The position numbers and the translations under genes were made by a program. A DNA stretch of 34,898 nt from Selenomonadaceae bacterium (lineage in GTDB: Bacteria; Bacillota; Negativicutes; Selenomonadales; Selenomonadaceae). How positions within the stretch are numbered: position 1 is the first letter of the stretch; the number at the start of each line of letters is the position of its first letter. This document shows positions 1-34,898 of the stretch, one piece after another. The stretch is from contig JAFZIV010000059.1 in the NCBI GenBank assembly GCA_017554235.1, positions 1 through 34,898 of the forward strand, written 5' to 3'. The notes under the pieces were generated by a model, which saw only the letters and a program-made list of their open reading frames with translations, did not search any database and was not told where the DNA came from.

Positions 1-134
1 TAATATCCTTTCGGTAGATTGATTAGATTGAAATGGAATGTCAAAGATGGAACGCCGTGTGCGGTGAAAGTCGCAAGCACGGTGTGGAGTGGGGGAAAAC
101 TTGGCGATTACTTCAAAGAGTTACCTATCACTAT
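1..134 (+). mobile_element. 3' end of a group II intron (domains V-VI) inside topB
   Basis: Bases about 50-86 form a domain V-like hairpin: CGCCGTG and CACGGTG arms around a GTGAAAG/TCGCAAG core, as in bacterial group II introns. It is followed by the usual GTGGAGTGGGGGAAAA-type linker and a domain VI-like segment ending CCTATCACTAT at 134. Downstream the reading frame at once resumes a topoisomerase III sequence (GQLLVDEVLD), so 134/135 is the likely 3' splice junction, splitting a GAA (Glu) codon as G|AA. Bases 1-49 probably belong to domain IV or the tail of the intron-encoded reverse transcriptase region, but I see no coding there. The rest of the intron and any reverse transcriptase lie outside the window. 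Orientation matches the host gene, as needed for splicing. Confidence 0.8.
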
Positions 135-1831
135 AAGGACAGTTACTTGTCGATGAAGTTTTAGATTTTATCGGCAACAAAAAGCCTGTCAAAAGAATTT
201 TGCTTAACGCCCTCGATAGAGCCAGCATTGTTTACGCCAATGAACATCTTGACGACAACGCAAATTTTTTCAATCTTAAACAGTCCGCGCTTGCTCGTTC
301 CCGCGCAGATTGGCTTATAGGTATGAATCTTTCTCGCGCTTATACTTTAGCCGCTCAACGTTCAGGTTATCAAAAATTGGTGTTGCCGATTGGCAGAGTT
401 AAAACGCCGACGCTTGCGCTTGTAGTACGTCGTGAACGCGAAATTCAAAACTTCAAGCCTAAAGATTTTTATAAAATTTATGCGCAATTTCAACACGCCA
501 ATGGAATTTTTACGGCTATTTGGAAACCGAACGAAGATTTTATTAAATCTATAAATCCTACGGCGATTGATTCGGAAGGGCGATTGGTTAATAAAAAAGC
601 TGTCCAATATTTTTTGAAAAAGTTTTCTGCAGAGCCGCACGATGCAATAATTTCTGATTTAGTGTCAGCTAAGCGCAAAGAGTCACCGCCGTTGCCTTTT
701 TCACTGTCAAGCTTACAAATTGCCGCCGGTAAAAAATTTGGTTACACTCCTCAACAGGTACTTGAAGCCGCGCAGAGTTTGTACGAAAAAAAATTCACAA
801 CTTATCCGCGCTCCGATTGTCAGTATTTACCGCTCAATCAATTTTCCAACGCGCCTAAAATTCTTGCACACCTGACTAACACTAACGACGAAATTTTAAA
901 AAAGCTTGTCGATAATGCAGACGCGCAGATTAAAAGCCGTGCTTGGAATAATTCTAAAATTTCCGCTCATCATGCAATTATTCCGACGGTTAAACCTTTA
1001 GGCAATGTTACGCAAATTGAATTGAATGTCTACAATCTCATTGCGAAAAATTATGCCGTCCAATTTCATCAACTGCACCTTTACGACGAATGCACCGTCA
1101 CTGTTGATTATAAAGATGAAATTTTTTCTGCGCGGTCTAAAATGATTACGCAAAACGGTTGGCGGGATTTTTACGTAATGCCGAAAACGGTCAGCGACGA
1201 TGAAGTTGAGAATTTGCCGAAAATGTCGAAAGGCGATAAAGTTACTTACAAAAACGCGGAAGTCAAAATTTTTACGACTCAAAAGCCTGCGCGGTTCACG
1301 GCGTCAACTTTGGTGCAAGGTATGAAGGAAATTCATAAGTTTGTAAAAAATCCCGAACTGCGCGCAAAATTGAAAGACGTTTACGGAATTGGGACGGAGG
1401 CAACCCGCGCCGCAATTATCGATGATTTAATTACGCGGAAATTTTTAATTCTGTCGCGCGATAAGAAAAAATCTCTCCAGCCGACTGAAAAAGCTTTTTT
1501 GTTGATTGACGCATTGCCCGACGCTTTGACTTATCCCGATGAAACGGCGATTTGGGAAGATAAACTTTATTTGATGTCCGACGGTCAAGGGACTCTTGAA
1601 GATTTTTTGAGTGGTCAAGCAAAATTTACTGAAGAACTCTGCGCGGACGCCGTCAACGCAAAATTTAAAGTACCTGAAGATTCTTTTCAATGCCCGCGTT
1701 GCAAATTAGGCGTAATGGTTAAGCGGAATGGTAAAAACGGAATTTTTTGGGGCTGTAGTAAATATCCTGCTTGCACGATGACTTTTAACGATAAAAACGG
1801 TAAACCTGACTTTGACGGCAAAAAAATTTAG
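135..1831 (+). CDS. topB: DNA topoisomerase III, 3' exon (interrupted by group II intron)
   Basis: Type IA topoisomerase that cuts and passes single DNA strands through a 5'-phosphotyrosine link. The exon begins inside the Toprim acidic motif (expected DxDREGQLLVDE; here GQLLVDE is visible from 137). The catalytic tyrosine lies in FTTYPRSDCQYLP (Tyr codon 803-805), the same signature as E. coli TopB. The DVYGIGTEATRA segment and one C-terminal CxxC...CxxxxxC zinc ribbon (about 1690-1775) follow. About 565 residues are present; the missing 5' exon would supply the first ~100 residues including the first Toprim motifs. No ATG in this exon marks a natural start; a TTG at 200 is only an internal Leu codon. 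Function depends on intron splicing. A terminator follows, so topB is not cotranscribed with glmM from this end. Confidence 0.88.
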
Positions 1832-1842
1832 TGTAAAATATT

Positions 1843-1873
1843 CTTCGATGAATTTTTATCGGAGATTTTTTTT
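1843..1873 (+). terminator. Rho-independent terminator after topB
   Basis: CTTCGAT (1843-1849) pairs with ATCGGAG (1858-1864), seven pairs with one G-U, followed by A and eight T. It lies just after the topB stop and before the glmM promoter. Confidence 0.7.
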
Positions 1874-1883
1874 GGAAAAAATT

Positions 1884-1892
1884 TGATATAAT
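1884..1892 (+). promoter_or_regulatory. Extended -10 promoter for glmM
   Basis: TGATATAAT is a perfect extended -10 (TG-N-TATAAT) 34 bases before the glmM start. I see no good -35 at 17 bases, which is typical of extended -10 promoters. The site overlaps the region right after the topB terminator. Confidence 0.6.
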
Positions 1893-1925
1893 AACTGAAG
1901 AATAAATCATTAAGGAGATTTTTTA

Positions 1926-3275
1926 ATGTCAAGACTTTTTGGAACTGACGGCGTTCGTGGCGAAGCTAATACCGAATTGACGCCCGAATTGGCTTACAGG
2001 CTCGGTCGCGCCGCCGCTTTGTATTTTGGTAAACGTTACGAAGATAAACCTAAAATTTTAATCGGACGCGATACGCGAATTTCCGGCGAAATGTTAGAAT
2101 CTGCGTTGATTACGGGGATTTGTTCCGCCGGTGGTCACGCAATTTCGGTCGGAATTATTCCCACGCCCGGCGTTGCCTATCTTGTTAGACAAATTCACGC
2201 AGTTGCCGGAATTGTTATCAGCGCGTCTCATAATCCTTTTTATGATAACGGCATTAAATTTTTCGGCAGAACGGGTTATAAACTTCCTGACGCCGTTGAA
2301 GATGAAATTTCTGAAATTGTTTCACAACTTTCTTCCGATGATAATTTTTATCGTCCGACAGGTGCAAAAATCGGTGAAGTTGAATATCGCCGCGATTTAG
2401 TCGTTGATTATTTAGATTTTGTTGTAAGTACAACGAGTGAGCGTTTTGACGGTATGAAAGTTGTTTTGGATTGTGCTAACGGCGCGGCTTATGATATTAT
2501 GCCGATTATTTTAAACAGACTTGGCGTAAATTTAATTTTAATGGGTGATAATCCTAACGGAATTAATATCAATGAAAATTGCGGCTCTACTCACATTGAA
2601 AATTTGCGGCTTGAAGTTTTGAGAAATCGCGCTGATATTGGAATTGCTCATGACGGCGACGCAGATAGATGCCTTTGTATCGACGAAAAAGGAAATTTGA
2701 TTGACGGAGATCATATTTTGATTATGTGCGCAAAATTGATGATGGACATCGGCGCACTTGTAAAAAATACTGTTGTTACGACGGTTATGGCAAATATCGG
2801 TTTTCGTCAAGCGATAGAAAATTTAAACGGAAGATATGAAGTTACTGCGGTCGGCGACAGATATGTTTTAGAAAATATGTTAAATAACGGTTATAATCTC
2901 GGCGGCGAACAATCTGGACACATAATTTTTACAGATTATTCGACGACCGGCGACGGTTTAATTACCGCTTTGCAAGTTTTAACTGCTATTAAGAAATTTA
3001 AAAAATCTGCGTCCGAACTTAACGAAATGATGACGACTTATCCGCAAGTTTTGATAAATGTTCGCGTTAAAGATAAAAAAATTTCACAAGAGGCTGAAGA
3101 CGTTAAACGCGCAATTTTTGAAGGGCGCGAAGAATTAGGCGACACGGGCAGAATTTTAGTTCGCGCATCAGGAACTGAACCTTTAATTCGCGTTATGGCT
3201 GAAGGTCCTAATAAAGCGCAACTCGACAGAATTTGTAACAAAATCGCCGCTGAAATTGAAAAAGTCAACGCTTAA
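1926..3275 (+). CDS. glmM: Phosphoglucosamine mutase
   Basis: Interconverts glucosamine-6-phosphate and glucosamine-1-phosphate in the cytoplasm, on the route to UDP-GlcNAc for peptidoglycan and lipid A. The 449-residue length is normal. The N-terminal MSRLFGTDGVRG, the active serine in SASHNPFYDNGIKFFG (Ser101), the metal loop DGDADR (243-248), the sugar loop GGEQSGH and the C-terminal phosphate-binding RASGTEPLIRVM are all present. The start ATG has an AAGGAGA ribosome site about 9 bases upstream. It is preceded by an extended -10 promoter and followed by a small flavoprotein gene 26 bases downstream, so the two probably form an operon. Nothing odd is seen. Confidence 0.97.
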   Translation: MSRLFGTDGVRGEANTELTPELAYRLGRAAALYFGKRYEDKPKILIGRDTRISGEMLESALITGICSAGGHAISVGIIPTPGVAYLVRQIHAVAGIVISASHNPFYDNGIKFFGRTGYKLPDAVEDEISEIVSQLSSDDNFYRPTGAKIGEVEYRRDLVVDYLDFVVSTTSERFDGMKVVLDCANGAAYDIMPIILNRLGVNLILMGDNPNGININENCGSTHIENLRLEVLRNRADIGIAHDGDADRCLCIDEKGNLIDGDHILIMCAKLMMDIGALVKNTVVTTVMANIGFRQAIENLNGRYEVTAVGDRYVLENMLNNGYNLGGEQSGHIIFTDYSTTGDGLITALQVLTAIKKFKKSASELNEMMTTYPQVLINVRVKDKKISQEAEDVKRAIFEGREELGDTGRILVRASGTEPLIRVMAEGPNKAQLDRICNKIAAEIEKVNA

Positions 3276-3301
3276 AAAATTGTTACGAGGATGGCGAAAA
3301 A

Positions 3302-3799
3302 ATGTTTAGGGAAATGCGCCGAATTAAATGCAAGTTAAGCGATGAGACAGCGGAAAAAATTTTGCTTGAAGGGTTTTACGGAATTTTGGCGTTGTCCGGT
3401 GAAAATAATTATCCCTATGCCGTGCCGATAAATTATGCTTATGCGGACGGAAAAATTTATTTTCACAGCGCGACGACTGGACATAAAATCGACGCGATAA
3501 AAAATAATCCTAAGGCGTCATTTTGCGTTGTCGATAAGCATGAAGTTGTAGCGGAAGAATTTACAAGCTACTATTCTAGCGTAATTGCTTTTGGGAAAAT
3601 GCGAATTGCCGACAATGACGAAGAAAAAATTTTGGGCTTAAAGTTGTTGGCGGAAAAATATTCTCCCAATGAAAGTTACGAACATCGTGACAAAGAAATT
3701 TACGGCAAATTAAATGCGCTTGTCGTTCCCGTTTTGGAGATTGAACATTTGACGGGAAAGGCGGCGCGTGAATTGATACGGCGCGGCGATATTAAATAA
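3302..3799 (+). CDS. NimA-like pyridoxamine 5'-phosphate oxidase family flavoprotein
   Basis: A 165-residue protein of the FMN-binding split-barrel superfamily. The N-terminal RRIKCKLSDETAEKIL and the following GFYGILALSGENNYPYAVPINYA match the NimA/5-nitroimidazole reductase-like branch, as do the HSATTGHKIDAIKNNPKASF and SVIAFGKMRI segments. Members bind FMN or haem and reduce small molecules; the real substrate is unknown and I do not infer drug resistance. The start ATG follows GAGGATGG. It is 26 bases after glmM on the same strand and ends 18 bases before a terminator, so it is probably the last gene of that unit. Confidence 0.85.
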   Translation: MFREMRRIKCKLSDETAEKILLEGFYGILALSGENNYPYAVPINYAYADGKIYFHSATTGHKIDAIKNNPKASFCVVDKHEVVAEEFTSYYSSVIAFGKMRIADNDEEKILGLKLLAEKYSPNESYEHRDKEIYGKLNALVVPVLEIEHLTGKAARELIRRGDIK

Positions 3800-3817
3800 A
3801 TTTTTTTGCAAACTAAA

Positions 3818-3855
3818 AGAGCCGTTACCCAAGATTGAGTAACGACTCTCTTTTT
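3818..3855. terminator. Bidirectional Rho-independent terminator
   Basis: AGAGCCGTTAC (3818-3828) pairs with GTAACGACTCT (3839-3849) with one mismatch and a ten-base loop. A T-run follows on the plus strand and a run of A precedes it, so it can end both the glmM unit and the convergent dehydrogenase gene. Confidence 0.8.
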
Positions 3856-3889
3856 ATCGAACAAATAATTTTTGGTTAATCGCTAAAAA

Positions 3890-4849
3890 TTATTTAATGC
3901 CTGCGCCGTCGAGTGCACTGCGTACAGATTGAGCCGCCTTGTGCATCTTTTCAAGTTCTTCATCATTGAGATGAACTTCAAACACGCGCATAATACCATC
4001 CGCGCAAAGCATACGAGGCATTGACAGAGCAACGTCAGTGATTCCGTATTCGCCGTTCATGACAGCCGAGCAAGGCAGAATGGTGTGTTCATCGTAAAGA
4101 ATGGATTTTACGAAACGAACAGCTGCCATAGCAATACCAGTGTTGGTGTAACCCTTCTTGTTGATAACGTCATAAGCAACGTTGATGAGTTCCTGCTCAA
4201 CAGCTTGTTTGTTAAGCGGTTCAGCATGGTGGAAGTATTCATCGAGTTTTTCAAGCGGGAAACCTGCGCAGCCGCAAGTTGACCAAGCTACGAAAGCCGC
4301 GTTGCCGTGTTCGCCGAGAACATAGCCGTTGATGTTTTTGGGATCGACTTCGTATTTGTTAGCGAGGACGCGACGGAAACGATAAGTCTCAAGCATTGTG
4401 CCGGTGCCGAGAATCTTTTCACGCGGATAATCAAATTGCGTGCTGACAACGTAAGTTGCAACGTCAAGCGGATTGGTAATAAGAATTATGATAGCGTCTT
4501 TGGTGTATTTGGAAATGTTGCCGAAAACGGAGTTCATAATTTTTGCGTTAGTGCCGGCAAGTTTAAGTCTGTCGGGAGTTTCGCCGGGACGAATTGACGG
4601 ACCCGCGCAGATGATAACGATGTTAGCGTCTTTACAAACGCTGTAGTCGTCAGTTGCACGGAATTTAATATTGGTGCTGTAAACGCAAGCGGTTGCGTGG
4701 CTGGAGTCTGTTGCTTCACCCCAAGCCTTGTCCTGATTGAGGTCAATCAAAATAATTTCAGATGCAAGTTGAAAATCAGCAAGTTTGTTGACGACTGCCG
4801 AGCCGACGTTGGAAGTGCCGACGACGACGATTTTTCTGCGATTACCCAT
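3890..4849 (-). CDS. L-2-hydroxyacid (lactate/2-hydroxyisocaproate-type) dehydrogenase
   Basis: NAD-dependent dehydrogenase of the LDH/MDH superfamily, 319 residues. The chosen ATG is preceded by GGGAGGA at ideal spacing; an in-frame extension 18 codons upstream has no ribosome site and would start inside the leader. Visible: Rossmann loop VVGTSNVGSA (9-18), ITNPLDV, and catalytic His181 in LGEHGNAAFVAWST. Arg157 is the substrate carboxylate-binding Arg. The substrate loop reads AGPSIRPGETPDR (82-94): Ile86 stands where LDH has Gln102 (MDH Arg102), Pro92 replaces Arg109, and Glu154 replaces Asp168. The GTGTMLE and GEHGNxxFVAWST wording recalls Lactobacillus L-2-hydroxyisocaproate dehydrogenase more than classical LDH. 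The oxidoreductase class is secure; the substrate is not. It is a single gene with its own promoter, ending at the shared terminator. Confidence 0.85.
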   Translation of the reverse strand: MGNRRKIVVVGTSNVGSAVVNKLADFQLASEIILIDLNQDKAWGEATDSSHATACVYSTNIKFRATDDYSVCKDANIVIICAGPSIRPGETPDRLKLAGTNAKIMNSVFGNISKYTKDAIIILITNPLDVATYVVSTQFDYPREKILGTGTMLETYRFRRVLANKYEVDPKNINGYVLGEHGNAAFVAWSTCGCAGFPLEKLDEYFHHAEPLNKQAVEQELINVAYDVINKKGYTNTGIAMAAVRFVKSILYDEHTILPCSAVMNGEYGITDVALSMPRMLCADGIMRVFEVHLNDEELEKMHKAAQSVRSALDGAGIK

Positions 4850-4887
4850 TAAAAAATCCTCCCTACTGTAACTAAAAAAATTTTCGA

Positions 4888-4901
4888 GGAGTTCACACTC
4901 C
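4888..4901 (-). promoter_or_regulatory. Short inverted repeat at the 5' end of the dehydrogenase transcript
   Basis: GGAGT-TCAC-ACTCC is a five-base inverted repeat lying a few bases downstream of the predicted transcription start of the minus-strand dehydrogenase gene. It could be a 5' stabilising hairpin or an operator half-site pair. No regulator is assigned. Confidence 0.35.
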
Positions 4902-4911
4902 ATTTTCGTAA

Positions 4912-4940
4912 AGTTTACAATTTTTATTCCGTTACGTCAA
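4912..4940 (-). promoter_or_regulatory. Promoter for the dehydrogenase gene
   Basis: On the minus strand TTGACG (4940-4935), a 17-base spacer and TAAACT (4917-4912) make a sigma-A-like promoter about 60 bases upstream of the dehydrogenase start. Confidence 0.65.
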
Positions 4941-5010
4941 GCTATTTTTCTGAAAATTTTTAAAGACAATATTGCGGCAAACTTTTCTGCTTTACCAGTC
5001 CTAATTCTAA

Positions 5011-5040
5011 TTGCCTTTACGATATTTCTTGTGTTATAAT
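5011..5040 (+). promoter_or_regulatory. Promoter for the telA-like gene
   Basis: TTGCCT (5011-5016), an 18-base spacer and TATAAT (5035-5040) preceded by TGT, an extended -10. It is 45 bases before the start codon and divergent from the dehydrogenase promoter. Confidence 0.7.
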
Positions 5041-5084
5041 TAACTGAAATTTTTATGACAATATTTTAGAAGGAGCGATAAGGA

Positions 5085-6251
5085 ATGGCAGAAATAAGTT
5101 TGGAAGATTTGATGGCGCAAAAGGCGGCGTCATCTTCAAATACTGATACGGCAGTTGCAAATGTCGAACCCGCCGTTGAAATTGAAAAAGTTACGCGGCA
5201 AGTCGAAATGTTGACGCCGGAAGAAAAATCTAAAGTTAAATCTATTAAAGACGGTATAAATTTAATGGATTCCAGCACGCCGTTAAGTTTTGGCGCACCC
5301 GCACAGAAGGAAATTGCGCAGTTTTCTGACAGCATTTTGTCGAAAGTTCGTACAAAAGATTCGGGCGAAGTCGGACAACTTTTAGGTGATCTCGTCTCGA
5401 AGGTTAAAGGCTTTGATCCTGAAGAGAAAAAAAGTTTCGTCAGCAAAATTCCGTTTTTCGGTGCGCTCGTCGACAAGGCGGAAGACATTAAAAGCAGTTA
5501 CGATAAACTTTCCACGCAGGTTGAAAAAATTCAGTCTAGCCTTGAAAAATCTAAAATCAAACTTATGGAAGATGTCGTAATGTTTGACACGCTTTACGAA
5601 AAAAATTTGAAGTATTTCAAGGACTTGCAACTGTATATTATCGCGGGCGAAGAAAAACTTGATGAAATGCGTACAAGCACTTTACCGAAGTTGAAAGCTC
5701 AAGCTACCGCGACAAATGATCCTATGGCAGTGCAAGTCGTCAACGATTTTGAACAGAGCGTAGACAGGTTTGAAAAGAAAATCCACGACCTTAAACTTAG
5801 TAAAACTTTGGCGATTCAAACTGCGCCGCAAATTCGTCTGATTCAGAACAACGACCGCGTTTTAATCGACCGCGTACAATCTGCGATTTACCATACAATT
5901 CCGCTTTGGAAAAATCAAATGGTTATTGCACTTGGGCTTACTCATCAGCGTGACGTTATTGAAATGCAGCGTGCCGTAACCGATGCGACAAATGATTTAC
6001 TGCGTCGCAATGCCGAAATGCTTAAACAAAATTCCATTGAAACGGCAAAGGCAAATGAACGCGGCATTGTTGACATTGAAACGGTTAAGAAGGTCAACGA
6101 AGATTTAATTTCCACTATTGAAGAAACTATGCGCATTCAGCAAGAAGGGCGGCAACGTCGCGCATCAGCCGAAAAAGAACTTGTCGCTATTGAAGATCGT
6201 CTGCGTAATGTGCTTTTGCAAAATGCTACGCGCAAGCCCAATGCGCAATAG
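5085..6251 (+). CDS. TelA/KlaA-type toxic anion resistance protein
   Basis: A 388-residue soluble, largely helical protein of the TelA (toxic anion resistance, formerly tellurite resistance) family. The family pattern shows as a short disordered N-terminus, then EMLTPEEKSKVKSIKDGI, the DSSTPLSFGAPAQKEIAQFSD segment, KDSGEVGQLLGDLVSKVK, and long coiled-coil helices to the end, including TNDLLRRNAEMLKQNSIE. The biochemical role of the family is unresolved; envelope stress links have been proposed. The start ATG has AAGGAG. The usual neighbour xpaC is absent. The next gene starts 32 bases later with its own strong ribosome site, so cotranscription is possible. Confidence 0.9.
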   Translation: MAEISLEDLMAQKAASSSNTDTAVANVEPAVEIEKVTRQVEMLTPEEKSKVKSIKDGINLMDSSTPLSFGAPAQKEIAQFSDSILSKVRTKDSGEVGQLLGDLVSKVKGFDPEEKKSFVSKIPFFGALVDKAEDIKSSYDKLSTQVEKIQSSLEKSKIKLMEDVVMFDTLYEKNLKYFKDLQLYIIAGEEKLDEMRTSTLPKLKAQATATNDPMAVQVVNDFEQSVDRFEKKIHDLKLSKTLAIQTAPQIRLIQNNDRVLIDRVQSAIYHTIPLWKNQMVIALGLTHQRDVIEMQRAVTDATNDLLRRNAEMLKQNSIETAKANERGIVDIETVKKVNEDLISTIEETMRIQQEGRQRRASAEKELVAIEDRLRNVLLQNATRKPNAQ

Positions 6252-6283
6252 CAATTTAAAATTTTACTTCGGAGGTGATTTTG

Positions 6284-7318
6284 GTGGACTACGAAGTTAA
6301 AACAAATTTGGATTATGACGCAGGATTTTCTACGCAAGATTATTTATCAACTGATATTGTGCTTGCAGGAGAAAATTATTTAGCGACTTCTGCGGACGTT
6401 GGAAGTAATTACGCGCAGGAAATTTTAGATTTGGTCAATACCGAACGCGCCAATGTCGGTTTATCTGCATTGTCATTGTCAAACACTTTGAATTACTGCG
6501 CGGCAATTCGTGCAGATGAACTTACAACTTATTATTCGCACACCCGCCCTGACGGCACGTCTTGTTTCACGGTTTTTGACGATCTTGGTTACTCCTACTT
6601 AACAGCGGCTGAAAATATTGCCGCCGGACAAACTTCAACCGAAGAGGTTATGAATGCGTGGATGAATTCAACAGGACACCGCGCAAATATTTTGAATAGC
6701 AAAGTTACTGAATTAGGTATCGGTTTTGCTTACGATTCAGATTCGGATTATAAGTATTACTGGACTCAACTTTTTGCAAAACCTTACAATGAAAATTCAA
6801 ACAGTGAATCAAACGATAATAATTTGCTCTACATTGTCGGTAATAATGTTTTAAGCGTTGGAAGTGCTTTCAATGGCGAAATTTGGCTTGACACTATTAC
6901 AGCTTATTACATAACCGATATTGATGCTCGCGAAAATCCTAATGATTTAATTCTTGCCGGTGATACGAAAAATAATATAATTTATGACGGTTCGGGCAAT
7001 TCCAGCTTATGGGGCGGCGCGGGAAGTATTGATGATACTTTAGTTGGTGGTTCAGGCGCGGAAATGTTTTGGTACGGCAAGTACGACGGCAACGATGTTA
7101 TAACCAACGCTGGTTTTTCGGACATTGTAAACTTGTATGACATAAGCCTTAGCGACATTATTACGGCAGAAGTTTCAACAGATCACGTGACAGCTCGATT
7201 TAGCACTGGAACTACGCTCATAATCAATGATGATGATAGAGTTACGCCGACTTTCCAACTTGGCGACGGTGGGCGGTACAATTACAATCGCGATACCGGT
7301 CAATGGCAAAACGTTTAA
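6284..7318 (+). CDS. CAP/SCP-domain protein with RTX-like C-terminal module
   Basis: About 344 residues. A GTG at 6284 lies eight bases after GGAGG of GGAGGTGA and is my preferred start; a TTG at 6281 is also possible. No signal peptide or membrane helix is visible. Residues about 43-170 form a CAP (SCP/PR-1/YkwD) domain: ILDLVNTERANVGLSALSLS, a His in YYSHTRPDG, the TAAENIAAG motif and WMNSTGHRANILN. The C-terminal ~150 residues are acidic, Gly/Asp-rich and RTX-like (SLWGGAGSIDDTLVGGSG, YDGNDVI), ending GRYNYNRDTGQWQNV. That tail is clearly similar to the end of the protein at 9553-11259. A leaderless protein with a Ca-binding-type tail suggests type I secretion, an inference. The secreted CAP domain's activity is unknown. 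Confidence 0.82.
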   Translation: MDYEVKTNLDYDAGFSTQDYLSTDIVLAGENYLATSADVGSNYAQEILDLVNTERANVGLSALSLSNTLNYCAAIRADELTTYYSHTRPDGTSCFTVFDDLGYSYLTAAENIAAGQTSTEEVMNAWMNSTGHRANILNSKVTELGIGFAYDSDSDYKYYWTQLFAKPYNENSNSESNDNNLLYIVGNNVLSVGSAFNGEIWLDTITAYYITDIDARENPNDLILAGDTKNNIIYDGSGNSSLWGGAGSIDDTLVGGSGAEMFWYGKYDGNDVITNAGFSDIVNLYDISLSDIITAEVSTDHVTARFSTGTTLIINDDDRVTPTFQLGDGGRYNYNRDTGQWQNV

Positions 7319-7342
7319 AAAATTTTAAGTTTAAAAAATGTA

Positions 7343-9361
7343 ATGGAGAATAACAGAAAAAAAGTTCAGCGGCGAATAATTGTACTCGTCGTTGTATTGT
7401 TAATAGGAATTTTAGTTGTAACTTTTCGCTACGGTTGGTTGCAACTTGTGCAGGGAAGTGAACTTGCCGAAAGGATGCGTTATCAAGTCGGGCAAGATTA
7501 TCTTGTACAATCTCCGCGCGGTGCGATAATCGACAGGAACGGGCGTGAATTGGCAGTCAGCACAATGACTAAATCACTTTTCGTCGATCCGAATCACGTG
7601 GAAAATCCTCAACAACTTGCTGAAGATTTAGCACCGCTTGTAGATAAAACCGTTGAGGACATTTTAACAGATATAAATATTGGCGGCGGCTTTGTTTGGA
7701 TAAAGCGGCGTATGGAGCAAGCCGAATATGAAGCGATTCGTAAAATGATTCGAGAAAAAGGTTATGCTACTTGTTTAGGCTTTCGTGACGAGGCTAAACG
7801 TTATTATCCCAACGATGTACTTGCGGCAAATGTTTTAGGATTCGTCGGCACTGATGACAAAGGGCTTGACGGTATCGAACAGGCTTTTGACAAATACATT
7901 AAAGGCGAAGTTACCGAATCATTTTTGTACACGGACGGGCGCGACAATCCTATTTTGGAGTCGATATTTGCGCGGCACGGCTATCAAGGCGACAGGTGCA
8001 AGACTATTCAGTTGACGATTGACAGCGCGATACAATTTATTGTCGAGCAGGAACTTGATAGGGCTATGGCGGAAAATACTCCACTTGCCATAACCTGCAT
8101 TGCAATGGATCCCAAGACGGGCGAGATTTTAGCAATGGCTAATCGTCCTTCGTATAATCCTAATCGTTTTTGGGATTATGAAGGAGTGTGGAAAAATCTT
8201 GCAGTTTCGTCGATTTACGAGCCCGGTTCAACGTTTAAAGTTATCACGGCTGGTGCGGCATTGCAGGAAGGAATTGTTTCACCGAATCAAACTTTCATTG
8301 ATCCCGGTTACGTAATGGTTTCAGGTAAGCGTATTCAGAACTGGAACGGTTCCAGTTTTGGTACGGTAACTTTTGCTGATGTCGTCAAGCAGTCATTGAA
8401 CACAGGATTTGCACTGTTGGGTTTAGATTTGGGCGCGGAAAAGTTAAATTATTACGCAAGACTTTTCGGCTTTGGAGAACCTACGGGGATTGAATTGCCT
8501 GGCGAAGAGGCGGGAATTTTATATGATCCTGCTGAAATGGTTGATTCAGATATTGCGACAATGGCGATTGGACAGAGTATAGCTGTTACGCCATTGCAGC
8601 TTATTACGGCGATTAGCGCGGTTGCCAATGACGGAATACTTTTAAAGCCGCATGTCGTCAAAACGATTAAAAATGCTAACGGCTCGACTTATTCTGAAAC
8701 GCGCGTTGAGGAAGTCAGAAAGACGATTGACGCGGCGACAGATAAAACTTTAGTAGGACTTTTGGAACAAGTTGTAGCAACGGGCGGCGGACGTAAAGCG
8801 GCTGTTCGCGGTTACAGAATTGCGGGAAAAACGGGTACCGCGCAGAAGATTAATGAATACGGTACAGGTTATACTGACGGACTTTATATTGCGTCTTTCT
8901 GCGGATTCGGACCTGTTGAAAATCCACGCTTAACTTTGCTTGTGGTAATTGATGAGCCGTCGGGAACTTTTTACGGCGGACAAATTGCCGCACCTGTTGC
9001 CAGCAGAATTTTTTCACAAGTTTTTAGGTATATGAGAATTGAGCCGAGCGGTGCAATTTTTGATGACGAGGAACTTGCGGACGACGTTGGCGAAGGTGAT
9101 TCTTCCGGCAAACCGAATGTTACAAAGCCGCCTGAAAAAGTTGAACCTAAAGCCGAAGAAGTTAAGGAAGTTGAAGTTCCGCAAGGTAGCGCGGTTGTTC
9201 CGGACTTTAGCTCTAAAAGCATTCGTGAGGCGTCGCGGCTTGCTAATGAAGCGGGGCTTAAGATTGACGCGCAAGGTTCAGGTTTTGCCGTCGGACAATC
9301 CATTGAGGCGGGAGTTATCGTCGATAAGGGCACAACGATTAAAATTATGTTCAGCCCATAA
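7343..9361 (+). CDS. Class B penicillin-binding protein with one PASTA domain (FtsI/SpoVD-like)
   Basis: A 672-residue DD-transpeptidase that cross-links peptidoglycan outside the inner membrane. One transmembrane helix (about 11-28) follows a short basic tail. The dimerisation domain begins near SPRGAIIDRNGRELA. Catalytic motifs are STFK (Ser296), SLN (351-353) and KTGT (496-499). A charged, low-complexity Lys/Glu/Val linker (about 570-610) leads to a single PASTA domain (VVPDFSSKSIREASRLANEAGLKI). This layout matches FtsI/SpoVD-type PBPs of Firmicutes. The start ATG has only a weak purine stretch upstream, so expression may rely on readthrough from the CAP gene 25 bases before. It is not in the usual mraW-ftsL-ftsI cluster, so it may be a second, specialised PBP. 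Confidence 0.93.
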   Translation: MENNRKKVQRRIIVLVVVLLIGILVVTFRYGWLQLVQGSELAERMRYQVGQDYLVQSPRGAIIDRNGRELAVSTMTKSLFVDPNHVENPQQLAEDLAPLVDKTVEDILTDINIGGGFVWIKRRMEQAEYEAIRKMIREKGYATCLGFRDEAKRYYPNDVLAANVLGFVGTDDKGLDGIEQAFDKYIKGEVTESFLYTDGRDNPILESIFARHGYQGDRCKTIQLTIDSAIQFIVEQELDRAMAENTPLAITCIAMDPKTGEILAMANRPSYNPNRFWDYEGVWKNLAVSSIYEPGSTFKVITAGAALQEGIVSPNQTFIDPGYVMVSGKRIQNWNGSSFGTVTFADVVKQSLNTGFALLGLDLGAEKLNYYARLFGFGEPTGIELPGEEAGILYDPAEMVDSDIATMAIGQSIAVTPLQLITAISAVANDGILLKPHVVKTIKNANGSTYSETRVEEVRKTIDAATDKTLVGLLEQVVATGGGRKAAVRGYRIAGKTGTAQKINEYGTGYTDGLYIASFCGFGPVENPRLTLLVVIDEPSGTFYGGQIAAPVASRIFSQVFRYMRIEPSGAIFDDEELADDVGEGDSSGKPNVTKPPEKVEPKAEEVKEVEVPQGSAVVPDFSSKSIREASRLANEAGLKIDAQGSGFAVGQSIEAGVIVDKGTTIKIMFSP

Positions 9362-9462
9362 AAAATTTTAATGAATCTTTTCTGAAATATTAAAATCAGA
9401 TTAAAATTGCACGATACAAGATTAATTGAGTAATAACTCTGCGATAAAATTTTTTTTAGTTT

Positions 9463-9479
9463 CTTACCCGCGGGGTAAG
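9463..9479 (+). promoter_or_regulatory. Perfect inverted repeat CTTACCC-GCG-GGGTAAG before the RTX gene
   Basis: A seven-base perfect inverted repeat with a three-base centre in the 191-base gap between the PBP and RTX genes. TACTTTTT follows, so it could end the PBP transcript. It also lies just upstream of two overlapping TATAAT boxes (9496-9501 and 9501-9506) with no clear -35, so it could be an operator of the RTX promoter. The rest of the gap is AT-rich with nothing else evident. Confidence 0.5.
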
Positions 9480-9552
9480 TACTTTTTAAAATCTTTATAA
9501 TATAATTGCAAAAATTGATAAGTACAATGTTTTTCAGAAAGGATTGATTTTT

Positions 9553-11259
9553 ATGGCAAGTTACAATGTAATTGATCCTTCACGTAAGGATAATGACCTT
9601 GTCGTAGGGACTGACAACGGAGATAGTATTTACTCCGGTGGAGACAATTCGACAATAAATGCTCTCGACGGCGACGATATTGTTTATGTTTACGGTAATC
9701 ACTCTACGGTAAACGCTGGTGACGGCGACGATGTTATTTCGCTTTACGGCGGCTCTCATAACGGCGGGATTTGGCTTGAAGGCGAAGAAAGTAACGGCGT
9801 TTTGGGCGGCGCGGGTAATGATTCCATTTTAGTTAAATCGCGCGGCGCAAGTATTTACGGCGAGACGGGCAACGATACCATTAACATTCAAAGCAGTTAT
9901 ACCTATGCAGACGGCGGCGAAGGCAACGATGTTTTTTCTTTTACCCACACTAATAAGGTCGATAATGTTACAATTACGGGCGGCGCAGGTAATGACAAAA
10001 TTGTAATAAACGGCAAATGGGGACCTACCATTAAAGCCGTCATTACGGATTTTTCCAACGACGATGTTTTTAGCTTTGAGAATACCTATTATACTAATGC
10101 GGCTGCTTACTACAGCGGTACCACCTCTAACGGCAGAACTTTAACTCAACACGTCGAGAACGGCAACGTTGTAATCAGCGATAATTTCTCTATCAGAGGC
10201 AGTAGCAGAGATAAGCTTACCAAAAATGTTGAACCGAATATTTCAATAACTCTTCAAGGTGTTAGCGACATCAGTCAAGTTTCTAATGCCAAATATTATA
10301 TTTATGGAGGTGCTACGCCTCTAAAATATTCTACGTTGGGTGAACTTTTCGATTATGATACGTCCGTAGTTAGCCAACCTGTTGATACGAAAAATGATGA
10401 TGATGAAACCTCTGAAACAGGCGGCGGTTCAACTACAACCACGACGACGGAAGAAATTACCACGCCAAGCACGCCTTCAACGAGCGGTAATAGCGGTGGC
10501 AATACGGTTATCAATAATTATTACGGCGATTATTACGATATGTCCGGCAATAACGGCACCATTGTAAATCAAAGTAGCGTAACAGGTGCCGTTACTAACA
10601 ATACCAACATTGATAATTCTACGACGATTACTAAGGAAGGCAACACTTACACTTATAACGGTGGCGATAAAGTTATCGACAATTATCAGCAGGATGAAAT
10701 TGTAGAACTTGCCAGCGATTATGCGGGCATTGACTTAAACGGAAATTCTTTCTTCGTCAAGTCAAGTAGCGGGCAACTGGAAATCCAAAATTCTCGCGAT
10801 AAATTTATAGGCTATAGCATGCACAGTGAAAGGGTAGCGTATTCTTACTGGGCAGGTAGCGAAGGCATCGTTGACGGCAGAAATTATTCTCAAGCCGAAA
10901 TTATGATTGGCGCGGACAATGCCGACAATCAAATTTACGCAGGAGATTCAGGCGCAAGTCTCTGGGGCGGCATAGGCGGTAATGATATTTTAACCGGCGG
11001 TAGTGGTTATAATGAATTTTTCTATATGGTTGGCGGCGGCAATGACGTTGTGCAAAGTTCCAATTCTGATGACTTAGTAAATCTCGCCGGCGTAAGCCTT
11101 AGCCAAATCAGCGGCGTTGAAGTTAATATTGGTCAGGTAAATATTAATTTTATAGACGGCGGCAATTTGAAAGTTAATGGCAACAGCGGCGTCCGATACC
11201 AAATTATGGAGGGGACTTTCTCCGTTAATCAATATACCAAGCAATGGTCTAACAGGTAA
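9553..11259 (+). CDS. RTX-like (hemolysin-type repeat) secreted or surface protein
   Basis: A 568-residue acidic protein with no signal peptide. The ATG at 9553 follows AGAAAGGA at workable spacing; a TTG at 9544 sits too close to it. The N-terminal half is a chain of degenerate Gly/Asp repeats of hemolysin-calcium-binding type (ALDGDDIVYVYG, NAGDGDDVISLYGG, GGAGNDSILV, GGEGNDVFSF, GGAGNDKIVI). A Thr/Ser/Pro/Gly-rich linker (about residues 280-320) follows, then a Tyr/Asn-rich region (NNYYGDYYDMSGNNG). The last ~130 residues (SLWGGIGGNDILTGGSG, GGGNDVV, YTKQWSNR) match the tail of the CAP protein. These repeats normally fold on Ca2+ after type I export; that is family knowledge. Function is unknown. 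It is monocistronic, between a possible promoter and a strong terminator. Confidence 0.82.
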   Translation: MASYNVIDPSRKDNDLVVGTDNGDSIYSGGDNSTINALDGDDIVYVYGNHSTVNAGDGDDVISLYGGSHNGGIWLEGEESNGVLGGAGNDSILVKSRGASIYGETGNDTINIQSSYTYADGGEGNDVFSFTHTNKVDNVTITGGAGNDKIVINGKWGPTIKAVITDFSNDDVFSFENTYYTNAAAYYSGTTSNGRTLTQHVENGNVVISDNFSIRGSSRDKLTKNVEPNISITLQGVSDISQVSNAKYYIYGGATPLKYSTLGELFDYDTSVVSQPVDTKNDDDETSETGGGSTTTTTTEEITTPSTPSTSGNSGGNTVINNYYGDYYDMSGNNGTIVNQSSVTGAVTNNTNIDNSTTITKEGNTYTYNGGDKVIDNYQQDEIVELASDYAGIDLNGNSFFVKSSSGQLEIQNSRDKFIGYSMHSERVAYSYWAGSEGIVDGRNYSQAEIMIGADNADNQIYAGDSGASLWGGIGGNDILTGGSGYNEFFYMVGGGNDVVQSSNSDDLVNLAGVSLSQISGVEVNIGQVNINFIDGGNLKVNGNSGVRYQIMEGTFSVNQYTKQWSNR

Positions 11260-11282
11260 TCATAAAATTTTTTAAGACTTCG

Positions 11283-11313
11283 ACTCTACGGATTTTTTTC
11301 GTAGAGTTTTTTT
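11283..11313 (+). terminator. Rho-independent terminator after the RTX gene
   Basis: ACTCTACG (11283-11290) pairs perfectly with CGTAGAGT (11300-11307), followed by a run of T. Confidence 0.88.
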
Positions 11314-11364
11314 GTGTAAAATTTTTTCTAGGCAAAATTTTTATCCAAAAACTTAAGAATAGAC

Positions 11365-11393
11365 TTGCAGAAAGTTTAAAATGAATTTATAAT
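11365..11393 (+). promoter_or_regulatory. Promoter for proB-proA
   Basis: TTGCAG (11365-11370), a 17-base spacer and TATAAT (11388-11393). The predicted transcription start near 11400 rules out the in-frame ATG at 11392 as start and supports 11422. Confidence 0.8.
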
Positions 11394-11421
11394 GAAAAGA
11401 AAAATTTGGGAAGTGATTCCG

Positions 11422-12228
11422 ATGAGCGATGTAAGGGAAAGATTAAAGTCTGCGCGGCGAATCGTGGTAAAAGTCGGTACAAGTACTTTAACGTATGGGG
11501 AACACGGAAATTCTAAATTAAATCTGTATCGAATTGAACATTTAGTGCGCGAATTGTCAGACTTGCACAATGCCGGAAGAGAAATAATTTTGGTAACGTC
11601 GGGAGCAATAGCGGCAGGTATCGGAAAATTAGGATTGAGCGAAAAGCCAAAAACAATTCCTGAAAATCAAGCGTTGGCGGCAATAGGTCAAGGTGTTTTA
11701 ATGCACATTTACGAAAAATTTTTTGCTGAATACGGTCAAACTATGGCGCAACTTCTTTTGACGAAAGATACAGCCGCCGATGAACACGCTCGCGAAAATT
11801 CCCGTAACTCTTTGAAGACGCTTTTAAAAATGGGTGTTATCCCAGTCATCAATGAAAATGACGCCGTATCTACGGACGAAATCAGAATTGGCGATAACGA
11901 TAACCTTTCCGCGATGGTTGCTGAAATGATTAACGCGGAAGTTTTAATAATTTTATCGGACATTGACGGGCTTTATGACGGCAATCCGAAAGTTGACGCC
12001 AACGCTAAACTTATTCACGAAGTCGCCGAAATTACGCCGGAAATCGAAAGTATGGCGGGCGGCGCAGGTACAAAACTTGGTATAGGCGGTATGTTTACGA
12101 AAATTCAAGCCGCGAAAATTGCCGCCAAAAATGGGATTATTATGTTGATTGTAAACGGGCAGGAAGTAGGAAATTTACGCCGCGCCCTTAATGGTGAAGA
12201 AATTGGAACGATTTTTTATAATGCGTAA
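11422..12228 (+). CDS. proB: Glutamate 5-kinase
   Basis: Phosphorylates L-glutamate to gamma-glutamyl phosphate, the first step of proline synthesis. It has 268 residues and so is the short form without a C-terminal PUA domain. The ATG at 11422 follows GGGAAGTGA; an upstream in-frame ATG lies in the -10 box and is rejected. The amino-acid kinase fold is visible: RRIVVKVGTSTLT, LVTSGAIAAGIGKLG, INENDAVSTDEIRIGDND, LSDIDGLYDGNPK and the GGMFTKIQAA helix. It is the first gene of proBA with a strong promoter directly upstream and proA 45 bases downstream. Confidence 0.96.
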   Translation: MSDVRERLKSARRIVVKVGTSTLTYGEHGNSKLNLYRIEHLVRELSDLHNAGREIILVTSGAIAAGIGKLGLSEKPKTIPENQALAAIGQGVLMHIYEKFFAEYGQTMAQLLLTKDTAADEHARENSRNSLKTLLKMGVIPVINENDAVSTDEIRIGDNDNLSAMVAEMINAEVLIILSDIDGLYDGNPKVDANAKLIHEVAEITPEIESMAGGAGTKLGIGGMFTKIQAAKIAAKNGIIMLIVNGQEVGNLRRALNGEEIGTIFYNA

Positions 12229-12273
12229 TTAAAAATTTTTCGTTGTAAAATATTTTGAACGAGGTGGAAAGAA

Positions 12274-13527
12274 ATGTTGATGAAAGAATTTTTAGCTAAT
12301 CAAGCACGGGACGCAAAGGCGGCGGCAAGGATATTGGCGGGCGTCTCTACCGAAATGAAAAACTCCGCGTTGTTGGCAATGGCAGACGCAATTTTGGCGC
12401 GTCAAGATGAAATTATCGCAATCAACGCGGAAGACGTAAAGGCTGCATTGGAAAAGGGTACGCGCAAAAATATGATTGACCGCTTGACTTTAAATCCTGC
12501 ACGTATTGAGGCAATGGCAGAGGGGCTTCGTCAAACTGCGGCTTTACCCGATCCCATTGGGCAAGAAGATTTTCATGTAACGCGCCCCAACGGTTTAAAA
12601 ATTCGTCGGGTGCGTGTACCTTTCGGCGTCATAGGAATTATTTATGAAGCGCGTCCCAATGTCACGGTTGACGCGGCGGCACTTTGTCTTAAGTCGGGTA
12701 ATGCTTGTATTCTGCGCGGCGGTTCAGAGGCTATTCGTACAAATAAAAAGTTGACGGATATTTTGATTGAGGCGGCAACGTCTAAGGGCTTACCTGAACA
12801 TTCGATTGAATTTGTTGCAATAACGGATCGCGACGCGGTTGTAGCTATGTGTCGTCTGCGCAAATTGATTGACGTGATAATACCTCGTGGCGGTGCAGGA
12901 TTAATTACGCGCGTTGTCGAGCATTCAACCGTACCTGTCATTGAAACCGGCACTGGTGTTTGTCACATTTACGTTGACAAGGCGGCGAATTTTGAAATTG
13001 CATTGCCCGTTGTATTGACGGCTAAAATTTCGCGTCCTTCCGTCTGCAACGCTATGGAAACTCTTTTGGTTCACAAGGATATTGCGGAAGAATTCTTGCC
13101 GAAAATTTCTAAGCTGATGACTGAAAACAATGTTGAACTGCGTGGCGATGAACTTAGCAGAAAAATTTGTCCCGATATGAAAGTTGCCACTGAAGAGGAT
13201 TGGGCGGCGGAGTACAGTGATTTAATTTTGGCTGTTAAGGTTGTCAACGACATTGATGAAGCCATTGCGCACATTAACAAATACAATACCGAACATTCCG
13301 AAGCAATTATTACAGACGATAAAGATGCCGCTAAAAAATTTCAGACACTTGTTGACGCGGCGGCAGTTTATGTCAACACTTCGACGCGGTTCACTGACGG
13401 CTTTGAATTTGGTTTCGGCGCGGAAATTGGTATCAGTACGCAAAAACTTCATGCACGCGGACCTATGGGGCTTGAGGCTCTTACCACGATGAAATATTTG
13501 ATTGATGGCAACGGGCAGACTAGATGA
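12274..13527 (+). CDS. proA: Gamma-glutamyl phosphate reductase
   Basis: NADPH-dependent reduction of gamma-glutamyl phosphate to glutamate-5-semialdehyde, step two of proline synthesis. Its 417 residues are the usual length. The start ATG follows GAGGTGG. The aldehyde-dehydrogenase fold shows GVIGIIYEARPNVTVDAAALCLKSGNACILRGGSEA, the catalytic Cys in RPSVCNAMETLLVH, and the C-terminal HARGPMGLEALTTMKYL. The stop codon overlaps the next start (ATGA). A diverged second copy of its last ~45 bases occurs about 1.1 kb downstream, on the far side of the acyltransferase gene. Confidence 0.97.
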   Translation: MLMKEFLANQARDAKAAARILAGVSTEMKNSALLAMADAILARQDEIIAINAEDVKAALEKGTRKNMIDRLTLNPARIEAMAEGLRQTAALPDPIGQEDFHVTRPNGLKIRRVRVPFGVIGIIYEARPNVTVDAAALCLKSGNACILRGGSEAIRTNKKLTDILIEAATSKGLPEHSIEFVAITDRDAVVAMCRLRKLIDVIIPRGGAGLITRVVEHSTVPVIETGTGVCHIYVDKAANFEIALPVVLTAKISRPSVCNAMETLLVHKDIAEEFLPKISKLMTENNVELRGDELSRKICPDMKVATEEDWAAEYSDLILAVKVVNDIDEAIAHINKYNTEHSEAIITDDKDAAKKFQTLVDAAAVYVNTSTRFTDGFEFGFGAEIGISTQKLHARGPMGLEALTTMKYLIDGNGQTR

Positions 13528-14521
13528 TTCTCAATGAAAATTTGGAAGGCAGTCAGAAGTTGGGATTATGCGAAAAAAATTTGGACATTGCTAAAGGTAT
13601 TGGAATAGTGCTGGTAATTATTGGGCACTGTATACCTGATGCTTCGACACCTCAAGAAATATCTGAACCGCACTTCTCAATAATTTTCAACGTGATATAT
13701 AGTTTTCATATGCCACTGTTTTTTTCATAAGTGGATTTCTTGCCAACCCCTTTAAAACTTCCGAAAAATTTTCGTTACTACAGAAAAAGGCTAAACGATT
13801 ACTTGTACCATATTTTTTCGTTGGCTTATGTTACCTGCCATTTAAGTTATTGTTATCTTCATTTGCCAATAATTCCTATGACTTAGAAGATTTTTTTAAA
13901 ATTTTCTTGGGAATCAATCCTGACGGTGAACTTTGGTTCCTGTACGCATTATTTTTTGCAATAGCAGTGTTGATAATTTTTGATAACAAAGTAAGTTTTT
14001 TGGGTTTAAGTTTGTCAGCAACGTTGGCAATTATTGACTTACATACACAAATATTTCCGCTTAAAATTTTTTGGTTTTTGTTTTTCTTTACGCTTGGGAT
14101 TTTTGCGAGGAATAACTATAGAAATTTTGTTTTCAAGTTTTCGTTCTTATGGACAATAATATTTTTAATGTTATTCATAGTCGGAAATTATTTTCTTATA
14201 CATTCAACTACAGCGGAGGTGAGAATTTTAACTTCAATATCCGGAATTTTGATAGTTTTACAAATCGCACAAAAAATGAGCGAAATGGATTTTGGATTAA
14301 CGAAAATGTTTCAATTGTTTGGAATTTTTTCAATGGACTTGTACATACTGAGTGATATAATAAAAATTCCGTTTAGAATTTTGTTTTTGAATTACTTTCA
14401 CTTGTATGTAACTACGTTTTTAATCTGTACATTTTTCAGTATCGTAGGCTCGCTTATGTTTAGCAAATGTATTATTCGCAAAAATAAATTTTTATCAAAA
14501 ATGATTTTAGGACTTTGGTAA
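13524..14521 (+). pseudogene. Acyltransferase 3 family membrane protein, single-base frameshift
   Basis: Two reading frames together make one ~332-residue acyltransferase-3 (OafA/OatA-like) protein. The first frame gives NLDIAKGIGIVLVIIGHC, with the conserved His, and stops at 13728-13730 directly after FHMPLFF. In the next frame ISGFLANPF continues without a stop to 14521, with many hydrophobic helices (WFLYALFFAIAVLII and later). The break is at a run of seven T (13719-13725); eight T would restore the frame as FHMPLFFFISGFL, the classic motif. Such proteins acylate envelope sugars. Alternatives to decay are slip-strand phase variation or a sequencing error. It starts by ATGA overlap with proA and has poorer GC-rich codon use than its neighbours, suggesting transfer. 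Confidence 0.82.
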
Positions 14522-14550
14522 AAATTTTTTTAAACGTAATTAGGCATATT

Positions 14551-14610
14551 ATGAAAGATAGGATTGAGGCTATTACGACAATGAAATATTTAATTGAAAG
14601 TAACGAATAG
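14551..14610 (+). repeat. Diverged duplicate of the proA 3' end
   Basis: Bases 14563-14605 match 13471-13513 (the proA tail) at roughly 35 of 43 positions and in the same frame: IEAITTMKYLIESNE then stop, against LEALTTMKYLIDGNG in ProA. A 19-codon frame with ATG at 14551 covers it, but I take it as a remnant rather than a gene. The copy lies immediately after the acyltransferase gene and directly before the Sel1 gene's ribosome site, consistent with an insertion at the end of proA. Confidence 0.7.
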
Positions 14611-14625
14611 ATGAGGTAAATTTTT

Positions 14626-15396
14626 ATGGGCAATTTTAAATCTAATATACCTGAAGAAATTGATGTAGAATTTTTGAAAAATGCCGCTAGTGACGGAAAT
14701 CTTGACGCGATAAAAAGCCTTGCCGCGATGTATTATTACGGTGAAGGCGTCGAGCAAAATTTTCTTAAAGCGTTTTATTGGTTAGAGAAAGCCACCAATT
14801 TTAATGACGCTGATTCAATGAAAATTATCGGCGATATGTATCACGAAGGCATGGGCATTGAACAAAATTTTGAAAAGTGCGCTGAATGGCTTCGGAAAGC
14901 TGCCAGTCATGGTAATGCAGAAGCTATGAATAATCTCGGCGTTATATACGAATACGGTCAAGGCGTTGAGAAAAATCACGAAAAAGCTATGAGGTGGCTT
15001 GAAAAAGCCGCCGATTCCGGTTACGTAATGGCAATGAAAGCTGTCGGCGGAATGTACTATTACGGAGCGGGCGAAACTCAAGATTTTTTGAAAGCCTTTA
15101 CGTGGTTCAATAAAGCCGCGAATCTCAATGACGCAGAGGCAATGAAAATTGTCGGCGATATGTATCATGCAGGTATGGGTGTTCAGCAAAATTTTGATAA
15201 AGCCATTAAGTTTTACGAAAAAGCCGCTGAATTTGGCGACGCGGAATCAATGTACAATCTCGCCTTAATGTATGCCAGAGGTGACGGCGGCGAAGAAAAT
15301 TCTGCTAAAACTCTTGAATGGCTTGAAAAATCTGCTGAATTGGGCAACGAAAATGCAATAAAAATGTTGCAGAAAATTAATCAAAATGATGAATGA
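14626..15396 (+). CDS. Sel1-repeat (SEL1-like TPR) protein
   Basis: A 256-residue protein made almost wholly of about six Sel1-like repeats of ~36 residues. The pattern A-x-x-x-L-G-x-x-Y-x-x-G-x-G-V-x-x-x-x-x-K-A-x-x-W-x-x-K-A-A-x-x-G is seen as MYYYGEGVEQNFLKAFYWLEKA, MYHEGMGIEQNFEKCAEWLRKA, VIYEYGQGVEKNHEKAMRWLEKA and so on, each segment being shown partly. No signal peptide or membrane helix is evident, so it may be cytoplasmic and act as a protein-protein scaffold. The ATG follows GAGGT. It overlaps the next gene by 11 bases, which also carries a Sel1 repeat, so the two probably work together. The partner is unknown. Confidence 0.85.
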   Translation: MGNFKSNIPEEIDVEFLKNAASDGNLDAIKSLAAMYYYGEGVEQNFLKAFYWLEKATNFNDADSMKIIGDMYHEGMGIEQNFEKCAEWLRKAASHGNAEAMNNLGVIYEYGQGVEKNHEKAMRWLEKAADSGYVMAMKAVGGMYYYGAGETQDFLKAFTWFNKAANLNDAEAMKIVGDMYHAGMGVQQNFDKAIKFYEKAAEFGDAESMYNLALMYARGDGGEENSAKTLEWLEKSAELGNENAIKMLQKINQNDE

Positions 15397-16228
15397 AGAA
15401 GAACTTTTAGAGCAGATAGAAGATTTGCGCGATAAGGCGGACGACCTTGAATTTAAGGCGGACGAATTGAATTGGCAAGCTGATGAATTGCGTGACAAAG
15501 CTTTTGAACTTGAAGGCGACGATGATAATTTTCTTAAACTGCTTGATAAGGCTGATAAGCTTGAGGATAAAGCCGATAAACTTACGGAGCGGGCAGAAAA
15601 TCTGCGCGATAAAGCCGATAAGCTTGAAGACCAACTGAACGATTTACGCTACAATGTTGAAGTCGATGATACACCGAAGGTTAAACCTGTAAATAGGCGC
15701 AAAATTAAAAATGAAGTTGAAGAGGAGAAATGGAATAATATTCCGCAACGGCTTAAAAAAGTTTTTGAAAATTATTTAGAAATGGCGCAACAGGGAAGTC
15801 TGCTTGCGATTTATGAAGTTGGAAATTGTTTTTATTACGGTGTCGGTGTCGAACAAAATATTGAAGAGTCTTTGAAGTGGTACAACTTGGCGGCTGAAGG
15901 CGGACACAGCGCGGCAATTAATCAGATTAATGAAATGTTTCTGCGCGGAGAATCGCCGGAAATGTTTTTCGCTAAACCTTTGCCGTTGAAAAAAACTTCG
16001 TCAACATTTTTCAAGCCTGATAAAAAATCTCAAGATAAGTCAGTTAAATCATCTTACAACGGAAATTTTAGTGAAGTTGATGCAGGGCTGTCCGATCTTT
16101 TCAACGATGAAAAATCAGGTTACGAAGAAAAAACTTTTACTTTCAAAAACAGTTACGACAAGAAAAAATATTCCGATACTTACGATAGCGACGAAGATAG
16201 TTACGATTACAATGACGACGAAGACTAA
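15386..16228 (+). CDS. Coiled-coil protein with a Sel1 repeat and acidic tail
   Basis: About 280 residues. ATG codons at 15386 and 15389 are both possible and overlap the end of the preceding Sel1 gene, implying translational coupling. Residues about 4-90 are a strongly periodic coiled coil with heptads of the form L-x-D-K-A-D-x (DKADKLEDKADKL, ERAENLRDKADKLED). A single Sel1 unit follows at about 130-190 (YEVGNCFYYGVGVEQNIEESLKWYNLAAEGG). The C-terminus is low-complexity, rich in Asp, Tyr, Ser and Lys, ending SYDYNDDED. No signal or membrane segment is seen. Function is unknown; an elongated scaffold is a fair inference. Confidence 0.8.
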   Translation: MMNEEELLEQIEDLRDKADDLEFKADELNWQADELRDKAFELEGDDDNFLKLLDKADKLEDKADKLTERAENLRDKADKLEDQLNDLRYNVEVDDTPKVKPVNRRKIKNEVEEEKWNNIPQRLKKVFENYLEMAQQGSLLAIYEVGNCFYYGVGVEQNIEESLKWYNLAAEGGHSAAINQINEMFLRGESPEMFFAKPLPLKKTSSTFFKPDKKSQDKSVKSSYNGNFSEVDAGLSDLFNDEKSGYEEKTFTFKNSYDKKKYSDTYDSDEDSYDYNDDED

Positions 16229-16367
16229 AAATTTTTTCGGCTACATACGCACGCTAAAAAATTATTGGCGCGATCCTAAAGGGCGGCATGATATTTTAGA
16301 CTTCCTCCGCGCAGGTTTATTCATTGCAGCAGTAAGTCTGATTGTCGGATTAATAATTTCACGTTGA
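16212..16367 (+). CDS. Small single-pass membrane protein (51 residues)
   Basis: The ATG at 16212 overlaps the end of the previous gene by 17 bases. The protein is basic and amphipathic at the start (KNFFGYIRTLKNYWRDPKGR), then has one hydrophobic helix (LRAGLFIAAVSLIVGLII) and ends SR. It stops 12 bases before the nadD start, whose ribosome site overlaps its end. No strong ribosome site precedes it, so coupling is likely. I do not recognise the family. The clean amphipathic-then-transmembrane layout argues that it is real. Confidence 0.6.
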   Translation: MTTKTKNFFGYIRTLKNYWRDPKGRHDILDFLRAGLFIAAVSLIVGLIISR

Positions 16368-16379
16368 GAGGAAATAACA

Positions 16380-17015
16380 ATGCAAACTCTAATCCCTAAT
16401 CCCTCTTCCCTAATCCCTAAAATTGGAATAATGGGAGGCACTTTCGACCCGATACACTTAGGACATTTGGCAACGGCTGAATCAGTACGGGAAATTTTTC
16501 AACTCAACGAAATTTTATTTATCCCTGCCGCGCGTCCTCCGCATAAGGTTGAAAGATTTGTTACGCCTGAATTGCACCGCTTGATGATGACGTTTTTAGC
16601 TACGAAGTCAAATGAAAAATTTCGGGTATCGCCAATGGAAATTTTACGCGAAGGATTATCTTACACGCTGGAAACAGTCAATGAGTTGCATAAAAAATTT
16701 GGCGAGTCGACGGAATTATTTTTCATAATTGGCGCAGATTCGTTACGTGACTTGCCTACGTGGTATCAAGCTAAAGAACTGGTCCAACAATGTCACTTTA
16801 TAGCTACGACGCGTCCAAATGTAAAAGTAGGTTTTTCGGAGTTAAGAAAATTTTTCGGTAAACTTTTTAAGGAAAAAATTCATACCGTCACGACGCCTGA
16901 CATAGAAATTTCCTCAACTGAAATTAGGCGACGCGTTAAAGAGGGCTTGTCAATAAAATATCTCGTGCCTGAAGTCGTTGAAGAGTATATCAAGAAGGAG
17001 CGGCTTTATTTATGA
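16380..17015 (+). CDS. nadD: Nicotinate-nucleotide adenylyltransferase
   Basis: Transfers AMP from ATP to nicotinate mononucleotide, making deamido-NAD in NAD synthesis. It has 211 residues. Nucleotidyltransferase motifs are GIMGGTFDPIHLGHL, FIPAARPPHK, FIIGADSLRDLPTWY and the C-terminal ISSTEIRRRV. The ATG at 16380 follows GAGAGGAAAT. The first ~13 residues are encoded mostly by a heptanucleotide repeat and exceed the usual start (normally only two or three residues before KIGIMGG), so the repeat seems to have extended the protein. The stop overlaps the yqeK start (ATGA). Confidence 0.96.
   Translation: MQTLIPNPSSLIPKIGIMGGTFDPIHLGHLATAESVREIFQLNEILFIPAARPPHKVERFVTPELHRLMMTFLATKSNEKFRVSPMEILREGLSYTLETVNELHKKFGESTELFFIIGADSLRDLPTWYQAKELVQQCHFIATTRPNVKVGFSELRKFFGKLFKEKIHTVTTPDIEISSTEIRRRVKEGLSIKYLVPEVVEEYIKKERLYL
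16389..16416 (+). repeat. Heptanucleotide repeat CTAATCC in the 5' end of nadD
   Basis: Four 7-base units: CTAATCC, CTAATCC, CTCTTCC, CTAATCC, then a partial CTAA. They are read in frame as part of an extra N-terminal stretch of NadD (QTLIPNPSSLIPK). A single related element, CTAATCCCTAAAA, also lies before gyrA at about 28046. Confidence 0.8.
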
Positions 17016-17863
17016 CTATTGATGAAATGCGCAGAGAGTTGCAAGGGCGGCTGAAAAAAAGTCGTTTTGCTCATTCAATCGGCGTGGCAAATACAGCCGT
17101 CAAGCTTGCCAAAAAATTTGGCGTAGACGAACAAAAAGCCTATATTGCAGGGTTGTTGCACGATTGCGCCCGCGAATTTGAAAACGAAGATTTACAGGCT
17201 GAAGCAATTAAACGCGGCATTATTATTGGAGAGGTTGAAATTTCCGCGCCGCTTTTACTTCACGCTTACATTGGCGCACAAATGGTTACGGAAATTTACG
17301 GCGTTGATGATAAGGAAATTATTCAAGCGATTTATCGTCATACCGTCGGCGCAAAAAATATGTCTGCGTTGGACAAAATTATTTATTTCGCTGATATGAT
17401 TGAACCAAATCGAAATTATCCCGGCGTCGATAAACTGCGCGAACTTGCCGATAAGTCGAATAATCTTGACGAAATTATTTTAACGGCGTTGAGTGAATCA
17501 ATAATTTTTGTCGTACAGAAAAATGCGCTCGTTCATCCTGCGACGATTGACGCAAGAAATTTTTTACTCTTGTCAAAGGAAAATCCTAAAATGATGTACC
17601 CTTTCTTAACGCTTAATGATGATACTGAAATTGTTCATTCAGAAATTTTGCCCGACAATTCAGTTAAAGTTTATGTTGAAACGCCGGATTCTAAAGACGG
17701 CTTTCATCATATGACGGTTTACCTCCCCGATTATCGTATTGAAGAAATTTACCGCTATACTCAACAGGAAGTAGAAAAATATTTGGAAATTATTCGTTCT
17801 ACTGCGCACTTGATAATTAGGTTTGCTCGCGGAGGTGGCTTTGAAAATGCCCCAGATTTTTAA
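17012..17863 (+). CDS. yqeK: YqeK-type HD-domain hydrolase fused to a C-terminal ~90-residue domain
   Basis: Residues 1-190 are YqeK: KKSRFAHSIGVANTAVKLA, the HD pair in AGLLHDCAREF (His50-Asp51), YRHTVGAKNMSALDKIIYFADMIEP and a normal ending near ARNFLLLSKE. YqeK enzymes cleave diadenosine tetraphosphate symmetrically, which is family knowledge. The usual length is ~186-195; here the frame runs on for 90 residues (MYPFLTLNDDTEIVHSEI ... HLIIRFARGGGFENAPDF). I associate this domain with genes sitting upstream of DUF4160 genes, as here. Paired ATGs at 17591/17594 follow AAAGGA, so the domain may also be made separately. It is coupled to nadD at the start and overlaps the DUF4160 gene at the end. 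Confidence 0.88.
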   Translation: MTIDEMRRELQGRLKKSRFAHSIGVANTAVKLAKKFGVDEQKAYIAGLLHDCAREFENEDLQAEAIKRGIIIGEVEISAPLLLHAYIGAQMVTEIYGVDDKEIIQAIYRHTVGAKNMSALDKIIYFADMIEPNRNYPGVDKLRELADKSNNLDEIILTALSESIIFVVQKNALVHPATIDARNFLLLSKENPKMMYPFLTLNDDTEIVHSEILPDNSVKVYVETPDSKDGFHHMTVYLPDYRIEEIYRYTQQEVEKYLEIIRSTAHLIIRFARGGGFENAPDF

Positions 17864-18125
17864 GGTCGGCAACTATACAATCTATTTTTGGTCAAATGAA
17901 AATAATCCTCTCGAACCGGTACACGTTCATATTTCGGAGGGACAGCCAACTTCAAATGCCACAAAAATTTGGATAACTTCTCGCGGCAAATGTGTAATGT
18001 GCCACAATAACTCAAATATTCCGAATCGAATTTTAAGAAACATTTCAGACATCATTGAGGCACGCTCGGAAGAAATTATAAGCACGTGGAAAAAATATTT
18101 TGGTGAAGTTAGATTCTACTGCTAA
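17847..18125 (+). CDS. DUF4160 family protein
   Basis: A 92-residue protein recognised by MPQIFKVGNYTIYFWSNENN, the EPVHVHISEG motif with its conserved histidines, and IPNRILRNISDIIEARSEEI...WKKYFGEVRFYC. The ATG at 17847 is placed by GGAGGTGG eight bases upstream; an in-frame TTG at 17823 lacks such a site. It overlaps the end of the YqeK fusion by 17 bases. DUF4160 genes often travel in small two-gene cassettes resembling toxin-antitoxin pairs; this is an association only and no function is shown. The cassette seems to have landed between yqeK and the LCP gene, which are normally adjacent. Confidence 0.85.
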   Translation: MPQIFKVGNYTIYFWSNENNPLEPVHVHISEGQPTSNATKIWITSRGKCVMCHNNSNIPNRILRNISDIIEARSEEIISTWKKYFGEVRFYC

Positions 18126-18149
18126 AATTAAAAGTGAGCAGGGCTTAAA

Positions 18150-19160
18150 ATGACAAATAAAACTAACGCTAATCTTAAGCAACCACAAAGAAAAGTTCGT
18201 CGTAAACGTAAGTTGAAAGTTTTTCGCCTTATTTTTGCGCTTGTTATTCTTGCGCTTTTTATATCAGCAGTTTTATTTGTCGGCTTGGGAGTGTACAATA
18301 CCGTCGGTAGCGTGTATAATGAATTGGTTTCTATCTATCAGGGCTACAATGACAGGAAAACGGCTATGACGGGACCGATTGATCCAAAGTTCGACGGATA
18401 CACAAATATTTTAATTTTAGGCGTTGACAACGGTGAAGAAGGCGTTCAAAATGCGGATACGATTTTGGTATTAAGTTTTTCCAATGATACAGGCAAGTCA
18501 CGACTGATTTCAATTCCGCGTGATACTTGGATAAATTCTGATTCGGCGGCGGGACGTATAGGAACTTTTTACGGTTGGGGCGGAGCAAGTTTAATGGTGC
18601 GTCACGTTTCCGCGCTACTTGGAATTTCCATTCATCAATATATAGTTGTGGATATGAATACTTTTGCCGAATTGATTGACGTGTTAGGCGGCGTTGACAT
18701 TTACGTAGAAGAAAATATGGATTACGAAGACCCCGAATCAGGTTTGGAAATTCATTTAGGACAGGGCTATCAACATTTGGACGGTTACGAGGCGCAAAAA
18801 TATTTGAGATTTCGCGGCGAAAGTTTAGGTGATGTCGGAAGGGTTCAGCGTCAACAAAAATTTATCAAGTCACTTTACGCAAAAGTTTTACAGCTTGAAA
18901 CGATTCCTAAGTTGCCTGCCATTGCTGATATTTTTAGAAACAGAATGGAGACCAGCGCAGAAATTTTTGACTCGGCACACTTAGCTAACGTCTTGCGTAA
19001 AATGAGTAGCGACCTTCCCGCGACGATTATGTTGCCGGGCGCGGAAAATGAAGAAGGCGCGTTTATCCCCGACATTGAAGGTATTGACAAAATGATTAGT
19101 GAACTGTTTCCGATTCACGATATTGCTGATGATGAAAATAAAGGTTCGGCGGCAGAATGA
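18150..19160 (+). CDS. LytR-CpsA-Psr (LCP) family glycopolymer ligase
   Basis: A 336-residue membrane-anchored protein that, in the family, transfers lipid-linked glycopolymers onto the cell envelope. It has a basic N-terminus (QRKVRRKRKLK), one transmembrane helix (about 26-50), then the extracytoplasmic LCP domain. That domain shows FDGYTNILILGVDN, NADTILVLSFS, SRLISIPRDTWI (the Arg-Asp core), YIVVDMNTFAELIDVLGGVDIYV and YLRFRGESLGDVGRVQRQQKFI. The ribosome site before the ATG is weak (GAGCAGGG). Position between yqeK and rsfS is typical for Negativicutes. Confidence 0.94.
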   Translation: MTNKTNANLKQPQRKVRRKRKLKVFRLIFALVILALFISAVLFVGLGVYNTVGSVYNELVSIYQGYNDRKTAMTGPIDPKFDGYTNILILGVDNGEEGVQNADTILVLSFSNDTGKSRLISIPRDTWINSDSAAGRIGTFYGWGGASLMVRHVSALLGISIHQYIVVDMNTFAELIDVLGGVDIYVEENMDYEDPESGLEIHLGQGYQHLDGYEAQKYLRFRGESLGDVGRVQRQQKFIKSLYAKVLQLETIPKLPAIADIFRNRMETSAEIFDSAHLANVLRKMSSDLPATIMLPGAENEEGAFIPDIEGIDKMISELFPIHDIADDENKGSAAE

Positions 19161-19183
19161 TTTATATTAAGGAGTGAAAAATT

Positions 19184-19528
19184 TTGGAAATTAACGAAGT
19201 TACGAAAAAAATTTGCAAGGCAGCAAGCAAGATTAAAGCTGAAAATATTGTTATAATGAATATGAAAGGTATAATGTTTTCGACGGACTATTTTATAATT
19301 TGCAACGCGGCGACGGCTACGCAAGTTCGCGCCATTGCTGATAATATCGAAGAGGAACTTTTGAAAGACGGCGTAAAGTTCAATCATCGTGAAGGTTATC
19401 ACGAGGCGGAATGGATTTTGCTTGATTACGGCGACGTTGTAGCGCATATTTTTAAAACGGAGAGCCGCGATTACTACGCGTTGGAAAAACTTTGGGGAGA
19501 TGCCGAGATTGAATCCTACAAAGAATAA
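19184..19528 (+). CDS. rsfS: Ribosome silencing factor RsfS
   Basis: A 114-residue protein that binds ribosomal protein uL14 and blocks subunit joining in slow growth or starvation. Its marks are MKGIMFSTDYFIICNAATATQVRAIAD, HREGYHEAEWILLDYGDVVAHIF and a C-terminal YYALEKLWGDAE. The start is TTG at 19184, fixed by AAGGAGTG eight bases upstream. Its end overlaps the next gene by up to 29 bases. Confidence 0.95.
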   Translation: MEINEVTKKICKAASKIKAENIVIMNMKGIMFSTDYFIICNAATATQVRAIADNIEEELLKDGVKFNHREGYHEAEWILLDYGDVVAHIFKTESRDYYALEKLWGDAEIESYKE

Positions 19529-20468
19529 AAAATCTAAGATTAAATCTAAACCGAAATTTAAGGATAAACCTAAAATTAAAGATACGTCGAAGGAAAACGG
19601 CAATGAAGTTAAATTTAAGCCGATGACTGTTGCGACGTTGAAAGTTGCTAGAGTAAGTGATTTTGGCGCGTTCCTCTGCGCGGAGACCGGCAACAATGAT
19701 GATGATATTCTGCTGCATAAGACGCAACAGACGGCGGAAGTTAAAGTTGGCGATTCGGTAAATGTCTTTCTTTATCTTGATCCGAAAAAAAGATTAACGG
19801 CAAGTATGCGCGTTCCCAAAATGCGTGAAGGGCAAATCGCACGGTTAAAAGTTATCAATCAGTCGAAAGACGGAGTATTCCTTGACGTTGGAGCGGAGCG
19901 CGGAATTTTTATGCCTTTCGCTGAAATGGTCGGGCGTCCTCAAGTCGGTGACATTGTTTGGGCAAAACTTTATACCGATAAATCAGGACGTCTTGCAACG
20001 TCTATGAAAGTCGCTGATGAAATTCGACGGGCGTCAAAACCTGCGGAAAATATTCAACGCGGCGACAGAATTATAGGAGCGATTTATAATATTACGGATG
20101 CGGGCGCATTTGTTTTCAGTGAAGAAAGATACATAGTTTTTATCGCGCAGAAAGAAATTCCTCAACCGATTAAAGCCGGTGACGTTGTAGAAGCGCGGGT
20201 AACTTTTGTGCGTGAAGACGGTCGGCTTGATGCGTCGTTGCGTTTCGCTAAAGAAAATGCCCTTGATAATGACGCCGAAAAGATTTTGAACTTTATGCGC
20301 GAACACGGCGGGCAAATGCCTTTCAATGACAAGACTGCGCCGGAAAGAATTTTTTCCATTTTTCACATAAGTAAAGCCGCTTTTAAACGTGCTATAGGTC
20401 ATCTTTTCAGTGAACGACGTATAGAAAAAGATTTAAGTGGTCAGTGGTCAGTGGTCAGTGATCAGTGA
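19500..20468 (+). CDS. CvfB/YitL-like S1-domain RNA-binding protein
   Basis: About 322 residues: a basic Lys-rich tail (KNKKSKIKSKPKFKDKPK), then three S1-like OB units (VARVSDFGAFLCAE, RLKVINQSKDGVFLDVG, GAIYNITDAGAFVFSEER) and a winged-helix-like end (ISKAAFKRAIGHLFSERRIEKD). This is the order in CvfB. The family binds RNA and affects virulence-factor expression in staphylococci. The ATG at 19500 abuts GGGGAG, so a TTG at 19509 with better spacing may be the true start. The last ten residues (SGQWSVVSDQ) are encoded by a heptanucleotide repeat, so the original stop has probably been lost. Confidence 0.88.
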   Translation: MPRLNPTKNKKSKIKSKPKFKDKPKIKDTSKENGNEVKFKPMTVATLKVARVSDFGAFLCAETGNNDDDILLHKTQQTAEVKVGDSVNVFLYLDPKKRLTASMRVPKMREGQIARLKVINQSKDGVFLDVGAERGIFMPFAEMVGRPQVGDIVWAKLYTDKSGRLATSMKVADEIRRASKPAENIQRGDRIIGAIYNITDAGAFVFSEERYIVFIAQKEIPQPIKAGDVVEARVTFVREDGRLDASLRFAKENALDNDAEKILNFMREHGGQMPFNDKTAPERIFSIFHISKAAFKRAIGHLFSERRIEKDLSGQWSVVSDQ

Positions 20469-20518
20469 TCAGTTTTTTATCATTAACTATTTACTATTAA
20501 CTATTAACTATTCACTGA
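20436..20518 (+). repeat. Two heptanucleotide repeat tracts ending the S1-protein gene
   Basis: AGTGGTC x3 then AGTGATC x2 and AGT (20436-20473), followed by TAACTAT, TTACTAT, TAACTAT, TAACTAT and TCACTGA (20484-20518). ATCAGTGA (20461-20468) is the reverse complement of TCACTGAT (20512-20519), so the two tracts can fold on each other. The first tract supplies the C-terminal codons and stop of the S1 protein. Confidence 0.88.
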
Positions 20519-20549
20519 TAAAAGTTACAGGCTAAATGGAGGAAAACTT

Positions 20550-21149
20550 TTGTACATAATCGGTTTGACAGGCGGAATAGCTTGCGGGAAATCTTCCGTC
20601 GCTGAAATTTTTAGAAGATTCGGCGCAAAAACTTTTGATGTTGACAGAGAGACCCATAAGCTTTTACAATGTGGCGGGCAACTTTATTCAGCGTATGTTC
20701 AACGTTTCGGAAATATTATTGTTGAAGAAGACGGGCAACTTAATAGAAAACTTGTCGCGGAGATTATTTTCAACAATGAAAGTGAACGCCTATGGATAAA
20801 TTCCGTAGCTCATCCAATACTTTTAAACCGTACAAGAGATTTTCTTGTAGACTGCGCGGAAAATGGCGTCAAGCTTGTAGTTTTAGAAATTCCTTTGCTT
20901 TTCGAGGCGGGCTGGGAATTTTTGGTTGATGAAGTTTGGGCGGTTTATGTCAACATAAGCAAGCAAAGATGGCGTCTTATGCGTCGTGACGGTTTAAATT
21001 GGGAGCAAGCGTCAAACAAAATTAACGCGCAGATGTCCGCTAAAGAAATTGCTGACCGCGCAGATGTCGTCATTAACAATCACAGACCCGGTTCTCAAGT
21101 CCGTAAACAAGTTGTTCCGCTGATTCAAAAAATGTTGCAATCTTTATAG
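20550..21149 (+). CDS. coaE: Dephospho-CoA kinase
   Basis: Phosphorylates the ribose 3'-OH of dephospho-CoA, the last step of CoA synthesis. A 199-residue P-loop kinase: GLTGGIACGKSSVAE (Walker A), FDVDRETHKLL, LNRKLVAEIIF, LVVLEIPLLFEAGWE and the lid region WRLMRRDGLNWEQASNKINAQM. The start is TTG at 20550 with TGGAGG eight bases upstream. The lytic transglycosylase gene begins 29 bases after the stop. Confidence 0.96.
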   Translation: MYIIGLTGGIACGKSSVAEIFRRFGAKTFDVDRETHKLLQCGGQLYSAYVQRFGNIIVEEDGQLNRKLVAEIIFNNESERLWINSVAHPILLNRTRDFLVDCAENGVKLVVLEIPLLFEAGWEFLVDEVWAVYVNISKQRWRLMRRDGLNWEQASNKINAQMSAKEIADRADVVINNHRPGSQVRKQVVPLIQKMLQSL

Positions 21150-21178
21150 GGCAAATCCCTACGAGGAAGTGAAAAATT

Positions 21179-21778
21179 TTGTCTAAATTTAAATTAAAAA
21201 TTATCATGGCAGTTACGGTTTTATTTGTAACAATCGGCGCAATCTCAAGGTTACCTGCCGCACAAAAAATTTTGTACCCTTTCCCATATCGTGATAAAGT
21301 AGAATCGCATGCGGCGCGATACAGCGTAGACAGATTTTTGGCAATTTCGGTTATGAAAGTCGAAAGTAATTTCGTTGAAGGTGCAACGTCGAAAAGCGGC
21401 GCGGTAGGATTAATGCAGATTATGCCTGATACGGCAAATTGGATAGCTACGCAACTTGATGAAAATCCTCCGTCGATAAACCAACTTCATAATTGCGACA
21501 CAAATATTAAGTACGGAATCTGGTATTTGGCAGAGCTTGAGGACGAATTTTTTGGTAATGATGTTTTAGCGTTGGCGGCATATAATGCGGGTCGCGGAAA
21601 TGTCCAGCATTGGATGGAAACTAAAGGCTGGCACAAAAATTTTTCTGACGTGGATGAAATTCCTTTTAACGAAACAAAAAATTATGTCAAAAAAGTTTTG
21701 GCTTGTCGTGAAAAATATTCCGAACTCTACGGCACAGAAAATTTTGCCGCTAATCCCTATATTTACGCGTTAAAGTAA
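21179..21778 (+). CDS. Membrane-anchored lytic transglycosylase (Slt-like)
   Basis: A 199-residue peptidoglycan-cleaving enzyme that makes 1,6-anhydro-muramyl ends. An N-terminal hydrophobic helix (about 7-24) serves as uncleaved anchor or signal peptide. The SLT domain follows with catalytic Glu62 in SVMKVESNF, then GAVGLMQIMPDTANWIA, NIKYGIWYLAELEDEF and LALAAYNAGRGNVQHWM. The start is TTG at 21179 after GAGGAAGTG. It is the last gene of the nadD-to-coaE run and is closed by a strong terminator. Slt next to coaE is a usual arrangement in this group. Confidence 0.94.
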   Translation: MSKFKLKIIMAVTVLFVTIGAISRLPAAQKILYPFPYRDKVESHAARYSVDRFLAISVMKVESNFVEGATSKSGAVGLMQIMPDTANWIATQLDENPPSINQLHNCDTNIKYGIWYLAELEDEFFGNDVLALAAYNAGRGNVQHWMETKGWHKNFSDVDEIPFNETKNYVKKVLACREKYSELYGTENFAANPYIYALK

Positions 21779-21803
21779 ATTTTTTTACCCTAAGACATTT
21801 AAC

Positions 21804-21831
21804 CTCCGATGAATAGTCGGAGATTTTTTTT
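21804..21831 (+). terminator. Rho-independent terminator after the lytic transglycosylase
   Basis: CTCCGA (21804-21809) and TCGGAG (21817-21822) form a perfect stem, followed by A and eight T. Confidence 0.85.
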
Positions 21832-21895
21832 GCAGGGAAATTTATTTTCAAGCCGAATTATCATTTTTCATAAAATATTTTTTGGAGAAAAATTT

Positions 21896-23539
21896 ATGTA
21901 TGAAACCTTTTTAGAAAAGACTGTGCCTGAACGTCCAAAATATTTTTTGTTCACGTTTTTGGCGATCGTAGAAGTTTTGCTTGCCGCATCGTGGATAGCC
22001 TTCATTCAAACAGAATATATTTCTTTCACAACAATGCATATCCCGGTAATTTTAGCGGCATTATTTCTCGGCAGAAATTACGGCGGGCTAATGGGATTTT
22101 TTTTCGGGCTGATTAGTATTTTTCGCGCTTCAGCACTAAATTTTGAAAACGCCGATTCGCTTTTCGATCCGTTTTCAAGCGGAAATTTTTTCGGCAGTAT
22201 AATGATCGGCTTAGTCTCTAGAGTTATTTTCGGTTATGTCAGCGGGATTTTATTTGATTTTATAAAAAATAAGGAAAATCCTCTGCCCAAAATTGTTTTA
22301 GTCACAATAATTTCTTGTTTCGTTCATGGCTTTTTAGTTTTAGGCTCAATGGTTATATTTTTTCCGGCAATCAGGGCAGTATTTTCTTATTTAATTGTAG
22401 TCGGTGCAGTTGTCGAAACTTTCTTCACAGTAATTTTTGTAGTTTTATTCGCAAAAAGTTTCTGGAGCCCCGATTGGATCGAATCTCTTGAAAAATATTT
22501 GGAGCATAACACAAAAATTTTTAAAGAACGTAAACGTATCATAAAATTTTTAATAATCTTAAGTGCTGTATTTTTATTTTTTGCGTCATTAGTTTTCGGT
22601 TTCGTTGACAATTTAGACAGGCTATCAAAAGTTTTTGAAATTACGACAACTAAGCCAATGCAGGACGCTGTTGTTGTTTGGAGTATTTTTTTCACGGTCG
22701 GCTTGATAACGGCAGGAATTTTATTCTTTATACTTTGTTTTTACTTTTACAGCATCGCGCAGGAAGTCAGCAAGGAAAATGAAAAAATTTCCGCAGAATT
22801 AAATGTTGCGGCACATATTCAACAAAGTATGTTGCCGAGTGATTTTGACTTCGGAAGAAAAGATTTTGAAATTTTTGCGACAATGAACGCGGCTAAAGAA
22901 ATTGGCGGCGATTTTTACGATTTTTATTTGCTAGACGACAGACATTTAATTATAACAATCGCTGATGTTTCAGGAAAAGGAGTTCCCGCCGCGCTTTTTA
23001 TGGTTACTTCCAAAACGATTTTGGAAAATTTTTCTGTTATGATGACGAATCCTGATGATTTTTCCTCTGTGATAAGTTGTGCGAATCAACAACTTTGTCA
23101 AAATAATGATGAAATGATGTTTGTAACCGTTTTTTTTGGAATGTTGGATTTAAAAACAGGTGAATTTTCTTACGTAAATGCCGGACACAATGCGCCTCTG
23201 ATTTACAGAAAATCTGAAAAAAAATTTGAATACCTTGAAGTTGATAAAAGTTGTATGCTCGGCGTAAATGAATTTGCGCATTTTACACAACAACATTTGC
23301 ACATTGAACCCGGCGATGAAATTTTTCTTTACACGGACGGAATAACCGAAGCGATGAACGAAAAAGGCGAAGAATTTTTAGAAGAAAATTTGAAGAGAGT
23401 TTTAAACGAAAACAGCGATGAGGAAAATTTGGAAAAATTACTTGAAAAAGTTCGTATGGAAGTTAAAAAACATTCCGGCAAGGCTGAACAGTCGGACGAT
23501 ATGACGATGATGGTTTTAAAATTTAACGGCAATCAGTAA
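21896..23539 (+). CDS. Membrane SpoIIE/RsbU-type PP2C serine phosphatase
   Basis: A 547-residue protein; ATG at 21896 is set by TTTGGAGAAA, while an in-frame ATG at 21809 lies within the upstream terminator and is rejected. Residues about 15-190 hold five or six membrane helices whose GLMGFFFGLISIFRASA stretch recalls ECF-transporter S-component folds. Another helix pair (about 216-236 and 262-286) leads to a coiled linker and the phosphatase domain from about 300. That domain shows AAHIQQSMLP, metal-binding Asp in GGDFYDFY (337-344) and ADVSGKGVPAALFM (356-369), FLYTDGITEAMN and QSDDMTMMVLKF. Such enzymes dephosphorylate a STAS anti-anti-sigma protein. The substrate is probably the STAS protein encoded two genes downstream. 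The membrane domain is the likely sensor; its ligand is unknown. Confidence 0.93.
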   Translation: MYETFLEKTVPERPKYFLFTFLAIVEVLLAASWIAFIQTEYISFTTMHIPVILAALFLGRNYGGLMGFFFGLISIFRASALNFENADSLFDPFSSGNFFGSIMIGLVSRVIFGYVSGILFDFIKNKENPLPKIVLVTIISCFVHGFLVLGSMVIFFPAIRAVFSYLIVVGAVVETFFTVIFVVLFAKSFWSPDWIESLEKYLEHNTKIFKERKRIIKFLIILSAVFLFFASLVFGFVDNLDRLSKVFEITTTKPMQDAVVVWSIFFTVGLITAGILFFILCFYFYSIAQEVSKENEKISAELNVAAHIQQSMLPSDFDFGRKDFEIFATMNAAKEIGGDFYDFYLLDDRHLIITIADVSGKGVPAALFMVTSKTILENFSVMMTNPDDFSSVISCANQQLCQNNDEMMFVTVFFGMLDLKTGEFSYVNAGHNAPLIYRKSEKKFEYLEVDKSCMLGVNEFAHFTQQHLHIEPGDEIFLYTDGITEAMNEKGEEFLEENLKRVLNENSDEENLEKLLEKVRMEVKKHSGKAEQSDDMTMMVLKFNGNQ

Positions 23540-23562
23540 ATAATTTTTCAAGGAGGATTAAA

Positions 23563-23991
23563 ATGGATTGGAAAGTTTTTCCTGCTAATAAAGAAAATTA
23601 TTATTCAATGCTTGATTATGTCATAGAAATCGCGGAAAAAAATAATATTCCCGAAGAAAAATTGATGAGTTTGGAATTGGGATTTGAGGAAGCCGCGTCA
23701 AATGTAATAAATTATGCTTACGGTGATAAGAGCGGAAAAATTTTTATTCGTGCGTATTGCGAAGGAGAAAATTTTTTTATAGAATTAAAGGACAGCGGGA
23801 AAAAATTTAATCCTTTGGACGTTGATGTTAAAGATAAAAATTTTCCGAAGGACTTGGACGACGCTCAAATTGGCGGATTCGGAATTATGTTTATGCACCA
23901 AATTTTTGATGAGATAAATTATAATTATTGCAAAGAAGGCAAAATATTTTACAACTGGTTAAAGATGTGCATTAAAATTAATAAGGAGTGA
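23563..23991 (+). CDS. RsbW/SpoIIAB-like anti-sigma serine kinase
   Basis: A 142-residue HATPase_c kinase. N-box ELGFEEAASNVINYAYGD, then IELKDSGKKFNPLDV and the glycine-rich ATP lid GGFGIMFMHQIFDEI. In partner switching it binds either a target (often a sigma factor) or an unphosphorylated STAS protein, which it phosphorylates. The ATG follows AAGGAGG. It lies 23 bases after the phosphatase and 5 bases before the STAS gene, so the three are an operon. Confidence 0.93.
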   Translation: MDWKVFPANKENYYSMLDYVIEIAEKNNIPEEKLMSLELGFEEAASNVINYAYGDKSGKIFIRAYCEGENFFIELKDSGKKFNPLDVDVKDKNFPKDLDDAQIGGFGIMFMHQIFDEINYNYCKEGKIFYNWLKMCIKINKE

Positions 23992-23996
23992 TTTAG

Positions 23997-24329
23997 TTGG
24001 AAAAAATGCTTAGTTTTGCCGAAAGTGAAAAAAATGGCTGGAAAATTTTGTCGGCTATCGGAAAAATTGATACCGTTACTGCGAGTGAAGCTGAAAAAAT
24101 TTGTTTGGAAACTTTGAAAAAAAATAATAAGCTTGCGATTGATTTTTCCGAGTTGAATTATATTTCAAGTGCCGGCTTGAGGATTTTATTACTTTTGGCA
24201 AAGTCGGCGAAAAAAGAAAAAAAATCTTTTGCGATATTTGGAGCTGTCGGCAGAATCGCAAATGTTTTATCGGCGTCAGGAACTGATATGCTCATCACGA
24301 TTTACAAAAGCAGTGACGAATTACCTTGA
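23997..24329 (+). CDS. STAS-domain anti-sigma factor antagonist (RsbV/SpoIIAA-like)
   Basis: A 110-residue STAS protein. The phosphorylation site region is DFSELNYISSAGLRILLLLAK (serine at 57 or 58, shown in two overlapping family positions). The start is TTG at 23997 after AAGGAGTG; the gene starts 5 bases after the kinase stop. With the phosphatase and kinase it completes a partner-switching module. No sigma factor or other output gene follows in the same unit; the next gene is a diguanylate cyclase with a separate promoter region. Confidence 0.93.
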   Translation: MEKMLSFAESEKNGWKILSAIGKIDTVTASEAEKICLETLKKNNKLAIDFSELNYISSAGLRILLLLAKSAKKEKKSFAIFGAVGRIANVLSASGTDMLITIYKSSDELP

Positions 24330-24362
24330 TTCCAACGTAGAATAATTTTTCATTAAATATTT

Positions 24363-24401
24363 GTGTACACTTTATCGATTTTGATTTAAAATAGTGTACA
24401 C
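24363..24401 (+). promoter_or_regulatory. Two GTGTACAC palindromes flanking a candidate promoter
   Basis: GTGTACAC occurs at 24363-24370 and again at 24394-24401, centres 31 bases apart (about three helical turns). Between them lies a TAAAAT -10-like box (24387-24392). Its -35 position (TGTACA, 24364-24369) falls inside the first palindrome, while the second follows the -10. This is the geometry of a repressor operator pair controlling the diguanylate cyclase gene. The regulator is unknown. Confidence 0.6.
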
Positions 24402-24425
24402 GAATTTTTTTTGGCGGTGATAAGC

Positions 24426-25370
24426 TTGGAAGAAGATACAGATTTTATTCACAGCAAAATTTTGCATGAAATTTCAGATGGCGTGATTTATTTGCAAGAA
24501 GGAAAAATTTTGTATGTGAACTTGGCAACTCTTGAAATTCTCGATAAAAAAATGGAAGATTTAATCGGAAAGCCATTTGCCGGAGCTTTTTTGGAATATA
24601 GCGAAAATGACGATTTTAATCAAATGTTGCTCGACGTTGTTTACGACGATACGCAAGACCACGAAAAAATTGTTCAATATTTTACCGGCGAAAAAATGAA
24701 AACTTTGCACATAAAAACGTCCGCGATTCATTCCGAAAATTTTGGGATAGTAATTTTGATGGACGATTTAACGGAGTTAATGAAATTACGCGAAGTTGCT
24801 TTGGATTTTGAAAATATTAAGAAAATTAATGAGCAACTTAGTAAGGCGCGAGATTTCTACAAAAAAAATTCCGAGATTGATAAATTGACTGGCTTGTTAA
24901 ATAAAATTGCGTTTGAGAAAATTTGTAAAAGAACTTTGAAAACGTTTTCTCAAGAGGATACGGCGGCATTTTTCGTTATAGATTTAGATTATTTCAAGGA
25001 GGCGAATGATACTTACGGACATCAATTTGGCGATGAGATTTTGAAAAAATTTTCTATGTCGCTTAAAAAACTTTTTGTGAGAGACAGTTTTATTGGAAGA
25101 TTCGGCGGCGATGAATTTGTAATTTTGTTGGAAAAAGTTTCTGACGAAAATTTTGTAGTTGATAAGGCGAAAAAAATTTGTGAAATTGCCTCGACAATGA
25201 TAATTGACGACCAAAAAGTAAGATTATCAGCGAGTATAGGAATTGTGATTTTTAGCGGTTCAGAAAAAGATTATGATAAAATTTTTGAAACGGCGGATAA
25301 ATCAGTTTACATTGTGAAAAGTCACGGCAAAAATGGTTTCAGCATAAATTTATCTGATAAAAATCCATAA
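24426..25370 (+). CDS. PAS-GGDEF diguanylate cyclase
   Basis: About 314 residues from TTG at 24426, chosen for GGCGGTGA just upstream; a TTG at 24411 is the alternative. A PAS-like sensor (about 12-115, ISDGVIYLQEGKILYVNLATLEIL) is followed by a coiled linker and a GGDEF domain. That domain shows DKLTGLLNKIAFE, FFVIDLDYFKEANDTYGHQFGDEIL, the intact active site RFGGDEFVILLE (GGDEF 227-231) and RLSASIGIVIF. It should make c-di-GMP from two GTP. The inhibitory RxxD I-site at its usual place is absent (VRDSFIG). No membrane helix is seen, so it is cytoplasmic. The neighbouring partner-switching genes suggest, but do not prove, a functional link. Confidence 0.93.
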   Translation: MEEDTDFIHSKILHEISDGVIYLQEGKILYVNLATLEILDKKMEDLIGKPFAGAFLEYSENDDFNQMLLDVVYDDTQDHEKIVQYFTGEKMKTLHIKTSAIHSENFGIVILMDDLTELMKLREVALDFENIKKINEQLSKARDFYKKNSEIDKLTGLLNKIAFEKICKRTLKTFSQEDTAAFFVIDLDYFKEANDTYGHQFGDEILKKFSMSLKKLFVRDSFIGRFGGDEFVILLEKVSDENFVVDKAKKICEIASTMIIDDQKVRLSASIGIVIFSGSEKDYDKIFETADKSVYIVKSHGKNGFSINLSDKNP

Positions 25371-25393
25371 AATTTATAGAGGAGAGAAAAATT

Positions 25394-26452
25394 TTGGGAA
25401 TTAAATTTAACAGCGCGGGAGAAAGTCACGGTAAACAATTAATTTGCATCGTTGAAGGTTTACCCGCAGGATTGAAAGTCAGCAGTGAATTTATCAACGC
25501 AGATTTAAAACGGCGTCAAAGTGGTTACGGGCGCGGCGACCGTATGAAAATTGAATCAGATAAAGTTATTTTTGCGTCGGGCATACGTTTTGGTGAAACG
25601 ATTGGCAGTCCGATAACTTTGATTGTTGAAAATCGCGACTGGGAAAATTGGACGGATAAAATGAGTACGGAAGGTTTTCCCTACGGAGAAAAAGTTACCA
25701 ATGCCAGACCCGGTCACGCAGATTTAACGGGAGTTTTAAAATATAACCGCGCAGATATTCGTGATATTTTAGAAAGATCAAGTGCTCGTGAAACTGCTAT
25801 GCGTGTTGCGGCAGGTGCTTTATGCAAAATTTTTCTCAAAGAATGCGGCGTTGAAATTTCAAGCAAAGTTTTGGACGAAGAAAATATTAAACGCCGTATC
25901 GATGACGCTAAATCACGCGGAGATACAGTCGGCGGAATTTTTGAAGTTATGATAACCGGCGTGCCTTTAGGTCTTGGCAGTCATATTCAATGGGATAAAA
26001 AACTTGACGCGAAATTTGCGGCGGCGTTTATGTCAATTCAAGCGGTTAAAGGCGTTGAGATTGGTGACGGCTTTGATAACGCGAAAAAATTTGGAAGTGA
26101 AGTCCACGACGAAATTTTTGTCAACGCCGATAAAAAAATTTTCCGCAAGACTAATCGCGCAGGCGGCATTGAAGGCGGTATGAGTAATGGCGAACCAATT
26201 ATTATTCGCGCTGCAATGAAACCGATTCCAACTTTGATGAAACCTTTGCAGACGATTGACATTGAAACAAAACTTCCCACCACTGCCAGCAAGGAACGTA
26301 GCGATACTTGCGCGATATGGGCGGCGGCCGTTGTCGGCGAAGCAATGGCGGCTATTGTGACTGCAGATGCGATTGTTGATAAATTTGGCGGCGACGCACT
26401 TTGTGATACTTTGCAAAGTTTGAAAAATTATCGTGAAAGAGTTGCTATTTAG
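25394..26452 (+). CDS. aroC: Chorismate synthase
   Basis: FMN-dependent conversion of 5-enolpyruvylshikimate-3-phosphate to chorismate. The 352-residue length is right. Visible: FNSAGESHGKQL, RRQSGYGRGDRM, RPGHADLTGVLKYN, RDILERSSARETAMRVAAGA, GIEGGMSNGEPI and RSDTCAIWAAAVVGEA. The start is TTG at 25394 after GGAGAG. It stands alone without other shikimate genes. Its last eight bases overlap the convergent histidine kinase gene. Confidence 0.97.
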   Translation: MGIKFNSAGESHGKQLICIVEGLPAGLKVSSEFINADLKRRQSGYGRGDRMKIESDKVIFASGIRFGETIGSPITLIVENRDWENWTDKMSTEGFPYGEKVTNARPGHADLTGVLKYNRADIRDILERSSARETAMRVAAGALCKIFLKECGVEISSKVLDEENIKRRIDDAKSRGDTVGGIFEVMITGVPLGLGSHIQWDKKLDAKFAAAFMSIQAVKGVEIGDGFDNAKKFGSEVHDEIFVNADKKIFRKTNRAGGIEGGMSNGEPIIIRAAMKPIPTLMKPLQTIDIETKLPTTASKERSDTCAIWAAAVVGEAMAAIVTADAIVDKFGGDALCDTLQSLKNYRERVAI

Positions 26453-27875
26453 CCAACGGAATACTAAGAGTAAAAGTTGTTCCTTCCCCCAAAGTGCTTA
26501 CGATATTAATTTTTATGCTGTGGGCGTCGGCAATTTCTTTCGCGATAGAAAGCCCAATTCCGCTACCTTCCGCCTGCTTAACAAAATTATCTTCAATAAG
26601 GCGAACTCCGCGCTGAAAAATCTTATCAAAATTTTCTTTAGCAATTCCAATTCCGGTATCGATAATGCTCACCAAAATTTTGTCGTCTCTTATTACGGAA
26701 TTTAACTGAACTTTTCCACCTTCAGGCGTGTATTTAATCGCGTTGTCAAGAAAAATTCTAATAAGTTGCAAAATTGCCGTCTTGTCTCCGTAAATCTGCG
26801 CGGAATCATTTTGAATTAAATGCATTTCGTGATTATGAAAAGTTGTATTTTCGCGTTGAAAGGCTGTTTCGACAACCTCCGACAATTCAAAAACTTTCTT
26901 GTGAAATTTTAATTCTTTTTTTAAATTAATCGGACTGGGACGCAAATTTTTCAGTAGAGTTTGTATATTCTGCGTCTCGTCACGAATCGCCTCAAGACTT
27001 TCATCACGCAGTTTTATATCAGTCTTACCAAATTTTTCTAAAACTTCGACGTAACCTTCAATAATCGTCAAAGGCTTACGAAGTTCGTGCGACGCGTCTG
27101 ACACAAATTTTTTATGTTCGGAAATATCGCCCTGCATACGATCAAGCATTTCATTAAAAGTTTTGGCAAGTTCAGATATTTCATCATTTGCAGGCGGAAC
27201 AGGTATTCTTTCTTTGACGCGTTCACTTTCATTTTCTGTAGAAATTTTCTCTGCAAGTCGTGTAATATTTTTTATCGGCAACAAAACTTTGTGACTTATA
27301 AAGCGACTTATCCTAATCGCGGCAACCACGCTCAATAAGTCAACGATAATCATAAAAATTCCTAAATCATCAAAAATATTTTTCTGTGAAGTAATTGTCC
27401 TGTAAAAATAAAAGATTAAATATTGTCCCGACTTATAAAAACTGATGTCTGCGCGGTAAATAATCGCGTTATTTATTTTCGCCATTTTTAAAGTCTCATC
27501 AGCTAAAATCGGCGGGTCTTGTATAATATTTTTTTCAAACATTTCATTGGTCGGATAATTTATTTCGTCTGTGTCAAAAAGCAAATTTCCTTTCTCGTCA
27601 TAAACTCTAAGCACAACGCCTGACACAAGGATTTTATGTATAGAATGAAAAATTAAAGCGTCCGGATATTTGTCAGATTCCTCCAAAATTTTTCGTGCAT
27701 TTTCGATACTGTGTTCAATGGTCGCTTCTGCAGGATGGTATAGAGCGTAAGAAATGCTAAGCCACATTACAAAATTTGTCATGGCAATCAAGGCGATAAA
27801 AAATACACTACAAATTAAAGTTATTTTTGTAGAAATACTTTTAATCCCGAACCAACTGCGAATTTCATTGAACAT
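26445..27875 (-). CDS. Orphan membrane sensor histidine kinase
   Basis: A 476-residue two-component kinase. TM1 (about 18-45) and TM2 (about 171-190) flank a ~125-residue extracytoplasmic sensor. A HAMP domain (about 190-245) follows, then HisKA with phospho-acceptor His263 in VSDASHELRKPLTIIEGY. The HATPase shows N-box IFLDNAIKYTPEGG, DTGIGIAKENF and GSGIGLSIAKEIAD. The phosphate box has Lys where SHELRTPL is usual. No response regulator lies next to it, so it is an orphan within this window. The ATG follows AAGGACGG on the minus strand. Transcription is divergent from gyrA and convergent with aroC (8-base overlap). Confidence 0.94.
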   Translation of the reverse strand: MFNEIRSWFGIKSISTKITLICSVFFIALIAMTNFVMWLSISYALYHPAEATIEHSIENARKILEESDKYPDALIFHSIHKILVSGVVLRVYDEKGNLLFDTDEINYPTNEMFEKNIIQDPPILADETLKMAKINNAIIYRADISFYKSGQYLIFYFYRTITSQKNIFDDLGIFMIIVDLLSVVAAIRISRFISHKVLLPIKNITRLAEKISTENESERVKERIPVPPANDEISELAKTFNEMLDRMQGDISEHKKFVSDASHELRKPLTIIEGYVEVLEKFGKTDIKLRDESLEAIRDETQNIQTLLKNLRPSPINLKKELKFHKKVFELSEVVETAFQRENTTFHNHEMHLIQNDSAQIYGDKTAILQLIRIFLDNAIKYTPEGGKVQLNSVIRDDKILVSIIDTGIGIAKENFDKIFQRGVRLIEDNFVKQAEGSGIGLSIAKEIADAHSIKINIVSTLGEGTTFTLSIPLAK

Positions 27876-27911
27876 AAAATTTGTCCGTCCTTGTTCAAAA
27901 TTTTTAAATCA

Positions 27912-27939
27912 ATTATATCAAAAAATTTTTGCCGCGCAA
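27912..27939 (-). promoter_or_regulatory. Promoter for the histidine kinase
   Basis: Minus strand TTGCGC (27939-27934), a 16-base spacer and TATAAT (27917-27912) preceded by TGA, an extended -10. It is about 37 bases upstream of the start codon. Confidence 0.7.
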
Positions 27940-28000
27940 TAAAAAACGTAACCTATAAGATTATTTAAAAAATTGTTCTCAATGCTCAATTTGCGGGAAA

Positions 28001-28029
28001 TTAGACTTTTTCAGAAATTGTGTTATAAT
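28001..28029 (+). promoter_or_regulatory. Promoter for gyrA
   Basis: TTAGAC (28001-28006), a 17-base spacer and TATAAT (28024-28029) preceded by TGT. A second TATAAT lies at 28035-28040. The start codon follows 60 bases downstream. Confidence 0.7.
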
Positions 28030-28088
28030 TATCGTATAATTGGAGCTAATCCCTAAAAGCCTAGAGCTAAATAAATGAGGTGTATGTA

Positions 28089-30533
28089 TTGAGTGAACTT
28101 TTTACGGGGAAAATTTTACCCGTCAACCTTGAACATGAAATGAAATTTTCTTACATAGATTATGCAATGTCCGTCATTGTATCGCGAGCAATTCCTGATG
28201 TGCGCGACGGCTTAAAGCCTGTTCACCGCAGAATTTTGTACGCGATGCAGGAAGCAGGCATGACGAGTACCAAGCCTTATAAAAAATCTGCGCGTATCGT
28301 CGGTGAAGTTTTAGGTAAATATCATCCGCACGGCGATACTTCCGTTTATGATGCGATTGTAAGAATGGCGCAAGATTTTTCAATGCGTTATACGCTTGCT
28401 GACGGACACGGTAACTTTGGATCTGTTGACGGAGACCCCGCCGCTGCCATGCGTTATACTGAAGTGCGTATGTCAAAAATTTCCGAATTGATGTTGCAGG
28501 ACATTGACAAGGAAACTGTTGACTTTGTACCCAACTACGATGAATCTTTAAAAGAGCCGTCCGTTTTACCTTCAAAATTTCCACAGCTTTTAGTCAACGG
28601 AACTTCCGGCATTGCGGTTGGTATGGCAACAAATATTCCGCCGCATAATATGGGCGAAGTTATCGACGCAACTTTACTGTTGATTGACAATCCCGAAGCT
28701 GAACTCGGCGACTTAATGGAAAAAATTCAAGGTCCTGATTTCCCGACTGCCGCGCAGATTTTGGGCAACGAAGGAATTGTTGACGCTTATCGAACAGGAC
28801 GCGGCTTGATTAAAATGCGTGCCAAAACTGAAATTGATACTCTGCCCAATGGTAAACCGCGAATTATTGTTACGGAACTTCCCTACCAAGTCAACAAGGC
28901 GCGTCTGATTGAAAAAATTGCTGACCTTGCTCGCGACAAAACTATCGAAGGCATTACAGATTTGCGCGACGAATCAGACCGCGAAGGTATGCGAATCGTT
29001 ATGGAATTGCGCAAAGACATTAACCCGCAAATTATTTTGAATCAACTTTTCAAGCATACTCAAATGCAAGATTCTTTCGGCGTGATAATGTTGGCACTCG
29101 TCAACGGCAAGCCGGAAGTTTTGACGTTAAAGCAAGTTCTTCAACATTACATCAGACATCAAGAAGAAATTGTAACGCGCAGGACAAATTTTGAACTTGA
29201 AAAGGCGAAGGCTCGCGCCCACATTTTGGAAGGCTTGAATACGGCGATTGATAACCTTGACGCAGTTATTAAAATCGTTCGCGAAAGTGAAACCGTTGGC
29301 GAAGCTAAAAATCAGCTTACAGAAAAATTTGGACTTAGCGATATTCAAGCGCAGGCAATTCTTGATTTACGTCTGCAGAAATTGACGGGGCTTGAACGTG
29401 AAAAAATTGAAACTGAATTGAGATTCGTTAAAGCGGCTATTGAAAAGTTTAATGAAATTCTTGGCGACGAAAATAAAATTTTGGAGATTATTAAATCTGA
29501 ACTGCTTGCCGTCAAAGAAAAATTTAACGATGAACGCAGAACTGAAATTATTCGTGAGGAAGTTCAACTTAAATTTGACGAAGAAGATTTAATTCACGAC
29601 GATGACATTGTAGTTACGTTGACGCGCGGAGGTTACGTCAAGAGAATTGCGCTTTCAACTTACAAAAATCAAAAGCGCGGCGGTATCGGCGTAACCGGTA
29701 TGAGTACTAAGGCGGAAGATATTGTCGAACATATTTTGATAACGACGAATCATCACACGATTTTATTTTTCACAAATCGCGGACGAGTTTTCCCACTCAA
29801 AGCCTATCAGATTGTCGAATCAAGCCGCGTTGCTAAAGGCGTTCATATCGGAAATTTAATTCCAGTTGAAGGTGACGAGTTAGTAACCGCGCTGATTAAA
29901 GTTAAAGACTTCGATCCGACACGTTATCTTTTTATGGCGACTAAGAAAGGTCTTGTCAAAAAAACTCAACTGTCAGAATTTAATGCGACGGCTAAACGCG
30001 GTGTAATTGCAATTAAATTACAAAAGGGCGATGAACTTATTGGCGTAAAGTTTACGGAGGGCGAACGCTATGTAATTCTCGGCACGGCAAAAGGTAAAGC
30101 GATTGTCTTTGCTGAAGAAGAAGTCCGCGCGTTAAGTCGAGCTACGCAAGGTGTACGCGGCATAAAGTTAAGCAAGGGCGATTACGTTGTAGGTATGGAC
30201 AAACTTAGCGATGATGCGGAACTTTTGACGGTTAGCGCAGAAGGTTACGGCAAACGTACGCCGACTTCAGAATATCGCCCGCAAGCTCGCGGCGGCGTTG
30301 GTATTATCAATATGAAGGTTACGGAAAAAACCGGCGACGTTATCGGAATTAAAGTTGTTCGTCCCGACCGCGATTTACTTTTAATCACGACGGAAGGGCT
30401 TGTAATTCGCACAAATGTTTCCGACATTTCCGTTATCAGCCGCAACACGCAAGGCGTTATGTTGATGAAGACGAAACCTGATGATAAAGTTGCCGCGCTT
30501 GCTACGGTTGTATCAAAAACGGACGAAGGCTGA
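28089..30533 (+). CDS. gyrA: DNA gyrase subunit A
   Basis: The strand-cutting subunit of the type IIA topoisomerase that introduces negative supercoils. The start is TTG at 28089, seven bases after TGAGGTGT; a GTG at 28080 overlaps the ribosome site itself. The protein is 814 residues. [14 protein letters not shown], the catalytic Tyr123 in [10 protein letters not shown], and six C-terminal beta-pinwheel blades beginning with the GyrA box [10 protein letters not shown] (QRRGGRG family) are visible; the box marks it as gyrase rather than topoisomerase IV. The quinolone-pocket residues read GDTSVYD, with Thr at the E. coli Ser83 position and Asp kept at 87. gyrB is not adjacent in this window. 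A terminator follows. Confidence 0.96.
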
Positions 30534-30559
30534 TTTATTTTTTAACGCAAAAAAATTTT

Positions 30560-30587
30560 CCCCCAGCAAATTGTTGGGGGATTTTTT
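30560..30587 (+). terminator. Rho-independent terminator after gyrA
   Basis: CCCCCAGCA (30560-30568) pairs with TGTTGGGGG (30572-30580) with one G-U, followed by A and six T. Confidence 0.9.
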
Positions 30588-30602
30588 ATTGTCGAAAAAT
30601 AT

Positions 30603-31289
30603 TTATCTTTTTAAAGCAGGGTCTGATACATTATTAGCGGCAAAGGCGGCGGCTCTATCTCGACAGGTCGCACACTTCCCGCAAGGAACTTCTCCACGCT
30701 CGTAACAGCTCCATGTCAATTCATACGGTGCATTAAGTTCAAGACCGGTTTTTACAACGTCCGCCTTTGTCATTCCGAGAAACGGCGCGACGATTTTTAT
30801 TTTGCCGTAAGTTCCAATGTTGATAGCGTCATTCATAGAACGAATAAAATTTTCACTGCAATCAGCATAAGCGTTTACGGCACTGTCGTCTTGATGAACA
30901 CCTATAAAAATTTCTGCGTCACTGCCGTTAAAAATTCCGTCTGTAAAACTTGCCGCCATTGACAGCATTAAACCGTTGCGAAAAGGTACGTAGGTATCGA
31001 CACGAGGATTTTTTTTAACCTGTTCACCGTAAGTTGTCGGCTCAAGATTTTTCGTCGAAGTATTCATTAACGCCGAATCAGAATAGCGCATAACCTGCGC
31101 GGCATCAAATTCATAATGTTTCACGCCGTAATATGCGGCAATTTTTTTTGCGCAGGACAATTCTTTTTCGTGACGTTGACCGTAAAAAATCGAAACAGCT
31201 ACAACATTTTCACGCCCAAATTTTTTTATCGCAATGGCAAGACAAGTCGTTGAATCAAGCCCGCCGCTTAAAAGTACTGTTGCTTTCAT
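30603..31289 (-). CDS. queC: 7-cyano-7-deazaguanine (preQ0) synthase
   Basis: ATP-dependent formation of preQ0 from 7-carboxy-7-deazaguanine, for queuosine tRNA modification. A 228-residue PP-loop enzyme: LLSGGLDSTTCLAIA near the start, FYGQRHEKEL, VPFRNGLMLSMAASF, IFIGVHQDDSAVNAYADC and the zinc site SCYERGEVPCGKCATC. The ATG directly abuts the stop of the zinc-ribbon gene upstream, so they are cotranscribed. The ribosome site GGCGGCGA lies within that gene's end. No queD, queE or queF is seen here. Confidence 0.97.
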   Translation of the reverse strand: MKATVLLSGGLDSTTCLAIAIKKFGRENVVAVSIFYGQRHEKELSCAKKIAAYYGVKHYEFDAAQVMRYSDSALMNTSTKNLEPTTYGEQVKKNPRVDTYVPFRNGLMLSMAASFTDGIFNGSDAEIFIGVHQDDSAVNAYADCSENFIRSMNDAINIGTYGKIKIVAPFLGMTKADVVKTGLELNAPYELTWSCYERGEVPCGKCATCRDRAAAFAANNVSDPALKR

Positions 31290-31736
31290 TCAAAATCGCC
31301 GCCCAAAAAATTTATTCTTAATTCGCGGAACAATTATCAAAACTATTATGCCGACAGCTAAAACTGCAAAGAAAAGCGGCAATGCTACGAAAAATACAAA
31401 TGCCAACAATAAAAGAAAAATTACTCCGGCAATGATTCTGGAAAGAATATTTCCGCTGAAAATTCCGTTTATAAATTTAATTAAAAGATTGGAAAAAATA
31501 TTTGTTCCGCCGAAATTTACGAAGGTACTTTGCCCGTAAGAATTATGCTCCGAATCTGAATGGCGGTCTTTATAATTTTTCCCGTCAGAATCAACGTCAA
31601 TAGTCACGCCGCCATTATAAAAATTTTTTTCTGCTTTGCTCATCTCGCGGACAGTATCTTCCTCAATGTTATCAAATCCGCAAAAATTACAACGCGTAGA
31701 ATTACCAAGCTCTTTGCCGCACCGTCGACATTTCAT
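31290..31736 (-). CDS. Zinc-ribbon membrane protein
   Basis: About 148 residues. An N-terminal zinc ribbon (MKCRRCGKELGNSTRCNFCGFD, two CxxC pairs, quoted in part) is followed by a polar segment. One Gly/Asn-rich amphipathic stretch then leads to two close hydrophobic helices (about 103-142) and a basic end (RIKNKFFGRRF). It is probably an inner-membrane protein with its ribbon in the cytoplasm. ATG at 31736 or GTG at 31739 could start it; neither has a strong ribosome site, and the GC-rich hairpin region lies directly upstream. It is cotranscribed with queC. I do not assign a function. Confidence 0.72.
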   Translation of the reverse strand: MKCRRCGKELGNSTRCNFCGFDNIEEDTVREMSKAEKNFYNGGVTIDVDSDGKNYKDRHSDSEHNSYGQSTFVNFGGTNIFSNLLIKFINGIFSGNILSRIIAGVIFLLLLAFVFFVALPLFFAVLAVGIIVLIIVPRIKNKFFGRRF

Positions 31737-31743
31737 CACATAT

Positions 31744-31786
31744 GCGCGGCGGATACCCCCTTTTAGCTGTGGGGAGGAAGCCGCGC
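31744..31786 (-). repeat. Long GC-rich imperfect hairpin
   Basis: GCGCGGC (31744-31750) pairs with GCCGCGC (31780-31786), and inside it CCCC (31757-31760) pairs with GGGG (31771-31774). On the minus strand the inner part reads TTCCTCCCC...GGGGGTATCC. This resembles the hairpin ends of IS200/IS605-type elements as I remember them, but no transposase is present. It is just upstream of the zinc-ribbon start and could also affect its translation. Confidence 0.5.
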
Positions 31787-31821
31787 TCCACCACCTTTAA
31801 AAATTTTTTCGCCTGAAGGCG

Positions 31822-31865
31822 AGCGGGCTTAATAGCTGCTAACATAAAGCAGCCCCCCGCCCGCT
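31822..31865 (-). other. Two-stage hairpin downstream of the structured RNA
   Basis: AGCGGGC (31822-31828) pairs with GCCCGCT (31859-31865), enclosing GCTGCT (31835-31840) and AGCAGC (31848-31853). On the minus strand it directly follows the candidate RNA. A small CGCC-TTCA-GGCG hairpin and AAAAAATTTTT come next. Together they may form the 3' end of the RNA, though there is no classical terminator. Confidence 0.5.
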
Positions 31866-32101
31866 AGGGTAGTAATCCTTCGCCAATGTTATCCCACAGT
31901 TTTTGTCTACAGCACTGCCCTTACCCCTCAGGACTGTTTAACCATAAACCGCAGAGCGGCAGATTAGGATTAACGTCCGCCGGTGCCTATATATTTGCGG
32001 GTAACGTAGTTTAAAACTGAGGCTAGTCAATCAGGGCTGGAAAAGCCACCGCATTTATGCGTGGGGTTATTGACCGGAATACACCTCCAAATTTTTTTGG
32101 C
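31866..32101 (-). ncRNA. Highly structured non-coding RNA, possibly raiA-motif-like
   Basis: This GC-rich island in an AT-rich genome has no coding potential on either strand and lies just downstream of a minus-strand promoter. Several helices are visible. ATTGAC (32069-32074) pairs with GTCAAT (32026-32031), closing a CGCA/TGCG hairpin. CCTCAG (31926-31931) pairs with CTGAGG (32017-32022), and TTACCC (31921-31926) with GGGTAA (31999-32004), in pseudoknot order. GGCAGA (31958-31963) pairs with TCCGCC (31976-31981). That last stem has an A-C mismatch on the plus strand but a G-U pair on the minus strand, supporting the minus strand as RNA. Size (~220-240) and complexity recall the raiA motif; that name is a guess from memory. 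It is not RNase P, tmRNA or SRP by their signature sequences. The 3' end is uncertain. Confidence 0.6.
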
Positions 32102-32107
32102 AAGTTA

Positions 32108-32136
32108 ATTTTATCATATAAATTTATTTGTCACAA
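32108..32136 (-). promoter_or_regulatory. Minus-strand promoter of the structured RNA
   Basis: Minus strand TTGTGA (32136-32131), a 17-base spacer and TAAAAT (32113-32108) preceded by TGA (extended -10). The predicted transcription start is near 32101, at the edge of the GC-rich structured region. Confidence 0.72.
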
Positions 32137-32180
32137 TCAAAATTTTTAAATAAATTCAAGGATATTCGCCGCGCAGTTTC

Positions 32181-32209
32181 TTGACAAACAAAACACTAAT
32201 GCATAAAAT
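32181..32209 (+). promoter_or_regulatory. Promoter for typA
   Basis: Perfect TTGACA (32181-32186), a 17-base spacer and TAAAAT (32204-32209). It gives a leader of roughly 70 bases before typA and is divergent from the RNA promoter. Confidence 0.82.
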
Positions 32210-32284
32210 TTCTTTACCACATCTAATTTGACTTAATGAAGAGAAATTTTTTTTTGTCAATAATCGAAAAGAAGGGAATTTATT

Positions 32285-34102
32285 ATGAAGAATGAAGGAA
32301 TTAGAAATTTAGCAATCATCGCGCACGTAGATCACGGCAAAACGTCTTTGGTTGACGTACTTTTGAAACAGGCGCGTGTTTTTCGTGAAAATGAACAAGT
32401 CGCCGAACGCGTTATGGATTCAAATGATTTGGAACGCGAACGCGGCATTACAATTCTTTCAAAGAATACCGCAATTTTTTATAACGGCGTCAAAATTAAT
32501 ATCATTGACACGCCCGGACATAGCGATTTTTCCGGCGAAGTCGAGCGCGTTTTAAATATGGCGGACGGCGTTTTACTTCTGGTTGACGCTTTTGAAGGCG
32601 TTATGTCACAAACTCGTTATGTCTTGCGTAAAGCTCTCGAACATAAATTAAAGCCCATTGTCGTAATAAATAAAATTGACCGTCCCGACGCGCGAATTGA
32701 TGAAGTAAACGACGAAATTTTAGAATTGTTTATGGAACTCGGCGCAGATGATGAACAGCTTGACTTCCCCGTAATTTACACGTCCGCTAAACTCGGCATT
32801 GCTAAAAAATCTATCGATAACGATTCAAAAGATTTAAAGCCGTTGCTGGATACAATTTTATCTGAAATTCCCGCGCCTGAAGGCGAAGTTGACGCGCCTT
32901 TACAAATGGTTGTCACTACGCTTGAGGCTAACGACTACGTTGGAAAATTGGCTATCGGCAGGATTCATCGCGGAAAAATTAAATATGGTTCAACCGTCGC
33001 AATTATCAGCGAACACGAAACGAAAAAGGCTAAAGTCGGAAAAGTTTTTACTTATGACGGATTAAACCGCGTTGAAGTTGATGAAGCGTCGATGGGTGAA
33101 ATTGTTGCATTGACAGGGCTTGGAGATATTTCAATCGGTGATACTATTGCTGACGCTGACAATCCTGAAGCGTTGCCTGCAATTCGCGTTGACGAGCCGA
33201 CTTTAAGCGTAACTTTCGGCGTCAATACCAGTCCTTTTGCCGGTAAGGAAGGGCAATTCGTTACAAGCCGCCATATTCGCGACAGACTTTTTAAAGAGGC
33301 TCAAACTAATGTTGCGTTGCGCGTTGAGGAAACGGATTCTGCGGACGTGTTCAAAGTCAGCGGACGCGGTGAACTTCATCTTTCAATTTTGATTGAGACA
33401 ATGCGCCGCGAAGGTTACGAAATGCAAATCGGCAAGCCTGAAGTTGTTTACAAAATTGTTGACGGTAAAAAACTTGAACCTATTGAAAATTTAACCGTCG
33501 AAGTCCCGCAAGAATTTATGGGAACTGTTATGGAACTTCTCGGCAGAAGAAAAGCTGAAATGAAAGATATGTCCGAAGTTGCGGGATATATGCGCATAAA
33601 CTTTTTAATTCCTGCGCGTGGGCTGATTGGTTTTCGTTCGGAACTTTTGACCAGTACGAAGGGCAATGGAATTATGCACCATTTCTTTCACAGTTACGCG
33701 CCTTACAAGGGCGACATTACCGGCAGAAATCGCGGCAGTCTTGTAGCTTTTGAGGAAGGCACAACAACCGGCTACGGAATTTTTAATTTGCAGGATCGCG
33801 GCATAATGTTCATTGAGCCTAATCAAAAAGTTTATGAAGGTATGATTGTCGGCGAAAATTCTCGTGAAGTTGACATTGATATAAATCCCTGCAAACAAAA
33901 ACACGTTACCAATATGCGTTCCTCCGCGTCCGATGAGGCAATTCGTCTTGTCCCGCCAAAAATTTTGAGCTTGGAGCAAGCCCTCGAATATATTAACGAT
34001 GATGAACTTGTTGAAGTCACTCCGCAAAGTATTCGCTTAAGAAAAGCTGTCCTCGATCGTACAACTAGGGGACGCGCCGCTAAAAATGCAAGAAAATCCT
34101 AA
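32285..34102 (+). CDS. typA: Ribosome-associated GTPase TypA/BipA
   Basis: A 605-residue translational GTPase related to EF-G and LepA that helps 50S assembly and stress or cold adaptation. G motifs: [10 protein letters not shown] (G1), RGITI (G2), DTPGHSDF (G3), NKIDRPDA (G4) and TSAK (G5). It has EF-Tu-like domain 2, the [20 protein letters not shown] domain III segment, and the TypA-specific C-terminus ([33 protein letters not shown]). The ATG follows GAAGGGAA. It is monocistronic with a consensus promoter. The 140-base gap after it is AT-rich, with no clear terminator. Confidence 0.97.
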
Positions 34103-34242
34103 AAATTTTTTTGGAAAGCTCTTGAAAAAGTTTAGATTTTAGGATATTTTTTCGATTAAATAATGTGGTTAAAAATTTCCTAATGTTTTTGATTTTTGTT
34201 TTTTAAGTGCAAAGATGTTTTTTGAGAAAGGGGAAATGTTTT

Positions 34243-34898
34243 ATGGCGAATATAAATTCAACCATTAAAGATGGCAAGGTAGAAGGTACCGACAATGCCG
34301 ATTATATTGTTGCAAAGCATCCGGGTAATACGGTTTACGCTTACAATGGAAATGATACTATAGATGTCACCTCGAGTAATAATAAAATTGCAGGTGGCTC
34401 AGGCAATGATTTTATAATGATTCAGAGTTGGGCAGAAAATAATAAATTGGATAACTCAGATTACTGGAGTAATACTGACAGCAGGCGGCACTACGGTTTA
34501 GATGGCAACGATACAATCATCAACGCAGGAAACAACAGCTATTTAGTTGATAGTGTTGGCAGTAATTATTTTGTGAGCGGCGGAACGGGCAACACGATAC
34601 AAGGCAATGCTGACGGCGTTGATAATTTCTTCATTTACTCTTACGAAGATACTTCCAACATTACGATTAAAAGTAGTGCAAATACCGGAGATAATTTTAC
34701 AATCGCCACTGGCTACACCGAAGTTGAAGCAGATGAATTTCTTGACGCAACTCGTAAATCTTCGACTAATGAAACAATCAATGTAACAATTACAGATTTT
34801 GATTCAATAGATGCCTTGACAGTTATAAACAGCGGAATGACTGCCCTCAATCACAGCATTAACTCCAATGGCACTTACCTTTACGATAACACGGGACA
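34243..34898 (+). CDS. RTX-like repeat protein, N-terminal part (runs off the window)
   Basis: An open frame from ATG 34243 to the window end (218 residues, no stop). AAAGGGGAA lies upstream at workable spacing. There is no signal peptide. It opens like the protein at 9553 (short polar start, then VEGTDNADYI) and carries degenerate Gly/Asn/Asp repeats: AYNGNDTIDV, AGGSGNDFIMI, GLDGNDTIINAG, VSGGTGNTIQGNADG. They are less regular than true GGxGxDxxx RTX nonapeptides and rich in Asn and Thr. It is probably a second secreted or surface repeat protein. A weak promoter (TTGAAA at 34122, TATTTT at 34145) may drive it, leaving a ~90-base leader. Whether it has the same C-terminal module cannot be seen. 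Confidence 0.78.
   Translation, partial: MANINSTIKDGKVEGTDNADYIVAKHPGNTVYAYNGNDTIDVTSSNNKIAGGSGNDFIMIQSWAENNKLDNSDYWSNTDSRRHYGLDGNDTIINAGNNSYLVDSVGSNYFVSGGTGNTIQGNADGVDNFFIYSYEDTSNITIKSSANTGDNFTIATGYTEVEADEFLDATRKSSTNETINVTITDFDSIDALTVINSGMTALNHSINSNGTYLYDNTG

Follow-up and report, generated by a model that had tools for sequence, protein, structure and literature searches.

Here, we identified a mobile element of 338 nt that belongs to the IscB/HEARO group, lacks an open reading frame (ORF) and lies between the Shine-Dalgarno (SD) sequence of a zinc-ribbon gene upstream of queC and the ATG of that gene. In our preferred reading, to which we assign a probability of about 0.6, the right end of this element supplies a substitute ribosome-binding site for the gene that it has separated from its own. 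The element occupies positions 32074-31737 on the minus strand of the window (the whole analysed stretch of 34,898 nucleotides from a Selenomonadaceae bacterium) and is without a nuclease gene.

A covariance-model scan of the whole window against Rfam (4227 families, gathering scores) returned a full-length HEARO match (RF02033) on the minus strand at 32074-31869, with 122.4 bits (cut-off 83), an E value of 4.6e-25 and model positions 1-211 of 211 covered. It was the sole match above threshold in this region and delimits the omega-RNA scaffold. HEARO is the omega-RNA (guide RNA) of the RNA-guided nucleases IscB and IsrB, and IscB is Cas9-like. The earlier note on this DNA had read a deeply conserved complex non-coding RNA from the minus strand, which is borne out by this non-coding, full-length match of ~210 nt; the RNA is real, but its lower limit had been drawn too early, since the feature runs 129 nt further, to 31737. 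The raiA guess of that note gave way to HEARO: neither raiA nor OLE, 6S or ROOL produced a gathering-score match in the window or any match up to E 10 in 31700-32300, where a permissive scan returned three sub-threshold matches besides HEARO. The covariance-model search that the note had suggested thus supported a structured RNA and spoke against these four families, which were ruled out together with a new RNA class; the RNA is a known one, and what is less expected is the position and the ends of the element that carries it. It is the covariance model that marks the RNA as non-random, the plain folding energy of the 338-nt element by itself being weak evidence (z -1.59, with 6 of 100 shuffles as good). 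The one other Rfam match in the window is a group II intron domain V/VI (RF00029, 60.4 bits) at its left edge (50-134, plus strand).

A pseudoknot that joins an internal loop to the 3' end is a feature of HEARO, and in the window RNA it is probably formed by AATCC (31967-31971) and GGATT (31874-31878), both on the minus strand. With a fixed pattern, the two halves were readable in 42 of 47 copies from the genus and in 0 of 29 from the phylum. Among the readable genus copies, 36 have AATCC/GGATT, four the fully compensated TGCTC/GGGCA, one TATCC/GGATG and one a pairing of four of the five positions; all five are paired in 41/42, and in five copies both sides have changed with pairing kept. Segments in pseudoknot order had been noticed before, which agrees with this plausible and compensated pairing, although it is not assured that the same segments were meant.

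The element is located exactly between the native SD GGAGGTG (32082-32088, minus strand) and ATGA, the start of the gene that precedes queC, with no added duplication, and the order in the window is promoter, GGAGGTG, TATTCCG, element and then ATGAAATG. TATTCCG (32075-32081, minus strand), which abuts the left end of the element, is the native 7-nt spacer between SD and start. The host gene (31290-31736, minus strand; 149 codons) encodes a protein of 148 aa with a zinc ribbon and a hydrophobic stretch by eye and no Pfam or NCBIfam match; its ATG (31736-31734) directly follows the element, whereas the ORF list starts it at a GTG at 31739. Directly downstream is queC (30603-31289, minus strand; TIGR00364, 181 bits; PF06508), and the divergent upstream neighbour is typA (32285-34102, plus strand; TIGR01394, 946.6 bits). 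Also on the plus strand, an ORF that leaves the window (34207-34896) has weak RTX-type calcium-binding repeats (22.3 bits, just below the Pfam cut-off of 23).

Comparison with element-free relatives clarified which signals are native. The zinc-ribbon gene is present in 54 of 66 genomes of the genus, own included, and the element was found in the 90 nt before it in none of the 29 relatives fetched out of the 53 with the gene. In the five nearest, which share 63-71% protein identity, a run resembling an SD (GGAAGTG in four of them and GGAAAGTGGTGG in G060) stands at normal spacing to a start that is ATG in all but G011, where it is GTG. All five keep the promoter, as TTGTGA or a near match, 17 nt and TAAAAT. 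In the window, the -35 hexamer TTGTGA (32131-32136) and the -10 hexamer TAAAAT (32108-32113) are likewise separated by 17 nt on the minus strand. Because the element-free relatives keep this promoter before the zinc-ribbon gene, it belongs to that gene; the hexamers reported in the earlier note do exist, but a promoter of the RNA's own was ruled out. In the same way, GGAGGTG, taken there as the 5' part of the RNA, is the native SD of the zinc-ribbon gene, outside the element and split from its ATG by it. On sequence grounds, the RNA is placed in the leader of this gene, under the predicted promoter of this gene. A location wholly inside the leader, together with strong structure, might suggest a domesticated 5'-leader regulator of the zinc-ribbon and queC genes; we regard this as very improbable, given the element-free leaders of the 29 relatives fetched, of 53 with the gene, and the presence of similar elements before unrelated genes.

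The right limit of the element was set from its copies. In a 24-copy alignment, many ORF-less copies have in common ~130 nt past the Rfam model that end at NTGA, and the window element is therefore given as 338 nt, its boundaries being placed by empty-site comparison. This right-end segment (31737-31868, minus strand), the remainder of the mobile element, contains an SD-like AAAGGTGGTGGA (31787-31798) and immediately after it a hairpin (31744-31786) with arms GCGCGGC (31786-31780) and GCCGCGC (31750-31744) around a 29-nt loop, supported by compensatory changes among copies. The comparison of right ends shows a 7-nt spacer, ATATGTG (31737-31743), from this 7-bp stem to the start codon at the junction. 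The nearest copy to the window element, L003, is 92.6% identical. The RNA is followed on the minus strand by a frame of 47 codons, by the zinc-ribbon gene and by queC, and no iscB or isrB stands directly after it. The 47-codon ORF (31845-31702) was considered as a shortened IscB peptide and ruled out, its frame not being kept among copies as judged by eye.

The genome itself (2.27 Mb, 65 contigs, ~94% complete) contains 24 HEARO matches, 19 of them above the cut-off, and some of these relatives carry iscB. RRXRR/IscB sequences were found at five places, none beside the window RNA; the copy on contig C58 is an IscB with RRXRR and HNH parts (NF040563, 365.6 bits; PF14239, PF01844), and open IscB frames of 432 codons are present at C58 and C13. 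With respect to IS200/IS605-type criteria, precise insertion, empty sites and no target duplication were observed at the window and L003 sites. The L003 gene occurs in 53/66 genus genomes, and all 29 relatives fetched out of 52 read ..GGAGG..ATGAG without an insert. At the hfq site (L018; gene in 54/66 genomes, 29 of 53 relatives fetched, 15 compared), the element was present within 60 nt in 0/15. This copy (G000:C4:48742-48955) is the exception to the criteria above: a near-identical native SD segment flanks it on both sides, and its junction is ATGG, unlike other copies. Since no match to the Y1 (TnpA) transposase PF01797 was obtained in this ~94% complete genome, current mobility is unproved.

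Several other copies of the same genome deserve mention. At L002 (G000:C50:59603-59809) part of the RsmE-like gene downstream recurs in the left flank, which gives the impression of a gene start duplicated around the element, and L010 (G000:C58:84435-84712) lies directly after a CRISPR-repeat-like sequence (ending GTGGATTGAAAC) and before a GTG start. L015 and L028 represent a second HEARO/IscB type, whose right end differs in having a AATTAAGG junction without NTGA. L024 (G000:C65:16972-17228) has a HEARO match of 66 bits followed by an ORF whose start, by eye, is like TnpB/OrfB and not IscB, and it is possibly a chimera of the two guide systems.

We then asked how often these elements lie at gene starts. 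By eye, a right end was assigned to 30 elements, 13 of this genome and 17 of relatives. Their junctions are NTGA in 29/30 and ATGG in one, which is partly by construction, as ends were placed at NTGA-type motifs; the ATGA of the window copy is fixed by the empty-site comparison. A junction was counted as a start if its codon opened at least 80 codons and an in-frame stop lay within 30 codons upstream. This held for 12 of 13 here and 9 of 15 in relatives (two more are at contig edges), against a background of 27/507 ATGA/GTGA sites in the window and 6/46 intergenic ones (5-13%). At the 6/46 rate, the binomial tail is 3e-10 for 12/13 and 3e-5 for 9/15; when the upper 95% limit of that rate is used, the values are 1e-6 and 0.006. 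The fairer count takes only ends recognised by the standard hairpin, as five junctions (L009, L018, L022, L041 and L047) had been set at the gene's ATG. Counted in this way, 10/10 own copies precede a plausible start in sense orientation and 6/11 in relatives, one of the six (L043) having by eye a better start further on. L054 and L039, which have no standard hairpin, and L033 and L050, which are at contig edges, are also outside these counts. Seven of the ten own standard ends have 7/7 stem pairs; L004 and L008 have a 5-bp stem, and in L006 the hairpin is 9 nt from the junction. In L009 and L041 a stem of 7 bp lies 7 nt ahead of the ATG, and L018, L047 and L054 are without a hairpin.

Eleven of the 24 own HEARO matches had no right end assigned. 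In L005, L011 and L019 iscB follows (the end of L005 is described below as L026); L012 is internally deleted, L016 and L021 are near contig ends, and the end of L023 is cut by the contig; the ends of L014 (by tRNAs) and L020 are lost, L015 is of the second type, and L024 precedes the TnpB-like ORF. In relatives, 23 of 35 HEARO matches were read, 17 with a right end and six (L031, L035, L038, L044, L045 and L048) without.

These placements bear on a plainer explanation, a transposon relic in which an ORF-less HEARO landed by chance, the SD-like run and the hairpin are transposition or IscB-coding signals, and the gene is silenced or weak. Right-end hairpins are expected of IS200/IS605-type ends, and the same right end is found in copies with no start after them (L032, L049, L037, L051 and L056); of the 11 standard-ended copies of relatives, five are off starts by the rule. 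The SD-like run occurs also in copies inside genes, and because of this it is a property of the element; in autonomous, iscB-carrying copies it encodes the C-terminus of IscB, so that coding or transposition, and not translation, may be the reason for its retention. The 10/10 own standard-ended copies before plausible starts argue against chance landing when set against the 6/46 intergenic sites, as do the SDs found 5-12 nt before the ATG in the three hairpin-less copies and the presence of hfq, murG-like and vorB-like genes (named by eye from their N-termini) among those displaced. We therefore consider a plain relic unlikely. The placement at starts itself could reflect target choice or the survival of harmless insertions, and the present sequences would fit either.

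The preferred reading, a substitute ribosome-binding site at the right end, draws on the architecture shared by the copies. Read towards the gene, the right end consists of a purine run (AAAGGAGGG or AAAGGTGGTGGA), a stem immediately after it, usually 7 nt, and the junction; the stem varies across copies as GCGCGGC/GCCGCGC, GTGCGGT/ACCGCAC, GTCGC/GCGAC and GGCTGAG/TTCGGCT, with compensatory changes. Pairing of the right ends with the anti-SD has a mean of -10.5 kcal/mol, compared with -6.7 for shuffles (lowest of 200: -7.6; n=30). The native SDs in the left flanks of the 22 start-site copies have a mean of -5.9 kcal/mol; shuffles give -3.5 (the lowest of 300 being -4.9) and a control segment -3.0. 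Eight of the 22 (L002, L004, L009, L010, L017, L022, L040 and L043) are weaker than -4 kcal/mol. In the window copy, the hairpin loop contains a further SD-like run, 17 nt from the ATG, which pairs with the anti-SD more strongly than AAAGGTGGTGGA does. On this evidence, the right end could re-supply translation to the displaced gene.

The copies that carry iscB join the element to the following gene more closely. L026 (G000:C58) has the same left and right ends as the ORF-less copies and an SD-like GGCGGTG in its left flank; its iscB stop takes TG from the element and its last base, A, from the ATG of the following gene, which gives a TGATG overlap, and that gene begins MKKFLKFLKFLSAQKGQTLV. 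L044 (G055:C47) lies directly before a ruvA-like ATG, and its iscB frame runs into the ruvA-like gene. L031 has no start codon after the element. A broader interpretation, which we hold tentatively and at somewhat less than even odds, is that, in this lineage, IscB/HEARO elements are constructed so as to land on starts (NTGA as ATG or GTG), with a portable ribosome-binding site that doubles as the end of iscB, TGATG coupling, host mRNA and omega-RNA in one molecule, and the old SD as guide.

For the window copy, the mechanism that we favour would begin at the native promoter, which would produce one RNA consisting of the old 5' leader (the first ~27-30 nt, a guide length), the omega-RNA and the zinc-ribbon gene. 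The SD-like purine run, a hairpin that is looped out, 7 nt and the ATG would then act as the substitute site, and the element could occupy the gap between SD and start without silencing the gene. A role of such guides in element retention is an existing idea. A resident IscB might here use the RNA as guide against the element-free site, NTGA lying beside the guide match, which would favour retention of the element; the guide of the window copy fits that site and is consistent with such a role. The window copy may still guide IscB. In OgeuIscB, ~17 nt of guide pair (PMC9640706), and with the guide position given there the native SD would fall inside the guide segment and TATTCCG would provide the guide-proximal bases if the RNA guides. 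The target-adjacent motif (TAM) of IsrB is NTGA (PMC9581776), which fits the NTGA at the right junction.

A terminator-like hairpin (31822-31809) precedes the zinc-ribbon gene; like the lack of a Y1 transposase match and of a second guide target in this genome, it counts against current activity. The hairpin would suit a stand-alone guide acting in trans, in which an omega-RNA is transcribed from the native promoter as far as this hairpin and guides an IscB encoded elsewhere, with incidental downstream effects. The full-length scaffold would allow this, as would the -10 hexamer ending 33 nt before it, which leaves a 5' segment of about guide length, and the 432-codon IscB frames mentioned above. 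On the other hand, the tail after the hairpin has A's before its T run, as in a weak terminator; an end at 31809 would cut off the zinc-ribbon and queC genes unless another promoter serves them; and no second target of the 18-nt guide with NTGA was found within 3 mismatches in this genome. As the sole account we find this rather improbable, even more so than a plain relic, yet it is compatible with the substitute ribosome-binding site for part of the transcripts.

The distribution of these elements is patchy. In the genus, HEARO was found in 13 of the 60 genomes searched and RRXRR in five at E<=0.001, or four above the cut-off (this genome counted in each case); in the phylum, HEARO is present in 36 of 348 genomes, this one included. 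From the phylum, 29 loci and 20 further regions were read; an IscB-like start directly downstream was recognised in 22/29 by either of two patterns and in 8/20 by one pattern. Outside the genus, the right-end pattern is about two-fold enriched (12 in 39,519 bases vs 18 in 131,628 bases of control DNA), and right ends of a similar kind were seen by eye in L092, L093, L098, L110 and L191. L098, which is without iscB, is placed before a GTG that by eye resembles an ssb start and probably is one; in the genus of its genome, HEARO was found in 1/6 genomes, so that no replicate of this placement was available there. Across the sequences searched, the start-codon habit is seen for this genus only.

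HEARO reportedly prefers to insert before ATGA/GTGA, as Weinberg et al. are said to have described in 2009, and ORF-less HEARO are known. The window copy resembles HEARO/IscB omega-RNAs in its full-length match, its pseudoknot and its insertion before such a site; it differs in having no HNH/IscB ORF, in lying in the leader of another gene and in that its guide would be the SD region of that gene. Compared with IscB/IsrB OMEGA loci (ISC, IS200/IS605 superfamily), it shares its ends with the iscB-carrying L026 of the same genome, and it differs as a miniature element of ~340 nt with no coding region in a genome where no Y1 transposase was found. We describe it as a variant of a known family and not as a new kind. 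Hairpins between SD and AUG that shorten the effective spacing are known from phage T4 genes, whereas the hairpin here is the end of a mobile element that has spread to many genes. Like the pneumococcal BOX, RUP and SPRITE repeats, the element is short, structured, non-autonomous and present in many copies; in contrast to them, it is placed at start codons and brings an SD-like run with it. PMC3049150 describes SPRITE as enriched elsewhere and as seeming likely to interfere with transcription when they lie upstream of genes, and the ORFs made by BOX as being without good SD candidates. The literature searched, at the level of titles and abstract beginnings and with the two founding papers outside this scope, contained no description of start-codon placement or end architecture of HEARO/IscB elements, and the phrase 'start codon' is absent from the main text of PMC9755519 and PMC9581776.

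A possible new RNA class is now replaced by a precise identification. As the empty sites in relatives show, the narrow gap between the SD and the start codon of genes is open to a mobile element whose guide RNA serves a Cas9-ancestor nuclease. If the right end of the element re-supplies translation, this would explain how such elements reach two dozen copies in a genome of small size and leave its genes functional, and the mRNA leader of the host gene would itself become a guide RNA.
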